Positions 1 to 64,000 of a stretch of 64,000 nt of DNA are shown here, piece by piece (position 1 is the stretch's first letter; every line of letters begins with the position of its first letter). Under the pieces are notes generated by a model that saw nothing but the letters and a program-made list of their open reading frames with translations, had not been told where the DNA came from and ran no database searches. The stretch lies in NCBI GenBank assembly GCA_021846275.1, contig JAJZBZ010000001.1, forward strand, positions 62,001 through 126,000, in the 5' to 3' direction. Source of the DNA: Acidobacteriota bacterium (lineage in GTDB: Bacteria > Acidobacteriota > Terriglobia > Terriglobales > Acidobacteriaceae). A program made the translations under genes and the position numbers.

Positions 1-181
1 GGATGAGTCGTCAGGGGTAAGTTGTCAGGGGTCAGTCGTCAGGGATGGGCGGTGGAGGGTGACGGAAAAGCAAAAGCAAAGGCAGAAGCAGATTCCCTGC
101 GGGAATGACAACAAAGGAGCAAGGGCAACAGCAAAGGCAAGAACAAGAGCAGAGGCAGAGCAGGAACAACAGCGAATGGCA
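1..181. repeat. Repeat-bearing intergenic stretch left of the deaminase gene
   Basis: No gene is visible here. The first 45 bases carry scattered GTCGTCA / GTTGTCA heptamers (7-13, 21-27, 35-41), the reverse complement of the TGACGAC heptamer array at 897-938. Bases 88-115 contain a copy of a short element with the palindromic core TTCCCTGCGGGAA, followed by AATGACAACAAA. The rest is a purine-rich run of short AAAGGCA/AAAGCAA-like words. Similar material lies on the other side of the deaminase gene. Confidence 0.6.
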
Positions 182-673
182 CTAGTGGGGATAGGGGGTG
201 CCGTAAGGGATGCGGTTTTCGGATTGGCGCCAGGCGGTGAAGGCGGCTTCCGCTTCGTGGGCGAGGATGGAGCGGACGGGCAGGGCGCGGGCTGAGGATG
301 GAAGGGTGAACTCGCGGTAGAGCGCCTGGTCGCCGAATCCGGCGGCGGCGGCGGCGTGTTGGGTGGCTCCGCAGACGACGCGCTCGATTCCCGCCCAGTA
401 GCAGGCGGCGAGGCACATGGGACAGGGTTCACAGCTTGTGTAGAGCGTGGAGCGGGCGAGGGTGAAGGTGTTCAGGCGGCGGCAGGCGTCGCGGATGGCG
501 TTGACTTCGCCGTGAGCCGTGGGGTCAGAGGTGCGCGTGACGGAGTTTGCGCCCTCGCCGATGAGCGCGCCGTCACGGACGATGACGGCGGCGAATGGGC
601 CGCCGGAGCCGGTTTCAACGTTGTGGACGGCGAGCGCGATGGCGCGGCGGAGGAAATCTTCGTCGGTGGTCAT
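182..673 (-). CDS. Nucleoside/guanine deaminase, CDA superfamily
   Basis: A 163-residue cytosolic zinc deaminase. The zinc site is complete: His54 with Glu56 (AHGE, in place of the more common HAE) and Cys84/Cys87 in the PCPMC motif. The stretch after the second motif, a CYWAGIERVVCG segment followed by AAAAAGFGD and LYRE, matches the guanine deaminase (GuaD) branch better than the TadA tRNA adenosine deaminases. The likely reaction is guanine to xanthine plus ammonia in purine salvage, but substrate choice within this superfamily cannot be fixed from motifs alone. The gene stands alone, flanked on both sides by short repeats. Confidence 0.85.
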   Translation of the reverse strand: MTTDEDFLRRAIALAVHNVETGSGGPFAAVIVRDGALIGEGANSVTRTSDPTAHGEVNAIRDACRRLNTFTLARSTLYTSCEPCPMCLAACYWAGIERVVCGATQHAAAAAGFGDQALYREFTLPSSARALPVRSILAHEAEAAFTAWRQSENRIPYGTPYPH

Positions 674-834
674 TGGGGTGGGCCTCTGAAGTTGATTCTC
701 TCAGAAGGCTGGGGTGGTTATGAGTGGTCAGTCGTCAGGGCATTGCATGCAGCAGACGCGCGCTTTGCGCGCCACGGACTTTTGTGGCGCTTCCGTTGGT
801 CGCGGGTGGGCTGTAGTTGAGGACGATTGGAAAA

Positions 835-862
835 GCAGATTCCCTGCGGGAATGACAACAAA
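835..862 (+). repeat. Dispersed palindromic element, copy 2
   Basis: This copy is identical over 28 bases to 88-115, with a related third copy at 945-970 in which GACAACAAA becomes GAGAACAAG. All three are in the same orientation and share the core TTCCCTGCGGGAA, which can fold as a 5-bp stem with a TGC loop. The spacing and placement in non-coding sequence suggest a REP-like intergenic element. No transposase is nearby. Confidence 0.65.
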
Positions 863-896
863 AATGCAAGGGCAAAAGCAACGGCAAGGGCTTTGC

Positions 897-938
897 TGAC
901 GACTGACGGCTGACGACTGACGACTGACGACTGACGAC
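897..938 (+). repeat. TGACGAC heptamer tandem array
   Basis: Six consecutive 7-base units of TGACGAC, with one G substitution in the second unit (TGACGGC). The reverse complement GTCGTCA occurs singly at 7-13, 35-41 and 731-737. The stretch from 674 to 1008 holds no convincing gene; it contains this array, two copies of the TTCCCTGCGGGAA element and purine-rich filler. Confidence 0.7.
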
Positions 939-1008
939 TTAAAAACAGATTCCCTGCGGGAATGAGAACAAGAAAAGCGAAGACAACGGCAAAGGCTTCG
1001 GTTGCGGT

Positions 1009-3459
1009 TTATGCGAGGGCGGCGGGTTGGGTGGGTTGGGTTCGTTTGGCGCGGTTGCCGGGTTGGGCGAAGACGAGCGGCAGGGCGGCGGCGAGGACTT
1101 CTTCGATGCGGCTGACGTAGTGGATGGTGACGCTTTCCAACTGGGCCGGTGTGAGGTCTTCTTCGACGTTCTGGCGGTTTTCGGCGGGCAGGACGATGTG
1201 TTGGACGCCGGCGCGGCGTGCGGCGAGGAATTTTTCCTTGATGCCGCCGACGGGCAGGACGTTGCCGCTGAGGGTGATTTCGCCGGTCATGGCGGTGAAG
1301 GGACGGACCGGGGTGTTGGTGAGCAGGGAGACGAGGGTGGTGACCATGGTGACGCCGGCGGAGGGTCCGTCCTTGGGGATGGCTCCGGCGGGAACGTGGA
1401 TGTGGAGATCGGTGGCGGTGGTGAAGTCCTCATCGATGCCGACGAAGGCGGAGTTGGAACGGACCCAGGTGAGGGCGGCCTGCATGGACTCCTGCATGAC
1501 GTCGCCGATCTGGCCGGTCATGGTGAATCCGCCCTTGCCCTTCATTTTGTTGGCTTCGACGAAGAGGACATCGCCGCCGGCGGCGGTCCAGGCGAGGCCG
1601 ACGGCGACGCCGGCGCGCTGGGTGCGCTGGAAGATTTCGCTGTCGACGCGAACCTGTTGGCCGCCGAGGAATTGCAGGAGGATTTCCGGGGTGATGGTGA
1701 GGGTTTCGTCGTGGCCTTCGACGATGCGGCGGGCCTGCTTGCGGCAGACGGTGCCGATGACCTGTTCGAGTTTGCGGACGCCGGCCTCGCGGGTGTAATG
1801 GCGGACGATGTGGCGCAGGGATTCGTCGGGGAATTCGATCTGGTCGCCGCGGAGGCCGTTGGCTTCGATCTGGCGCGGGATGAGGTAGTTGAAGGCGATG
1901 TGGACTTTTTCCTCTTCGCTGTAGCCCTGGAGCGGAATGATCTCCATGCGGTCGAGAAGCGGCTCGGGGATGGGGTCGAGCATGTTGGCGGTGCAGATGA
2001 AGAGCACCCTGGAGAGATTGAAAGGGACGTCGAGGTAGTTGTCGCGGAAGGTGGCGTTCTGCTCGGGATCGAGGGTTTCGAGCAGCGCGGATGAGGGGTC
2101 GCCACGGAAGTCGCGACCGAGTTTGTCGATCTCGTCGAGCATGAGGACGGGGTCGTTGACTTCGGCGCGGCGGATGGATTGCATTATCTGGCCGGGGAGC
2201 GCGCCGACGTAGGTGCGGCGATGGCCGCGGATCTCGGCTTCGTCGTGCATGCCGCCGAGGGAGACGCGCTGGAATTTGCGTCCGAGCGCGCGGGCGATGG
2301 AACGACCGAGGGAGGTTTTGCCGACGCCTGGAGGTCCGACGAAGCAGAGGATGGGGCCTTTCATGTCGGGCTTGAGCTGGAGGACGCTGAGGTAGTCGAG
2401 GATGCGGTCCTTGACCTTGGTGAGGCCGTAGTGGTCGGCTTCGAGGATTTCGCGGGCGTGGGCGATGTCGATGGTGGTGCCGGTGCTTTTGTTCCAGGGG
2501 AGCGCGGCGAGCCACTCGACGTAGTTGCGGAGCATGGCGGTGTCAGCGGCCATGGGGGACATGTGGGCGAGGCGGTTGAGTTCCCTGGTGGCCTCTTTGT
2601 GAACGTCGTTGGGCATGCCGGCGGAGTCGATTTTCTGGCGCAGCTCTTCGATGTCGCGCTGGCCGTCGTCGGTGTCGCCGAGTTCTTTCTGGATGGCTTT
2701 GAGCTGCTCGCGGAGGTAGTATTCGCGCTGGGATTGCTGGACCTGGTCCTGGACTTCGCTTTGGATTTTGGTGCGAAGCTGCTGGACTTCGAGTTCCTTG
2801 GCGAGAAGCTGGTTGAGGAGTTCGAGGCGCGCGGAGATGTCGTCGCGTTCGAGCAGGCCCTGTTTGTCGGCGGTGGTGAGGAATGGCAGCGAGGCGGCGA
2901 TGAAGTCGGCGAGGCGGCCGGGTTCGTCGATGTTGGAGGCGATGGTTTGCAGCTCGTCAGAGAGCGTGGGCGAGGCGGAGACGATCTGTTGGAACTGGGC
3001 GACGGCGTTGCGCTGGAGAGCCTCAAGCGCGGGGACGGCATCGGGAGATTCGGGCACGGAGTCGGGGATGGACTCGACCTGGGCGACGAAGAATGGCTCG
3101 GTCTGGACGAAACGCCGGAGGCGAACGCGCTCGGTGCCTTCGGTGAAGACGAAGCGGCTCTGGTTGGGCATTTTGACGACTTTGTGGACGATGGCGAGGG
3201 TTCCCCATTCGTGGAGTTCCTCGGGCGCGGGAGTGTCGACGCGGGGGTCGCGCTGGGCGACGACGACGATGGTGCGCTGTTCGCCGAGGGATTCGATGAG
3301 CTGGATGGAGCTTTCGCGGCCTACGGTGAGAGGCAGGACGGCGTGGGGAAAGAGGACGGTATCTCGAACGGGAAGAACGGGATAGGACCTGGAACCGGCG
3401 TCGGGTGAAGATCGGGGATCGGAACGGTCGGGTTGTTTGTTGCCGGCGATGTTAAACAT
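1009..3459 (-). CDS. lon: ATP-dependent endopeptidase La (Lon)
   Basis: An 816-residue cytosolic AAA+ protease of normal Lon length, which degrades misfolded and regulatory proteins. The N-terminal substrate domain begins with YPVLPVRDTVLFP. A coiled region carries the REYYLREQLKAIQKELG motif. The AAA+ module has Walker A GPPGVGKTS near residue 377 and Walker B VLMLDEIDKL. The C-terminal protease domain has the Ser-Lys dyad: Ser near 700 in PKDGPSAG and Lys near 743 in GGIKEK. The ATG is preceded by GAGGA with 6-base spacing. The gene is monocistronic on this strand, with repeats downstream. Confidence 0.97.
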   Translation of the reverse strand: MFNIAGNKQPDRSDPRSSPDAGSRSYPVLPVRDTVLFPHAVLPLTVGRESSIQLIESLGEQRTIVVVAQRDPRVDTPAPEELHEWGTLAIVHKVVKMPNQSRFVFTEGTERVRLRRFVQTEPFFVAQVESIPDSVPESPDAVPALEALQRNAVAQFQQIVSASPTLSDELQTIASNIDEPGRLADFIAASLPFLTTADKQGLLERDDISARLELLNQLLAKELEVQQLRTKIQSEVQDQVQQSQREYYLREQLKAIQKELGDTDDGQRDIEELRQKIDSAGMPNDVHKEATRELNRLAHMSPMAADTAMLRNYVEWLAALPWNKSTGTTIDIAHAREILEADHYGLTKVKDRILDYLSVLQLKPDMKGPILCFVGPPGVGKTSLGRSIARALGRKFQRVSLGGMHDEAEIRGHRRTYVGALPGQIMQSIRRAEVNDPVLMLDEIDKLGRDFRGDPSSALLETLDPEQNATFRDNYLDVPFNLSRVLFICTANMLDPIPEPLLDRMEIIPLQGYSEEEKVHIAFNYLIPRQIEANGLRGDQIEFPDESLRHIVRHYTREAGVRKLEQVIGTVCRKQARRIVEGHDETLTITPEILLQFLGGQQVRVDSEIFQRTQRAGVAVGLAWTAAGGDVLFVEANKMKGKGGFTMTGQIGDVMQESMQAALTWVRSNSAFVGIDEDFTTATDLHIHVPAGAIPKDGPSAGVTMVTTLVSLLTNTPVRPFTAMTGEITLSGNVLPVGGIKEKFLAARRAGVQHIVLPAENRQNVEEDLTPAQLESVTIHYVSRIEEVLAAALPLVFAQPGNRAKRTQPTQPAALA

Positions 3460-3722
3460 TGAGTGTCCTCGTATCAGCTTTTCTCATTAGACACTTTTAA
3501 CTACGCGAAAGTTGCAAAATCCGATTTCGGGCTGGGGAATCTGGAATGCGGTGTCTGGCGTGTGGCGCGGCGACAGACGCTGAGACGGCGATACGGAATT
3601 GGTGGGGAAATGTTCCGACGGGGATGGGGTTGGCGAAGATTCATGACAGGTTTATGCGTCCGCTGAGGTTATCGGCGCGGGGCGGATGGGCTTGAGAGGG
3701 ATTGTGCGGGGTGGGAATCGAA

Positions 3723-4547
3723 TCAGGACTGAGGAGCTTCACGGTAGCGACCGAGTTCGCGGACCATGGCGCAGTGGGGATGGAGCGCGGAGCGGACCTG
3801 ATCGGCGGCGTCGGGGTGGGAGAGCTGGCAATCGACGTAGAAGATGTATTCCCAGGGGCTGCCGTGGACGGGCCGGGACTCGATTTTGGTGAGATTGGTT
3901 CCCTGCTCGGCGATCTTCTGAAGGGCGGCGACGAGCGAGCCGGGACGATTTTCGACGGAAAAGGCGAGGCTCAGTTTGTTCGGGTCGGCGACGGGCTGGG
4001 CGTCAGCACGGCGGCGGAGCAGGAAGAAGCGGGTGTAGTTTTCGGGGTTGTCTTCGATGTCGGCGGCGAGGATTTCGGCTCCGTATTCGCGGGCCGCGTG
4101 GCGGCTGGCGATGGCGGCGGCGGAGCGGTTGTTGGTTTCGACGAGATGCTTGACGCTGCCGGCGGTGTCATAGAAGGCGCTGGCGCGGAGGGTGGTGTGG
4201 GCGGCGAAGAAGCGACGGCACTGAGCGAGCGCGACGGGATGGGAGTGGACGGTGCGAACGTCGGCGAGCTGGACGCCGGGCAGGGCGATGAGATTGTGGC
4301 GGATGCGCAGGAGCGACTCGGCGAGGATGACGAGATCGTGGCGGAGCAGAAGGTCGAAGTGCTCGATGACGGAGCCGGCGAGGCTGTTTTCGATGGGGAC
4401 GACGGCGGCATCGACGCGGCCCTCGGCAAGCGCGGCGAAGACGTCGGCGGAGAGCGCGCAGGGGACGACGGTCGCCTCGGCGACGAGACGGGTGGCGGCT
4501 TCGTGGCTGAAGGCGCCGATTTCACCCTGTATGGCTACGAGAGGCAC
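3723..4547 (-). CDS. pheA: Prephenate dehydratase
   Basis: Converts prephenate to phenylpyruvate in phenylalanine synthesis. The first two thirds are the periplasmic-binding-like PDT domain, opening with VAIQGEIGAFSHEAA and ending with the ENYTRFFLL motif, whose TRF is conserved in the active site. The last 80 or so residues are an ACT domain with NRPGSL and ESRP, the expected phenylalanine sensor. There is no chorismate mutase domain. I place the start at the GTG at 4547 because AGGAGA lies just upstream and the family normally begins here; an in-frame ATG at 4598 would add 17 unlikely residues. It lies downstream of ubiA on the same strand. Confidence 0.93.
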   Translation of the reverse strand: MPLVAIQGEIGAFSHEAATRLVAEATVVPCALSADVFAALAEGRVDAAVVPIENSLAGSVIEHFDLLLRHDLVILAESLLRIRHNLIALPGVQLADVRTVHSHPVALAQCRRFFAAHTTLRASAFYDTAGSVKHLVETNNRSAAAIASRHAAREYGAEILAADIEDNPENYTRFFLLRRRADAQPVADPNKLSLAFSVENRPGSLVAALQKIAEQGTNLTKIESRPVHGSPWEYIFYVDCQLSHPDAADQVRSALHPHCAMVRELGRYREAPQS

Positions 4548-4659
4548 GAGGTCTCCTGAATGACTGCAATGCGTGTGCGATGGAATGCTGCGGAGCAACT
4601 CTCCATCATACCGGGTTTTGCGCCGACGACGGGTGAGCGCGACGGGGCGCGGACCTGAT

Positions 4660-5529
4660 TCAGGAGATTTTTTTGAGGGCGAGGTCGGCGGCGGTGGCGA
4701 GGAAGAAGACGCTGGCGATGATGCCGTTCATGGTGAAGAAGGCGGCGTTGAGGCGGGTGAGGTCGTTGGGTGAGACGAGGCGGTGTTCGTAGGTGAGCAG
4801 TGCGGCGACGAGGGCGACGCCGAGATTGCCGGGCCAGGCGAAGTGAAAGAGTGCGGCGAAGACGACGAGCGCGAGGACGACGGCGACGTGGAAGGCGCGG
4901 GCGATGCGGAAGGCGGCGACGAGGCCGAGCGACTGCGGGATGCTGTGGAGTCCGGACAGGCGGTCGTGGTCGTAGTCCTGGCAGGCGTAGAGGATGTCGA
5001 AGCCGGCGGTCCAGAGCAGGACGATGAGGGTGAGCAGGGTGATGCGCGGAGAGAGCGAGCCGCGGACGGCGATCCAGGCGGCGGAGGGTGCGATGCCGAG
5101 CGAGAGGCCGAGGACGAGATGGCTGAGGCGCGACCAGCGCTTGGTGTAGGAGTAACCGAAGAGGACGAGCAGAACGACGGGCGAGAGCAGGAGCGTGAGG
5201 CGGTTGAGCTGCGAGCAGGCGAGCAGGAACAAGGCGGCCATGACGACCGTGAAGGCGAGGACGTAGCCGGGGGAGAGCAGTCCGGCGGGGATGGCGCGGG
5301 TGCGTGTGCGGGGGTTGGCGGCGTCGAGCGAGGCGTCGGCCCAGCGGTTGAAGGCCATGGCGGCGGAGCGGGCGGTGACCATGGCGACGATGATCCACAA
5401 TGTCGCGTGGAGTGAGGGCAGGCCACGGGCGGCGAGGATGGCTCCGGTGAGCGCGAAGGGGAGCGCGAAGATGGAGTGCTCCCACTTGATCATTTCGAGG
5501 GTGGTGCGGATCTGGGTGAAGGCGGACAT
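4660..5529 (-). CDS. UbiA-family polyprenyltransferase (4-hydroxybenzoate or MqnP type)
   Basis: A 289-residue integral membrane prenyltransferase with about eight hydrophobic segments. The first Asp-rich motif is at residues 61-78 (NRWADASLDAANPRTRTR) and the second is DYDHDR near 190; these bind Mg-diphosphate of the prenyl donor. The family attaches a polyprenyl chain to an aromatic acid during quinone synthesis. The QDYDHDRLSGLHSIP form resembles the UbiA-like group used in the futalosine menaquinone pathway (MqnP), but that assignment is inference. A flavin prenyltransferase gene (ubiX type) lies at 28.9 kb and could act in the following decarboxylation. Confidence 0.9.
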   Translation of the reverse strand: MSAFTQIRTTLEMIKWEHSIFALPFALTGAILAARGLPSLHATLWIIVAMVTARSAAMAFNRWADASLDAANPRTRTRAIPAGLLSPGYVLAFTVVMAALFLLACSQLNRLTLLLSPVVLLVLFGYSYTKRWSRLSHLVLGLSLGIAPSAAWIAVRGSLSPRITLLTLIVLLWTAGFDILYACQDYDHDRLSGLHSIPQSLGLVAAFRIARAFHVAVVLALVVFAALFHFAWPGNLGVALVAALLTYEHRLVSPNDLTRLNAAFFTMNGIIASVFFLATAADLALKKIS

Positions 5530-5667
5530 GGGGTGGGATTCCTAGGTTAGTGTAGCGTTTTTGGCGGCCGGGCTGGCGGCTGGCTGGGCGGGGTGGAATT
5601 TGCGTGGTGGATTGGCTGGCCGGGTGATAGGATGCAAGCCATAGAAATCAGCAGGCGAGGAGCGGGG

Positions 5668-7758
5668 ATGCAGCGGAAGATCTGGTTGGGTGTTGTGCTG
5701 GCGATGATGCCGGTGGCGGGGATGGCGCAGAGCGCGCCGAAGCAGTTGTTCGGATACAAAGATGCGGCGGCGGAGGCGCGGCTGGATGAGGAGTTTCTGG
5801 CGGTGCCGGATGCGAAGCTGGCGGGCGCGGACCTGAAGACTCTGACGGCGGAGCCGCATCTGGCGAGTTCGCCGGAGGATTTGAAGACGGCGCAGTTTGT
5901 GGCGGCGAAGTTTCGCGCGGCGGGACTGGAGACGGAGATTGTGCCGTATCGGGTGCTGATGAACCAGCCGCGGAAGGTGAGTTTCGAGGCGAAGACGGAT
6001 GACGGAAAACTGTTGGCGACGGGGCCGACGCCGGAGCATGTGGCGGGCGATCCATATGACGACAATCCGAAGGTGGTGATGCCGTTCAATGGGTCGTCGG
6101 CGTCGGGGGACGTGACGGGCGAAGTGGTGTATGCGAATTATGGGACGCTGGCGGATTATGATCGGCTGGCGGCAGAGCATGTGGACCTGCACGGGAAGAT
6201 TGTGCTGGCGCGGTATGGCGGGAATTTTCGCGGGGTGAAGGTGTATATTGCGCAGCAGCGCGGGGCGGCGGGAGTGCTGATCTATTCCGACCCGCGCGAC
6301 GACGGGTATTACCAGGGCGATGTCTATCCGCATGGGCCGTGGCGGCCGGCGACGGGCGTGCAGCGCGGGTCGGTGCAGTATCTGTTCAAGTATCCGGGCG
6401 ATCCGCAGACGCCGGGCGTGGCTTCGACGGTGGATTTGCCGGATTCGGCGCGGATGGACCCGATGAAGACGGGAAATCAGCCGACGATTCCGGCGATTCC
6501 GATCAGCTATCACGATGCGGAGCCGATTCTGCGCGCGCTGACGGGCGACCCGGTTCCGACGAGCTGGCAAGGCGCGCTGCCGTTTCACTATCACGTGGGC
6601 GGGAGCGGAGTGACGGTGCATATGGTTTCGGATCAGGATTACAAGATCCGAACCATCTGGGACGTGATTGGCCGGGTGAAAGGGACGGAGCAGCCGGATG
6701 CGTGGGTGGTGCTGGGGAATCATCGCGATGCGTGGGTGTATGGAGCGGTGGACCCGAACAGCGGGACGGCTTCGATGCTGGAGGCGGTGCGCGGGATTGG
6801 CGTGCTGATGAGCAAGGGTTGGCGACCGAAGCGGACGATTGTGTTCGCGAGCTGGGACGCGGAAGAAGAAGGGCTGATCGGCTCGACGGAGTGGGCGGAG
6901 CAGAATGCGGCAGCGTTGCAGAAGGCGGTGGCGTACTTCAATGTGGACGTGGCGGTGGCGGGGCCGAATTTTTCGGCGGACGCGGTGCCTTCGCTGAAGA
7001 TGTTTCTGCGGGAGCTGACGAAGGAGGTTGCGAGTCCGGCGGGTGGAAGCGTGTATTCGCAGTGGAGTTCGCGCAGCTCGCATGAGGCTGCGGCGGCGAA
7101 GGGCGAGGCGGTGGCTCCGGTGGGCGACCTGGGATCGGGATCGGATTTCACGCCGTTTCTGCAACACCTGGGCGTGCCTTCGACGGATATAGGGTCGCAG
7201 GGCGCGTATGGGGTGTATCACTCGGTGTTTGACAACTATGCGTGGTACACGATGAATGCTGATCCGCATTTTGTGTATTTGCAGGAGATGGCGCGAGTCT
7301 TTGGCCTGGAGGCGCTGCACATGGCTGATGCCGACGTGCTGCCGCTGGATTATGTGACCTATGGCAAGGAGCTGACGGAGTATCTGAAGGACGCACAGGC
7401 GAAGTCGAGCGCGAAGACGCTGGATTTTGGCCCGGCGCTTGCTGCGGCCGGGCAGTTTACGGCGGCGGCGGAGCAGGCGATGAAGGTGGAGATGAATCCA
7501 CCGGCGGATCCTGCGGCGCTGAACCAGTCGCTGCGTGGGGTGGAGACGGCGTTTCTGAGCCGGGCGGGATTGCCGAATCGACCGTGGTACAAGCACACGA
7601 TCTATGCGCCGGGTGAGTATACGGGGTATTCGGCGGTGGATATTCCGGGGGTGAATGAGGCGCTGGACGCGGGCAAGACGGCTGTGGCGGCGGAGCAGCT
7701 CAAGGTGCTGACGGCGGCGATGGAACGGGCGGCGCGGCTGTTGCAGACGGCGCAGTAG
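5668..7758 (+). CDS. Secreted M28 zinc peptidase, glutamate carboxypeptidase II-like
   Basis: A 696-residue exported peptidase. The start is the ATG at 5668, which follows GAGGAG and opens a clean signal peptide (MQRKIWLGVVLAMMPVAGMAQS). A PA domain lies in the first half. The M28 domain has the full co-catalytic set: His352, Asp362, general base Glu399 and ligand Glu400 in SWDAEEEG, Asp427 and His518 in YHSVFD. The C-terminal dimerisation-like domain is present, so the architecture is that of GCPII/NAALADase. It probably cleaves C-terminal residues from peptides in the periplasm. It has a convergent partner downstream and no operon mates. Confidence 0.93.
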   Translation: MQRKIWLGVVLAMMPVAGMAQSAPKQLFGYKDAAAEARLDEEFLAVPDAKLAGADLKTLTAEPHLASSPEDLKTAQFVAAKFRAAGLETEIVPYRVLMNQPRKVSFEAKTDDGKLLATGPTPEHVAGDPYDDNPKVVMPFNGSSASGDVTGEVVYANYGTLADYDRLAAEHVDLHGKIVLARYGGNFRGVKVYIAQQRGAAGVLIYSDPRDDGYYQGDVYPHGPWRPATGVQRGSVQYLFKYPGDPQTPGVASTVDLPDSARMDPMKTGNQPTIPAIPISYHDAEPILRALTGDPVPTSWQGALPFHYHVGGSGVTVHMVSDQDYKIRTIWDVIGRVKGTEQPDAWVVLGNHRDAWVYGAVDPNSGTASMLEAVRGIGVLMSKGWRPKRTIVFASWDAEEEGLIGSTEWAEQNAAALQKAVAYFNVDVAVAGPNFSADAVPSLKMFLRELTKEVASPAGGSVYSQWSSRSSHEAAAAKGEAVAPVGDLGSGSDFTPFLQHLGVPSTDIGSQGAYGVYHSVFDNYAWYTMNADPHFVYLQEMARVFGLEALHMADADVLPLDYVTYGKELTEYLKDAQAKSSAKTLDFGPALAAAGQFTAAAEQAMKVEMNPPADPAALNQSLRGVETAFLSRAGLPNRPWYKHTIYAPGEYTGYSAVDIPGVNEALDAGKTAVAAEQLKVLTAAMERAARLLQTAQ

Positions 7759-7789
7759 CGGAGGATGTGAGGTTTCAGCGGCTTAGGCA

Positions 7790-7840
7790 AGAAGCGGCTG
7801 AGTGGGATTTCCGTGCGCGGGGATTCACTCAGCCGCTTCT
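7790..7840. terminator. Shared hairpin terminator between convergent genes
   Basis: A perfect 15-bp inverted repeat, AGAAGCGGCTGAGTG (7790-7804) with its complement at 7826-7840, separated by 21 bases. It sits in the 113-base gap between the M28 peptidase and the convergent phosphoesterase gene, so it probably serves both. The T-tract on either side is poor. Confidence 0.7.
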
Positions 7841-7871
7841 GCGTTTGCGGCAGCGCATTCACGAACGGGAA

Positions 7872-10781
7872 TTAATCGTCGGTGTCGCGCGGGGCGGCTG
7901 TTGCGTTTTCCGGCGTGGAGTCGCGAAGCTGAGGCGGGAGCGGGGTGTTGCCGCGGGCGTCGCGCCAGAGGATGACGTTGAGCTGGTAGGGATTGGCGCG
8001 GTCCTCGTGGGTGAAGTCCATTTTGCTGGACGCGCGCGCGCCGGGCGAGCGGCGGGTGTTGGCGGTGTAGATGAGGCCGTTGTCGCGGTTGGAGGTGTCG
8101 GCGGTGTAGGCGGGCTGGTTGCCGGTGCCGGTAAAGAGCGGCGCGATGGCGGGCGCGTATGCGTCGTTGTTGTTCATGGGCGGAACGCCGAGCAGCTCTT
8201 CCATGGTGCGCAGGACGCTGACGGTGGTGTAGAAGTGGGAATCGACGACGGGCTGCGACTGGCGCGGGGAGTATTTGCTGATGACGAGGGCGAGGCTGCG
8301 ATGTGCATCGACGTGGTCGGCACCGTCCTGGGCGTCGTCTTCGAGGACGAAGATGGCGGTGTCGTTCCAGTAGGGGCTGTGGCTGATGGCTTCGACGGTG
8401 CGACCGACGGCGAGGTCGTTGTCAGCGACGGAGGCGCGCGGGGTGGGCATGCCGGGAGTGGTTCCGGCGGTGTGGTCGTTGGGGAAACGGAGCATGACGA
8501 AGGCTGGCATCGGGTCGTGGCCGGTGGACTGGCGCGTGGCGACCCAGTGGCGGAAGTGGCTGGCGAACTCTTCAAAGCGAAGCTGGTCAGGGAAGCTGAG
8601 GTTGAAGTCAGCGTAGTCGGGATCGAAGTGGCCCTGAAGTTCGGGCTTGGTGGCGACGTTCCGGTAGATGAGCGGAATCTTCCACGGGTAGGGGCTGCGG
8701 CCGCCGCCGTAGCGGGCCGGGATGGGTGAGCCGGGCAGGATGGCGGGGTGGTCGCAGTGTTCGGGGCGCGGCTCGGGCGTGCCGTTGAGCGGGGATGGGT
8801 CTTTGGGGGCTTCGCCGGAGTCGTCGCAGAATTTGGTGGAGATGAATTCGCCGAAGTGATACAGCGAGACGTGATGGCGGGCGAGGTCGGTCCAGAGGTA
8901 GCCGCTGTCGGGTTCGTCGATGTCGGGGATTTTTTCAAGGAGCGGATAGCCCTGTTCGACGACGCCTTCGTAGTCGTAGGGGCGCTCGCGGCCACGATAG
9001 CTTTGCTGCCAGGTTTTTTCGGTGTAGTCGCTGGTGATGGCGGCGGTGGACCAGACGTGGCCGTCGCCGGAGACTTCGCCGGAGTCGTAGAAGTTGTCGA
9101 GGACGCCGAACTGGAGGGCGAGTTTGTGGAGGTTGGGAGTGATGGACGCGCCGTAAATGGTGAGCGCGGGGTCGCCGTTGCCGACGGGCTGGCCGTTGAG
9201 GCTGAGGTCGCCGAGATCCTGATCGTAGGTGCGGTTTTCACGGATGATGTAGATGACGTGGCGGATGGGGTTTGTGCCGGCTGCGAAGTGAAGCGTGGGC
9301 TGTGGGGCGGCGATGCGGTTGTCGGCGATGGCCTGGCGGGTGAGCGCGGAGAGGTCGATGTGGGCGAGATCGATGGAGGCGAGTGAGCCGTGGAGCAGGG
9401 TGGCGATGTAGGTGCCTTTGGCTGCGGGGCGATGGCGGAGACGGTTGATGCCGGGTCCGGTGACGGAGTCGGGAATCTGCGGCGGAGTGGCGTTGGGGCC
9501 AGTTCCCTGCCCTTTGGCGGTGGCGATGTAGAGATGATTGCCGCGGATGGCGAGCGCTGTGGGATACCAGTCGGTGGGGATGAAGCCGAGCGGGGCGGAT
9601 GACGGGCTGGCGGCGGCGGTGTTTGTGGCTGGGCGGGCGTTGAGGACGGCGACGGCGTCCGAGCCGGTGTTGGCGGCGTAGAGGCGGCTGCCGTCGGCGG
9701 AGAGCGCGAGCGCGTCGGGCATGGCTCCGAAGAAATGCTGGGCGGGCAGGCGGGTGGTGAGCGTGGCGGCGAGCTGCATGGCTGCTGGTGCGAGGCGGAC
9801 GACGGCGACGGCGTCGCGGTTGGCGAGCGCGACGTAGAGCAGGTGGTTGTCGGGCGAGAGCGCGAGCGCGGCGGGATGGGAGCCGGGTTCAACGGGATGG
9901 ACGGGCGGGAGCAGCGGGAGGGTTTGGACGACGGTGTTGCGGGCGAGGTCGAGGCGCGCGACGGCGGAGGCGTTCCAGAGCGCGACGTAGGCGAAGTGGC
10001 TGGCGGAGTCGGCGAGGACGGCGACGGGGTAGGTGGATGGGACGGTGACGGTGGCGTTGGGCGCGGACGGCGGCGCGGAAAGATCGAAGCGGTGGAGGAT
10101 GGTCGCGCGGGCGGGGTCGATGAGGAGCACGTCGTCGGAGAAGTTGTCGGCGACGAGGAGTTGTTCGGGCTGGCCGTCGTGAGCGGGGACGATGGCGATG
10201 CCGGCGGGCGCGGGGATGGCTTTGTTGGCTGGGATGGGCGCGCCGAACTGGTTCTGGTGAGCGCCTGGTGGGAGCGGCTGGAGGCCGATGGGAATGAGGT
10301 GGTCAAACTGCGGCGCGCCGGAGCGGAAGCGGTAGACGAGGATGCCGTTGCCCATGTGGTCCGACTGGCCGTCGGGCTGGCCGCCGGTGGGGGCGCTGAG
10401 CGAATCGACGGTGACGTAGAGATGGGAGCCGTCCGTGCTGAAGGCGATGCCGGAGTAGAGCGTCTGTGCGGCGCCGAGCGCGGTGAAGGGCTGGGGGAAA
10501 TCGGCGACTTTGCCTGTGGCGGTGTCGAGGATGGCGAGGGATTGGTCGTAGCCGGATTCGAGCGTGCCGAAGCCGGCGTTGACGAGCGCGAGGTAGCGAT
10601 GGTCGGGCGACCAGGCGGCGGCCATGGGCAGGCTGTTGAGGGATTGCGGCGCGCCCGGCTCGGGCAGGTGGAGCTGTTTGCTGGTGGGGAGCGGGATGGT
10701 GAGAGGAGACTGCGCGATGGCGGCTGGGACGGCGGACAGGACGGTGAGCGCGAGCAGCGGGAAAGTGGGCGAGAACTTCAT
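7872..10781 (-). CDS. Exported YncE-like propeller fused to an alkaline-phosphatase-family phosphoesterase
   Basis: About 969 residues from the ATG at 10781, which opens the signal peptide MKFSPTFPLLALTVLSAVPA; the reading frame extends further upstream, but that part is unlikely. Residues about 40-480 form YVTN/lactonase-type repeats (DHLLYVALANRDAVAV, DGSRLYAANTGSDAVAV). From about 505 a phosphoesterase domain begins with HVIYIIRENRTYDQDLGD, whose Asn-Arg-Thr-Tyr motif is typical of the phospholipase C/acid phosphatase (PF04185-like) family; GDGHVWSTAAI follows. The protein is presumably periplasmic or surface-exposed. The phosphoester substrate is unknown. The combination recurs in acidobacteria and planctomycetes as a bifunctional protein. 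Confidence 0.88.
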   Translation of the reverse strand: MKFSPTFPLLALTVLSAVPAAIAQSPLTIPLPTSKQLHLPEPGAPQSLNSLPMAAAWSPDHRYLALVNAGFGTLESGYDQSLAILDTATGKVADFPQPFTALGAAQTLYSGIAFSTDGSHLYVTVDSLSAPTGGQPDGQSDHMGNGILVYRFRSGAPQFDHLIPIGLQPLPPGAHQNQFGAPIPANKAIPAPAGIAIVPAHDGQPEQLLVADNFSDDVLLIDPARATILHRFDLSAPPSAPNATVTVPSTYPVAVLADSASHFAYVALWNASAVARLDLARNTVVQTLPLLPPVHPVEPGSHPAALALSPDNHLLYVALANRDAVAVVRLAPAAMQLAATLTTRLPAQHFFGAMPDALALSADGSRLYAANTGSDAVAVLNARPATNTAAASPSSAPLGFIPTDWYPTALAIRGNHLYIATAKGQGTGPNATPPQIPDSVTGPGINRLRHRPAAKGTYIATLLHGSLASIDLAHIDLSALTRQAIADNRIAAPQPTLHFAAGTNPIRHVIYIIRENRTYDQDLGDLSLNGQPVGNGDPALTIYGASITPNLHKLALQFGVLDNFYDSGEVSGDGHVWSTAAITSDYTEKTWQQSYRGRERPYDYEGVVEQGYPLLEKIPDIDEPDSGYLWTDLARHHVSLYHFGEFISTKFCDDSGEAPKDPSPLNGTPEPRPEHCDHPAILPGSPIPARYGGGRSPYPWKIPLIYRNVATKPELQGHFDPDYADFNLSFPDQLRFEEFASHFRHWVATRQSTGHDPMPAFVMLRFPNDHTAGTTPGMPTPRASVADNDLAVGRTVEAISHSPYWNDTAIFVLEDDAQDGADHVDAHRSLALVISKYSPRQSQPVVDSHFYTTVSVLRTMEELLGVPPMNNNDAYAPAIAPLFTGTGNQPAYTADTSNRDNGLIYTANTRRSPGARASSKMDFTHEDRANPYQLNVILWRDARGNTPLPPQLRDSTPENATAAPRDTDD

Positions 10782-11001
10782 ACCGAACACGGTAGCAGAG
10801 AAACGGCGCGGGGATGGGAACGGTGCATGAAGGGAGGGTGAATTCTGGCGGATGTTCGGGCGGTGGAATGGCGGTGTGATGGCGGTCACAGGGCACATCT
10901 TTTGGTGGATGGATTCGTTGACCTTGCGGGCGCGCGCTCATAGACTGAGGACAGGTGTTGACTCGGGCCGTGATGTTACCGGCTTGCGTGCAGGAGTGGA
11001 G

Positions 11002-11532
11002 ATGGCCGGGATGAATCGGAAGTCGCTGAGGATCGGGATTGCCGTGGCGGTGGTGCTGGGAACGATCGGGTATCTGGCGTATACGGGACAGGCCTCGGCG
11101 AAGAGCTATTACGTGACGATTGCCGAGATGCAGAAGATGGGCGCGAAGGCGTACTCGAGCGATCTTCGCGTGGAGGGATTTGTGAAGCCGGATACGATCC
11201 GGCAGGATGGTCCGAATGTGCGGTTTGTGCTGACGGAGTTTGAGAGCCACAATCCGAAGGCGCAGGAGAATCCGAAGCAGATCACGGTGGATTATCGCGG
11301 GTCGGAGCCGCCGCCGGATACGTTCAAGAATGATGCACAGGCGCTGGCGATTGGAACGATGGGCGAGGATGGGGTGTTTCACGCGACGCAGTTGCAGGCC
11401 AAGTGCGCGTCGAAGTATGCGCCGGCAGGGCCACAGCAAAGTGCGGCGGGCGCGAAGATGGCCGCCAATGACGGGCCGGGTGGCGTTGGTGGCAGTGCGG
11501 CGGGCAGCGGGGTGAGCGGCGCAGGCCGCTGA
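11002..11532 (+). CDS. ccmE: Cytochrome c maturation haem chaperone CcmE, CxxxY type
   Basis: A 176-residue membrane-anchored periplasmic haem chaperone. An N-terminal anchor (LRIGIAVAVVLGTIGYLAY) is followed by the OB-fold with LRVEGFV and VRFVLTEFE. The haem-attachment motif is KCASKY, with Cys135 and Tyr139, where classical CcmE has His in HxxxY. Such CxxxY CcmE proteins are known from archaea and some anaerobic bacteria. The tail is Ala/Gly-rich. The start is the ATG at 11002, with AGGAG five bases upstream. It is the first gene of a ccmE-A-ybaK-B-C-D operon; the next gene starts 12 bases after its stop. Confidence 0.9.
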   Translation: MAGMNRKSLRIGIAVAVVLGTIGYLAYTGQASAKSYYVTIAEMQKMGAKAYSSDLRVEGFVKPDTIRQDGPNVRFVLTEFESHNPKAQENPKQITVDYRGSEPPPDTFKNDAQALAIGTMGEDGVFHATQLQAKCASKYAPAGPQQSAAGAKMAANDGPGGVGGSAAGSGVSGAGR

Positions 11533-11544
11533 ACTGACGCGCGG

Positions 11545-12237
11545 ATGAGCGAGACGGCGAGCGAAACGGCGACTGGGCAGGGACAGCGTTCCAGGGAAAC
11601 GGTGGCGCGGCTGGTGGATGTCTCTCGGCTGTTTGGGACGTTTGCGGCGCTGCGGCATATTGATTATGAATTTCAGGCGGGGCTTTGTTACGTGCTGCTG
11701 GGTGAGAATGGCGCGGGCAAATCGACGTTGCTGCGTGTGCTGGCGGGGCTGTTGCCGCCGAGCCATGGACGGGTGAGGATGTTTGGCGATCTGTCACCGG
11801 CTGAGGCGTGCGGACGGATCGGGTATATGAGCCATGCGCCGATGCTCTATGACGAGCTGACGGGTGTGGAGAATCTGGAGTATTTTGCCGCGCTGTATCC
11901 GCGCGGGCTTGCGCTGGCGGCGGACGAGGCGCTGCGGCAGGTGGGACTGGACGCGAAGCTGACGCGCAGGGTGGGACAGTATTCGCAGGGGATGCGGCAG
12001 CGGGCTTCGCTGGCGCGTGTGCTGATGGCGCAGCCGGAGCTGCTGCTGCTGGATGAGCCGTTTTCGAATATGGATGTGGAGTCGGCGCGGCAGATGGTGC
12101 GGCTGCTGGACGGGCTGCGACGGCCGGGACGGACGGTGGTGTTGACGACGCACCAGCGCGAGCTGGCGCTGCCGATTGCCGATTGCGTGCTGACGATGCG
12201 CGGCGGGGAGATTGTGAACGAAGGGAGCGCGGCATGA
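11545..12237 (+). CDS. ccmA: Haem exporter ATP-binding subunit CcmA
   Basis: A 230-residue ABC ATPase that drives release of holo-CcmE from CcmC/CcmD, working with CcmB. Walker A is GENGAGKST at residues 53-61, the signature is YSQGMRQR and Walker B is LLLLDEPFSNMD. Length and the adjacent ccmB, ccmC and ccmE genes support CcmA rather than a generic ATPase. Its TGA overlaps the ATG of the next gene (ATGA), which implies translational coupling. Confidence 0.93.
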   Translation: MSETASETATGQGQRSRETVARLVDVSRLFGTFAALRHIDYEFQAGLCYVLLGENGAGKSTLLRVLAGLLPPSHGRVRMFGDLSPAEACGRIGYMSHAPMLYDELTGVENLEYFAALYPRGLALAADEALRQVGLDAKLTRRVGQYSQGMRQRASLARVLMAQPELLLLDEPFSNMDVESARQMVRLLDGLRRPGRTVVLTTHQRELALPIADCVLTMRGGEIVNEGSAA

Positions 12238-12746
12238 GCGGCGGGAAGACGAATGGCGCGCGGCAACTGGATTCGCTGGGGGTGGGCTATGAGCTGCGCG
12301 AGTACGAGGTCGATCCCGAAGACCTGACGGCGACGACGGTGGCGCGGAAGATCGGACTGCCTGCGGAACAGGTGTTCAAGACGCTGCTGACGACGGATGA
12401 GGCCGGGAGCTATCTGTTTGCGGTGGTTCCGGGGGATCGGGAACTGGACTTCCGGAAGCTGGCGCGGGCGGCGGGATTGCGACGGGTGACGATGGCGGCG
12501 CTGAAGGATGTGCAGCCGCTGACGGGATACGTTCGCGGCGGGGTGACGGTGTTTGGCGCGAAGAAGGCGTATCCGGTGTTTGTGGACGAGACGATGGAGT
12601 TGTTTGAGGTGATCAGCGTTTCGGCGGGAGTGCGCGGGGTGCAGATGCTGCTGAAGCCGGAGGATTATCTGCGCGCGGCTGAGGCGGTGGTGGTGGATTT
12701 GTGCAAGAACGCCGCAGCGGAGCATGGAACGGTGGTTCGGCGATGA
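12234..12746 (+). CDS. ybaK: YbaK-type Cys-tRNA(Pro)/aminoacyl-tRNA deacylase
   Basis: A 170-residue cytosolic trans-editing enzyme of the YbaK/EbsC family, which hydrolyses Cys-tRNA(Pro) made in error by prolyl-tRNA synthetase. Recognisable parts are the KIGLPAEQVFKTLL segment with its lysine, the LFAVVPGDRELDFRKLARAAG core and the final GxRGVQM... region. It starts at the ATG at 12234 inside the ccmA stop and ends in another ATGA overlap with ccmB. It is therefore locked into the middle of the haem operon, although no role in cytochrome maturation is known for this family. Confidence 0.9.
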   Translation: MSGGKTNGARQLDSLGVGYELREYEVDPEDLTATTVARKIGLPAEQVFKTLLTTDEAGSYLFAVVPGDRELDFRKLARAAGLRRVTMAALKDVQPLTGYVRGGVTVFGAKKAYPVFVDETMELFEVISVSAGVRGVQMLLKPEDYLRAAEAVVVDLCKNAAAEHGTVVRR

Positions 12747-13453
12747 CGAGCGTGGCGCAGGAACAGCAGATGGCCGGATGGTTTCGGCTGGTGGGGACGC
12801 ATCTGCGGAAGGATCTGCGGATCGAGTGGCGGTCGCGCGAGGCGATCAACGCGATGCTGTTTTTTGCGCTGCTGGTGGTGGTGCTGTTCAGCATGGCGTT
12901 TGATCCGACGGCGGCGGCCTCGCGGGAGATTGCCGGCGGAGTGTTGTGCGTGGCGACGCTGTTTGCCAGCGTGAGCGCGCTGAATCAGGCGTGGACACGG
13001 GAGATTCGGCACGATGTGCTGGATGCGCTGCGGATGACGCCGGCGGATGGCTCGGCGATGTTTGTGGCGAAGGTGCTGGCGAATTTTCTGTTTGTGAGCG
13101 TGGTGCAGGGGTTGCTGGCGCCGGTGTTTTTCATTTTTTATAACCTGCGTCCGCTGGGGGATGGTTGGCTGCTGCTGGCGGTGGTGCCGCTGGGGACGTG
13201 GGCGCTGGTGGCGAATGGAACGTTCTTTGCGGCGCTGTCGATTCGGAGCCGGAATCGGGAGTTGTTGTTGCCGCTGATTCTGTTTCCGATCTTTCTGCCG
13301 GCGCTGCTGGCGATGGTGCTGGCGGTGAAGACGATTCTGACGGGGGATGGGAGCGATCCGCATCTGTTGTGGCTGAAGATGCTGGCCGGCTATGACGTGA
13401 TCTTCATGACGGTGAGCCTGCTGCTGTTTGACACGGTGCTGCATGCGGAGTGA
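12743..13453 (+). CDS. ccmB: Haem exporter membrane subunit CcmB
   Basis: A 236-residue polytopic membrane protein with about six hydrophobic helices. It begins with the cytosolic LRKDLRIEWRSREAINAMLFFALL segment typical of CcmB and contains LRMTPADGSAMFVAKVLANFLF and RNRELLLPLILFPIFLPAL. It forms the transport core with CcmA, CcmC and CcmD. The start ATG at 12743 overlaps the ybaK stop. A few bases after its stop, an in-frame GTG could restart translation of the next gene. Confidence 0.92.
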   Translation: MTSVAQEQQMAGWFRLVGTHLRKDLRIEWRSREAINAMLFFALLVVVLFSMAFDPTAAASREIAGGVLCVATLFASVSALNQAWTREIRHDVLDALRMTPADGSAMFVAKVLANFLFVSVVQGLLAPVFFIFYNLRPLGDGWLLLAVVPLGTWALVANGTFFAALSIRSRNRELLLPLILFPIFLPALLAMVLAVKTILTGDGSDPHLLWLKMLAGYDVIFMTVSLLLFDTVLHAE

Positions 13454-13500
13454 GCGGGACTAGACTGGGATGTGGCGGGAGTGAGGAAAGAAGGGCGAGG

Positions 13501-14214
13501 ATGGCGATGAAAAAACTGCTTCTGGGAGCGGGTTTTCTGGGCGTGGCGGCGCTGATGGCGTGGGGGTTTGACCAGGCGATGTTTGTGGCTCCGACGGAGG
13601 CCACGATGGGCGATGTGCAGCGGATTTTCTACTATCATGTGCCGAATGCGATGCTGAGCTTTCTGTTTTTTGCGATCAGCTTTGTGGCTTCGGTGCTGTA
13701 TCTGATGTGGCGCAGGAGCGCTCCGGAGCGTGCTCAGACTGCCGACGCGTGGGCGCTGGCCGGAGCCGAGGTGGGGGTGGTCTTCTGCTCGGTGGTGCTG
13801 GTGACGGGTCCGCTGTGGGCGAGGCCTGTGTGGGGGATCTGGTGGACGTGGGACGCGCGGCTGACGACGACGCTGATTCTGTGGCTGATCTATGTGAGCT
13901 ATCTGCTGCTGCGGCGGTTTGCCGAGGGGGCGCAGACGCAGGCGCTGGCGGCGGTGCTGTCGATCTTTGGCGCGCTGGATGTGCCGATTGTGTATATGGC
14001 GAATCGGTGGTGGAGGACGCAGCATCCGGCTCCGGTGTTTGGCGGCGGGCCGGATTCGGGGATCAAGGATCCGGTGATGCTGGCGGCGTTTGGGTGGAAT
14101 CTGCTGGCGTGGGCGGTGTGGGGGCTGATGCTGCTGGGGGTGCGGGTGATGGTGGAGCGGCGGAAGCAGCGGATTGAATTGGCGGCGAGCCAGGCGGCTC
14201 TGGCGGAAAGGTAA
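13501..14214 (+). CDS. ccmC: Haem-handling membrane protein CcmC
   Basis: About 237 residues and six membrane helices. The protein holds the tryptophan-rich periplasmic WWD motif (VWGIWWTWDARLTTTLILW) that cradles haem, plus the two axial-ligand histidines expected in CcmC (YYHVPNAML and RTQHPAP). It loads haem on CcmE. I chose the ATG at 13501 with upstream purine-rich AAGGG/GAGG; 13507 (MKKLLLG) is equally good, and a GTG at 13450 overlapping ccmB is possible. CcmF, which shares the WWD motif, is much longer and is ruled out by length. Confidence 0.93.
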   Translation: MAMKKLLLGAGFLGVAALMAWGFDQAMFVAPTEATMGDVQRIFYYHVPNAMLSFLFFAISFVASVLYLMWRRSAPERAQTADAWALAGAEVGVVFCSVVLVTGPLWARPVWGIWWTWDARLTTTLILWLIYVSYLLLRRFAEGAQTQALAAVLSIFGALDVPIVYMANRWWRTQHPAPVFGGGPDSGIKDPVMLAAFGWNLLAWAVWGLMLLGVRVMVERRKQRIELAASQAALAER

Positions 14215-14220
14215 CGGACG

Positions 14221-14328
14221 ATGGGACACGAGTTTCTGGTTGCGGGATTTACGGCGACGTGGGTGATCCAGCTTGGGTATCTGCTGTGGACTGTGGGGGT
14301 GTGGGTGAGGCAGAGCCGGAAGCTCTGA
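14221..14328 (+). CDS. ccmD: CcmD-like small membrane protein
   Basis: A 35-residue open frame six bases after ccmC: an N-terminal MGHEFLVAGFTATWVIQ, a single hydrophobic helix (LGYLLWTVGVWV) and a basic end (RQSRKL). This is the size, topology and position of CcmD, which sits with CcmA/B/C and helps release holo-CcmE. Sequence conservation in CcmD is low, so the call rests on position, length and topology. A weak purine-rich site (AAAGG) lies upstream. Confidence 0.75.
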   Translation: MGHEFLVAGFTATWVIQLGYLLWTVGVWVRQSRKL

Positions 14329-14416
14329 GGCAGGCTTTGACGTGCGGGATGGGCTGCTGGTGGAAGCGGCCTGGTTTGGCTGTGTACGAATTTTGCACAT
14401 ATTTTTTCGATTTCAG

Positions 14417-14450
14417 CACCAGAGTGCTTGCCAATAGTATGACTCTGGTG
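14417..14450. repeat. Inverted repeat after the ccm operon
   Basis: CACCAGAGT (14417-14425) and its exact complement ACTCTGGTG (14442-14450) flank 16 bases. The right arm starts on the last two bases of an ATG at 14439 and is followed by a T-rich stretch (TTCTTGTTTA). It could be a loose terminator for the ccm operon, an operator, or a hairpin limiting translation of the small downstream frame. Confidence 0.4.
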
Positions 14451-14690
14451 TTCTTGTTTAACGTGGTATTCATTTTGTCTCGAAAGAGGCGTCTTCTTAT
14501 GTTTGTTGTCCTGGTTATCAGTGCTTTCCTGGGTATTGCTATTCTGCCCGTAATTTTTCTGCTGGACCCGCTGGAAGTGAGGACGAAGGCGGGCACTGCC
14601 GCGCCCGGCGAGCATCTCCGGAGAGCTTCGGATCGGCTGGATTTTCCATCCACGAAGGATCATCACGCGGCCGCGTCTGGCGCAAAATAA
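14439..14690 (+). CDS. Possible small two-helix membrane protein (doubtful)
   Basis: An 83-residue frame starting at the ATG at 14439, with two hydrophobic segments (MTLVFLFNVVFIL and LLMFVVLVISAFLGIAILPVIFLL) separated by SRKRR, then a polar tail. The 14.33-14.75 kb interval is clearly richer in A and T than its neighbours. Codon use does not look like neighbouring genes, there is no obvious ribosome-binding site, and the start lies against an inverted repeat. It may be a real orphan membrane peptide or chance hydrophobicity in AT-rich spacer. Confidence 0.3.
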   Translation: MTLVFLFNVVFILSRKRRLLMFVVLVISAFLGIAILPVIFLLDPLEVRTKAGTAAPGEHLRRASDRLDFPSTKDHHAAASGAK

Positions 14691-14749
14691 CTGACTGCAT
14701 TGCTCTTCGCCGCTGGTCCGCGTAGACTTTGAGAGCAGAGGCTACCGAG

Positions 14750-15811
14750 ATGCTGGTCGTGATGAAAGCGCAGGCGACTGAGGCGGAAATTGCCGCAGTT
14801 TGCGAACACATTGAACAACTTGGATATAAGGCGCACCCGATGCCGGGAGCGCAGCGGACGGCTGTGGGAATTACCGGCAACCAGGGCGAGGTGGATCGCG
14901 GGAATCTGGAGGAGTTGCCTGGCGTGGCCGAGGTGATCCGCGTGAGCAAGCCGTATAAGCTGGCGAGCCGCGACGTGAAGGAAGAGAATACGGTCATTAC
15001 GTTTCCGGGGACGGATGCGGTGATTGGCGGGACGAATCTGGCGATCGTGGCCGGTCCGTGCTCGATTGAAAGCCGGGAGCAGGCGTTTGCCATTGCCGAA
15101 CAGGTGGCGGCGAGCGGGGCGCAGTTCTTTCGCGGAGGCGCGTTCAAGCCGCGCACATCGCCGTATGCGTTTCAGGGAATGGGGCTGGACGCGCTGAAGA
15201 TCATGGCGGAGATTCGCGCGGCGCTGGGGCTGCGGATCATTACCGAGGCGATTGACAACGAGAGCCTGGAGATGGTGGAGCAGTTTGCGGACGTGATCCA
15301 GATTGGCGCGCGGAATATGCAGAATTTTTCGCTGCTGAAGCGCGCGGGACGGTCACGGAAGCCGGTGCTGCTGAAGCGCGGGATGAGCGCGACGCTGGAT
15401 GAGTTTCTGATGGCGGCGGAGTACATTCTGAGCGAGGGAAATTATCAGGTGGCGCTGTGCGAGCGCGGGGTGAGGACGTTTGCCGACCATACGCGAAATA
15501 CGCTGGACCTGAGCATTGTGCCGGCGGTGCAGCGGCTGAGCCATCTGCCGATTCTGGTGGATCCGAGCCACGGGACGGGCAAGCGGAACAAGGTGTTGCC
15601 GATGGCGCGCGCGGCGGTGGCGGTGGGCGCGGACGGGGTGCTGGTCGAGGTGCATCACCAGCCGGACAAGGCGCTTTCCGACGGGCCGCAGTCGATCTAT
15701 CCGGAGCAGTTTGCGGAGATGATGGACGAGATCGAGCAGATTGCGCCGGTGGTCCATCGGCGGGTTCCGCGCGGGATTCAGGTGACGACGGCAGCGCATT
15801 CATGGTCCTGA
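14750..15811 (+). CDS. aroF: 3-deoxy-7-phosphoheptulonate synthase, type I-beta with regulatory domain
   Basis: A 353-residue DAHP synthase, which condenses phosphoenolpyruvate and erythrose 4-phosphate as the first step of aromatic amino acid synthesis. The N-terminal 70 or so residues ([24 protein letters not shown]...) form the ferredoxin/ACT-like feedback domain known from the Thermotoga enzyme. The barrel carries [30 protein letters not shown] and the metal-site region [13 protein letters not shown] chose the ATG at 14750; a TTG at 14729 is in frame. The 3' end overlaps the start of the lipoprotein gene. Confidence 0.95.
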
Positions 15812-17112
15812 AACGGATGCTCTTGAAACGGATGCTCCTGAGACGGATGCGCGCGAAGGACTCCGCGACGCGGCGCGCGGGCGCGCGGGTGACGTGCGCT
15901 GCGCTGCTCTGCCTTGCCTCACTTGCACTGTCCGGGTGCAGGCGGCATGATTTTCCGACGTATCCGGCGAAGTATCGCGAGTATGTGTATGTGGCGAACG
16001 CGGGCAGCGGGACGGTGTCTGCGCTGGACGTGGTGAATCTGCGGCTGGATCGCGAGATTGCGGTTGCGGCGGACCCGTTTGCGGTGCTGGCGGCGAAGAC
16101 GCGCAATGAGGTGTATGTGCTGAGCAGCGGATCGCCTGCGAGTGGAGCGACGGAAAACGGATTGGCGGGCGCGGGCAATCGTGCGGGGACGCTGACGGTG
16201 GTGAATGCGGAGACGCAGCGGGTGGCGGCGACCCTCCCTGCGGGTCGCGGACCGCGCGGGTTTGCGCTGGACCCGGAGGATCGGTTTGCGTATGTGGCGG
16301 CGAGCGCGGGGATTTCGAGTGCGACGCCAAGCCTGGTTGTGCTGGACCTGGTGCATCGGCGTCTGGCAGCCGAGGTGCCGCTGCGCGCCGTGCCGGATCG
16401 TGTGACGGTGGCTCCGGATGGGCGGTCGGTGATGGTGGCGAGCGTGGCCGGGAACGAGTTGACAATCCTGAATGCCGACCCGGTGGGCGGGCGATGGGCG
16501 GTGCGCGCGCAGGTGGGCGGGTGCGCGGGCGCGGATGCGATGGCGGTGCTGCCGGATTCGTCGAAGGTGTTTGTGGCGTGCTCGCGCGGGCATCAGGTGA
16601 TGGCGGTCGAACTGGCGTGGCGGGCGGATGCGCGGCTGGGACGGAGCTACGCACGCGCCGATGCGCTGGAGGCGATGCTGGATGTGGGCCAGTTGCCGGG
16701 GTATCTGGCGCTGAAGCCGGATGGGGGCGAGCTGTTTGTGTCGAACACGGGGTCAAACTCGATCAGCGAGGTGGTGACTTCGTCGGATGATGTGGGTGGG
16801 ACGTATCTGATTGGGTCAATGCCGGAGTTTGGGCTGGTGAGCGAGGATAATTCCCTGCTCTATGAGTCGAGTTTGCAGTCGCAGCAGATTGCCGTGTATG
16901 GGATTGATGATGGGCGGCGTCTGGGTTCGATTCATGTGGGAGATGGGCCGGATCGGATGACGTTTTCGGCGCGGGGAAATCTGCTGTTTGCGATTGATCG
17001 GCGGTCCGGGGACGTGGCGGCGGTGAGGACGGATACGCGGTCGCTGTTTACGTTGCTGCCGGTGGGTCGGGATCCGGTGGCGATTGCGGATAAATATTTC
17101 ACGATTCCATGA
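15802..17112 (+). CDS. YVTN-type beta-propeller lipoprotein
   Basis: Up to 436 residues. An unusually basic N-terminus ([17 protein letters not shown]) precedes a hydrophobic stretch and a lipobox, LALSGC, with Cys46 as the lipidation site; the mature part is an outer-membrane or periplasmic propeller. Repeats such as [28 protein letters not shown] and [15 protein letters not shown] are YNCE/YVTN blades. Function is unknown; such domains usually serve as protein or ligand scaffolds. The first codons overlap the aroF stop and contain a 15-base tandem repeat that gives several alternative ATGs. Confidence 0.8.
15807..15851 (+). repeat. Three 15-base tandem units at a gene start
   Basis: Three near-identical units, CTGAAACGGATGCTC, TTGAAACGGATGCTC and CTGAGACGGATGCGC, encode [15 protein letters not shown] at the N-terminus of the propeller lipoprotein. 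Each unit carries an in-frame ATG. The first unit overlaps the aroF stop codon. Confidence 0.75.
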
Positions 17113-17162
17113 TCCGGATGTATGCTTTGTGCATGCAAAATCTGCGGGGACGCAGGGGAGAT

Positions 17163-17477
17163 ATGTCCAACGTATCCATGGAAAAACAGAAACCCGCCGG
17201 GAAGGCGGGATTTACGTTTCTGACCAACCACTCGCATGTGCTGCTGCTGATTGCGGCGAATCCGGAGATGCGGATGCGCGAGATGGCGATAGCCGTGGGG
17301 ATTACGGAGCGCGCGGTGCAGCGGATTATCGACGAACTGAATACGGCCGGGTATCTGACAGTGACCAAGGATGGGCGGCGGAATCGGTATAGGGTGATCA
17401 AGGACAAGCCGCTGCGGCATGCGGTGGAAGGCCACTGCACGATTGGCGAGCTGATTCAGTTTGTACACGGAAAATGA
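17163..17477 (+). CDS. Small winged-helix DNA-binding protein
   Basis: About 104 residues. The core FLTNHSHVLLLIAANPEMRMREMAIAVGITERAVQRIIDELNTAGYLTVTKDGRRNRYRV is a complete winged helix: helix-turn-helix MREMAIAVGITERAVQRIIDEL, then the wing KDGRRNRY. It resembles single-domain ArsR/MarR/IclR-like regulators; no ligand domain or metal site is visible. The start is uncertain: ATG 17163 is close to a GGGGAG site, and 17133, 17178 and 17109 are alternatives. It lies 50 bases after the propeller lipoprotein on the same strand and might regulate it or the neighbouring yihY gene. Confidence 0.75.
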   Translation: MSNVSMEKQKPAGKAGFTFLTNHSHVLLLIAANPEMRMREMAIAVGITERAVQRIIDELNTAGYLTVTKDGRRNRYRVIKDKPLRHAVEGHCTIGELIQFVHGK

Positions 17478-17525
17478 GCCGACGGAGCTTGCCGTTGGAG
17501 ATGGGTGGGATCTGGTCGATTGCGG

Positions 17526-18542
17526 CTACGCGTGTGGCGGAGCGATGGATGGGATCGGCGTGGGTTCGTCGCGCGGGTGGGTGAAATTTTCTGACAGGTG
17601 GGCGGCGCTGAGTTGCGCGCCGGCGAAGAGCAGCAGGCCGGAGACGTAGGCCCAGAGCAGGAGTCCGACGGAGACGTAGAACGGGCCGTAGAGCGCCTTG
17701 AGGTCGAGGCGCGGGAGCAGCGCGACGAAGATGAATTTGGCGGCGACCCAGATGAGGCCGGTGATGACGGAGGTGCGCAGGACGGGTCGGATGGGGACTT
17801 TGCGATTGGGCATGAGCCAGTAAATGGAAAAGAAGAAGACGATGCTGGCGGCGGAGGTGGTGAGCATGAGCCAGGACCAGGTGAGGAATCGGTAGACGAC
17901 GTTGTCGATGTGGCCGAAGAAGACGAGGGTGAGGATCATGTGCTCGGCGGCGTTGAGCGCGATGCAGAGGACGCCGAGAACGACCATGAAGGCGGCAAGG
18001 CCGAGAGCGACGAGCTGGTTCATGATGTAGTTGCGGCTTTTGACGACGCCCCAGGCGCGGTTGAGCGCGACCTCCAGCGGGAGGAAGATGCCGGTGCAGG
18101 CGACGAGGACCATGAGGAGCGAGACAAGCTGAACGGTGTGGCGCGCGGCGACGGAGGCGAGATTCTGGGCGACGAAGTCCTGGTTGGACGGCAGGAAGTA
18201 TTGGATGAGTTCGGCGATTTCGGCGCTCATGATGTGCGAGCGGAAGACGCTGCCGGTGAGGGTGTACAGCAGGACGATGAGCGGGATGAAGGAGAGGATG
18301 GAGTTGGCGGCGAAGCTGAAGGCGAAGGTGTGGACCTCGCTGTCGAGCAGGTAACTGGCGAGCATGCGTCCGTCGTGGACGGGGTGGAAGCGGCGCACGA
18401 CGTGAGACGGTTCGTTTGCGGCTGGGATTGCGGCGGGAAATTCCACAGGTGCGTTTGCGGAGCCGACTGTTGCGCCGGAGATGGCGCTCGGACTGAGGAG
18501 CGATGCTTTGCTGTTCGATTCGTAGCCGTCGGGTGTGCTCAT
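17526..18542 (-). CDS. YihY/virulence factor BrkB family membrane protein
   Basis: A 338-residue inner-membrane protein with about six helices. The family pattern is visible in TFAFSFAANSILSFIPLIVLLYT, LEVALNRAWGV, and the C-terminal KALYGPFYVSVGLLLWAYVSGLLLFAGAQLSA. The first 55 residues are a polar, low-complexity cytosolic extension. The family was once misnamed ribonuclease BN; its actual function is unknown. It stands alone and is convergent with the winged-helix gene. Confidence 0.88.
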   Translation of the reverse strand: MSTPDGYESNSKASLLSPSAISGATVGSANAPVEFPAAIPAANEPSHVVRRFHPVHDGRMLASYLLDSEVHTFAFSFAANSILSFIPLIVLLYTLTGSVFRSHIMSAEIAELIQYFLPSNQDFVAQNLASVAARHTVQLVSLLMVLVACTGIFLPLEVALNRAWGVVKSRNYIMNQLVALGLAAFMVVLGVLCIALNAAEHMILTLVFFGHIDNVVYRFLTWSWLMLTTSAASIVFFFSIYWLMPNRKVPIRPVLRTSVITGLIWVAAKFIFVALLPRLDLKALYGPFYVSVGLLLWAYVSGLLLFAGAQLSAAHLSENFTHPRDEPTPIPSIAPPHA

Positions 18543-18850
18543 GGGTGAGGGAAATTCTTCTATCTATGGATGCTATCAAAATCAGGGTTGCGAAACGTGC
18601 CTTTTCGCGCGGAATCAGAGTGGAATGGCCGCTTCGAGTTGCGGGATGCGTGCATTTTTTTCTTGCATTTTCGCTCGAATCCTGCCATAACCAGAGCACG
18701 AATACTCTGATCTGAACTGAAGTCATCACTCTCTTTGCCGCATCGAGGGCGGGAGCGTTGACTTCCCCAAACGCAGACGGGCGGCAGACGCTGGACAAGC
18801 GTGTGACGGCATGAAGTGGCGCAGTACTGAAGCCTGAGTGGAGAGACAGC
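18543..18850. promoter_or_regulatory. Divergent intergenic region upstream of the cold-shock gene
   Basis: This 308-base gap serves the divergent yihY-family and cold-shock genes and holds no gene. A possible promoter for the cold-shock gene is TTGCAT (18663-18668), 17 bases, CATAAC (18686-18691). It would give a 5' leader of about 150 bases, as is usual for cold-shock mRNAs. Match to consensus is only moderate. Confidence 0.3.
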
Positions 18851-19057
18851 GTGAAAGAACAAGGGATTGTGAAGTGGTTCAACGGCGCCAAGGGATACGG
18901 GTTTATCCAGCGCTCGACGGGCGAGGATGTGTTTGTGCATTTTTCCGCGATTCTGGCGGATGGGTATCGCTCGCTGAATGAGGGCGAGAGCGTGGAGTTT
19001 GAAGTGCAGCAGGGACCGAAGGGGCTGAACGCGATCGAAGTGCGGCGCAGCAACTGA
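18851..19057 (+). CDS. csp: Cold-shock domain protein
   Basis: A 68-residue single cold-shock domain that binds single-stranded RNA or DNA and melts mRNA structure. RNP1 is KGYGFIQ and RNP2 is VFVHFS; the opening [14 protein letters not shown] is typical. The start codon is GTG, with GGAGAGA upstream. The long leader is consistent with post-transcriptional cold control, which is known for the family; no specific thermosensor structure was identified. Confidence 0.95.
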
Positions 19058-19107
19058 GTCTGGCGCGGCATCCGAGACGGGTCCGCAGGCATGCTCCGTC
19101 TTGTCGC

Positions 19108-20376
19108 TCAATCGCGTGATTCCCCGGTGCGCAGGCGGTTGAGCGCCCACTGTACGGCCTGAATAAATCCATCCTTCCGGGCGTTTGAGACTGGCTGCGA
19201 AGCGGGTTTCGAGGTCGGCTGCAAAGCTGGCGTATCGGACTGCGCGTCGGGCTGATGGTCGAGTTGCGCCTGAAGCAGTTGCTCCCGCAGCCAGGGGAGG
19301 TAGCGGCGGAGGCCGCTGTTGCCCATTGCGAGGGCGAGGTTGCGGCGCAGGGACCAGAAGCCGGTGCGGCGGATGGGGGAGCCGTTGAAGAGCCGCTCGA
19401 AGGCGGCTTGGTCAAGGCTGGCCAGCCAGTCGAGGCTGGGGTTGACGAGTTCGCCGCGCTGGGCGAGCTGGTCGTCGTGGGCGATGGGCGCTTTGCGGTT
19501 CCAAGGGCAGACATCCTGACAGATGTCACAGCCGAAGACCTGACGACCGAGGTCGGCGCTGAGATCGGGGTCGATCGGGCCGCGGTGTTCGATGGTGAGG
19601 TAGGCGATGCAGCGCGTGGCGTCCATCTGGCGCGGGGCGATGAGCGCATGAGTGGGGCAGGCGTCGAGGCAGCGGGTGCAGCTTCCGCAGCGGTCGGGAA
19701 TGGTGAGCGGTGCTGCGTTGTCCTGAACCGGGAGCGACAGGACGAGCGCGGCAAGGAAGGTGTAGGAGCCATGCTTCGGGTGGATGAGGCAGGTGTTTTT
19801 GCCGACCCAGCCGAGACCGGCGGCGTGAGCGGCGGCGCGTTCGAGCAGCGGGCCGGTGTCAACGTAGGCGCGACTCTCAAAATCGCCGTGCGTGCGCGCG
19901 AGGGCGGCCTGGATATGCTTCATGCGGCGGAGCAGGACTTTGTGATAGTCGCTGGGGCGGCTGGAGCCGTCGGGGTCGCGGCGAGCGGTCCAGGCGTAGC
20001 GGGCGATCCAGCCGGAGTCGGCAGATGAGGGCGCGAGCGAGTGGGGCGCATCGCTGTGGTAGCTGGCGAGGCAGAGCAGGACGCTCTGCGCCCAGGGGAA
20101 GGGTCGGTCAAGGCTGGCGCGGACGAGTTGCTGCTGGTCGTTGCGGCGGGCGAGGTAGTCCATCTGACCGTGGAAGCCGGAGGTGACGAAGTGCTCCAGG
20201 CGGTCTTCCGCGATCTCTGCGCTCGGAATGGGCAGCGGGACGAGGCCGGCCTCGGTGAATCCGGCTTCGAGCGCGAGGGCGCGAAGCTGAGCGGGATCGA
20301 GCGCGGGCTGCGCGGCTTCCGTCTGCGCGGCGTGGGGTTGCGCGGTTTGGAAATCGACAGGCGTTTCTTCGTGCAT
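19108..20376 (-). CDS. queG: Epoxyqueuosine reductase QueG
   Basis: About 422 residues. The enzyme performs the last step of queuosine tRNA modification, reducing epoxyqueuosine with cobalamin and two [4Fe-4S] clusters. The cluster motifs are CGSCTRCLDACPTHAL and CDICQDVCPWNRKAP; the YVDTGPLLERAAAHAAGLGWVGKNTCLIHP segment and HGQMDYL are QueG hallmarks. A Pro/Gln/Ser-rich linker near the C-terminus is poorly conserved. I use the ATG at 20376; a GTG at 20424 is in frame but would overlap the upstream VWFA gene. It is downstream of that gene by 34 bases on the same strand. Confidence 0.93.
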   Translation of the reverse strand: MHEETPVDFQTAQPHAAQTEAAQPALDPAQLRALALEAGFTEAGLVPLPIPSAEIAEDRLEHFVTSGFHGQMDYLARRNDQQQLVRASLDRPFPWAQSVLLCLASYHSDAPHSLAPSSADSGWIARYAWTARRDPDGSSRPSDYHKVLLRRMKHIQAALARTHGDFESRAYVDTGPLLERAAAHAAGLGWVGKNTCLIHPKHGSYTFLAALVLSLPVQDNAAPLTIPDRCGSCTRCLDACPTHALIAPRQMDATRCIAYLTIEHRGPIDPDLSADLGRQVFGCDICQDVCPWNRKAPIAHDDQLAQRGELVNPSLDWLASLDQAAFERLFNGSPIRRTGFWSLRRNLALAMGNSGLRRYLPWLREQLLQAQLDHQPDAQSDTPALQPTSKPASQPVSNARKDGFIQAVQWALNRLRTGESRD

Positions 20377-20410
20377 GGAGAATGGTGGGCTGAGCGGGTG
20401 GCTCCGCTTT

Positions 20411-21622
20411 CTATTTTCCGGCACGGGTTGCCGTTGCGGCGCTGGATGGCTCGAAATATCCCTCGGTGGTGATGACGAAGAGGGACTTGTCCTTGGCGCG
20501 GAGGGAGATTTTGTGGAAGCCGTCGCTGAAGGAGTCGTCGCTGAGATCGGTGGGGGTGAAGGTGAGCGCGAACTGCGCGTTCAGCTCGTCGGTGATCTGG
20601 TGAAAGACATCGTCGAAGTCGCTCTTGCGGATGTCTTCAAAGTAGCGCCCACCGGAGCGGACGGCGATCTGCTCCAGCGTTTTTTTGCCGTCGCCGTACC
20701 CGGTTTGGGTGTTGCGGCGGTTGTTGCCGCCGTTGTTGCCGCCGGGATAGCCTCCACCCGGATAACCGCCGCCGGGGTAACCACCACCGGGATAGCCGCC
20801 GCCGGGATAGCCGCCGCCGGGGAAGCGTCCGGGGTAGCCCATACCGCCGGGACGCTGGTTCTGGCCGTTGTTGGGCTGGTGCTGGCCTTGGCTTTTGACG
20901 TACAGGGTGAAGACGCTGACCTGGGCGCGCTGGGCGGCGTCGATGGCTTCGTTGAGGCCGACCTTGCTGTTGTGGTCGTAGCCGTTGGTGAAGATGACCA
21001 TAAGCTTGCGTCCGTGCTCGGGGGCGAAGAGTTCTTTGGCGGCGAGATAGACGGCGTCGTAGACCTCGGCACCGGCGGGTGGAGCGGCTTTGCCGACGGT
21101 GCCGACCTGTCCGGCGGGTTGCTGGGACTGTGTGGAGTCGGCGGAGGTGGACATTTCGCTGAGTTCGGTGCGGAGCTTCTGGGCGGAGGTGGTGAAGTCC
21201 TGAAGCAGTTCGACCTCGTGATCGAAGTGGAGCAGGAAGATTTTGGTGTTGGGACGCTGAAGCATCTGATCGACGAAGCGGGCGCAGGCGGCGCGTTCGT
21301 CCGCGAGAGCGTCCTGCTGGCCACTGGTGGTGTCGATGAGCAGGCCGATGCGGAGCGGCTCATTTTGCGGGTGGTCGAAGCTCTGGATGGACTGCGGATG
21401 GCCGTTGTCGGTGAGGGTGAGGTCGGCGACGGGATAGGTGGTGAGCAGGTGACCTTTTTTGTCGCGCAGGGTGACTGGAATCTGAACGGTGAAGGCGGCT
21501 TTTTTAGCCGATGCGGCGGGGCTGGCGGCAGGTGGCGTGGCGGACTGAGCCGACGACGAGGCGCAGGCAACGAGCGATGAAAAAAGAACAACCGGAAGAG
21601 ATGCGAGTCGCTTGGGGGTCAT
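20411..21622 (-). CDS. Exported VWFA-domain protein (acidobacterial type) with PGGGY repeat
   Basis: A 403-residue secreted protein with a signal peptide (LASLPVVLFSSLVACASSSAQS). An N-terminal strand region (FTVQIPVTLRDKKGHLLTTYPVADLTLTDNG) precedes a von Willebrand A-like domain beginning LRIGLLIDTTSGQ; its MIDAS-like motif is DTTSG rather than the classical DxSxS. A Gly-Tyr-Pro tandem repeat is inserted near residue 270, after which the fold continues to GGRYFEDIRKSDFDDVFHQI. This matches the VWFA-related family abundant in acidobacteria, whose function is unknown. Confidence 0.85.
   Translation of the reverse strand: MTPKRLASLPVVLFSSLVACASSSAQSATPPAASPAASAKKAAFTVQIPVTLRDKKGHLLTTYPVADLTLTDNGHPQSIQSFDHPQNEPLRIGLLIDTTSGQQDALADERAACARFVDQMLQRPNTKIFLLHFDHEVELLQDFTTSAQKLRTELSEMSTSADSTQSQQPAGQVGTVGKAAPPAGAEVYDAVYLAAKELFAPEHGRKLMVIFTNGYDHNSKVGLNEAIDAAQRAQVSVFTLYVKSQGQHQPNNGQNQRPGGMGYPGRFPGGGYPGGGYPGGGYPGGGYPGGGYPGGNNGGNNRRNTQTGYGDGKKTLEQIAVRSGGRYFEDIRKSDFDDVFHQITDELNAQFALTFTPTDLSDDSFSDGFHKISLRAKDKSLFVITTEGYFEPSSAATATRAGK
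20741..20815 (-). repeat. Five 15-base tandem units encoding GGGYP
   Basis: Within the VWFA gene, five consecutive 15-base units with small differences, of the kind GCCGGGATAGCCGCC on the + strand, encode a GGGYP repeat. A degenerate sixth unit follows to 20830. The in-frame unit length means copy number could vary without breaking the gene. Confidence 0.8.
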
Positions 21623-21796
21623 GGAAATGAATGGATTCCTCGGTCAAGAATTCGTTTGGAACGACCGCGTGCGCAGGAGTTGATCCACACTGGAGGATTA
21701 GACGCAAAAAGATGCATTGGCGTCGTGACACTGCGGGCAAAAATCTGTGGCTCGAAGCGGGGCGGCGGCTTGCCGGGTTTTTCTTCTGGCTGCGCG

Positions 21797-24412
21797 CTAC
21801 CGCTGGTTGCTGTGGCTGGAGCCGTTGCCGCTGGGTCCGGTGGATGGCGGGGTGGACGGCATGACGGAGCTGCCGGGCTGGGATTCGAGCTGGGGCGGAG
21901 TGCGGAAGTTGCCGGGCTGGGCTTGCATGGCTGGCGGCGGTGGAACGGGCGTGCGGTTGGCGGGTGCGACCTCATGTTCGACGACGACGATGGCGCTGTC
22001 GGGGCCGGTCCAGAAGCTGGCGCCGGTGTGGGTGAGCGTGGCGGATTTGTCGTCCCAGTGAAGCTGGGCGATGCGGTCCTTGCCCTGCTGGTAGGCGTAA
22101 GAGGTTCCGTCGTCGTCGAAGAGCGTGAAGTCGGCATCGGAGCCGGGGTAGACGCGAAGGTGGGCGATGGATTGCGGCTGGGCGGTGCTGAGGATAGGAC
22201 TGCCCTCGGGGATGATGGAGCCGGCGCGGACGAAGAGCGGCAGAGTGCCAATGGGCGCGCTGACGGTGATGGTCTGGCCGCCGTGGACGCGCTGGTTGGT
22301 CCAGAAGAAATACCAGTCGGTGCCGGCGGGCAGGTAAACGCGGCGGGTGATGGCTCCCTGTTCTGTGACGGGCGCGACGAGGAATGCGGGGCCGAGCATG
22401 TATTCGTCGGTGACTTCGCTGGCGCGGGGATCGGAGGGGAAATCCATGAAGAGAGCGCGCATGATGGGCGCGCCGGTCTGTGCGGTGTTGTATTCGAGCG
22501 AGTAGAGATAGGGCAGAAGCTGGTAACGGAGCCGGAGGTATTTTTCGAGGATCGGCTCGGCCTGCTTGCCGTAGCTCCAGACCTCGTTTTCCCTGCGGCT
22601 GCCGTGGCTGCGGAAGATGGGCAGGAAAGCGGCGTATTCAAACCAGCGGGTGTATAGCTCGGGATAGTCGTCGTAGCCGCCGACGTTGTCGCGCGCGTCG
22701 GAGGGATCGAGCAGCGGCTTGTGGGCGGGATGGTGTTCGGCGGGAAGATATTGCCAGCCGCCGGTGTCGTTGCTCCAGTTGGCGATGCCGGAGGCGGTGA
22801 AGTCGAGGCCGGTGGGGATCTGGCGGCGGAGGGTGTCCCATGTCGGTGCGATGTCGGAGGACCAGACGATGACGCCGTTGCGCTGGATGCCGAGGTAGGC
22901 GTCGCGCGAGAGGCTGAGGGCGCGCTTCTGCGGGAAGTCGCGGCGGAAGCCGTCGTAGAGCGCGGCGGTGTGGGTGAGTGGGTAGATGTTAAAGAATTCG
23001 GTGCCGGGACCGGCGTGGAAGTAACTGCCGTTGGGCGGGAGATCGGGTTCGGTTTCGTCGAGCCAGATGGAGTCAAAGCCTTTGGCGAGGATGTTGTCGC
23101 GTATCTGGTCCCAGTACCAGCGTGCGGCGGCGGGGTTGGTGGTGTCGATGTCGGAGCCGGCGCGGTCGTAGGGCAGGCCATTCGTCGGCGTGCCGTCGGC
23201 GAGGTGCTCGAACCAGCCGTGGCGGAGGATGGTGTCATAGAAGCGAGTGCCGGGGACGAAGCGCGGCCAGACGCTGATCATGGACTGATAACCCATCGCA
23301 TGCAGCTCGTCGTTCATGGCTTTGGGATCGGGCCAGAGCTTTGGGTCGAAGTCCATCTGTCCCATGCGCGTGTAGTAAAACCAGTCGACGACGAAGACGT
23401 CGGCGGGGAGATGGCGATCATGGTAGCCGCGGGCGACGCTGAGCAGTTCGGCCTGAGAGCTGTAGCGCTGTTTGCACTGGATGTAGCCGTAGGCGGCCTT
23501 GGGCAGCAGCGGAGTGGGTCCGGTGAGCAGGCGGTAACCGGCGTAAATCTCGTCCGTGGTGCGGCCGGCGATGACGAAGAAGGAGACGCGGTTGCCGACC
23601 TGGGAGGTCCAGGTGGTCTGTTCGTTGAAGCCGGGACGGATGGTGGTCTGAGAGGGATTGTCCCAGATGAGGCCGTAGCCTTTGTTGGTGATGAGGAACG
23701 GGACGCAGACGCTCTGGCCGCCGGTTGCGTTGTAGTCGTGCCAGCACTGGACGGTGTGGCCGCGATGATCGAGATAGCCCTCCTGATTCTGGCCGAGGCC
23801 GTAGTAGTGCTCATCGTCGGGCGAGGCGAAATAGGCGGCGACCTGGTAGAACTCCGGATCGGTGGGACGGCGGTCGTGGAGAACGGCTTCGTTGCCGTCC
23901 TTGTAGTTGGGGACGGATTGCGCCCAGCCGGTCATCGTCAGCAGGCGCTTGCCGTCGGCGGAGTCAAAGAGGATGTTTGCGCCCGGAGTGGAGCCGCCGA
24001 AGAAACGTCCGATGTCGGTCTGTGTGACGAGCGGCTTCCACGGCTTGCCTTTGGGGAGGGTGACGGTCATGCGCGAGGAGCGGTAGACGAGGCCGGCTGC
24101 GGTGTCGGTGCGTCGCCAGCCGGTGGCGTCCGGCTGGGCGATGAATCCGTAACCGGGCGCGGCGAGAGCGTGATTGCGCTGGAGGCTGAGGGTGACGCGG
24201 AGGATGTTGGGCGCGTAGGGCTGGAGGACGAGCGTGGCTCCGCGATAGGGCAGGACCAGGCCTGGAACGGATGGGCTGGGAGCAGATTTCGGAGCGGTTG
24301 CCGATTGCGCGGGAGCGGCGGATTGGGCGCGTGAGGCGGCGGGCAGGAGGGTCGCGAGGAGACAGGTGAGAATTGTTTGCCATGCCCTGCGGCGGAGTGC
24401 GCGGCGCGCCAT
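21797..24412 (-). CDS. Secreted glycoside hydrolase family 31 (alpha-xylosidase/alpha-glucosidase-like)
   Basis: About 871 residues with a signal peptide (AWQTILTCLLATLLPAASRAQS). It retains the GH31 catalytic pair: nucleophile Asp452 in SIWLDETEP and acid/base Asp520 in WSSDIAPTW. The N-terminal beta domain, the barrel with the KQRYSSQAELLSVARGYHDR region, and the proximal beta domain (FVRAGSIIPEG) are all present. The C-terminus is Pro/Ser-rich. The WFYYTRMGQMDFDP segment suggests a xylosidase-like enzyme acting on xyloglucan fragments, but the substrate is inferred only. ATG 24412 is preferred over an in-frame GTG at 24460. It is divergent from the next gene. Confidence 0.92.
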   Translation of the reverse strand: MARRALRRRAWQTILTCLLATLLPAASRAQSAAPAQSATAPKSAPSPSVPGLVLPYRGATLVLQPYAPNILRVTLSLQRNHALAAPGYGFIAQPDATGWRRTDTAAGLVYRSSRMTVTLPKGKPWKPLVTQTDIGRFFGGSTPGANILFDSADGKRLLTMTGWAQSVPNYKDGNEAVLHDRRPTDPEFYQVAAYFASPDDEHYYGLGQNQEGYLDHRGHTVQCWHDYNATGGQSVCVPFLITNKGYGLIWDNPSQTTIRPGFNEQTTWTSQVGNRVSFFVIAGRTTDEIYAGYRLLTGPTPLLPKAAYGYIQCKQRYSSQAELLSVARGYHDRHLPADVFVVDWFYYTRMGQMDFDPKLWPDPKAMNDELHAMGYQSMISVWPRFVPGTRFYDTILRHGWFEHLADGTPTNGLPYDRAGSDIDTTNPAAARWYWDQIRDNILAKGFDSIWLDETEPDLPPNGSYFHAGPGTEFFNIYPLTHTAALYDGFRRDFPQKRALSLSRDAYLGIQRNGVIVWSSDIAPTWDTLRRQIPTGLDFTASGIANWSNDTGGWQYLPAEHHPAHKPLLDPSDARDNVGGYDDYPELYTRWFEYAAFLPIFRSHGSRRENEVWSYGKQAEPILEKYLRLRYQLLPYLYSLEYNTAQTGAPIMRALFMDFPSDPRASEVTDEYMLGPAFLVAPVTEQGAITRRVYLPAGTDWYFFWTNQRVHGGQTITVSAPIGTLPLFVRAGSIIPEGSPILSTAQPQSIAHLRVYPGSDADFTLFDDDGTSYAYQQGKDRIAQLHWDDKSATLTHTGASFWTGPDSAIVVVEHEVAPANRTPVPPPPAMQAQPGNFRTPPQLESQPGSSVMPSTPPSTGPSGNGSSHSNQR

Positions 24413-24573
24413 TTGGTTGCCCCCGAGCGTGTGAGAGTCTTCGGCTGAAATTGATTTCACCGGACCCGCTGAGTATACCGCGCCGAAGGGCGAAAGATCG
24501 CAGGCTTGCGGTTTGGCTCTTCTCGCGGTAGGCTTGTGAAAATCGTTTTCCGTTCGCTCCAGAGGAATTTGCG

Positions 24574-25140
24574 ATGACCCTCCTCCGTCGTAACCGCGCT
24601 TCCCGGCTGGCTGTCTTTGCGCTGCTGTGGGTGCTGCCGTCGGCTTTTGCGTTCGGGCACAAGAAACAGGCGACGGCGCGACCGTGCATCAATACGGATC
24701 AGGCACCGGAATATGCGGGCAAGGATGTGTGCGTGACGGCGCATGTGTATGACGTGGTGGAGCTGAAGGATGGGACGCGGTTTCTGGATGTTTGCCCGCT
24801 GTCGATGCCGGATGCGGAGTGCCGGTTTCTGATGCTGAGTCTATATGCCGATCATGGCGAAGTGGGCGAGCTGAGGCGATACCAAAACCAGAATGTGCTG
24901 GTGCGCGGAGTGATTCGTCCGATGAATGGGCGGATGGGAATCATGATCAGCAACGCACGACAGTTTACGGGTGGCCCGGAGAAGTTTCGTCCGAATCCGA
25001 AGCTGCTGCGGGGGTTTTTCGGACAGTCGGATCAGATGCCGGTGCTGGACCCGAACCTGACGGCGCATGGGCGGCAGCGCAGCTTCATGAACAACTACAG
25101 CACGGTGCAGCGCGGGGCGACGGCGGCGGTGGCGAAGTAA
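24574..25140 (+). CDS. Exported protein of unknown function
   Basis: A 188-residue protein with a signal peptide (ASRLAVFALLWVLPSAFAFG). The mature part has two cysteine pairs (RPCINTDQ / KDVCVTAHV and DVCPLSMPDAECRF) that could form disulphides, and an OB-fold-like strand pattern (VTAHVYDVVELKDGTRFLDVC... NVLVRGVIRPMNGRMGIMISNARQF). I do not recognise the family; a single-domain OB-type periplasmic protein is a guess. The start has a good site (AGAGGAA). It is divergent from the GH31 gene. Confidence 0.7.
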   Translation: MTLLRRNRASRLAVFALLWVLPSAFAFGHKKQATARPCINTDQAPEYAGKDVCVTAHVYDVVELKDGTRFLDVCPLSMPDAECRFLMLSLYADHGEVGELRRYQNQNVLVRGVIRPMNGRMGIMISNARQFTGGPEKFRPNPKLLRGFFGQSDQMPVLDPNLTAHGRQRSFMNNYSTVQRGATAAVAK

Positions 25141-25228
25141 TCCGGCATTCGCGCTGGCAGTATTTTGCTGAGTTTGATTGCTGGCTGCGTCTCACGGATG
25201 GCAGTGCATCGCTGCTGCCTGCGCCGTG

Positions 25229-26464
25229 TTACCAGCGGCGACCGGCGGCGGCGCGCAGCTCGCGCAGCGGATAGAGGGTGCCGCGCCAGAGGACTCCGCC
25301 ACGCGCGAGGGTGAGGCTGATGGAACGCAGCATGGCGACGAGAAACAGCACTGAGGCGAGCGGAAAAAACAGGACGTAGGCGGCGGGAACGCGGGTGCGG
25401 CGCTGCTGGAGCAGATAGGCCGCGGCGAGAGCGAGGTACGTGAGGATGCCTGCAGGACGCGCACTGCCGCCGACGACGATGGCGACGAGCGGAAGAAGCG
25501 TGTGGAGCAGGAGTCCGGCGCAGGCGGCAAGCGCGGGTAGCAGGCGGAAGCGGAAGAGCGCGAAGATGTTTTTTTCGAGGTTGCGGACGACGCCCCAGGC
25601 GCCGTTTGCCCAGCGGACGCGCACCATTCCCTGGCCCCAGGCGATGCGCTGACGCATGCCTTCCTGCTTGACGCGCCAGCCGATGCGCACGTCTTCGAGC
25701 ACCTCCATGCGCAGCGAGGCAAAGCCGCCAAGCGCTTCGTAGCTCTTGCGACGGAAGAGATTGAATGCGCCGACGCCGAGAAAATCGCGCGCCTTGGGGT
25801 CGGCGATCTTCCAGTAGCGCAGACCGCAGCCGGTGAGCGCGAACATCGCGCCCTGAAGCGCGGTTTCTGCGCGGCTGACGGCAATCCAGTCGGGGATCAT
25901 GACCATGTGGTCGGCCTGTTCGCGCTGGGCGAAGGCGACTGCGCGGGCCAGCGCGTCGGGCGAGAACTCGATGTCACCATCGGTGAAGAGAATCCAGTCG
26001 GCGCGGGCGTGTTCGGCGGCTATGGCGAGCGCGTGGGGCTTGCCGAGCCAGCCGGGCGGGAGCGAGCGGATGCGCAGGAGTTCGAGGGTGTGTTGCGGAG
26101 CGGATTGAGTTTGCGATGCGGCCGACCGTTGCGCAGCCCATTCGGCGGCGACGGCGTCCATGCGCGCGCCTGTTGCGTCGGTGGAGCGGTCATCGACGGC
26201 GAGGATTTGAAGGCTGAGGCCGCGCGAGGCAAGGAGGCTGCGCAGCGTGGCCTCGATGGCGTCCTGCTCGTTGCATGCAGGGACGATGACGGTGAGATGG
26301 GGCGCGGCGGTGGTCTGGTCAGGCGGAAGCGGGAGGTCGTGAAGATCGGGGACGGCGTGTCGATGGAGCCAGCGATCGGCGACCTGCCAGAGCCAGCTAA
26401 TCGCGAGCAACCATGAGACGCAGAGCAGAGTTCGCTGCCAGAAAAGCAATGAAAGATGACTCAC
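25229..26464 (-). CDS. Membrane-anchored GT2 glycosyltransferase (HpnB-like)
   Basis: A 411-residue family 2 glycosyltransferase. It has an N-terminal helix, then a GT-A fold with LTVIVPACNEQDAIE, the nucleotide site LAVDDRSTD and the DXD-like TDGDIEF. The sequence continues with LPPGWLGKPHALAIAAEHARADW, LEDVRIGWRVKQEG and C-terminal membrane helices. The PPGWxGKxxAL segment and overall layout resemble hopene-associated (HpnB) and carotenoid-type glycosyltransferases. Acceptor and sugar are unknown, and no hopanoid genes are next to it. The start codon is GTG at 26464. Confidence 0.85.
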   Translation of the reverse strand: MSHLSLLFWQRTLLCVSWLLAISWLWQVADRWLHRHAVPDLHDLPLPPDQTTAAPHLTVIVPACNEQDAIEATLRSLLASRGLSLQILAVDDRSTDATGARMDAVAAEWAAQRSAASQTQSAPQHTLELLRIRSLPPGWLGKPHALAIAAEHARADWILFTDGDIEFSPDALARAVAFAQREQADHMVMIPDWIAVSRAETALQGAMFALTGCGLRYWKIADPKARDFLGVGAFNLFRRKSYEALGGFASLRMEVLEDVRIGWRVKQEGMRQRIAWGQGMVRVRWANGAWGVVRNLEKNIFALFRFRLLPALAACAGLLLHTLLPLVAIVVGGSARPAGILTYLALAAAYLLQQRRTRVPAAYVLFFPLASVLFLVAMLRSISLTLARGGVLWRGTLYPLRELRAAAGRRW

Positions 26465-26553
26465 AATACTGATTCTCCATGCCGCTTTCTGGCCGCGACC
26501 TTCCAGAGCATATCTGGTTTTGGTTCGCTGAAAAACAAACTTCGGGTGGAAAG

Positions 26554-27390
26554 CTATTGCTGCGGCTGCGCGGTGCCTTGCTGCTGGCGCATCTGCTGCA
26601 TGCGCTGCTGGATGAGCTGCTGCGGAGTCATGCCGGGCTGGGCTACGCCGGGCGGCGGTGCGGGCGGATTGAGCATCTGTTGGGCGAGCGCGGGATTCAC
26701 GGGTTGGGTGCCGGGCGGAGGCGGATTGTAGGACGGGCGGTCAGGCTGTATGGAGCCGCTGCCCCGCCTGGTCAGTTCGACGCGCTGCGGAATGCCGGCG
26801 GATTTGCCGTCGATGATAAGCAGGTCGTAGCCGGAGCCTTCGAGCAGTTCCGCGAGCACCTGCTGCGGCGTGCCGGGGCCGTAATTTCCAAAAAGCCGCT
26901 GGTCGCTTTGCAGGCCGGTGACGGGGACGTAGGTCTGAGCGCTGATGGAGGCAATCACCTCCTGCAGGCTGGAGTTGTTGGCGGCGATGGTCAACTGCTT
27001 GCCGTCCCAGTGAATCTGAGCGGGGTTGGCGGGCTTCAGCGCGGGCCAGTCCGGCGGGGGTGGTGGCGGCGGAATGACGGGCTGCGGTGCGGCCGCTTCT
27101 TTGGGCGCGGGTTTTTGCGGCTTCACGCGGTGATGGCGAGCGTGGTTCAACCGGGCGGGGTGCGTTGATTTTGTCGAAGTGGTTGCGGTGCTGGAGGTTT
27201 TTACGGGAGCGGATGGACTGGTTGTGGAGGGTTGTGCTGTGGACTGAGCGAAGGCGACGGGGCAATGGGTGAGGAACGGCAGGAGCATCGTCAGCAGTAC
27301 GCAGGCACAGAGGGCCTGGAGTGCTGATTGCGGCAGACTGCGGCGCAGGGGCAGAATTGGATTCGCTCTCAGCATTGGGAAAACCGGCAC
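26554..27390 (-). CDS. Exported Pro-rich protein with secretin/TonB N-terminal-like domain
   Basis: About 278 residues. A signal or anchor segment (ALCACVLLTMLLPFLTHCPVAFAQS) leads to a Ser/Thr/Lys linker, a run of prolines, then a short STN-like domain: IHWDGKQLTIAANNSSLQEVIASISAQTYVPVTGLQ, QQVLAELLEGSGYDLLII. Such domains sit at the N-terminus of TonB receptors and secretins, but no barrel follows. The end is a Pro/Gln-rich tail (MTPQQLIQQRMQQMRQQQG). The start is GTG 27390, or ATG 27375. Function is unknown. Confidence 0.65.
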   Translation of the reverse strand: MPVFPMLRANPILPLRRSLPQSALQALCACVLLTMLLPFLTHCPVAFAQSTAQPSTTSPSAPVKTSSTATTSTKSTHPARLNHARHHRVKPQKPAPKEAAAPQPVIPPPPPPPDWPALKPANPAQIHWDGKQLTIAANNSSLQEVIASISAQTYVPVTGLQSDQRLFGNYGPGTPQQVLAELLEGSGYDLLIIDGKSAGIPQRVELTRRGSGSIQPDRPSYNPPPPGTQPVNPALAQQMLNPPAPPPGVAQPGMTPQQLIQQRMQQMRQQQGTAQPQQ

Positions 27391-27501
27391 ACCCTCACTG
27401 TACTAGACTAACAATGTTCCGTATTCGCTCAGGGTGTGCGCAGGAAAGACGAGTTCCCTGCTGAGCGCGCCGTGGAAAAGAGCGTCGTCGAAGGAGTGCA
27501 G

Positions 27502-28509
27502 TTGAACGTGAAGAATCGCATTGCCCCACTGATTTGCCTTGCGGTCGCAACCGCGCTGAGCGCGCCGTTTGCAAGAGCGGCAAGTTGCACGACGCAGGGA
27601 TCGATGAACGCGGCGGATAAGGCATCTCTGATTGCATTCAGCGATCCACTGGCGGCGGCTGTGGCCGCGGGCGATGCGAATGCCGTGCATGCGGCGCTGT
27701 TGCCGGCGATCAGCGGAGACTGGGAGTCGATTCGTGGAGTGGTGATGAGCGCGCATCCGCTGTATGCGGGTGGGACGCTGCGCTGGCGGACGATCTATCT
27801 GCTCGACGCTTCGGACCAGAAGGCGGCGCAGGATACGGAGTTCTTCTGCACGAATGCGGAGAACACGATTACGGTGACGATCAATCTGCAGAATCTGCCG
27901 CCGGGGCGGTATGCGCTGATGCTGGGAGACTACATTGGCGCGCCGCTGGCGGGACAGATGGCGATGATCCTGTCTGATGGCCCGGGCAGCCAGGGATGGA
28001 AGCTGGGCGGGCTGTATGCGCGCGAAGGCGCGCTGGATGGACGGGATGGCGTGGCGTATTGGAAGCAGGCGCGCGCGGCAGCAGAGACGACGGATAACTG
28101 GAGCGCTTGGTTCAGCTATGAGGTGGCGCGGTGGCTGCTGTTGCCGGTGAATTTTCTCTCTTCGCCGAACCTGCAGAAGCTGGATGCGGAGCAGCAGAGG
28201 GTGAGTCCGCCGTCGCAGTCGCTGCCGCTGATTCTATCGCTGACGCCGGGCGGGAGTGGGCCAAGCTGGAAGCTGACCGAGGTGCATCTGGATACATCGC
28301 TGCACAGCGCGGATGTGGCGCTGACCTACGAAGGCAGCGGGACGGCGGACCCGGTGGCGGCGCGGGCCGAGGCTGTGAATGTGATGACGGCGCTGCTGCG
28401 GATTCATCCGGGACTGCGGAAGAATTTTCACGGGCTGTGGGCGTATGCGCAGAAGAATGGCAGCCAGACGTTTGCCATTGAACTGCCGATGACGCAGATT
28501 CCGCAATGA
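27502..28509 (+). CDS. Exported protein of unknown function
   Basis: About 335 residues from a TTG at 27502 that has AAGGAG five bases upstream and opens a signal peptide (LNVKNRIAPLICLAVATALSAPFARAAS). The mature protein has a helical segment (GDANAVHAALLPAISGDWESIRGVV), an immunoglobulin-like region and a C-terminal region with an amphipathic helical pattern (DPVAARAEAVNVMTALLRIHPGLRKNFHGLW). No recognised domain. Its stop overlaps the ATG of the Nudix gene (ATGA), so the two are co-translated. It is divergent from the STN-like gene. Confidence 0.75.
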   Translation: MNVKNRIAPLICLAVATALSAPFARAASCTTQGSMNAADKASLIAFSDPLAAAVAAGDANAVHAALLPAISGDWESIRGVVMSAHPLYAGGTLRWRTIYLLDASDQKAAQDTEFFCTNAENTITVTINLQNLPPGRYALMLGDYIGAPLAGQMAMILSDGPGSQGWKLGGLYAREGALDGRDGVAYWKQARAAAETTDNWSAWFSYEVARWLLLPVNFLSSPNLQKLDAEQQRVSPPSQSLPLILSLTPGGSGPSWKLTEVHLDTSLHSADVALTYEGSGTADPVAARAEAVNVMTALLRIHPGLRKNFHGLWAYAQKNGSQTFAIELPMTQIPQ

Positions 28510-28973
28510 GCACAGGAATCGACTCGCGGGAGTATCCGGCGCGACCACTGCTTGGCGTGGGCGGGATTGTGTTTCGCGAGGACGGCGCAATTCTGCTGGT
28601 GGAGCGCGCGAAGGAACCGGCGCGGGGACGGTGGACGATTCCGGGCGGGCTGGTGGAAGCGGGCGAAACCCTGGAAATGGCGGTGGTGCGCGAGGTTCGC
28701 GAAGAGACCGGGCTGAGCGTTGAGCCAGTGGAGCGGGTGGAGATTGTGGAGCGAATTTATCGCGACGAAGCCGGTGTGGGACGCGTGCGGTATCACTACG
28801 TGCTGGCGGATTATCTGTGTCGGGTGACGGGCGGCGAGCTGAAGGCGGCAAGCGACGCGGCGGACGCGCGGTGGTTCGCGGAAGCCGAGTGGCAGGGATT
28901 GCTGGAAGAGTGGACGCTGCGTGTGGTGAGGCAAGCTTTGCGACGGCTTCAGTCGTCTTCGCGCCAGATGTAG
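28506..28973 (+). CDS. Nudix hydrolase
   Basis: A 155-residue Nudix enzyme with an intact box from Gly48 to Leu70 (GLVEAGETLEMAVVREVREETGL), so it binds Mg and hydrolyses a nucleoside diphosphate linked to another group. The substrate is not determined by the box; the small size and RYHYVLADYLCRV segment fit the ADP-ribose or 8-oxo-dGTP type groups. It is coupled by ATGA to the exported protein upstream. Its last 25 bases overlap the end of the convergent ubiX gene. Confidence 0.93.
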   Translation: MSTGIDSREYPARPLLGVGGIVFREDGAILLVERAKEPARGRWTIPGGLVEAGETLEMAVVREVREETGLSVEPVERVEIVERIYRDEAGVGRVRYHYVLADYLCRVTGGELKAASDAADARWFAEAEWQGLLEEWTLRVVRQALRRLQSSSRQM

Positions 28974-29539
28974 GCGTCGGGCTGGGGCAGGCCGATGTGG
29001 GCGAGGACGCGGCAGACGTACTGCGTGACCATTTCGTCGAGCGTGGCCGGACGATTGTAAAACGCCGGAATGACGGGGAAGATGACGGCTCCGGCTTCGG
29101 CGGCAAGCTGCATGTTGCGCAGGTGGATGCGATTGAGCGGCGTTTCGCGGACGCAGAGCAGGAGCGGGCGACGCTCCTTCAGCGTGACGTCGGCGGCGCG
29201 GGCGATGAGTGAGTTGGCGAGGCCGTTGGCGATGGCGGCGAGCGTGCCCATGCTGCACGGCAGGACGATCATGCCGCTGGAGGGATGGCTGCCGCTGGCG
29301 ATGGACGCGCCGATGTCGGAGTCGCTGTGCTGGATGGTCTTCCGCGGGGCGTGGCCGAGAAACCGCTCCAGAAGCTGATGGCGACCGGCGATGCCGAGTT
29401 CCTCGGCGAGGACGCGGAGCGAGTTTTCGGAAGCAAGAAAGTGAACTTTTTCTACGCGATCATCGGCCTCCAGCGCGACGAGAAGCTGGCGGCCAAATAT
29501 GGCTCCACTGGCTCCGGTGATGGCGATGGTGAGGTTCAA
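28949..29539 (-). CDS. ubiX: Flavin prenyltransferase UbiX
   Basis: A 196-residue Rossmann-like flavoprotein that makes prenylated FMN for UbiD-type decarboxylases. Signature features are the N-terminal ITGASGAIFGRQLL flavin-binding turn, VLPCSMGTLAAIANGLANSLIARAADVTLKERRPLLLCVRETPLNRIHLRNMQLAAEAGAVIFP and the final helix. The start appears to be TTG at 29539 with AGGTAG upstream. With the UbiA-like gene at 4.7 kb it fits aromatic-acid prenylation and decarboxylation for quinones. It may be the last gene of a grx-purB-ubiX transcription unit. Confidence 0.92.
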   Translation of the reverse strand: MNLTIAITGASGAIFGRQLLVALEADDRVEKVHFLASENSLRVLAEELGIAGRHQLLERFLGHAPRKTIQHSDSDIGASIASGSHPSSGMIVLPCSMGTLAAIANGLANSLIARAADVTLKERRPLLLCVRETPLNRIHLRNMQLAAEAGAVIFPVIPAFYNRPATLDEMVTQYVCRVLAHIGLPQPDAYIWREDD

Positions 29540-29666
29540 AAGGCTACCTGCGAGAAAGCGAGAAATGGTCCTGCAGCTACCAGCTTACAGCGCGCGAGCC
29601 GGATGGTTTTGACGGGACTGGAAAGCTGGCGATGAGCTGCCGGCGCTGACGCGCGGTGGGCGAGAC

Positions 29667-30977
29667 TTATTCGCCGAGCACGCGGGCGAAGATGGCGTCG
29701 ACATGGCCGAGCTGGCGCTGCATGTCGAAGGTTCGCTCCAACTGTTGCGGGGTGAGCAATGCGGAGATTTCCGGATCGCGCGCGACCTCTTCGCGGAAGA
29801 TGAGGTCTTCTTTCCAGGCGCGCATGGCCTGGCTCTGGACGAGGCGATAGGCGTCTTCGCGGAGCATGCCGGCCTCGGCGAGATCGAGCAGCAACTGGCC
29901 GCTGAAGATGAGTCCGCCGGTGCTTTCGAGGTTGCGCAGCATGCGCGCGGGATAGACGAGCAGGCGGTCGATGAGGTCGGTGATGCGCGTGAGCAGGTAG
30001 TGGGTGAGGATGGTGGAATCGGGGAAGATGACGCGCTCGACGGAGGAGTGGGAGATGTCGCGCTCGTGCCAGAGGGCGACGTTTTCGAGCGCCGCCTGCG
30101 CGTTCGAGCGGAGGATGCGCGCGAGGCCGCTGATCTGTTCGCTGAGGATCGGGTTTTTCTTGTGGGGCATGGCGGAGGAGCCTTTTTGCTTTTCGCTGAA
30201 GTACTCCTGGGCTTCGCGGACCTCGGTGCGCTGGAGGTGACGGACTTCGACGGCGATTTTGTCGAGCGTGGAGCCGAGGACGGCGAGCGTGGAGATGTAA
30301 GTGGCGTGGCGGTCGCGCTGGATGACCTGAGTGGCGACGGGTGCGGGTTTGAGGCCGAGACGGGCGCAGATGCGCTCCTCGTGTTCGGGCTTGAGATGGC
30401 CAAAGGTTCCGACGGCTCCGGAAAGCTTGCCGACGCGCATCTCTTCGGCGGCGGAGTGGAAGCGGGCCAGGTTGCGCTGCATCTCTGCGTACCAGTTGAG
30501 GAGCTTGAGGCCGAAGGTGGTGGGTTCGGCGTGGATGCCGTGGGTGCGTCCGATCGTGGGCGTGTGCTGGAACTCCAGCGCGCGGCGGCGGAGGACGGCG
30601 AGAAAGTTTTCGATGGAGGAGCGGATCAGGTCGGATGCGGATTTGACCTGAAGAGCGAGCGCGGTATCGACGATGTCGTTCGAGGTGAGTCCGTAGTGGA
30701 GCCAGCGCGAGGCGTCGGCGAGGCCCTGGGATTTGAGGCTTTCGGCGACGGCGGTGGTGAAGGCGATGACATCGTGGCGAACCTCGGCTTCGATGGCCTG
30801 GATGCGAGCGAGATCGAAGGTGGAGCGCGTGGCGATGGCCTGGGCCGCATCGGCGGGAATGACTCCGCACTCGGCGAGAACGAGGCTGGCGGCGGATTCA
30901 ACCTGAAGCCAGCAGCGGTACTTCGATTCCTCGCTCCAGATGGCGCCCATGGCGGGCAGGGTGTAACGCTCGATCAA
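29667..30977 (-). CDS. purB: Adenylosuccinate lyase
   Basis: A 436-residue fumarase/aspartase superfamily lyase that removes fumarate from SAICAR and adenylosuccinate in purine synthesis. The start is a TTG at 30977 (MIERYTLPAMGAIWSEESKYRCWLQVE...), with AAAGG eight bases upstream; the long open frame above it is not coding. Key motifs are the ASRWLHYGLTSNDIVDTA and TIGRTHGIHAEPTTFG segments and the signature GSSAMPHKKNP, whose flexible loop carries the catalytic Ser. It is downstream of a glutaredoxin-like gene. Confidence 0.95.
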   Translation of the reverse strand: MIERYTLPAMGAIWSEESKYRCWLQVESAASLVLAECGVIPADAAQAIATRSTFDLARIQAIEAEVRHDVIAFTTAVAESLKSQGLADASRWLHYGLTSNDIVDTALALQVKSASDLIRSSIENFLAVLRRRALEFQHTPTIGRTHGIHAEPTTFGLKLLNWYAEMQRNLARFHSAAEEMRVGKLSGAVGTFGHLKPEHEERICARLGLKPAPVATQVIQRDRHATYISTLAVLGSTLDKIAVEVRHLQRTEVREAQEYFSEKQKGSSAMPHKKNPILSEQISGLARILRSNAQAALENVALWHERDISHSSVERVIFPDSTILTHYLLTRITDLIDRLLVYPARMLRNLESTGGLIFSGQLLLDLAEAGMLREDAYRLVQSQAMRAWKEDLIFREEVARDPEISALLTPQQLERTFDMQRQLGHVDAIFARVLGE

Positions 30978-31033
30978 GGGATTGGCCTTTCCGTGCTGAA
31001 TGCTCGAAAAAAATCTGGATTCGCGCAGAGGAA

Positions 31034-31288
31034 CTACGCGCGGACTCCGAAACGCTGGTCGAGTTCGTCGTAAAGCAGGCCATCGCCGGGGCGGTAGGGC
31101 TGGAACCATTCGCCGTCGATGACGAGTTGCGGGATGGCGCGCTTGCCGACCTGACGGATGACTAGCTCGGCTGCGCCGGGAGTCTCTTCGATGTCGATCT
31201 CGGTGTACTCGACGCCGTGCTCGGCGAGGTATCGCTTGATGGCGCGACAGTCGCGGCACCAGGATGCGGAGTAAAGCAGGATGTGCAT
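31034..31288 (-). CDS. Glutaredoxin-family protein
   Basis: An 84-residue thioredoxin-fold protein with the redox motif WCRDC, the cis-proline AIPQLVI and the EIDIEETPGAAELV helix. The CxDC spacing, with Arg-Asp between the cysteines, is close to mycoredoxin/NrdH-type proteins rather than classical CPYC glutaredoxins; the partner is unknown. It is cytosolic, and lies 56 bases upstream of purB on the same strand, possibly co-transcribed. Confidence 0.9.
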   Translation of the reverse strand: MHILLYSASWCRDCRAIKRYLAEHGVEYTEIDIEETPGAAELVIRQVGKRAIPQLVIDGEWFQPYRPGDGLLYDELDQRFGVRA

Positions 31289-31346
31289 AGACTGATTGTA
31301 TCGCCGCAGGCGTGGGCGCGAAACAGCCTCGGATGCGCGAAAAAGG

Positions 31347-31859
31347 ATGGAAGAAAGCGGGATTGGAATGGGCTTGAACGCAGAGACAGTTACGCGGCTG
31401 CTGGGGCTGGAGCCGCATCCAATCGAGGGAGGGCGCTATCGGCGGACGTATACGTCCGGGCTGACGGTGGAAACGGAGCGCGGACTGCGCGCGACGGCGA
31501 GCGCGATCTATTACCTGCTGGAAGCGGGGACGTTTTCCGAGATGCATCGGCTGCGCTCGGATGAGATGTTTCACTTCTACGCGGGCGATGCGGTGGAGAT
31601 GCTGCAACTGTGGCCGGATGGGAGTGCGCGGCGCGTGGTGATGGGGCACGATCTGGAAGCTGGGAACGAGGCGCAGGTGGTGGTTCCCGCTGGCGTGTGG
31701 CAGGGCACGCGGCTGGTGGGCGATGGGAAGTGGGCGCTGATGGGCTGCACGGTCAGCCCTGGGTTTGAGTTTGAGGATTACGAGAGCGGCACGGCCGAGG
31801 AACTGGCGGCGAAGTGGCCGCGCGAGGCGGCGATGATTCACGCACTGACGCGACGTTGA
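31347..31859 (+). CDS. Cupin, DUF985 family
   Basis: About 170 residues. The double-stranded beta-helix has AIYYLLEAGTFSEMHRLRSDEMFHFYAGDAVEMLQL and VPAGVWQGTRLV, typical of the DUF985/Cupin_5 family (RmlC-like fold). The residues HRLRSDEMFHFY give a partial metal site. No enzyme activity is established for this family. The start could be ATG 31347 or 31368. It is divergent from the glutaredoxin gene, 58 bases apart. Confidence 0.85.
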   Translation: MEESGIGMGLNAETVTRLLGLEPHPIEGGRYRRTYTSGLTVETERGLRATASAIYYLLEAGTFSEMHRLRSDEMFHFYAGDAVEMLQLWPDGSARRVVMGHDLEAGNEAQVVVPAGVWQGTRLVGDGKWALMGCTVSPGFEFEDYESGTAEELAAKWPREAAMIHALTRR

Positions 31860-31928
31860 TTTGCGCACGGAAACGACGTGATTTTGCACGGCGACGCGTG
31901 AGTGATTCACGCAGGTGGACGGCGGAAT

Positions 31929-33056
31929 CTATACGGCGACCGGGATGCTGGCGCGGATGCGCTCCTTGCGCACGGTGAGATGCTCGACGCGATCGGTGCG
32001 GACGGAGAAGCCGCGACCGGGCGCGTCGGAGATGGCGATTTCGCCTTGCGCGGAGACAGTAACCTCGGGATCGATGATGTCCTCGGTCCAGTAGCGGCGC
32101 GAGGCGGAGACATCGCCAGGGAGCGAGAAATTGGGCAGCGTGGAGAGCGCGATGTTGTGGGAGCGACCGATGCCGGACTCCAGCATGCCGCCGCACCAGA
32201 CAGGGATGCCTCGCTCGTAGGCGGCGTTGTGAACGGCGATGGCCTCGGAGAATCCGCCGACGCGACCGAGCTTGATGTTGAGGATGCGGCAGGATTCCAT
32301 CTCGATGGCGGCGAGCGCGTCGCGGCGGTTGCGGATGGATTCATCGAGGCAGATGGCGGTGGACAGGCGCTTCTGAAGCATGGAGTGAAAGTAGAAATCG
32401 TCGTGCCAGAGCGGCTGCTCAATCATGAGCAGGTCGAAGGCCTCGAATTGGACGAGGTGATCGAGGTCTTTGAGGCGGTAGGCGGAGTTGGCGTCGCAAC
32501 TGAGCGTGATGGACGGGAAGCGATGGCGGACGCGCTCGAAGACTTCAATGTCCCAGCCGGGCTTGCACTTGAGCTTGATGCGCTGGTAACCGGAGGCGAC
32601 TTCGCGCTCGATGGTGGAGAGCAGTTCATCGATGGTGGACTGGATGCCGATGGAGACGCCGCAGGGAATGTGGTCGCGCGTGCCGCCGAGGAGCCGGCTG
32701 AGCGAGATGCCCTTGCGCTGGGCTTCGAGATCCCAGATAGCGTTTTCGAGCGTCGCCTTGGCCATGCGGTTGCCGCGCACCTGGCTGAAGAGTCGCGGAA
32801 TCTGTCCGCCGTGCTCCGGCTCTGCGGCGGCGAGCGCGGGGCCGAGTTCGCTGACGATGACCTGCCAGCAGGAATCGACGGACTCTTCAGAGAAATGCGG
32901 GTGTTCGCCGGCGGTGCATTCGCCCCAGCCGATGAGTCCCTCGGAGTGGACTTCGGCGAGGACGACGCGGCGGTCGCGCGTGATGCCAAAGCTGGTCTGG
33001 AATGGGCGGACGAGCGGGAGATTCAGTTCGCGGAGATAAATCGCGTCGATTTTCAT
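31929..33056 (-). CDS. N-succinylamino acid racemase / o-succinylbenzoate synthase-like enolase
   Basis: A 375-residue muconate-lactonising-enzyme-type enolase. The catalytic lysines are Lys161/Lys163 (KLKCKPG) and Lys262 (NIKLGRVGG). The metal ligands are Asp188 (DANSAY), Glu213 (IEQPL) and Asp238 (CLDES). The closing motif CGGMLESGIGRSHNIALSTLPNF matches the NSAR/OSBS subfamily, members of which are racemases, o-succinylbenzoate synthases or both. No other men genes are present. The neighbouring GNAT transferase favours an N-succinyl-amino-acid racemase role, but the sequence cannot exclude a menaquinone role. It is the last gene of mazG-GNAT-NSAR. Confidence 0.9.
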   Translation of the reverse strand: MKIDAIYLRELNLPLVRPFQTSFGITRDRRVVLAEVHSEGLIGWGECTAGEHPHFSEESVDSCWQVIVSELGPALAAAEPEHGGQIPRLFSQVRGNRMAKATLENAIWDLEAQRKGISLSRLLGGTRDHIPCGVSIGIQSTIDELLSTIEREVASGYQRIKLKCKPGWDIEVFERVRHRFPSITLSCDANSAYRLKDLDHLVQFEAFDLLMIEQPLWHDDFYFHSMLQKRLSTAICLDESIRNRRDALAAIEMESCRILNIKLGRVGGFSEAIAVHNAAYERGIPVWCGGMLESGIGRSHNIALSTLPNFSLPGDVSASRRYWTEDIIDPEVTVSAQGEIAISDAPGRGFSVRTDRVEHLTVRKERIRASIPVAV

Positions 33057-33200
33057 GGCAGTGCGTCCTTAAAAAAGCGCCGGTGTGAATTCAATTCGAG
33101 AGCGTGAATCCGAGTGATGGGACCTCACTGGAGAGAATTCTGCCAACCACCAGGCTTCCGGTTCGGAGTGCAGCGAGTGAAGTTGATTTCCGAGCAATTC

Positions 33201-34091
33201 TTATCCTGCCACAATTTTTTGCGGAAGTCTCAATCCGAGATTTTCTTTGTCCAATTCTTGCTGTTGCGGCAGCGGTTCCATCCAGCGATCGAGCAGGAAC
33301 TGGCCCGAACCGTCTGATTCCAAACGGTAATCGACGATGGCGAAACCGGAGCGAAAAGCTTCCTGGAGGAGTTCGCGATTGCGCGTCTGGACCTCGGCGG
33401 CGAGCGGGCGCATGGATTCCTCAGTCTTCCACTGGTAGATGGAAGCGGGGACGGTGATGCTTCGCAGCGTGTCGGAGTTTGCCTGCGCGGCACCGGGTAG
33501 GGATGGATTTGCGCCGGAAGCAGAGAGACGCTCAACAACGCGCGGCGAATCCATGTACCACTCCGCAACGAGGCGATCGGTGGGCAGTCCTCCCTGTAGG
33601 CGCGAGCTGGAGCTGCCATAAAAATTTGGCTCGTAACGGCGCACGATGGCTCCGAGTTTGCGGATGTTGAGAAAGGCGTTTTTGATCTCCAGCGGATCGA
33701 AGGTCCACTCCATGCGGCGGATGCCGCGAAGCAGCGCATCGTCGCGCTGGGCCAGCTTCAGGCGGCGGCCAATGCCGGAGTTGCGGTAGCCTTCGCGGAC
33801 GGCGAGCATGTGGGAGTGGAGATAGCTGACAGGGCGCGCGTTGGCATCGGCGGCGGGCTTGATGCCGGGCAGAGAAAAGGCAAAACCGACGAGACTGGAT
33901 GCATCGCCGTCGGGTGATGCGGCGGAGAGTTCCGTGTCAAATGCGCCGATGACCTGGCCTCCGATTTTTTGCGCGACGAGGAAGACGCGGCGCGGAATGA
34001 CATCGCCGTCGGCGTAGCCCCAGACATCGATCTGCAACTGGACGCAGGCTTCGAGTTCTTCCAGTCCGCAACAGGCGCGAAGGACGATCAT
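33201..34091 (-). CDS. GNAT-superfamily N-acyltransferase (COG3375-like)
   Basis: A 296-residue two-part protein. The first 160 residues are a GNAT fold: acyl-CoA loop LAVREGYRNSGIGRRLKLAQRDDAL, then EWTFDPLEIKNAFLNIRKLGA. The second half (LPTDRLVAEWYMDSPRVVERL...) is a family-specific domain. This layout matches the uncharacterised COG3375-type acetyltransferases that often accompany NSAR/OSBS genes and are thought to succinylate D-amino acids. Its ATG overlaps the mazG stop (ATGA), and the NSAR gene starts 144 bases after its stop. Confidence 0.85.
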   Translation of the reverse strand: MIVLRACCGLEELEACVQLQIDVWGYADGDVIPRRVFLVAQKIGGQVIGAFDTELSAASPDGDASSLVGFAFSLPGIKPAADANARPVSYLHSHMLAVREGYRNSGIGRRLKLAQRDDALLRGIRRMEWTFDPLEIKNAFLNIRKLGAIVRRYEPNFYGSSSSRLQGGLPTDRLVAEWYMDSPRVVERLSASGANPSLPGAAQANSDTLRSITVPASIYQWKTEESMRPLAAEVQTRNRELLQEAFRSGFAIVDYRLESDGSGQFLLDRWMEPLPQQQELDKENLGLRLPQKIVAG

Positions 34092-34999
34092 TGCTCCCCC
34101 GATTGGTGATTGGCCGACGCGGGCTGGGTCAGCGCGATTTTGGCGGATTGCCAGAGAGATTCGAGTTCTTCCGGCGTGGCGTGCGAAAGCGGCTGCGCGG
34201 CGTGTGACTCCATGTGAGCGAAACGAGTGCGGAAGCGAAGATTGGCCGAGCGCAGGGCCATCTCCGGATCGACATGAAGATGGCGCGCGAGCTGAGCGGC
34301 GGTGAAGAGAATGTCGCCCACTTCAGACTCGATGCGCGGCTGACGGCTGGGCGATTCCTCGGGCCGTTTCATTTCGGCGATCAGTTCGTCGGTTTCCTCG
34401 CTGAGCTTGTCGAGCAGTTGCTGCCAGTGGGTCCAGTCAAAGTGGACTTTAGAGGCTTTGGAGCCGATCTGCGCGGCCTCTGACAGCGCGGGTTGGCCGC
34501 GTGGGACCGAATGCAGCAGACTTGTTTCGGCGGCTGATTTTTTTTCGGCCAGCTTGATCGCCTCCCAGTTGGCGAGTACGCGATCCGGCGAGCCATCGAC
34601 GGCAGGATCGACGCCTGCGACATTGCCGGCGGCGCGCGAGGCGGCATCGCCAAAGACGTGGGGATGGCGGCGAATGAGTTTGCGATTGAGTTCGGCGGCG
34701 ACATCGGCGATGGTGAAGTTGACCTCGGCGCTTTCGCTGGCCATCTGCGCGTAAAAGAGGACTTGCAGCAGGAGGTCGCCGAGTTCCTCGCGGAGGTTGG
34801 GCCAGTCGCGGCGCTCGATGGCGTCGAGGACTTCCCAGGTTTCTTCGAGCGTGTACTGTCGTATGGAGTCGAAGTCCTGCTGGCGGTCCCAGGGACAGCC
34901 GTCGGGAGCGCGCAGACGGGCCATGATCTGAACCGACTCAGCAAAGTGGCGCGCTGCGGGATCGACGGATGGAGCCGGTGGCGGAGAATCGGAGCGCAT
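34088..34999 (-). CDS. mazG: Nucleoside triphosphate pyrophosphohydrolase MazG
   Basis: About 303 residues with two MazG repeats. The first has RLRAPDGCPWDRQQDFDSIRQYTLEETWEVLDAI and EELGDLLLQVLFYAQMA, with the EExxE...ExxD metal pattern. The second has LDKLSEETDELIAEMKR and IESEVGDILFTAAQLARHLHVDPEMALRSAN. The enzyme degrades non-canonical or signalling NTPs to NMP and pyrophosphate. The start may be ATG 34999 or 35035. It opens the three-gene minus-strand unit with the GNAT and NSAR genes. Confidence 0.93.
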   Translation of the reverse strand: MRSDSPPPAPSVDPAARHFAESVQIMARLRAPDGCPWDRQQDFDSIRQYTLEETWEVLDAIERRDWPNLREELGDLLLQVLFYAQMASESAEVNFTIADVAAELNRKLIRRHPHVFGDAASRAAGNVAGVDPAVDGSPDRVLANWEAIKLAEKKSAAETSLLHSVPRGQPALSEAAQIGSKASKVHFDWTHWQQLLDKLSEETDELIAEMKRPEESPSRQPRIESEVGDILFTAAQLARHLHVDPEMALRSANLRFRTRFAHMESHAAQPLSHATPEELESLWQSAKIALTQPASANHQSGEQ

Positions 35000-35100
35000 G
35001 TTTTTACTGTAACCTGCTTGTGGAGCAGGCTGCATCTGCGCGAGGTTTTCGGTCGGCGCGGTAGGATTCTGCTGCGTCGATCAAGCACTGTGGAGAGCGA

Positions 35101-36015
35101 ATGCGGATGCAGGACTGGCTACAACTGGAGATTGCCTTCCCTGCCCTTTTCGGCGCTGTGGTCGGCGCGGTCTTTGGCAGCTTTCTGAATGTGGTGCGCG
35201 TGCGCATGCCGGAGGGTGAGAGCATCGCGCATCCGCGCTCGCACTGCACGCGCTGCGGGCAGACGCTGAAGTGGTGGCAGAATATTCCGATGCTGAGCTG
35301 GCTGCTGCTGCGCGGCCGATGCCACTTCTGCCGGGAGAAGATTTCTCCGCTCTATCCGCTGATTGAGCTTGCGACTTCCTTGCTGTGGGCCTGCTGCGCG
35401 GTTACGGCGCTGACGGGCGGCGGCACTGCGGCTGTGCGGATTGCGCAGGGCGCAGCGCAGGCGATTTTCTGTTGGGGAATGGTGCTGCTGGCGGCGCTTG
35501 ACTGGGAACAACTGTGGCTGCCGGATCGCATTACGCTGCCGATGATTGGGCTTGGGCTGCTGTGGCAGTGGCTGCGCGCGTCGATGGCTTCGCAGGTTCC
35601 ATCGGTGCTTCAGATGGAGTTGTTGCGGTCGGTGGGATTGCATGCGACGCGGGGAACGGCCGTGCTGATGGCCGTGTTTGCCGCGCTTGCCGGCGCGGGG
35701 ATTGTGCTGGTGATCCGGCTTGCGTACTGGCTGGTGCGCAGGCGCGAAGGGATGGGGCTGGGTGACGCGAAGCTGATGGCCGCGCTGGGCGCGTGGCTGG
35801 GGTTTTCGGCGATGGTGGATGCGTTTCTGGCGGCGGTGCTCGGAGCGTTTGTGGCGGCGATGGTGTGGCTGGGGGTCGTGCGCTGGCGCAGGAGCGGCGA
35901 GGCGTGGGCTTCGCTGCCGTTGCCGCTGGGAACGTTCCTTGCTCTGACGGCAGTGGCGGAGGTTTTTGATCCGGTGTGGTTATGGAAGCACTGGATGGCG
36001 CTGTTTTTTCGCTGA
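35101..36015 (+). CDS. pilD: Prepilin leader peptidase/N-methyltransferase
   Basis: A 304-residue polytopic inner-membrane aspartic peptidase that cleaves and N-methylates type IV pilin-like prepilins. The cytosolic zinc-type loop has Cys49, Cys52, Cys74 and Cys77 (CTRCG, CHFCR). Candidate active-site aspartates are Asp134 (ALDWEQLWLPD) and Asp222 (GMGLGDAK). A single site GGAGA precedes the ATG. No pilin or secretion genes are adjacent. It is convergent with the TPR gene, 41 bases apart. Confidence 0.92.
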   Translation: MRMQDWLQLEIAFPALFGAVVGAVFGSFLNVVRVRMPEGESIAHPRSHCTRCGQTLKWWQNIPMLSWLLLRGRCHFCREKISPLYPLIELATSLLWACCAVTALTGGGTAAVRIAQGAAQAIFCWGMVLLAALDWEQLWLPDRITLPMIGLGLLWQWLRASMASQVPSVLQMELLRSVGLHATRGTAVLMAVFAALAGAGIVLVIRLAYWLVRRREGMGLGDAKLMAALGAWLGFSAMVDAFLAAVLGAFVAAMVWLGVVRWRRSGEAWASLPLPLGTFLALTAVAEVFDPVWLWKHWMALFFR

Positions 36016-36056
36016 GGCCTGGAGCGGTTTTTGCGCGACGCGGTGCGACGCGACGT

Positions 36057-36911
36057 TCACTGATTCTGCGCACTGTCCTTCAGCGGCATTTCCTTGAGCG
36101 CCTTGCGCGCCTCTTTGGCTTCGCGGCCATCCATGCCATAGCTGAGGTACAGCTCGAAGTGCTGTCGAGCTTCGGCGAACTTTTGCAGGTGCTGCTCGGA
36201 GATGGCCAATCCCCAAAGGGCTTTGGTTTCCTCAGGGTTCATCTGAAAAGCCTCTGCGAATCGGGCGCGAGCGGCGATCCAGTTTCTCTGGTCGAGATAG
36301 AACGATCCGACGTTGAGGTCTTCCTTCATGCGCTGGTCGGGCGTCTGCTCGACATCGCTGTCGTCCTGCTGCTTGCCGCGTCCGCGATGATGCTTGCCGC
36401 CGCCGGAGGTATTGGGTTCAGGATCAGGCGTGTTCCAGTCCTGCTCGCCGGCAGTGCTGGAACTGTAGCCGCTGGCTGCGTCCTGAGTTTGCACGGCGGT
36501 GGCGGGATCGGTGGCGGGATCGCTCCACTCCGGTGTGCGAACAGGGTCGCCGTCGGGGTCAATGTCGCTGACGGTGGGTGAAGGCGTTGCGTGTTCCGGA
36601 GCTTCGACGCTGTTGTCCGGCTCAACGGGAATGATGGGTGCGTTTGCGCCTGTGCCGGGAAACGGGTTCTGCGTGGCTTTATCCGCGCCAGGCGTGGCGC
36701 TGGTCGAGGCTGGTGCTGGACTGTTTGAGGCCGGGTTAGCCGTGTTCGAAGCTGGCTGCGCGGGAGTGGAGTCTTCCGGGAATGGGTTGCTTTGTTGCTG
36801 GCTGCCACTTTGTGCGCGGACCAGTGCCCCGGAAGCAAGCAGCAGCGCAAAGACGGGCATGAACCATGATTGCCTGCCGGATTGCTTCTTGAATTGCTTC
36901 CGCAAGATCAT
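36057..36911 (-). CDS. Exported TPR-containing protein
   Basis: About 284 residues from the ATG at 36911, preceded by GAGGAG at four-base spacing. A signal peptide (SWFMPVFALLLASGALVRAQS) leads to a low-complexity Ser/Pro/Ala/Asn linker, with NPFPxxxTPAQPAS-type repeats at about residues 45-115, and a C-terminal TPR pair: DLNVGSFYLDQRNWIAARARFAEAFQMNPEETKALWGLAISEQHLQKFAEARQHFELYLSYG. No catalytic site. It probably acts as a periplasmic scaffold; the partner is unknown. Confidence 0.8.
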   Translation of the reverse strand: MILRKQFKKQSGRQSWFMPVFALLLASGALVRAQSGSQQQSNPFPEDSTPAQPASNTANPASNSPAPASTSATPGADKATQNPFPGTGANAPIIPVEPDNSVEAPEHATPSPTVSDIDPDGDPVRTPEWSDPATDPATAVQTQDAASGYSSSTAGEQDWNTPDPEPNTSGGGKHHRGRGKQQDDSDVEQTPDQRMKEDLNVGSFYLDQRNWIAARARFAEAFQMNPEETKALWGLAISEQHLQKFAEARQHFELYLSYGMDGREAKEARKALKEMPLKDSAQNQ

Positions 36912-37038
36912 TCCACTCCTCAAGCGCGACCGGGAATTCCGGACCGCAGAAAATCCGCAGATCGCTCCTGACTCCAGCATAGTGGAATCAGGTGCGCTCT
37001 GCGGATTTGGACGGTGTATCGGCGAAGAGGTGTACAGA

Positions 37039-37635
37039 CTACATCTTCATTTTGTCGTGCTTCATGGGCTTGATGGGAAACTTTTTCAGCATGTCGTCGG
37101 CGTCCTTGTCCAGCGTCTTTTTGTCTTTGCTGGAACGGCCTGAGACATCCTGATCGGCGACTCCGCGGAAGAGAAGTTTTTTGCTGGAACCTTCAAAGAG
37201 GTCGAGAACAAACCGGCCTTCGTGCTGGGTGACTTCGGTGGTGGTCGCCGAACCCATGCCCGAGCCGTAGCCGCCAAAGCCGCCACCCCAGCCTGGGGTC
37301 CAGCCACCACCCCAGCCCCAGCCACCACCCCAGCCGCCACCGAAGCTGTCATACATGGTTTCCATGTCGTGCTCGGTCTTGATGTTGTCGTGGGCGAAGA
37401 CGACGAGGTCGCCGCCGGTGGGAACAAGTTGCAGGCCGCGCATCTCCAGGTCGCGCGTCACGACACGCTTGATCCGGCTGGCGTCGAGCGGATTGGTGGT
37501 TGTGATCTTGCCAATGGAAAAGGTGTGGTACTTTGCAAAATCAGCGTGATGGTTGAAGTCGGTTCGTATGTCCGCCGAAGCGGCAAGCGTGAAAGCGCAG
37601 AGCAGAGCTGCTGCGAATGTTGCTTTGAATCGCAT
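37039..37635 (-). CDS. Exported DUF4136 protein with Gly/Trp-rich loop
   Basis: A 198-residue protein with a signal peptide (FKATFAAALLCAFTLAASADI) and a DUF4136 body: DFNHHADFAKYHTFSIGK, IKRVVTRDLEMRGLQLV, GDLVVFAHDNIKTEHD. The fold is interrupted by a Gly/Trp/Tyr segment (GGGWGGGWGWGGGWTPGWGGG) and ends in a Lys-rich tail. The DUF4136 family is of unknown function, common in cell envelopes of acidobacteria and Bacteroidota. It is divergent from dnaX. Confidence 0.85.
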   Translation of the reverse strand: MRFKATFAAALLCAFTLAASADIRTDFNHHADFAKYHTFSIGKITTTNPLDASRIKRVVTRDLEMRGLQLVPTGGDLVVFAHDNIKTEHDMETMYDSFGGGWGGGWGWGGGWTPGWGGGFGGYGSGMGSATTTEVTQHEGRFVLDLFEGSSKKLLFRGVADQDVSGRSSKDKKTLDKDADDMLKKFPIKPMKHDKMKM

Positions 37636-37856
37636 ATTCTCTCCATACAGTCGAAGTGATTCTGCCGGGACGAGCAGCCGACAGGAAATGTCGAAGTTTT
37701 GTCATGTTTTGCTCCGGCTTCAGAAAAGCCGAATTGCTCACCCACGATAGGATGCTGGTTCCCGCAATCCGAGATGCCCGACGCGCGGACTGAATCCACA
37801 GCTTTTGAATCCGAATCGTCGAGCCAGCCGGTACAATCCGATTGGGAGCACCCGCA

Positions 37857-39785
37857 ATGGCATATCAGGTTCTGGCGCGAAAATATCGTCCGCAGCGCTT
37901 TGGCGACGTTGCCGGGCAGGAGCATGTGACGCGGACGCTGAAGAATGCGCTGGAGCAGAAGCGGATTGCCCACGGCTACATTTTTTCCGGTCATCGCGGC
38001 ATCGGTAAGACGACAATTGCACGCATTCTGGCCATGGCGCTGGACTGCCGCTCGGAGGTCAGATCGGCGGAGCGACCGGATGTGGAGCCTTGCCTGAAAT
38101 GCGTGAGCTGCCGGGAGATTTCATCGGGCAACGCAGGCGCGGACGGGACGCTGACGCAGTCGTTCGACTTCATCGAGATTGATGCGGCTTCCAATCGCGG
38201 CATCGACGACGTGCGCGCAATTTGCAGCCAGGCAACGGTCCGACCCGCGCGGGACAGATACAAGATTTTTCTGCTCGACGAGGCGCACCAGATTACGGAT
38301 GCCGCATTCAACGCGATTCTGAAGACACTGGAAGAACCGCCGGAGTGGGCTGTGTTCATGATGGCGACGACGGAGCCGGAGAATATTCCGCAGACGATTC
38401 GCTCGCGTTGCCAGCATTTCAGCTTTCATGCGGTGCGCTTCGAGGATATTCTTGGCCAGTTGCGATGGATCGCCGAGCATGAAGGGATTGCCTGCGAGGA
38501 GGAAGCGCTGGCGCTGCTGGCTGAGGCAGGTGATGGATCGATGCGGGATGCGCTGTCGATCATGGATCAGGCGATTGCCTCGGCACCGCATCGGGACGGG
38601 CGACCGCTGCTGGAAGCGTCGTTGATTCGCGAACTGATGGGCACGCTGCCCAACGCCGTGCTGGAGCGGTTGTTTGAAACGATCAGCCTGGGCGACAGTG
38701 CGACGCTGATGCACGAACTGGATCGGTTGCTGACGAGCGGCAACAGCCCGGTGGCAATCGCGCGGCAGATGGTGCGCTATCTGCGCAATGTTCTGATGGC
38801 TTCGCTGGGTGGAGAGAATACAACGCTGCTGCAAGTCTCTGCCGAGGAACGCGCACGGGCCGCACGCACGGCGGAGCGATTCAGCGAAGAAGAGCTGACG
38901 CGCAATCTGCAACTGCTGCTGCGGACATTTGATGACCTGAGCTTTCGGCAGGAGCAGCGATTTCATCTGGAGCTTGGTTTGCTGAAGCTGGTACATGCGC
39001 AGCGGATTCTTCCGATGGAGCAGGTGCTGAGCGGAATCGCGGGGCAGTCGAGCGTCTCTGCGCGGAGTGCCGTCAAAACGCCAGTGGGCACAGCGGGCGC
39101 GTCGGTTGCGCCGCACAGGCCGGGACAGACGAGCGCTGCGGCTGGAGCGGCTTTCACCTCGGCTGGCTCAGGCAGCGCGGAGACGATGGCATCGGCGCGC
39201 GTGACGAGCATGAGCGCAGCGAGTCCGTTTGCGGTCTCTGGCGTGACGGCAGTGGAAAACGCGACCACGGAAGGTTCGCTGGCGCGTGCGCTTGGGCCGC
39301 AGCTTGTTTCGCGAGCGGCGACGGAGGTTGCGCCGAGCATCGAGTCTGAGATTGAGGCGCAGGAAGAAACGCCGACTTCAGCGGCATCGGATGTCGCAGG
39401 CGTTGCCAGACTGGAGAGTGTGCGCGTGGCTGTGGCGCGGGCGCTGCTGTCAGGCGGGCACAACTCCGCTTCGGCGCTGCTGGAGAGCGCGCTGTGGATT
39501 GCCGATGGCGCATCGCTGCGAATTGAAGTGCCGATGAAGGCGACGATGATCCGGATGACGTTTAACGCAAATGCCGAGAAGCTGATTCGGCAGGCGCTGG
39601 CGCAGGCGGGCGTGTCGACGCGATATCGGATTGTGCCGGGCGAGTCAACGACAACGGTGAGGCCGACGACGGCAGCAATTGAAGGCAGCGTGGAACAGGA
39701 GGCGCGGAATCATCCACTGGTTTTGAAGTCGGCTGAGATTTTCGATGCCGAGATTTGCAGTGTGATCGATTTGCGCCCGAAATGA
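37857..39785 (+). CDS. dnaX: DNA polymerase III subunits gamma and tau
   Basis: A 642-residue clamp-loader ATPase. It starts MAYQVLARKYRPQRFGDVAGQEHV, with GGGAG eight bases upstream. Walker A is GHRGIGKTT, the zinc cysteines are in CLKCVSC, Walker B/sensor parts are FLLDEAHQITDAAFNAILKTLEEPP, and the sensor arginine motif is SRCQHFSFH. The N-terminal two thirds form the ATPase and lid. The rest (Ala/Thr/Ser-rich linker, then IEVPMKATMIRMTFNANAEKLIRQAL) is the tau-like tail. No A-rich slippery site for a gamma product was noticed. It leads the dnaX-ybaB-recR region. Confidence 0.95.
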   Translation: MAYQVLARKYRPQRFGDVAGQEHVTRTLKNALEQKRIAHGYIFSGHRGIGKTTIARILAMALDCRSEVRSAERPDVEPCLKCVSCREISSGNAGADGTLTQSFDFIEIDAASNRGIDDVRAICSQATVRPARDRYKIFLLDEAHQITDAAFNAILKTLEEPPEWAVFMMATTEPENIPQTIRSRCQHFSFHAVRFEDILGQLRWIAEHEGIACEEEALALLAEAGDGSMRDALSIMDQAIASAPHRDGRPLLEASLIRELMGTLPNAVLERLFETISLGDSATLMHELDRLLTSGNSPVAIARQMVRYLRNVLMASLGGENTTLLQVSAEERARAARTAERFSEEELTRNLQLLLRTFDDLSFRQEQRFHLELGLLKLVHAQRILPMEQVLSGIAGQSSVSARSAVKTPVGTAGASVAPHRPGQTSAAAGAAFTSAGSGSAETMASARVTSMSAASPFAVSGVTAVENATTEGSLARALGPQLVSRAATEVAPSIESEIEAQEETPTSAASDVAGVARLESVRVAVARALLSGGHNSASALLESALWIADGASLRIEVPMKATMIRMTFNANAEKLIRQALAQAGVSTRYRIVPGESTTTVRPTTAAIEGSVEQEARNHPLVLKSAEIFDAEICSVIDLRPK

Positions 39786-39871
39786 GGTTCGCTGGATTGC
39801 ATCGCTCGCGCAGGATGCGCATCGGGAAATTGATCCGAGAACGCAGAGGGGAACAGCAAGAGGAGTTCTGT

Positions 39872-40198
39872 ATGTTTAATCCGCTGAAGTTGCAGGAAAT
39901 GCTTGCCAAAGCCGGACAGATGCAGGAAGAGGTGCAGCGCAAGCTGAGCCAGACGCAGATTGAAGGCGCGAGCGGCGGCGGGGCGGTGACGGTTGTGATG
40001 AATGGCAAGAAGCAGTTGCTGCGACTGCGCATTGATCCATCCGCCGTGGCGAGCCTGAGCGGAGAGTCTCCGGACCTGGAGATGCTTCAGGATTTGATTG
40101 TTGCGGCCGTGAACGACGCGGGAAACAAGGCCGAGCAGAATCTGAAGACGCAGCTTTCGGGGCTTTTGGGCGGCATGAACATTCCGGGTTTGAGTTGA
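39872..40198 (+). CDS. ybaB: YbaB/EbfC nucleoid-associated protein
   Basis: A 108-residue homodimeric DNA-binding protein: MFNPLKLQEMLAKAGQMQEEVQRKLSQTQIEGASGGGAVTVVMNGKKQLLRLRIDPS, followed by the DLEMLQDLIVAAVNDAGNKAEQ helix. Such proteins bind DNA non-specifically and are usually encoded between dnaX and recR, as here. The ATG at 39872 has AGAGGAG upstream. Its stop overlaps a possible upstream start of the next gene by only a few bases. Confidence 0.94.
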   Translation: MFNPLKLQEMLAKAGQMQEEVQRKLSQTQIEGASGGGAVTVVMNGKKQLLRLRIDPSAVASLSGESPDLEMLQDLIVAAVNDAGNKAEQNLKTQLSGLLGGMNIPGLS

Positions 40199-40257
40199 TT
40201 TTTTCCGCTTGCCGATGCTTGGCGGCGATTTTTGACCAGAGGAAGGGTGATGGAAAG

Positions 40258-41217
40258 ATGAATATCGGAATTCAGGCGGATCGTCGAAGTTTTTTGCGCA
40301 TGGCGGGTGTGACCGCGCTGGCAGCCGCAGGGCCGTTGCCGACGATGGCACAGGCGGCGCAACAGGATTTTGTGGCAAACAGTCGCGCGCAGGCGGCAAA
40401 GACGCCGATTCGCGTGACGCAGCTGGCGGCCAATATCCATCTTCTTCAGGGCTATGGTGGGAATATGGCTGTGCAGACCGGTACGGACGGCAAGCTGCTG
40501 ATTGACAGCAGCTACATGCCGGCCGCGCCGCGCATTCTGGCGGCTCTGGAGGCTCTGAGCAAGGATCCGGCATCGACGCTGATCAATTCGCACTGGCATG
40601 TGGATCACGTGGATGGGAACCGGCCAATGCACGAAGCGGGCTTTCAGATTCTGGCGCACACGAAGACACGGGAGCGGCTGAGCACGCCACAGACGATGAA
40701 GCTGCTGCATATCTCGCTGCCCGCTTATCCGCGGGCGGCTTGGCCGATGACGACGTTTGAGGAGTCGATGACGCTGTGGCGCAATGGAGATCGGATTCGG
40801 ATGGCGCACTACGCGCCGGCGCACACGGACACGGACATCTCTATTCACTTCGAGCATGCGAATGTGCTGCATGTGGCCGACATCTGGTTCAATGGCTTTT
40901 ACCCGCTGATTGACGAGAGTTCGGGCGGGAATATCGATGGCATGATCCATGCTTCCGCACAGGCGCTGACACTGGCGGACGACCAGACGAAGATCATTCC
41001 CGGTCATGGTCCGCTGGGCACGCGGCAGCAACTGGTGGAGTATCACGAGATGCTTGCGACGGTGAGGGAGAGCGTGGCGAAGCTGAAGAAATCGGGAGTG
41101 AGCGAGCAGGAGGCGATTGCGCGCAAGCCCACGGCGACGCTGGATGCGAAGTGGGGCAAGGGCGGGATGACGCCGGATGTTTTCACCGGGATTGTGTATC
41201 GCACGGTCAATGTGTGA
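40258..41217 (+). CDS. Tat-exported metallo-beta-lactamase-fold hydrolase
   Basis: About 319 residues from the ATG at 40258 (MNIGIQADRRSFLRMAG). The twin-arginine motif RRSFLRM is followed by a hydrophobic stretch, so folded export is likely. The metal site His112-x-His114-x-Asp116-His117 (HWHVDH) is intact; more ligands are in PAHTDTD, HVADIW and PGHG. The substrate is unknown: this fold includes beta-lactamases, glyoxalases and lactonases. Its position between ybaB and recR is unusual. Confidence 0.85.
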   Translation: MNIGIQADRRSFLRMAGVTALAAAGPLPTMAQAAQQDFVANSRAQAAKTPIRVTQLAANIHLLQGYGGNMAVQTGTDGKLLIDSSYMPAAPRILAALEALSKDPASTLINSHWHVDHVDGNRPMHEAGFQILAHTKTRERLSTPQTMKLLHISLPAYPRAAWPMTTFEESMTLWRNGDRIRMAHYAPAHTDTDISIHFEHANVLHVADIWFNGFYPLIDESSGGNIDGMIHASAQALTLADDQTKIIPGHGPLGTRQQLVEYHEMLATVRESVAKLKKSGVSEQEAIARKPTATLDAKWGKGGMTPDVFTGIVYRTVNV

Positions 41218-41252
41218 AGAGCACATCCACCAGGCATTGAGGAGCGGTCGAA

Positions 41253-41852
41253 TTGCAGCGTTACGCGGAGCCACTGGCGAGGCTGATTGAAGAACTGAGG
41301 AAGCTGCCGGGCGTGGGCGGCAAGACGGCGCAGCGCTATGCCTTCCACCTGCTGCGCGCAAGCGATGACGACGCGCGGGCGCTGGCAGAAGCGCTGACCG
41401 CGCTGAAGTCGAGCCTGCGGCTGTGCTCGGTGTGTCACAACGTGACGGATGTGGACCCTTGCGCGTATTGCGCAAATGCGACGCGCAACCAGCGCGTGGT
41501 GTGCGTGGTGGAGGAGCCGACGAGCATTGCTTCGATTGAGCGGACGCGCAGTTTCAACGGAGCCTATCATGTGTTGCATGGAACGCTTTCGCCGTTGCAT
41601 GGAGTTGGCCCGGATCAGCTTCGCATACACTCGCTGGTGACGCGCGTGGAGACCGGGGAGATCGAAGAGGTGATTCTGGCAACCAGCCCGACGCTGGAGG
41701 GCGAAGCGACGGCGGACTGGATTGCGGACCTGCTGCGCAGGCTGCCGGTGCGCATTACGCGCATTGCGACGGGTGTGCCTGCGGGCAGCGACCTGGAGTA
41801 CGTGGACGAAGTCTCAATGGCGCGTGCGCTGGAGGGCAGACGCGACGTTTGA
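41253..41852 (+). CDS. recR: Recombination mediator protein RecR
   Basis: A 199-residue RecFOR component that helps load RecA at gaps. It has an N-terminal helix-hairpin-helix (LIEELRKLPGVGGKTAQRYAFHLL), a four-Cys zinc finger (CSVC...DPCAYC), a Toprim domain beginning VCVVEEPTSI with HVLHGTLSPLHGVGPDQLRI, and a C-terminal strand. The start is a TTG at 41253 with TGAGGAG eight bases upstream. In most genomes it directly follows ybaB. Confidence 0.94.
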   Translation: MQRYAEPLARLIEELRKLPGVGGKTAQRYAFHLLRASDDDARALAEALTALKSSLRLCSVCHNVTDVDPCAYCANATRNQRVVCVVEEPTSIASIERTRSFNGAYHVLHGTLSPLHGVGPDQLRIHSLVTRVETGEIEEVILATSPTLEGEATADWIADLLRRLPVRITRIATGVPAGSDLEYVDEVSMARALEGRRDV

Positions 41853-41891
41853 GCGAGCCGACGCCGCGCCTGCTCCCGTATAATCCGGCTG

Positions 41892-43817
41892 ATGGCATGG
41901 CCTGTTTTTCACACCGCCGAAGCGTCACCCGCAGTTCTTTGCCTGATTCCGGATCACGCGCGATCATGGCGTAATCACAGATGGATTTCTCTTTGTCTGT
42001 TGAGCGTGTTGATCCTTGCGCTTCCTGCTTCCGCGCCGGCACAGCAGATGGGTGGATCGTCGAGTGGGCCGCCTCAGAAGCCTCGATTTGACGCGCAGCA
42101 CAGGCCAATTACCGCAGGCGGCTTCGTCAGAAGCGGCCCGATAGTTTTTCAAAATGTGGCCCGCCAGGCTGGGCTGACGGTTTGGCACCACACGGCGGGA
42201 ACTCCGGCGAAGAAATATATTCTGGAAGCCAAAGGCCCGGGCGTTGCGCTGCTGGATTATGACCACGACGGATGGCTGGATATTTATTTTGTGAATGGGT
42301 CCACGTTTGACGCGCTGGACGGAAAAGCGAAGCCGCCACAGGCTGCGCTCTTTCACAACAATCACGACGGGACGTTTACGAATGTTGCGGCACAGGCCGG
42401 GGTGACCAATGATCGCTGGGGATACGGCGTTGTCATTGGAGACTTCGATAACGACGGCTGGCCGGATATTTACGTGACCAACTACGGCAAGAATCGGCTT
42501 TACCACAACAATCACGACGGCACGTTTACCGACGTGGCGGAAAAGGCGGGCGTGGCACTGGGCGGATGGTCGGCGGGAGCGACGTTTGGCGATTACGATG
42601 GCGATGGACGGCTGGATTTATTTGTGGATGGCTACATCGACTTTGACACGCATAATCCACCGGAGAGCGGAAACAAGGTTGTGGGTTATTCACGCTGCGT
42701 CTTTCACGGGGTGATGGTGATGTGTGGGCCGCGCGGGCTGAAGGGCGAACCCGACCATCTGTTCCATAACAACGGGGACGGGACGTTCACGGACGTGAGC
42801 GAAAAGGCCGGAGTGAGCGACCCGGATCACTATTACGGGCTGGGGACTGTTTTCGCGGATGTGAACAACGACGGATGGCCGGACCTGCTGGTGGCGGATG
42901 ACTCTTCACCGAATTATCTCTACATCAACAAACACAACGGCACGTTTGAGGACGATAGTTACACCGGGGGATTTGCCGTGAACGAGGGCGGGCGCGAAGT
43001 GGCGAACATGGGCCTTGCGCTTGGGGATTACAAGAATGATGGCCATCTTGACGTGGTGAGCACGACCTTTGCCGACGATTACAAAGTCGTCTTTGAAAAT
43101 GACGGCACGGGTAACTTCACGGATGAGAGTTACAAGGCCGGGATCGCCCTGCCGACGATGCCTTTTGTCGGTTTTGGCGATGGATTTCTGGACTATGACA
43201 ATGACGGCTGGCTGGACCTGTTCATCGCTAATGGCCATGTGTATCCGCAAGTGGATCAACACCCGGAGTGGGGACAGAGCTACGCGCAGAGGCCGCAGTT
43301 GTTCCACAACAATGGCAATGGAACCTTCACGGAGATTCCGCCCGTGGAAGGCACCGGGCTTGCGACTGTGAGCGTGGGGCGTGGCGCGGCATTTGGCGAT
43401 CTGTTCAACAATGGCAAGATCGACGTGGTCATCAGCAACATGGACGGCGTTCCGGTGCTGCTGAAAAATGTCAGTGCGGATCACCACCACTGGATTGAGC
43501 TGAGCCTGATTGGCGGACCGAAAAGTCCGCGCGACGCCGTGGGCACGACGGTCTATCTGACGGCGAACGGCATGCGGCAAAGGCAGGATGTGCTGAGCGG
43601 CGGAAGCTATCTTTCCTCGAACGATTTCCGGCTGCACTTCGGACTGGGGGACGCGACGCAGATTGACGGAGCGGAGATTCACTGGCCGGATCGGACGGTG
43701 GAAAAAATCGCGATTCCGGTTGTGGATCGCATTCTGACGATTGAAGAAGGCAAGGGCATCGTTGGCGGAACTGACGTTCCAACAACATCGACAGACTTAC
43801 ACCCATCCCAACACTGA
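41892..43817 (+). CDS. Exported FG-GAP/VCBS repeat protein with ASPIC/UnbV C-domain (CRTAC1-like)
   Basis: A 641-residue protein with a signal-like segment (ISLCLLSVLILALPASAPAQ), then at least seven calcium-binding-type repeats (ALLDYDHDGWLDIYFVN, IGDFDNDGWPDIYVTN, FGDYDGDGRLDLFVDG, FADVNNDGWPDLLVAD, FLDYDNDGWLDLFIAN). It ends in an ASPIC/UnbV domain: HHHWIELSLIGGPKSPRDAVGTTVYLTANGMRQRQDVLSGGSYLSSNDFRLHFGLGDATQI. The fold is an extracellular integrin-like propeller. The protein is surface or periplasmic; no ligand is known. Two further exported proteins follow on the same strand. Confidence 0.9.
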   Translation: MAWPVFHTAEASPAVLCLIPDHARSWRNHRWISLCLLSVLILALPASAPAQQMGGSSSGPPQKPRFDAQHRPITAGGFVRSGPIVFQNVARQAGLTVWHHTAGTPAKKYILEAKGPGVALLDYDHDGWLDIYFVNGSTFDALDGKAKPPQAALFHNNHDGTFTNVAAQAGVTNDRWGYGVVIGDFDNDGWPDIYVTNYGKNRLYHNNHDGTFTDVAEKAGVALGGWSAGATFGDYDGDGRLDLFVDGYIDFDTHNPPESGNKVVGYSRCVFHGVMVMCGPRGLKGEPDHLFHNNGDGTFTDVSEKAGVSDPDHYYGLGTVFADVNNDGWPDLLVADDSSPNYLYINKHNGTFEDDSYTGGFAVNEGGREVANMGLALGDYKNDGHLDVVSTTFADDYKVVFENDGTGNFTDESYKAGIALPTMPFVGFGDGFLDYDNDGWLDLFIANGHVYPQVDQHPEWGQSYAQRPQLFHNNGNGTFTEIPPVEGTGLATVSVGRGAAFGDLFNNGKIDVVISNMDGVPVLLKNVSADHHHWIELSLIGGPKSPRDAVGTTVYLTANGMRQRQDVLSGGSYLSSNDFRLHFGLGDATQIDGAEIHWPDRTVEKIAIPVVDRILTIEEGKGIVGGTDVPTTSTDLHPSQH

Positions 43818-43825
43818 GGACCAAC

Positions 43826-44302
43826 ATGAAGAAACCATCGCGACGCAGTTTTCTTGTTCAGCTTCCCTCCGGCATTGCGGCTCTGGCGTTTGCTCTGCGC
43901 TCGCCACGTGCGCAGGCGCAGAGTGCGATGACGATACCTCACACATCTCTGATCGAACCCGCCGAGGCGGCTGCGATGCTGCGGAAGCCCAACGCGGGCC
44001 GGTGGAAGATTTTGCAGGTGGGCTTTCGTTCGATGTATGAGCAGCGGCACATTCGCGGTGCCGTGTATGCGGGGCCTGCTTCGCAGCCGGAGGGTCTGAC
44101 GAATCTGCGCAGCGCGGTCTCCGGCCTGACGCACGAGAGTCCGATCCTGCTGTATTGCGGTTGCTGCCCGTGGTCGCATTGCCCGAATATTGCTCCGGCA
44201 TGGAATGCGCTGCAGGGCATGGGATTCAGGAGTGTCCGCGTGATCGAGATTGCGAATAACTTTGGCGATGACTGGGTTGCAAAGGGATACCCGGTTGCCT
44301 GA
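43826..44302 (+). CDS. Tat-exported rhodanese-like protein with Cys cluster
   Basis: A 158-residue protein opening with KKPSRRSFLVQLPSGIAALAF, a twin-arginine export signal. The rhodanese core is KILQVGFRSMYEQRHIRGAVYAG with the active loop LLYCGCCPWSHCPNIAPAWNALQGMGF. Cys111 aligns with the rhodanese nucleophile; Cys113, Cys114 and Cys119 form an extra cluster with His118, which may bind metal or form disulphides. It might carry sulfane sulfur or serve as a thiol relay. The start is nine bases after the FG-GAP gene and its end overlaps the TlpA-like gene. Confidence 0.82.
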   Translation: MKKPSRRSFLVQLPSGIAALAFALRSPRAQAQSAMTIPHTSLIEPAEAAAMLRKPNAGRWKILQVGFRSMYEQRHIRGAVYAGPASQPEGLTNLRSAVSGLTHESPILLYCGCCPWSHCPNIAPAWNALQGMGFRSVRVIEIANNFGDDWVAKGYPVA

Positions 44303-44312
44303 CGGAGTTCCT

Positions 44313-44879
44313 GTGGATCAGGAGCGCGAAACTGAGCGGCGGCAACTGCTCCAATCTCTCGCGGTGCTTGCCGCGGCTCCATATCTGTGGCAAATGCCAC
44401 TGTCAGCCGCCACGCCGCGACTGTTGGCGCAGGCACCGGATTTTTCGCGCCCCGCTGTTGGCAGCCACACGCCGATCCACCTGGCCGGGTTCCGCGGCAG
44501 AGTTGTTTTACTCAACTTCTGGGCTACCTGGTGCGGACCATGCCTGTCGGAGATTCCACGGCTCGTGAACTGGCAAGGCCAGCTTCAATCGAGGGGATTG
44601 CAGGTGATTGGCGCATCGATGGACGATGCGGAATCGCCGGTAACTACCTGGATCCAGCGGTTGCGGATCAATTATCCGATCGTGATGAGTGATCCGAAGC
44701 TGAGTCTGAGCTATGGCGGAGTGCTCGGGTTGCCGATGTCATTTCTGATCGACAGGCAAGGCCGTTTGCGCCGTCGCGTGGAGGGCGTTTTGCATGCTGC
44801 AACCGACTTGCGTGAGATTGAGGAACTGCTGAGTCAGGGCCAGCGCGCCGCGTCATCCGAGCTGAAAAATCGCGCTTAG
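44313..44879 (+). CDS. TlpA-like periplasmic thioredoxin
   Basis: About 188 residues. An ERRQLLQSLAVLAAAPYLW twin-arginine-like or signal-anchor segment is followed by a redoxin domain with LNFWATWCGPCLSEIPRL, in which Cys74 and Cys77 form the redox motif, and the cis-proline LGLPMSFLIDRQGRL. It acts as a thiol-disulphide oxidoreductase outside the cytoplasm. The start is GTG 44313 with ACGGAG five bases upstream; a TTG at 44295 overlapping the rhodanese stop is possible. Its last 4 bases overlap the convergent response-regulator gene. Confidence 0.85.
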   Translation: MDQERETERRQLLQSLAVLAAAPYLWQMPLSAATPRLLAQAPDFSRPAVGSHTPIHLAGFRGRVVLLNFWATWCGPCLSEIPRLVNWQGQLQSRGLQVIGASMDDAESPVTTWIQRLRINYPIVMSDPKLSLSYGGVLGLPMSFLIDRQGRLRRRVEGVLHAATDLREIEELLSQGQRAASSELKNRA

Positions 44880-45250
44880 CCGCGCATGCGCGCGAGCAGA
44901 TCCTGCGGGTGTACGGGCTTGGCGAGAATTTCAAAGTCGTAGCCGCGAGCGCGGGCTTTTTCCAGGAGGTCGGCTGTGGCGGCCTGACCGGAAAACAGCA
45001 GAACCTTGATGCCTGGCAACATGCGGCGGATTTCAATCGCTGCATCGATGCCGTTGACGTCGGCCATGATGACATCGGAGATCAGCATTTCAGGCTGGAA
45101 GGTTGCAGCAACTTCCAGCGCCTGCTCACCGGAGTAAACAGCGCGCGTTTCAAATCCGCTCTGGGTGAGGATCATGGCCAGTGTGTCGGCGATGACGCGT
45201 TCATCATCGGCGACCAGAACTTTCTGTTTGCTCTTTGCTTCTGTGCTCAT
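44876..45250 (-). CDS. Stand-alone response-regulator receiver protein
   Basis: A 124-residue protein with a single receiver domain: Asp15/Asp16 acidic pair, phosphoacceptor Asp59 (LISDVIM), Ser87 (LLFSGQ) and Lys111 (LAKPVHP). There is no output domain, so it acts through protein contacts or as a phosphate sink. No histidine kinase is adjacent. The start could also be the ATG at 45301. Its end overlaps the TlpA-like gene by 4 bases. Confidence 0.88.
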   Translation of the reverse strand: MSTEAKSKQKVLVADDERVIADTLAMILTQSGFETRAVYSGEQALEVAATFQPEMLISDVIMADVNGIDAAIEIRRMLPGIKVLLFSGQAATADLLEKARARGYDFEILAKPVHPQDLLARMRG

Positions 45251-45762
45251 GCTGCCTGTCCGAGTCTCCGGCGCCACAGGTATCCTGTTGCGCATTTGCA
45301 TCCGCTTTGCGGCTGGCTACTGATATTGTAGCCGCCTGCGCCGGTGTGAATCCATCGGATGACAAATCAGGTGACGGGGTTGCAGGCGACATGCTCATTT
45401 TTATCGAATGCTTATGGCCAATAGATATTTCAGGTTGTAAGCTGGAATCAGGATTGCTCCGCCCAGACAATTGGATCATGAAGGCCTCGTCGGAAGGATG
45501 CTTGCGTATCCCAGCCGGAGCCTGGATGCAAGCTACCGCATCCGCGATGGAGTAACCGCTGGCCGCTGATAAATTTCCTGTCGGCCTGCGCTTCCGGTGT
45601 GTCTCTGATTTGCATCGAACTGCTTGAGAAGTATCTGAACTCTGGAAAATGGATGGATGCGCTGTTGAACTGCGGCGCTAAGAGTGGGCAAACAGGATGA
45701 CAAGGATCATGGTGTCAGTCGCGCGGCCGTGAGAGGGTCAAAAGACGGATGGATGAGGAGGG
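45251..45762. other. Non-coding gap before the ABC transporter
   Basis: About 510 bases between the receiver gene and the ABC ATPase hold no convincing gene. The longest open frames here lack a ribosome-binding site and family features. An AT-richer patch occurs around 45390-45450. I see no hairpin with a T-tract and no strong -35/-10 pair. Confidence 0.5.
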
Positions 45763-47160
45763 ATGATGGGAAATCCGCTGAATGACACGATGGCTGGAAC
45801 CTCTTCCGTCATCGCTGTCGGCACCGAGCCGATCATCCGCGCCGAGCGCATTGAGAAGTACTACGCGCAACCGAGCCAGAATCGTATTCAGGTGATTTCT
45901 GCGACGGATCTTTTGATCGTGCCGGGGGAGATTCTGGCGCTGCTCGGACCATCCGGGTCGGGCAAATCGACGATGCTGCGGATGCTGAGCGGATTGTCGA
46001 AGCCGAGTGCGGGACAGGTTTACTGGCATGGGCGGCCGATTGCCGAGTCGGCGATCAACGTCTCGATTGTCTTCCAAAGCTTCGCGCTTTTTCCCTGGCT
46101 GACCGTGCTGGAGAATGTGGAGGCTCCGCTGAAGGCTCGCGGCATGGCGGCCGATGAGCGTCGCGAGCGCAGCCTGCGCATGCTGGACACGGTGGGACTG
46201 GATGGATTTGAGGCGGCGTATCCGAAGGAGCTTTCCGGGGGGATGCGCCAGCGGGTGGGCTTTGCGCGCGCGCTGGTGGTGGAGCCGGAGGTGCTGTTCA
46301 TGGATGAGCCGTTCTCCGCACTGGACGTGCTGACGGCGGAGAACCTGCGCAGCGAGTTGCTGGAGCTGTGGTCAAAGAAGACGATGCCGACAAAGGCCGT
46401 TTTTCTGGTGACGCACAACATCGAAGAGGCCGTGCTGCTGGCGGATCGCATCATCGTGCTGGGGCGAAATCCGGGGCACATTCGCACGGATTTCCGGGTG
46501 CAACTGTCGCATCCGCGCGATCGGAAATCAGAGCCATTCACGCAACTGGTGGATTACATCTACAAGGTGCTGACGCGGCCGGAAGTCGCTCCGCTGGCCG
46601 CGCCCGACCAGACGACGGGCAGGACGCCGCGCGATCAGCGGCAGATGCATTATCAGATGCTGCCACATGCGCGGCCGGGCGGCGTGGCGGGATTGCTGGA
46701 GTTGCTGATCGACAAGGGAGGCAAGGACGATATTTATCGTCTTGCGGATGATCTGGCGTTTGAGATTGATGACCTGCTGCCGATTGTGGATGCCGCGCAG
46801 TTGTTGGGATTCCTCACTGTTTACGAGGGCGACGTGGCGATTACGGCGACGGGGACGGAGTTTGCAAACTCGGAGATTCTGCGGCAGAAGGAGCTTTTTC
46901 GGCAGGCGGCGCTTAAGAACATTCTGCTGCTGCGGCAGATTCGTCGCGCGCTGGAAACGAAGAACGACCACACGGTGCCGGAGGAGTTTTTCCTCGACAT
47001 GCTGGATGAGCAGTTCAGCAGCGACGAGAGCCTGAGACAGGTGGAAACCGCTGTGAGTTGGGGCCGCTACGCGGAGTTGTTCGACTTCGATGCCGCGCGT
47101 CGTCGATTCATTTTGCCCGAGGAGACGGAGATCGTCGCGCCGGTTGAGGGTGCGGAATGA
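45763..47160 (+). CDS. ABC transporter ATPase with AAA-associated C-terminal domain
   Basis: A 465-residue protein. Residues about 25-270 form an ABC ATPase of the nitrate/sulfonate/taurine family: Walker A GPSGSGKST (62-70), signature LSGGMRQR, Walker B EVLFMDEPFSALDVL. The last about 170 residues are an AAA-associated domain (LLELLIDKGGKDDIYRLADDLAFEIDDLLPIVDAAQLLGFLTV...), which is seen in some importers of this type and may be regulatory. Two ATGs three bases apart follow a GAGGAGGG site. Its TGA overlaps the permease start (ATGA). Confidence 0.92.
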   Translation: MMGNPLNDTMAGTSSVIAVGTEPIIRAERIEKYYAQPSQNRIQVISATDLLIVPGEILALLGPSGSGKSTMLRMLSGLSKPSAGQVYWHGRPIAESAINVSIVFQSFALFPWLTVLENVEAPLKARGMAADERRERSLRMLDTVGLDGFEAAYPKELSGGMRQRVGFARALVVEPEVLFMDEPFSALDVLTAENLRSELLELWSKKTMPTKAVFLVTHNIEEAVLLADRIIVLGRNPGHIRTDFRVQLSHPRDRKSEPFTQLVDYIYKVLTRPEVAPLAAPDQTTGRTPRDQRQMHYQMLPHARPGGVAGLLELLIDKGGKDDIYRLADDLAFEIDDLLPIVDAAQLLGFLTVYEGDVAITATGTEFANSEILRQKELFRQAALKNILLLRQIRRALETKNDHTVPEEFFLDMLDEQFSSDESLRQVETAVSWGRYAELFDFDAARRRFILPEETEIVAPVEGAE

Positions 47161-48905
47161 AGCGGACCTTTCGCCCGCTGGCCAGCACGCTGGTGATGCG
47201 CTCCACCTGGCCGGTCTTCATTGACGCGGGCGTGGCGGCGCTCGGGCTGGCGATTTTCTTCACGATCGTGCATATGAGCACCTACTGGATGCAGGCTCCG
47301 GTGCCGATGGTGCCGATCTCTCACTCCATGCGCGCGCTGCCGACGTATGCCGCCTATTCTGTTGTGCGCATCGGAATCGCCTACATCCTGAGCCTGATTT
47401 TTGCTGTGAGTTATGGCTATCTGGCGGCGTATAACCCGCGTGTGGAGGCGTGGATGATTGCGGCGCTGGATATTCTGCAATCGATTCCAGTGCTAAGTTT
47501 TTTGCCGCCGGTTGTGCTGGCCATGGTCGCGTTGATTCCCGGCCATCAGCTTGGCATAGAACTGGGCGTGATCCTGCTGATCTTCACGGGGCAGGTGTGG
47601 AATCTTGCATTCAGTTTTTACACGTCGCTGAAGACGATCCCGCGCGAGATGCAGGAGGCTGCGCGCGTCTTTCGTTACTCGGCGTGGCAGCGGTTCTGGC
47701 AACTGGAGATGCCGTTCGCCACCATCGGCCTCGTCTGGAACTCCATCGTCTCGGTCGCCGGCGGATGGTTTGCTCTGATTGCCTGCGAGATGTTCACGAT
47801 GGGCGACAGGAACTTTCAACTGCCGGGTCTGGGCAGCTATCTGCAAACGGCGGCAAGCTCGGGCGATCTGCGCGCGCTGCTCGCGGGGCTGGGCACAGTC
47901 ATCCTGATCGTTGTCGCGACGGACCAGCTTGTCTGGCGACCGCTGATTGCATGGAGCGACAAATTCAAGTTTGAGCAGGTGGAGTCGGATGATCGCATTG
48001 TGTCGCCGATACTGGAGCTGATTCGCCGGTCGCCGCTCCTGCAATCGCTGCCGCATCGCATCTGGTCGCGCGTGGAGGAGCCGCTGTATCGGCGATTTGC
48101 TGCGAGCCATCGCAAGGCACCGTTGCAGGCTATCGATGAGGATGGCGGCGACGCGCGCGCCTCCCTGCGACTGTGGGCGCTGGCGGTGGCTGTTTTTGCG
48201 GCGGTGAGCTGGGGGGCGTGGCAGGGGTTGATGCTGCTGCGCGGCATCTCCTGGAGCGAGATGGGGATGCTGCTGGAGGGAGCAGCGGCAACGTTTCTGC
48301 GCGTGAATGCCTCCCTGCTGATCTCCGCGCTGTGGACGATTCCGGTGGGCGTGGCGATTGGCTTCAATCCTCGGCTGGCGCGGCTGGTGCAGCCGTTGGC
48401 GCAGATCATGGCGTCGATCCCGGCGACGGCGTTTTTTCCGATTCTGCTGATCGGGCTGGTGAAGCTGGGCGGCGGGCTGGGCATTGGCTCGGTGGCGCTG
48501 ATGCTGCTGGGCACGCAGTGGTACATTCTGTTCAACGTGATCGCGGGCGCGATGTCGATTCCATCCGACCTTCGCGAGGCGGCATCGCTCTATCGCTTCA
48601 CGCGGTGGCAGCGATGGACGACACTGATCCTGCCGGGGATATTTCCGTACCTGATTACGGGGATGGTGACGGCCTCGGGCGGGGCCTGGAACGCGTCCGT
48701 GTTTGCGGAATACTCGCACCTGGGGAATCAGACGCTGTCGACGATCGGGCTGGGCGCACAGATCGACATGGCCACGGATCAGGGACGGTTTCCGATGCTG
48801 CTGCTGGCGACGATTCTGATTTCACTGATGGTGGTAAGCATGAATCGGCTGGTGTGGCGAAGGCTGTATCATCTGGCGGAGTCGCGATTCAAACTCGAAG
48901 GCTGA
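47157..48905 (+). CDS. ABC transporter permease, two BPD domains fused
   Basis: A 582-residue polytopic membrane protein made of two homologous binding-protein-dependent permease halves. The first EAA loop is EMQEAARVFRYSAWQRFWQLEMP and the second DLREAASLYRFTRWQRWTTLILP, so one chain provides the whole channel. It is coupled to the ATPase gene. No periplasmic binding protein gene is nearby, so the substrate is unknown; the family transports nitrate, sulfonates, cyanate or thiamine precursors. Confidence 0.9.
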   Translation: MKRTFRPLASTLVMRSTWPVFIDAGVAALGLAIFFTIVHMSTYWMQAPVPMVPISHSMRALPTYAAYSVVRIGIAYILSLIFAVSYGYLAAYNPRVEAWMIAALDILQSIPVLSFLPPVVLAMVALIPGHQLGIELGVILLIFTGQVWNLAFSFYTSLKTIPREMQEAARVFRYSAWQRFWQLEMPFATIGLVWNSIVSVAGGWFALIACEMFTMGDRNFQLPGLGSYLQTAASSGDLRALLAGLGTVILIVVATDQLVWRPLIAWSDKFKFEQVESDDRIVSPILELIRRSPLLQSLPHRIWSRVEEPLYRRFAASHRKAPLQAIDEDGGDARASLRLWALAVAVFAAVSWGAWQGLMLLRGISWSEMGMLLEGAAATFLRVNASLLISALWTIPVGVAIGFNPRLARLVQPLAQIMASIPATAFFPILLIGLVKLGGGLGIGSVALMLLGTQWYILFNVIAGAMSIPSDLREAASLYRFTRWQRWTTLILPGIFPYLITGMVTASGGAWNASVFAEYSHLGNQTLSTIGLGAQIDMATDQGRFPMLLLATILISLMVVSMNRLVWRRLYHLAESRFKLEG

Positions 48906-49056
48906 GGTTTTCTGAGTTCCTGTCATCGAAAGATTGCAATTTCCTGATTCTTTGCGGCTCCTCATGAAATCTGTTCACCTGATTGGAATCGGCTAAGGTT
49001 TTCCCCGGCTGAGCCGATAGAGGCATCAGGCGATGCTTCGCCGACGAGGATCGTTT

Positions 49057-49419
49057 ATGAGAATTCTCTTTTTCCGCTCTGATTGCTTCTCGCCACATCG
49101 CGCCGCAGCAGGTATTTTCCGCTGTGCCCTCGTCGTGACTCTGCTTGTCTCCACCCTCGCTCTTCATGCTGAGGATCGCGCGGTGAAGCAGCGGGTCGCG
49201 CCGACCTATCCGGAGATTGCCAAGCGGCTGGGTATCACCGGCGTGGTGAAAATTCAGGCGACGGTTGCGCCGGATGGCAAGGTCACGGCAGTGAAAACCA
49301 TCAGTGGCAACAGCATGCTGGCTTCCGCCGCGCAGAGCGCCGTGGAACGCTGGCGCTTTGAACCGGCGGATAGCCCGTCCACGGTCAACGTGCAACTGAA
49401 CTTCGCTCTGACGCGCTAA
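49057..49419 (+). CDS. Exported or anchored TonB C-terminal-domain protein
   Basis: About 120 residues: a basic start (MRILFFRSDC), a signal or anchor helix (FRCALVVTLLVSTLALHA) and one TonB C-terminal domain, RVAPTYPEIAKRLGITGVVKIQATVAPDGKVTAVKTISGNSMLASAAQSAVERWRFEPA. It is much shorter than classical TonB and lacks the long proline-rich spacer, so it may not span to the outer membrane. GAGGA lies upstream of the ATG. A hairpin terminator follows. Confidence 0.85.
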   Translation: MRILFFRSDCFSPHRAAAGIFRCALVVTLLVSTLALHAEDRAVKQRVAPTYPEIAKRLGITGVVKIQATVAPDGKVTAVKTISGNSMLASAAQSAVERWRFEPADSPSTVNVQLNFALTR

Positions 49420-49512
49420 TTTTTTTGCCTCTGAATCCTCCGCCAACCGTGACTGAAATGCTCCTCCGGTTGAGCCAGGAATGAGGAAATGAAAACGGCT
49501 GAAAGCAGGCGG

Positions 49513-49547
49513 GCCTGATGCGGAATCCGCATCAGGCTGATGCTTTT
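49513..49547 (+). terminator. Hairpin terminator after the TonB-domain gene
   Basis: An 11-bp perfect stem, GCCTGATGCGG (49513-49523) with CCGCATCAGGC (49527-49537), and an AAT loop. On the + strand TGATGCTTTT follows, giving a short T-run. It lies between the convergent TonB-domain and secA genes and may also serve secA. Confidence 0.7.
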
Positions 49548-49571
49548 GTCACTGTGTTTGGGATGAGAAAA

Positions 49572-52529
<2,958 letters not shown>

Positions 52530-52646
52530 GGCGGAACTCTCCGTTTACCAGTGTAAATGCTGGAGGCTGAAGAGATGATTGCGGGCGCAGGCCGACGGAT
52601 AACGCAAGATGCTTGCAACTGAACTGCGAAGCGGGTATGCGTTCGG

Positions 52647-54122
52647 TTAAGAAATCTGCCAGCCGCGACGGCGCTGGACCTCTGAGTAGACTTCGACGTA
52701 CTCCCGCGCCGGGTGAGACCAAGAATAATCCTTGGCCATGCCGTTCCGCATCAGCGTCTGCCAGCCATCGCTGTCGTTGGCGAAGACCCAGAGGGCGCGG
52801 TCGATGGCCCAGAGAAAATCGCCGGGATGGTAGCCGGAAAACTTGAAGCCGGTGCCGGTGCGGTGATCGGCATTCCACTCCTCGACTGTATCTTCGAGTC
52901 CGCCGGTCGAACGCACGACGGGAACGGTGCCGTACTTGAGGGAGTAAATCTGGTTGAGGCCGCATGGTTCGTAGCGGGACGGCATGAGGAAGATGTCCGC
53001 GCCGGCCTCGATCTTGTGCGCAATCGCATCGTCGTACTTGATCTGAACAGCTACTTTTTCCGGGTAGCGCTCGGCGAAGCTGCGGAAGAACTGCTCGTAG
53101 ACAGGCTCGCCAGTTCCGAGCGCGACGAGCGCGATGTCGCGCTGGGCAAGCTGGTCGGCGATGGCGGCGAGGATGTCGAATCCCTTCTGCGTGGCAAAGC
53201 GCGAGACGATGCCCAGCACGGGCGTCGTATCGGGGATGTGCTCCAGGCCAAAGGCGTGGAGCACGTCGCGTCGGCACTCGGCCTTGCCCGCCAGATCGTC
53301 CCCAGAATAATGCGCTGCCAGAAGGGAGTCGCGCGCCGGATCCCAGTGCGCGTAATCGACGCCATTCAGAATGCCGCGCAGATCCCAGTGCCGTCGGCTG
53401 AAGATCGACTCCAGACCCGCGCCAAACTCCGCGCCCTGAATCTCGCGCGCATAGGTGGGGCTGACGGTGGTCATGTAGTCGCACATCAGAGCGCCGCCCT
53501 TCAGGAAATTGAAGGTGTCGTTCTGCTCCACTTTGTCGAAGGTGAAGATGTCCCACGGCAGCAGAAGCAGCTCGGTGGTACGAGGCGGAAACCAGCCCTG
53601 GTAGCCAGCGTTGTGGATGGTGAGCACGACGCCGATATTGCGTAGCAGCGGGTCGTAAACATACACCGTGCGCAGAAGAACCGGGAGAATCGCCGTCTGC
53701 CAGTCGTGAACGTGAAAGACGTCGGGCAGGCCGAGCAGCTTGACGGACTCCAGGACGGCGCGCGAGAACAGGCCGAAGCGCTCGGCGTTGTCAGCGTAAT
53801 CACCGCCGCCGCGCGGGCCGTAAAATCCTTCGCGGTCAAACAACTCCGGACAGTCGATGAAGTAAAACTGAACCCCGTCGCGCAGGCCGCCATCGACCAC
53901 ATCGACGAAGCGGTTATAGAACGGAAACGGAATCGTGAGCGAGCGCAGAGCGGCCGTGCTCGGCTCCGGCAAATGAGCACGCGCCGAGCGGTAGAGCGGC
54001 AGATACACCGTCACTCGATGGCCGAGCCTGACCAGTTCCGGCGGCAGCGCGCCTACGACATCGGCCAGCCCGCCGGTTTTGGCAAAAGGCACACATTCTG
54101 AGGCAGCGAATACAATATGCAT
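52647..54122 (-). CDS. glgA: Glycogen synthase (ADP-glucose)
   Basis: A 491-residue GT5 retaining glucosyltransferase. The N-terminal KTGGL motif is in MHIVFAASECVPFAKTGGLADVVGALP. The C-terminal domain has IGVVLTIHNAGYQGWFP-type core segments, VSRFATQKGFDIL, LMPSRYEPCGLNQIYSLKYGTVPVVRSTGGLEDTV. The start ATG at 54122 has AGGAG at eight bases; a longer reading frame lies upstream but is not needed. No other glg genes are here, so storage polymer synthesis is completed elsewhere. It is divergent from ksgA. Confidence 0.94.
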   Translation of the reverse strand: MHIVFAASECVPFAKTGGLADVVGALPPELVRLGHRVTVYLPLYRSARAHLPEPSTAALRSLTIPFPFYNRFVDVVDGGLRDGVQFYFIDCPELFDREGFYGPRGGGDYADNAERFGLFSRAVLESVKLLGLPDVFHVHDWQTAILPVLLRTVYVYDPLLRNIGVVLTIHNAGYQGWFPPRTTELLLLPWDIFTFDKVEQNDTFNFLKGGALMCDYMTTVSPTYAREIQGAEFGAGLESIFSRRHWDLRGILNGVDYAHWDPARDSLLAAHYSGDDLAGKAECRRDVLHAFGLEHIPDTTPVLGIVSRFATQKGFDILAAIADQLAQRDIALVALGTGEPVYEQFFRSFAERYPEKVAVQIKYDDAIAHKIEAGADIFLMPSRYEPCGLNQIYSLKYGTVPVVRSTGGLEDTVEEWNADHRTGTGFKFSGYHPGDFLWAIDRALWVFANDSDGWQTLMRNGMAKDYSWSHPAREYVEVYSEVQRRRGWQIS

Positions 54123-54257
54123 CGGACACGCTCCTGTTTCCATTGCGCCGCCGCCGGAGGGCCGGAAGACGGCGTCGCTCAAACGCCAAGTCTACTACGT
54201 CAGATGCGGCACGACCGGAAAGCGAAGGCTCGTCCAAACGGAAAGTGAAGGTTAATC

Positions 54258-55100
54258 CTGCCACCGAAATCGAGACTTGGCCAGAATTTTCTCTGCGACC
54301 ACGCGGCTGTGGAAGCGATTGTGGTCGCGCTGGGGCCGATCGCGGATCGCGTCGTCGTGGAGATTGGCCCCGGACGCGGGGCGATAACCGATCTGCTGGC
54401 CGCGCGCGCGGGCCGTCTGCTTGCGATTGAGTTTGATCCTGCGCTTGCCGCCACGCTGCGCGAACGGTACGCAGCAAAGACGAACGTTGCGATTCATTTC
54501 GGCGATGTGCTTGAGTTTGATTTTGTCGCCGCCGCGCGCGAGGCTGAACAATCCTTGATTGTCGTCGGCAATCTGCCGTACTACATCACTTCGCCGATCC
54601 TGCTGCATCTGGCCGAGGCTGCCACCGTCCCGACTCTGGATTGGCCCGCTCTGGATGCAGCGGTGCTCATGGTGCAGCGCGAAGTGGCTGATCGGGTGAC
54701 GGCGGGGCCGGGTTCGCGTGACTACGGTTTGCTCACCGTCCTGTGTGCGCTTCACGGCACGGCGACGCCGCTGTTCACGCTGCCGCCGGAGGCATTTTCT
54801 CCGCCGCCGATGGTGCATTCGACGGTCTTTCGCTGGAGTTTTTCGCCGCGAATTGCGGAAATCGGACTGCATACGGCTTCGGAGCGGGAGAGATTCTCGT
54901 TGCTGCTGCGTGTTGCCTTTGCGCAGAAAAGGAAGACCCTTGCCAACAATCTGCGCGCGGCGGAGTTCGAGACTGACCGGATTTCCGCAGCCCTTGCCGC
55001 TGCATCGATCCCGCCGCAGGCGCGCGCCGAGCAGCTATCGCTCGATCAGTTTGCCGCGCTGCACCACGCGCTCAACAAGGCACGCGGGACTGCTGAATAA
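54258..55100 (+). CDS. rsmA: 16S rRNA dimethyladenosine transferase RsmA/KsgA, abnormal start
   Basis: About 280 residues of an S-adenosylmethionine-dependent methyltransferase that dimethylates two adenosines in helix 45 of 16S rRNA. Motifs are LGQNFL at the N-terminus, VVVEIGPGRGAITDLL, NLPYYITSPILLHL and PPEAFSPPPMVHS. The conserved LGQNFLCD lies upstream of the first ATG/GTG/TTG in frame (GTG 54309). In frame above it are CTG (54258), ATC (54255), then TGA at 54246 and an ATG at 54204. I suggest CTG 54258 (MPPKSRLGQNFL), with AAGG upstream. A nonsense change after an ATG start is the alternative. Confidence 0.8.
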   Translation: MPPKSRLGQNFLCDHAAVEAIVVALGPIADRVVVEIGPGRGAITDLLAARAGRLLAIEFDPALAATLRERYAAKTNVAIHFGDVLEFDFVAAAREAEQSLIVVGNLPYYITSPILLHLAEAATVPTLDWPALDAAVLMVQREVADRVTAGPGSRDYGLLTVLCALHGTATPLFTLPPEAFSPPPMVHSTVFRWSFSPRIAEIGLHTASERERFSLLLRVAFAQKRKTLANNLRAAEFETDRISAALAAASIPPQARAEQLSLDQFAALHHALNKARGTAE

Positions 55101-55107
55101 CACAGCA

Positions 55108-56586
55108 TCAATGATGCGCCCCGCCGCCCATGCTCATGTGGGAGCCACCGCCGGAAAAATGCATTCCACCACTGGAATGATAGGCGCTGGAAAATCCACT
55201 CGTTGGCCTGCTGTAGGACGAAGTTGATACATGGTTGTAGGAAGTGCGTGGAGAGTAGGCAAGGCGGCCGCCGTCGATTCCCTCGCGAACGGACGACGGC
55301 GTTCGATCGCTAAGGTAGGCGTAGGAGCGCACGTACGACGAGCGCGGCGCAATCGTTCGCACGGGTGAGATGGTGTGATCTCCCACGACCATCGGCGCAC
55401 CGGGCTGGAATCCAAGATAGGCATTGACGCCACTGGACGGACGACGATCCACCAGAATCGGCTTCACCTGCTTCAAGGGATGGGCGGTCGCCGCGACAAG
55501 GCGCGCACCGGCAACGGACGCGGCAGAACCGTGCGGGCGCACTGGAGAACGATAATCTCCCGGAGCGTTGCCGATATTGGACATCCAGCCCCCACGCCGC
55601 CACCACGGCATGCCTCCACCGCGCGGATTCCATCCCCAGCCAAAACCATGATAATAGTTCCATCTTCCGTAGTTGAACGGCGCGTAGCCCCAGCCATAGC
55701 CGGAGACCCAGACGTAGCCTGCGCCGGGATAGTTGGTCCAGTATCCGTAGCCGTAAGGATCCCAGCTTTCGCCCGCGCCCTGCGCGTCATAAGGCGACCA
55801 GACATAGCCTTCACCGGGCACGTTGTACCAGTTGCCATTGGAGTCCAGATCGCTCGCGTCTGCGGCTTCATCGCCGGGAAGCTGCTGATCGGCAGGCGTC
55901 TTTGCGGATTCCTGGGCCTGCTGCGCATTATCGCGGTCGGTATTCCACTGATCCCAGGAGTCCGACGGGATGGAATCGGAGAGGTTGTATGCGGAAGGGT
56001 CGCCGGGATCAAGGCTCAGCGCCTGTCCACCGTGAACATCGAGGGTAAGGTTGCTGCCGCGCGTGACATGCACCTGTCCGGAAAAGACGGCCATCGCGCC
56101 CGGTTCCGTGTCGTAAGTGACACGCAGGACGCTGAAGGAGCTGGGGACAACGCTGGTCGAGCCGAAATCCATGCGCACACTGCGAGAGTCCGTGCTCGGC
56201 TGCAATTCAAAATAGACTTCCCCAGCATTGACGACGACCTCGGTTTTGGAATCGCCCTGCTGTCCCTGCAAGGCCGTGAGGGTGATGGTGCTGTTGGGGG
56301 TGACGCGAACAATGTTGCCATCGTCGGTCTCAATCTCCGCCCGGCCATCGTTGCGCGTGACCACCTGAGAGCCTTCAAAGAGCGGCAGATTCACATAAGC
56401 CGGGTCGGCGACGATCTGACCGTCGACGATGACCTGAACCTGGCCGTCCACGCTGGAAAGACGCGCCGCACGTGCATTGCCTGCTGCGCCGCTGTCCGGT
56501 GAGTTTATCGTCGCCTGAGCGGCTGCTGTCATTCCCAGCGCCACGACCAGCACAACTCCGAGCCAGTTGCCCAACTTCACGTTCAT
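55108..56586 (-). CDS. Exported FecR-domain protein with Tyr/Trp/Gly-rich tail (DUF6600-like)
   Basis: A 492-residue protein. The ATG 56586 has GAGGAG six bases upstream and starts a signal peptide (LGNWLGVVLVVALGMTAAAQA). A FecR-like beta domain covers residues about 40-200: VDGQVQVIVDGQ, GSQVVTRNDGRAEIETDDGNIVRVTPNSTITL, VVNAGEVYFEL. Then come Trp/Tyr/Gly-rich repeats (GESWDPYGYGYWTNYPGAGYVWVSGYGWGYAPFNYGRWNYYHGFGWGWNP), and a Ser/His/Gly-rich end. No ECF sigma factor is adjacent, so it is unlikely to be a classical iron-signalling FecR. Function is unknown. Confidence 0.85.
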   Translation of the reverse strand: MNVKLGNWLGVVLVVALGMTAAAQATINSPDSGAAGNARAARLSSVDGQVQVIVDGQIVADPAYVNLPLFEGSQVVTRNDGRAEIETDDGNIVRVTPNSTITLTALQGQQGDSKTEVVVNAGEVYFELQPSTDSRSVRMDFGSTSVVPSSFSVLRVTYDTEPGAMAVFSGQVHVTRGSNLTLDVHGGQALSLDPGDPSAYNLSDSIPSDSWDQWNTDRDNAQQAQESAKTPADQQLPGDEAADASDLDSNGNWYNVPGEGYVWSPYDAQGAGESWDPYGYGYWTNYPGAGYVWVSGYGWGYAPFNYGRWNYYHGFGWGWNPRGGGMPWWRRGGWMSNIGNAPGDYRSPVRPHGSAASVAGARLVAATAHPLKQVKPILVDRRPSSGVNAYLGFQPGAPMVVGDHTISPVRTIAPRSSYVRSYAYLSDRTPSSVREGIDGGRLAYSPRTSYNHVSTSSYSRPTSGFSSAYHSSGGMHFSGGGSHMSMGGGAHH

Positions 56587-56779
56587 ACGCTCTCCTCGTT
56601 CCATGGCGCAGCCTTCTCTTTGCTCAGACCAGCAACCCGGGGAAAAGTTGTTTGCCGTGGTTCAGTATTTCTGCCGCTGGAAGATGCTGTCAAAAAACGA
56701 CGTGGAAGGCCAACGAAACGCTCGCCGAAATGATGCGTTGACGCGGAAATCCACAGCGGATGCGCCGGAAGCCGGGCGG

Positions 56780-57304
56780 CTATCGAGGCGGCTTGCTCGG
56801 CAGCGGTTTTTGCTGCGCGTGCGTCTCGGCTGTGTGCAGGTGACAGATGGCAATCGCCAACGCGTCGGCGGCATCGGCAGGCTCCGGCGGTTTCTCCAGA
56901 TCAAGCAGGCGCGCGACCATGAACTGGACCTGTTGCTTGGCGGCAAGCCCGTAACCAACGACAGCGGATTTGATGCTGAGCGGAGCGTACTCGGCGACAG
57001 GCAGGCCCGCAACCCCAGCCGCAAGCAGCGCGACACCGCGCACCTGGCCCAACTTGAGCGCGGACTTGGCATTCACCGAATAGAAAACCTCCTCGACGGC
57101 GACGACGTTGGGCTGATGGTGCAGCATCTCAGCGCTCAGTTCGTCAAAAACCTGTCGCAGACGTTCTGCCAGCGTCTTCTGCTTCGCCAGCTTCACAGCC
57201 CCGTATCCTCGACAGACCAGCATGGGCGTGCGCGCGGCCAGATCGCTCTCCACCACCCCCCAGCCGGTGACTTCCGTGCCACAATCGATTCCCAGAACGC
57301 GCAT
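56780..57304 (-). CDS. ruvC: Holliday junction resolvase RuvC
   Basis: A 174-residue RNase-H-fold nuclease that cuts Holliday junctions. The acidic catalytic residues are Asp7 (GIDCGTEVTGWG), Glu71 (VAVEEVFYSVNAKSALKLGQVRGV), Asp144 and Asp147 (ADAADALAIAICH). The length is normal. No ruvA or ruvB is near. The start ATG at 57304 has no clear ribosome-binding site. Confidence 0.96.
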   Translation of the reverse strand: MRVLGIDCGTEVTGWGVVESDLAARTPMLVCRGYGAVKLAKQKTLAERLRQVFDELSAEMLHHQPNVVAVEEVFYSVNAKSALKLGQVRGVALLAAGVAGLPVAEYAPLSIKSAVVGYGLAAKQQVQFMVARLLDLEKPPEPADAADALAIAICHLHTAETHAQQKPLPSKPPR

Positions 57305-57546
57305 GGACCACAGTCTATCGGAAACCCAGGACTCGGCGGGACGCGCGCAGCCCTGTCAACCTGTACGGACGCCATGGTCAATCGGTTTTCAGGAGGTGTT
57401 TGTGCTCCCGGCGCGCGGCTGGATGCTTTGTCAGAGAGTATCCTGCGCGCGTATACTCGCAGCGCAAAACGCTTCGGCAGTTTTTTGTTTTCTAACCACG
57501 AATGACACGAATCTGATCCGCTGAAAGAACCGCTAAGGAGCTTACG

Positions 57547-58653
57547 ATGTCTTTGACTCGCCGCCAGTTCACAGCCATGGGCGCAGCGGCCCTGGCAACG
57601 CGTTTTTCTCCGCCGCTGATTGCGCAAGCCACCACTGACAAGCCTGTCGGCTACGCCATCATCGGCATTGGACGCATCGCGGACCACTTCATCGACGGCA
57701 TCCAGCACAGCCCCAACTCCAAGGTTACAGCCCTCGTCAGCGGCCATCCCGACAAGGCCGCGCGTTACGCCGAAAAGTACGGCGTGCCAAAGTCCTCGAT
57801 CTACAACTACGAAAACATGGACAGCTTCCGTGACAACCCGGACGTGGATGCCGTCTACGTCGCGCTGCCGAACAGCATGCACGCCGAGTATACGATTCGC
57901 TCCGCGAAGGCGGGCAAGCATGTGCTCTGCGAAAAGCCGATGTGCATCAATGTGAGAGAAGCGCACGCGATGATTGACGCCTGCAAACAGGCCAATGTGA
58001 AGCTGATGATCGCCTACCGCTGCCACTATGAGCCGACGAATTTGAAGGCTGTCAGCCTGATTCGCAGCGGCGCGATCGGCAAGGTGCAGTCCATCCAGGG
58101 CGCATTTGGATTTGACATCGGCGCAACGGAGTGGAGGCTGAACAAGAAAATGGCCGGGGGTGGGCCGCTGATGGACGTTGGCATCTACTGCCTGAATGCC
58201 ACGCGCTACCTGACCGGCGAAGAGCCGTCCGACCTGAAGGCGTTTGCATCGAGCGATCCCAACGACCCGCGCTTTCGCCAAGTGGAGGAAAACCTCGTCT
58301 GGACGACAAAATTTCCTTCCGGAATACTTGCCAGTTGCAGCACAACCTACGGCTCGAATATGCCTGGCTACTTCCACGTCTATGGATCGAAGGGATGGAT
58401 CGAAGCACGCCCGGCATTCAACTACGATGGGCTTCGTTTGCTAGCTGAGTATATGGACGCCTCGGGCAAGTGGGTCTCGCTCGACGAGCCTAATCTTGTG
58501 AAGGATCCGTATCAGTTCACAGCGCAGGCGACGCACTTTTCCAACTGCGTGCGCCACAACCAGACGCCGAAGACACCCGGCGAAGAAGGACTGCGCGATA
58601 TGGAGTACATGAAAAAGCTTTACAGCACGGCTGGCATTGAAATGCTGGCATAG
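57547..58653 (+). CDS. Tat-exported Gfo/Idh/MocA oxidoreductase
   Basis: A 368-residue NAD(P)-binding oxidoreductase with a twin-arginine signal (TRRQFTAMGAAALATRF). The Rossmann start is GYAIIGIGRIADHF, the catalytic lysine is in LCEKPM, and GGPLMDVGIYCLNATRYLTGEEP is the family active-site region. Its resemblance to glucose-fructose oxidoreductase suggests a tightly bound cofactor outside the cytoplasm, but the sugar substrate is unknown. An AAGGAG precedes the ATG. Codon use is strongly C-ending, unlike left-side plus-strand genes. A terminator follows. Confidence 0.9.
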   Translation: MSLTRRQFTAMGAAALATRFSPPLIAQATTDKPVGYAIIGIGRIADHFIDGIQHSPNSKVTALVSGHPDKAARYAEKYGVPKSSIYNYENMDSFRDNPDVDAVYVALPNSMHAEYTIRSAKAGKHVLCEKPMCINVREAHAMIDACKQANVKLMIAYRCHYEPTNLKAVSLIRSGAIGKVQSIQGAFGFDIGATEWRLNKKMAGGGPLMDVGIYCLNATRYLTGEEPSDLKAFASSDPNDPRFRQVEENLVWTTKFPSGILASCSTTYGSNMPGYFHVYGSKGWIEARPAFNYDGLRLLAEYMDASGKWVSLDEPNLVKDPYQFTAQATHFSNCVRHNQTPKTPGEEGLRDMEYMKKLYSTAGIEMLA

Positions 58654-58674
58654 CTGAATTCGCAGAGAAACACG

Positions 58675-58702
58675 GAAGGCGGATTCTCGAAAATCCGCCT
58701 TC
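58675..58702. terminator. Shared hairpin terminator
   Basis: GAAGGCGGATT (58675-58685) and its exact complement AATCCGCCTTC (58692-58702) flank a six-base loop. It lies between the convergent oxidoreductase and Wzi-like genes, so it may terminate both. The T-tract is weak. Confidence 0.7.
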
Positions 58703-58725
58703 TGCATTGTTCTCGGTGATAGTGC

Positions 58726-60546
58726 TCAGAAACTGACTTTGCGGGTCGGGAACCAGGTTAACTGGATTGTGGTTGCAGTGACGGTCTGTTCGCCGGGCTT
58801 GTAAATGGGAGCTTTGTAACCTTCGTAGGTAAACTTCCCATCCAACTCGATCTCGGGCGTTATGCGCTTGACAACCTGAACGCCGTAGTCGTCGAGCGTC
58901 GTTCCGCCGGGTATGAAGTCCTTCGCATTTTTCTGCCGACGCCAATCCACGGTAATCCATTCCTTTGGATTGAAGTGCCAGGTCGTCCATGCCTGACCAC
59001 CCTTGCCTTCGCGGCCCATCCAGTCGCCAAAAATCTGTCCCTGGTTGGTATACCCTTGCGGTACCTCGGTCTCATAGTACTGGAATCTGCCATAGACGCT
59101 AGCGGACGTAGATGGATCATCCATAATTGCCTCAGCGCGCATATCCAGTTTTGGCAAGCCCGGCACATGCGAGAGATACAGGCCTGTACGGAACATGGCG
59201 CGCCTCGGTGCCGAGGCGGGAGAAACATCATCATGAGCCTCAGAATCGACGATGAATGTCAGCCAGTTTCGCAGGAACGGCAATCTGTAGTTCGCATCGA
59301 ACGCCCCAAAGCGCGCTCCGGGGTCATTGCGCGAAAATTTTTCCGAAGCGCTCACGTTCTGGAAGCTGAAAAAGCTGTGAAGAAACGAGCCAATGGTAAT
59401 TGGCACATGACCTTCGCCGCCCCAGATCACTGTCCGCTCGAATCCCACTTCCACATTCCGGGTTGGCTTCATGCTGATCTTCTCCGCATGCACCCAGGGA
59501 TCGTTAAAGTCAGTATGGCCTTTCAGCGATCCCACAATAAATTCGTAGCGAAATGGCCCGGTGATTCTGGACAGAAGTGGAACACGCAACGGCTCGGATC
59601 GATTGATCTCGAAGGAATAGATATTCTGCGCATTGTTCGAGTAGGCGTACGCCCCGCCAAAGGCAGGACCCCACCACTGGTCCTGCTTGCCAAAGGAAAG
59701 ATCATGCCCCCAGAAATGCACCGAGAGATAGCCTTCAAGCAGCCGCGTATCCGCCTTTGTCGCAATCGGTCCAAGAGGAATATCCGCCTGCGCTTCGTTG
59801 CCCACCGGCGGAACTAAGTCATCATCCGACAACGTGTCATACAGTGTTGTGGAATACCCTGCTGCCGATGGAGCATACTGCAACTCCGTCCTGAGATACA
59901 GCGTCCAAGGCCCCGAAACGACATACCCGCTTGCACCAGAATAATCATCAAAACCACCCTCGATGGGGCGACCGTAGTCGTTCACTATCGACTGGCCGAG
60001 ATGATAACTGTCATGAAGCGGCGTGCCACTGATACCGCGTTCCACGGAGTACGTTGACTCCACTCGAAACTCGCCGCGGTGCTGCCCACACGGACCCTCC
60101 GCGTCGATATTCAACTCCTTCATCAGGGCGTCATAAATGCCTCGCGCCTGCTCATTCGCCGCCGTGTCCGGAGCATCTTCCAGCTTTGCTGACGTATCTT
60201 CCAGCATGTGCATGACGCTGACGCGAGTCCAGGGCCGCAAGCCAAGAAACGCAGGGTCGAGATAACCGAGCGAATAGAGACGAAGCAGCGCTGGATAGAG
60301 CCAGAAATTCAGCGGGATATAAGGCGACCCCTGCGGAGCATAGTCGCAGGGCGCATGCGTGACCTGAGCCGCAGCCGATGGTGTTGCATGCTCGCTGGTC
60401 AGAACTTTCGCGCTGGATGGAGTTCCTGTAACAGCGAACGGCGCTTCGGCTGCAAGCGGAAGCGCACACATTGAACTGCAAATCAGCAGTCCGACAAGGC
60501 TGCGGGTGCCTATCCGGCGCAATTGCATCACTCCACAAAGAGTCAT
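58726..60546 (-). CDS. Capsule assembly Wzi family outer-membrane protein
   Basis: A 606-residue protein. The signal peptide (SLVGLLICSSMCALPLAAEA) is followed by an N-terminal helical region (NFWLYPALLRLYSLGYLDPAFLGLRPWTRVSVMHML) and a long beta-barrel-like body with alternating strands (VSGPWTLYLRTELQYAPSAAGY, HFWGHDLSFGKQDQWWGPAFGGAYAYSNNAQNIYSFEINRSEPLRVP). It ends in Phe (TRKVSF), as do many outer-membrane proteins. The pattern fits the Wzi family that helps anchor capsule. No polysaccharide genes surround it. The start may be 60546 or 60528. Confidence 0.85.
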   Translation of the reverse strand: MTLCGVMQLRRIGTRSLVGLLICSSMCALPLAAEAPFAVTGTPSSAKVLTSEHATPSAAAQVTHAPCDYAPQGSPYIPLNFWLYPALLRLYSLGYLDPAFLGLRPWTRVSVMHMLEDTSAKLEDAPDTAANEQARGIYDALMKELNIDAEGPCGQHRGEFRVESTYSVERGISGTPLHDSYHLGQSIVNDYGRPIEGGFDDYSGASGYVVSGPWTLYLRTELQYAPSAAGYSTTLYDTLSDDDLVPPVGNEAQADIPLGPIATKADTRLLEGYLSVHFWGHDLSFGKQDQWWGPAFGGAYAYSNNAQNIYSFEINRSEPLRVPLLSRITGPFRYEFIVGSLKGHTDFNDPWVHAEKISMKPTRNVEVGFERTVIWGGEGHVPITIGSFLHSFFSFQNVSASEKFSRNDPGARFGAFDANYRLPFLRNWLTFIVDSEAHDDVSPASAPRRAMFRTGLYLSHVPGLPKLDMRAEAIMDDPSTSASVYGRFQYYETEVPQGYTNQGQIFGDWMGREGKGGQAWTTWHFNPKEWITVDWRRQKNAKDFIPGGTTLDDYGVQVVKRITPEIELDGKFTYEGYKAPIYKPGEQTVTATTIQLTWFPTRKVSF

Positions 60547-60692
60547 GGGTCCACTCTACTGAACGTGCCCGTAGTGGTCAATCCAGTGATGTCCTCTCTG
60601 AAAAATTCTTACTGGAAGTGCCGAGCGAGCATCCGATCATTCCTGGCGCTTTTTCGCACTGAAGAATTCGACGCTGAACGGAGTCCTTTCGA

Positions 60693-61904
60693 TTACGTGG
60701 AGTAATCGGCATTGATGTTGACATATTCGACCGTGAGGTCAGTCGTCCAGAATCTGCACGTTCCCGAGCCGATGCCCAGTCGGACAGTGATCGAAAACTC
60801 TGACTGCTTCAGATAATCGTGCGCGGCCGCCATGTTCAGTTCGGTTGCACGACCTCCACTGCGACAGATCGGCAAACTTCCAAAATCAATTTCGATATTT
60901 TGCGGCAGAACTTCCGCGCCGGAGTAACCGATTGCCGCCATCAGCCGACCCCAGTTTGGATCACAGCCAGCCCACGCCGTCTTCACCAATGGCGAGTGCG
61001 CAATCGACTTTGCCACGCGCAGCGCGTCGGCATCATTTGCAGCGCTTTCAATTCGCAGTTCCACCACATGACGAACGCCTTCGCCGTCAGCGACAATCTG
61101 GCGAGCGAGCGAGATCATCACCTGCTCCAGCGCAGCCTGAAACTCCCGATTGCCTGCCTCGAATGGTATGCCACTGGCGGAGGAAGCCAGCGCAAGCACC
61201 GTGTCATTTGTCGAAGTGTCGCCGTCAATCGAGATGCGGTTGAAACTGCGCTCCACCGCCGCGTACAGCATTGCCTGAAGCGCCGACGGTTCAATCGCGG
61301 CATCCGTCAGTATGTAGGCCAGCATCGTCGCATGCGGCACAAGCTGAGGGTGGATCATTCCCGCGCCTTTGCAAAATCCGGCAATGCGCACTTCGCCGCC
61401 GTCCAGGAGGAGTCGCGCGAATGCGGTTTTTTCCACGGTATCGGTGGTCAGAATCGCCTGGGCCGCAGCAAGAAACTGCTCGGCCTCCGCGCCGAGACCC
61501 GCCTCAATCGCGCCCAGTGCATCCATCAGTTTTTCCGCCGGAAGAGGCACGCCGATAATCCCCGTCGAAGAAGGGAAAACCTGCGTTGCGGGGCAGGAAA
61601 ATCGCTCGGCAATCGCTGCGCAGACACGGCGCGCCGCATCCATGCCGACCTGCCCTGTGGCACAGTTGGCATTGCCCGCGTTGATGGCCACTGCTCGCAC
61701 GCGTCCGCCCGTCGCGGCCATGTGTTCGCGATCCACGATCAGCGGCGCTGCGCAGACTTTGTTCGATGTGTAGAGCGCGGCTGCGCTTGCAGGCTGGTCG
61801 GCAAGGATCAGCGCAAAATCTGACCTGCCGCTCGCCTTCAGGCCAGCGGTCGCAGCGGCGAAACGAAAGCCGCGTGGAATCACCAGTCGTGTGAGGTCAT
61901 TCAT
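60693..61904 (-). CDS. argJ: Bifunctional ornithine acetyltransferase / N-acetylglutamate synthase ArgJ
   Basis: A 403-residue enzyme of the cyclic arginine pathway that moves the acetyl group from N-acetylornithine to glutamate; some forms also use acetyl-CoA. Self-cleavage generates the nucleophile Thr193 (PHA-TMLAYIL). Other landmarks are GFRFAAATAGLKASGR, AGNANCATG, SIDGDTSTNDTVLALAS and GYSGAEVLPQNIEIDFG. The ATG at 61904 lies only 18 bases from the start of the divergent ABC ATPase gene. An M20 deacylase lies next on the right, after that ATPase. Confidence 0.95.
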   Translation of the reverse strand: MNDLTRLVIPRGFRFAAATAGLKASGRSDFALILADQPASAAALYTSNKVCAAPLIVDREHMAATGGRVRAVAINAGNANCATGQVGMDAARRVCAAIAERFSCPATQVFPSSTGIIGVPLPAEKLMDALGAIEAGLGAEAEQFLAAAQAILTTDTVEKTAFARLLLDGGEVRIAGFCKGAGMIHPQLVPHATMLAYILTDAAIEPSALQAMLYAAVERSFNRISIDGDTSTNDTVLALASSASGIPFEAGNREFQAALEQVMISLARQIVADGEGVRHVVELRIESAANDADALRVAKSIAHSPLVKTAWAGCDPNWGRLMAAIGYSGAEVLPQNIEIDFGSLPICRSGGRATELNMAAAHDYLKQSEFSITVRLGIGSGTCRFWTTDLTVEYVNINADYST

Positions 61905-61922
61905 TCCGTTTACTCTAACAAA

Positions 61923-62747
61923 GTGACTCGCCCGACTACACCATTTCTTGAAATGCGCCACGTCCACGTATCGCTCGGGGATCGCATCGTTCTGCACGAT
62001 CTTTCCCTCGCAATTCAGACGGGCGAACATATCGCCATCCTCGGCCCCAACGGTTGCGGAAAATCCACGCTGATTCGCACACTCACCTGTGAACTCTATC
62101 CCCTTGTGCGCCCGGAAACAGAACTGCAAATCTTCGGGAAAAACCGCTGGGACGTCACGCAGCTTCGACGACATTTTGGAGTGGTCTCCGACAATGTTCC
62201 CGGCCATCAGGGCTACTCCGGCACGGCGGACACGGCCGGATGTCTGACAGGGCGCACGACAGGTTTGAATGCGACCCTGGCGGGCTTTTTTTCGGCCTCG
62301 ACGCTCTGGCCGCACCTGCAAATCACCGACGCCATGCGCGAAGCGGCACACGAAGCTCTTGCTCGCATCGACGCCACACATTTGGCCGAACGCTTCGTGG
62401 GCGAGATGTCGGCCGGTGAAAAACGGCGCATCCTCATCGCGCGCGCACTTGTTCATCGTCCCAGCCAACTGCTGCTTGACGAACCGTCGAACGCGCTCGA
62501 CATTGCAGCGCAGCGTGAGCTTCGCGAAGCCCTGCGGCGTCTGGCTGCGGACGGCATCGGGATCATTCTGGTCACGCATCACCTGGCCGATATTCTGCCT
62601 AAGATTGATCGTGTTCTGCTGATGCGCGACGGGCGTATCCTTGCCGATGGCCCGCGTGGCGAATTGTTGACGGCTGCCCGGCTGAGCGAGCTGTTTCAGA
62701 CTGAGGTGCGCATCGGCCACGACGGCGAGTGGCTGCATACGTGGTGA
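61923..62747 (+). CDS. ABC-type ATPase (possible Fe/Mo-type or efflux ATPase)
   Basis: A 274-residue ATPase. Walker A is GPNGCGKST, the signature is MSAGEKRRILIAR (SxGEK, not SGGQ), Walker B is LLLDEPSNALD, and the H-loop is VTHH. The first residues read HVHVSLGDRIVLHDLSLAIQTGEH. The atypical signature resembles ModF/PhnL-like or uncharacterised ABC proteins. No permease is adjacent, so function is not assigned. The start appears to be GTG at 61923, sharing an 18-base intergenic space with divergent argJ. Confidence 0.88.
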   Translation: MTRPTTPFLEMRHVHVSLGDRIVLHDLSLAIQTGEHIAILGPNGCGKSTLIRTLTCELYPLVRPETELQIFGKNRWDVTQLRRHFGVVSDNVPGHQGYSGTADTAGCLTGRTTGLNATLAGFFSASTLWPHLQITDAMREAAHEALARIDATHLAERFVGEMSAGEKRRILIARALVHRPSQLLLDEPSNALDIAAQRELREALRRLAADGIGIILVTHHLADILPKIDRVLLMRDGRILADGPRGELLTAARLSELFQTEVRIGHDGEWLHTW

Positions 62748-62765
62748 CTGCCGTAACGCTTAAGT

Positions 62766-63806
62766 TTATTTCTGCGCTGACTCCATCAGTTGCCGCGCCA
62801 GACGCTCGTAGAGATCGACGGCTTCGACCAGTTCGCTCTTGGCAATTCGCTCGTGCGGCGTGTGTGCAACGTGAATGGAGCCGGGGCCAAGCAGCAGTGG
62901 CTCGCCCCATTTCGTCAACTGTGGAATATCCGTGGTGAACTTGGCAACCATCGTTGGAAATCCCTCCAGTGTGCGCAGTCGAACGAATGGAATTTCGAGC
63001 GGAAACTCGACCTCGGCCAATCCCTCCGCCGCACGAAGCAACGCCGCGCGAGTCTCGGATGCGTCTCCGACGAGGCGAATCAGCAACTGCGCGGAAGCCT
63101 GATCGGCAATCACATTGGGCGCGCGTCCACCTTCAATCTGCCCAATGTTCATCGTGCTTTCGCCCACATCGTCAGAGACCGGAAGCGGAATCTCCAGCAT
63201 GCGAGACAACGCCGCGACCAGCTTATGCACGGCCGAATCGCCCAACTCCGGATAAGCCGAATGCGCCATCCGTCCAGATGCGCGAACAAGCGCGCGCAAG
63301 GCACCCTTTGAGGCGATGGCGAGCCGGTTATCAGTCGGTTCGCCATTGATGAGCCATCGGCTTCCCTTCGCGCGCTCGTTGGCCACTTTTGCCCCTGCGG
63401 AATCCCGCTCCTCGCCGGCAACAAACAGCAGTCCAACCGAAAATCCGGCGGCGCGCAGGCGATCAGCAGCTGCAATCTGCGCCGCTGCAATTCCCTTCGC
63501 ATCGCAGACGCCGCGTCCATGAAGGAACTCATCGTCCTCGCGCAGCGGCAGATAGGGTGGCACGGTGTCGAGGTGCGTGGAAAAGACAAGCTCCGGCTTG
63601 TTCACACGTGGTCCCGCGTACACGTTCCAGCGCTTCGCCAGTATGCCGCTTTCGGCAGGCTGCGGAACTTCCATCATTTCCACGATCCAGTCCCGGCGTC
63701 GCAGCCAGTCCGCGAGAAACTCCATCACCGCGGCCTCGTTGTAGGTCGTTGACTCAATCGCAACCAGATCGCGCGTCAGCGCCAGCACATCCACATCGCC
63801 GCCCAT
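62766..63806 (-). CDS. M20-family metallopeptidase/deacylase (ArgE/DapE-like)
   Basis: A 346-residue zinc deacylase. Metal and catalytic motifs are STHLDTVPP (His-x-Asp), GRGVCDAKG (bridging Asp), GEERDSAGAK (Glu-Glu) and a distal HTPHERI. A lid-type domain follows GALRALVRASGRMAHSAYPELGDSAVHKLVAALS. Substrates of the group include N-acetylornithine, N-succinyl-diaminopimelate and N-acyl-amino acids. Because argJ is present, a classical ArgE role may be redundant; a desuccinylase partner for the NSAR at 31.9 kb is an alternative. Convergent with the ABC ATPase gene. Confidence 0.9.
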   Translation of the reverse strand: MGGDVDVLALTRDLVAIESTTYNEAAVMEFLADWLRRRDWIVEMMEVPQPAESGILAKRWNVYAGPRVNKPELVFSTHLDTVPPYLPLREDDEFLHGRGVCDAKGIAAAQIAAADRLRAAGFSVGLLFVAGEERDSAGAKVANERAKGSRWLINGEPTDNRLAIASKGALRALVRASGRMAHSAYPELGDSAVHKLVAALSRMLEIPLPVSDDVGESTMNIGQIEGGRAPNVIADQASAQLLIRLVGDASETRAALLRAAEGLAEVEFPLEIPFVRLRTLEGFPTMVAKFTTDIPQLTKWGEPLLLGPGSIHVAHTPHERIAKSELVEAVDLYERLARQLMESAQK

Positions 63807-63931
63807 TCCATCTCCTGAAGTTCATGCCCGATACGCATCCCGGTCATGAGCCTGTTCCCAGCCAGCATATCGCAGCCCGCGCGGGAGCATCGCGCAACAG
63901 GTCCATTCCTTCAGGCGCTATCATCCTTGCT

Positions 63932-64000
63932 ATGGACAGTGCCGCGCAGCAGCCAGCCGAACACGCAACTCTGCGCTCGTTATTTCTCGATGGACCGGCT
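63932..64000 (+). CDS. Partial gene at the window edge
   Basis: An ATG at 63932 opens a frame that continues to the last base, giving 23 residues (MDSAAQQPAEHATLRSLFLDG then PA). The gene lies beyond the window. The segment LRSLFLDGPA resembles the opening of some alpha/beta hydrolases, but this is too short for a confident family call. The sequence from 63807 to 63931 otherwise holds no gene. Confidence 0.4.
   Translation, partial: MDSAAQQPAEHATLRSLFLDGPA

Follow-up and report, generated by a model that had tools for sequence, protein, structure and literature searches.

The window, the whole stretch of 64,000 nucleotides analysed here, contains a group of ccm genes in which ccmE is followed by ccmA, a gene with a tRNA_edit domain, ccmB, ccmC and a 35-residue CcmD-like open reading frame (Table 1). 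The operon with CcmA, CcmB, CcmC and CcmD described in the initial annotation was recovered, the first three by Pfam and the last as the CcmD-like frame, for which the family search gave no match and which has similar frames at loci L005, L010, L016 and L052. CcmA scored 130.6 bits against TIGR01189 (cut-off 131.6), and CcmC scored 126.6 bits against TIGR01191, under its cut-off; the true start of ccmC may be the ATG at 13501. The tRNA_edit gene, which we take to be YbaK-like and for which we know of no role in Ccm, overlaps the 3' end of ccmA; of 31 other loci, some of them incomplete, 16 have such a gene at the same place.

Table 1. Features of the ccmE cluster in the window and of the remote locus of the same genome.
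Feature	Location	Strand	Basis
ccmE, haem chaperone, Cys type (System I*), 176 aa	11002..11532	+	Pfam CcmE
N-terminal CcmE helix, residues 6-28, probable membrane anchor	11017..11085	+	AF2 model; anchor role from CcmE topology
Haem site CASKY, Cys135 (putative haem-binding residue) to Tyr139	11404..11418	+	Sequence, alignment, model
ccmA, ABC ATPase of CcmABCD complex	11545..12237	+	ABC_tran; TIGR01189; operon place
tRNA_edit domain gene between ccmA and ccmB	12234..12746	+	PF04073, 96.1 bits
ccmB, membrane subunit	12743..13453	+	PF03379, 119.5 bits
ccmC, haem-handling membrane protein	13450..14214	+	PF01578, 107.6 bits
ccmD-like 35-aa ORF	14221..14328	+	Read from sequence; similar ORFs elsewhere
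ccmF	L019 8262-10334		Remote locus
ccmH	L019 10334-10834		Remote locus
97-aa ORF after ccmH, no family match above cut-off	L019 10831-11124		Remote locus

The product of ccmE matches the Pfam CcmE family over residues 35-141 with 81.1 bits (E 8.2e-23; curated cut-off 24.6 bits). Its translation contains LQAKCASKYAPA, and the haem-site stretch reads QAKCASKYAPA, in which the His/Cys-xxxY motif of CcmE proteins is present as C135ASKY139. The initial annotation placed Cys135 at the position of the expected His, and this is confirmed by the translation, by a profile alignment in which Cys135 falls on the His of HDENY in the CcmE chain 8ce8_E, and by the presence of KCASKY in 12 of 12 close relatives (L005-L016). 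The cysteine is encoded by TGC (11404-11406) here and in all 12 relatives, among which the codons for Ala, Ser, Lys and Tyr differ; thus, the motif is due neither to sequencing error nor to chance. Cys135 and Tyr139 are also invariant across the window CcmE and 13 relatives. A single-sequence search of the PDB with the window CcmE gave no match, but the profile of these 14 sequences retrieved the solved CcmE structures 8ce8_E, 1j6q, 1sr3 and 2kct (E 9.1e-05 to 0.0067). The AF2 model consists of one N-terminal helix followed by beta strands, the last of which (125-134) ends just ahead of Cys135, and shows the OB barrel expected of CcmE. Its top four PDB matches are CcmE entries and later ones are other OB folds, with modest TM scores (0.42-0.43 by query, 0.46-0.72 by target) and a modest model confidence (pLDDT 70.3, pTM 0.54). 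An N-terminal helix serving as membrane anchor is the established topology of CcmE. In the whole genome (3.34 Mb assembly, 13 contigs, 98.64% complete) one CcmE match was found, and the search returned no second CcmE with HxxxY, which the initial annotation had named as refuting its proposal if shown to be the functional one.

It was also claimed that no CcmF, CcmG or CcmH lies nearby, and a genome search for the partner genes was proposed. The claim holds locally; genome-wide it does not hold for CcmF and CcmH, which are encoded together with a small third open reading frame about 640 kb from the window genes on the same contig (G000:C5:715553-717780). CcmF matches both Pfam halves (185.9 and 134.5 bits), and the genome has one CcmH match (C5:717424-717780, 74.6 bits). 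Since both genes are present at another locus of the same genome, CcmH was not lost, and its loss as in other CxxxY systems is ruled out. For CcmG there is no genome match above the DsbE cut-off; the four matches below it are thioredoxin-type proteins with WCGPC or WCAPC sites, the best being a TlpA-like thioredoxin within the window (44493-44798, WCGPC) that is a candidate CcmG. The genome also encodes a DsbD-type protein (one DsbD_TM match above cut-off) and cytochrome c domains (15 PF13442 matches, 14 above cut-off). System II was considered and not found, ResB giving 0 matches in the genome. Three proteins match PF01578, namely the window CcmC, the CcmF at C5:715553, which is the only CcmF-like one, and a 282-residue protein at C3:294336 (L020:9114-9962). 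The genes adjoining the latter are presumably hemA and hemC, and the protein is perhaps HemX-like and not a cytochrome lyase.

The two-locus arrangement is typical of the window's family: ccmF and ccmH are absent from 12 of 12 other ccmE loci (about 6 kb on each side), and ccmF directly adjoins ccmH in 15 of 15 other ccmH loci. In families f2, f7, f28 and f37, ccmF comes after ccmE in 7/7 loci, and in two of three f28 loci, as in f2 and f7, ccmE is directly followed by ccmF and ccmH, with ccmH ahead of ccmA. The comparison of these families with that of the window suggests that one cluster was split in the latter. Elsewhere in the phylum CcmF and CcmH are fused in one open frame of 816-975 residues, stop to stop (L171, L084, L093, L161, L162, L105, L102 and L176, from families f15, f24, f29, f46, f50 and f64), and long CcmH-containing frames, read for their CcmH part, occur in Chloroflexota too (L301, L302, L303, L314).

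According to Pfam, CcmE is present in 186 and CcmH in 146 of 297 Acidobacteriota genomes (both in 142, CcmH alone in 4, CcmE alone in 44), the 44 being genomes with no Pfam match to CcmH, many of them drafts. The 31 genomes of the window's family that match CcmE are also those that match CcmH, the genomes without a match being only partly listed. The CcmE motif was read in 97 of the 186 CcmE-positive genomes, hand-picked across families among the matches listed with the weakest-scoring places left out, and proved to be of the Cys type in 82 and of the His type in 15, the latter confined to families f21, f25, f40 and f47. The Cys form is thus not odd for this lineage. Of 301 Chloroflexota genomes, 207 match CcmE, 157 match CcmH and 153 match both; the regions read there were hand-picked among the matches listed, mostly with ccmE near ccmH, and several are near copies of one another. 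Some Chloroflexota carry tandem ccmE pairs (L276:3367-4269; L247:9-947), in which KCPSKY stands beside KCPHSY or KCPHRY.

The CcmE of the window is ordinary for its phylum; less expected is its five-cysteine partner CcmH. The classical LRCxxC is absent from the CcmH of this genome, which reads MMCTCGCNQVLLECNHVGC, with the site CTCGCNQVLLECNHVGC. Both proteins were read in 84 Acidobacteriota genomes (69 with Cys-CcmE, 15 with His-CcmE) and 43 Chloroflexota genomes (34 and 9), the motif classes being assigned by regular expressions and, by eye, for G104 (KCPSKY), G077 (CMCGSPGC) and G289 (RCPVCQ downstream of CDCGC). All 15 Acidobacteriota with His-CcmE have an RCxxCQ CcmH. Of the 69 with Cys-CcmE, 60 have a CxC-type CcmH (C-x-C-x1-4-C..C..C, nearly always with five cysteines), one of them (G017) with an extra YCPVCPN form on a different contig, and nine have only an (A/S)PxC form; the classical RCxxCQ was found in none of these 69, one of two Pfam CcmH matches being left out in each of G008, G010, G019 and G242. 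In Chloroflexota, CxxC-type CcmH accompanies His-CcmE in 9/9 genomes and is the only form in 31 of the 34 with Cys-CcmE, two others having only the five-cysteine form and one having both. The CcmEs of the 31 comprise 27 CxxxF, one CxxxL and three CPT[RK]Y, and six of their CcmHs are CPxC forms with additional cysteines. Over both phyla, a stretch of 26 residues holds five or six cysteines in 69 of 70 CxC-type rows, in which the window genome appears twice; the 76 CxxC rows have two in 68 cases and four in 8, within the first 45 residues. CcmHs with APCC, MSPCC, MSPFC or MSPYC replacing CxxC were also observed (L154, L155, L169, L175, L177, L197, L198), sometimes beside a five-cysteine CcmH in the same genome.

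According to these data it is very likely that CcmE acts here as the periplasmic haem chaperone in a Cys-type System I (System I*), with genes split over two loci and haem passed to CcmF/CcmH. System I* was reportedly first described in 2006, with the absence of CcmH in the title of the description. In the window's organism, CcmABCD would hand haem to the membrane-anchored CcmE, in which Cys135 would bind a haem vinyl by a thioether and Tyr139 would be the likely axial ligand. Holo-CcmE would then pass haem to CcmF with CcmH, which would attach it to CXXCH cytochromes, CcmH having its five-cysteine site instead of RCxxCQ. Excerpts of the 2011 review PMC3601427, which names System I*, gives CPSKY in 25/36 and states that about one third of bacteria with Cys-type CcmE contain CcmH, describe Desulfovibrio CcmE as carrying haem covalently on its Cys and as functional in E. 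coli when both CcmH and CcmG are absent, and in excerpts of PMC9084895 the C120A change in M. acetivorans CcmE left no haem-stained CcmE, C120 being needed for haem attachment. Counted against the System I* assignment are the lack of a CcmG match above cut-off, the modest confidence of the AF2 model and the report, in excerpts of PMC3884852, that D. vulgaris CcmE binds ferric haem non-covalently. These reports together place the window CcmE in an already known Cys type, the CxxxY form described, as the initial annotation stated, from archaea and some anaerobes. A ligation chemistry different from that of E. coli would indeed be expected, as it proposed; it would be the published System I* chemistry.

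Two other accounts of the gene have little probability. One would be a narrower System I* in which CcmH is dispensable, the remote CcmF and CcmH serve one special cytochrome as in an NrfEF-like pair, and CcmE supplies a lyase other than those found. The remote position of the pair would agree with this, as would its best NCBIfam names, CcmF/NrfE and NrfF, both below cut-off, and according to excerpts of PMC3601427 a System I* that lacks CcmH can function. However, the single CcmF-like protein among the PF01578 matches, the single CcmH and the union of ccmE, ccmF and ccmH in one cluster in f2, f7 and most f28 loci make this very unlikely. The other, suggested in the initial annotation, is that the lineage acquired its CxxxY CcmE recently and horizontally, from archaea or anaerobes: CxxxY is common to archaeal CcmEs, and excerpts of PMC9084895 argue that ccm genes were exchanged between Archaea and Bacteria several times. 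In a CcmE tree without archaea (133 rows, 91 columns only, 17 of 130 inner branches starred, with trimming after which at least some rows retained the ligand residue), the window CcmE nevertheless forms a group (support 95) with 16 further Cys-CcmEs of Acidobacteriota, and its five nearest rows are from its own family. Recent exchange is therefore not supported, and with the prevalence of the Cys type among the Acidobacteriota read we regard it as highly improbable. If anything, it is the His type that points outside the phylum, since the Acidobacteriota His-CcmEs (15 genomes, four families) cluster with E. coli and seven of nine from Chloroflexota (94, not starred). The remaining two Chloroflexota rows (L300, HGPTF; L301, HGPEF), with His and without the Tyr, are placed among Cys types and may have acquired the His form independently.

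A general coupling between CcmE ligand and CcmH motif was also considered and rejected: it is exceptionless in the Acidobacteriota read and failed in Chloroflexota, where the 31 CxxC-only genomes indicate that Cys-CcmE can do without a five-cysteine CcmH. The five-cysteine CcmH occurs only with CxxxY CcmE, with no exception among the genomes read, and the three Chloroflexota that have it all have a CPSKY CcmE; this amounts to one independent contrast on supported branches of the tree, where at least 6 would be required, so no significance can be attached to the coupling. A functional link, in which extra thiols or a bound metal would assist in releasing haem from its stable bond to Cys, could account for these three genomes and for the split between CcmH types in Acidobacteriota. 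It appears unlikely, given the Chloroflexota with CxxC-type CcmH only, the 44 of 186 CcmE-bearing Acidobacteriota with no Pfam CcmH match and the single contrast. We tentatively suggest that many Acidobacteriota might possess an undescribed form of System I, with Cys-CcmE and a CcmH in which a conserved C-x-C-x1-4-C-x5-8-C-x1-7-C replaces RCxxCQ and might act through a bound metal or through another thiol relay to release haem from the CcmE cysteine. A literature search, which mostly did not reach subscription journals, found, among the titles listed, no paper on a five-cysteine CcmH or on Cys-CcmE/Ccm across Acidobacteriota.

In the Acidobacteriota genomes read, the haem chaperone is as a rule of the Cys type; the groups named in the review excerpts are archaea, delta-proteobacteria, Chloroflexi and Firmicutes. 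Acidobacteriota offer natural sets, with Cys- or His-CcmE and with five-cysteine, (A/S)PxC, CxxC or no CcmH found, that would allow tests of how the stable Cys-haem bond is broken and of the role of CcmH.

Compared with known systems, the one described here shares a CxxxY CcmE with the CcmABCEF system of M. acetivorans, which according to excerpts of PMC9084895 has no CcmD, CcmH or CcmI and a CcmF divided into two parts. With the classical System I of E. coli it shares the chaperone fold, CcmA/B/C/E/F/H and a DsbD-type protein, but His130 of HDENY is a Cys, CcmH is without RCxxCQ (RCPKCQ in E. coli), no DsbE/CcmG match lies above cut-off and the 97-residue frame follows ccmH. It is closely akin to the System I* of Desulfovibrio and archaea in the Cys replacing the haem-binding His, in a motif near CPSKY, and in CcmABC(D) and CcmF. 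Desulfovibrio has no CcmG, and here the DsbE matches are four, all below cut-off. The present system differs from System I* in having CASKY instead of CPSKY, in the separate loci of ccmEABC and ccmFH, and in the presence of a CcmH, in its five-cysteine form.
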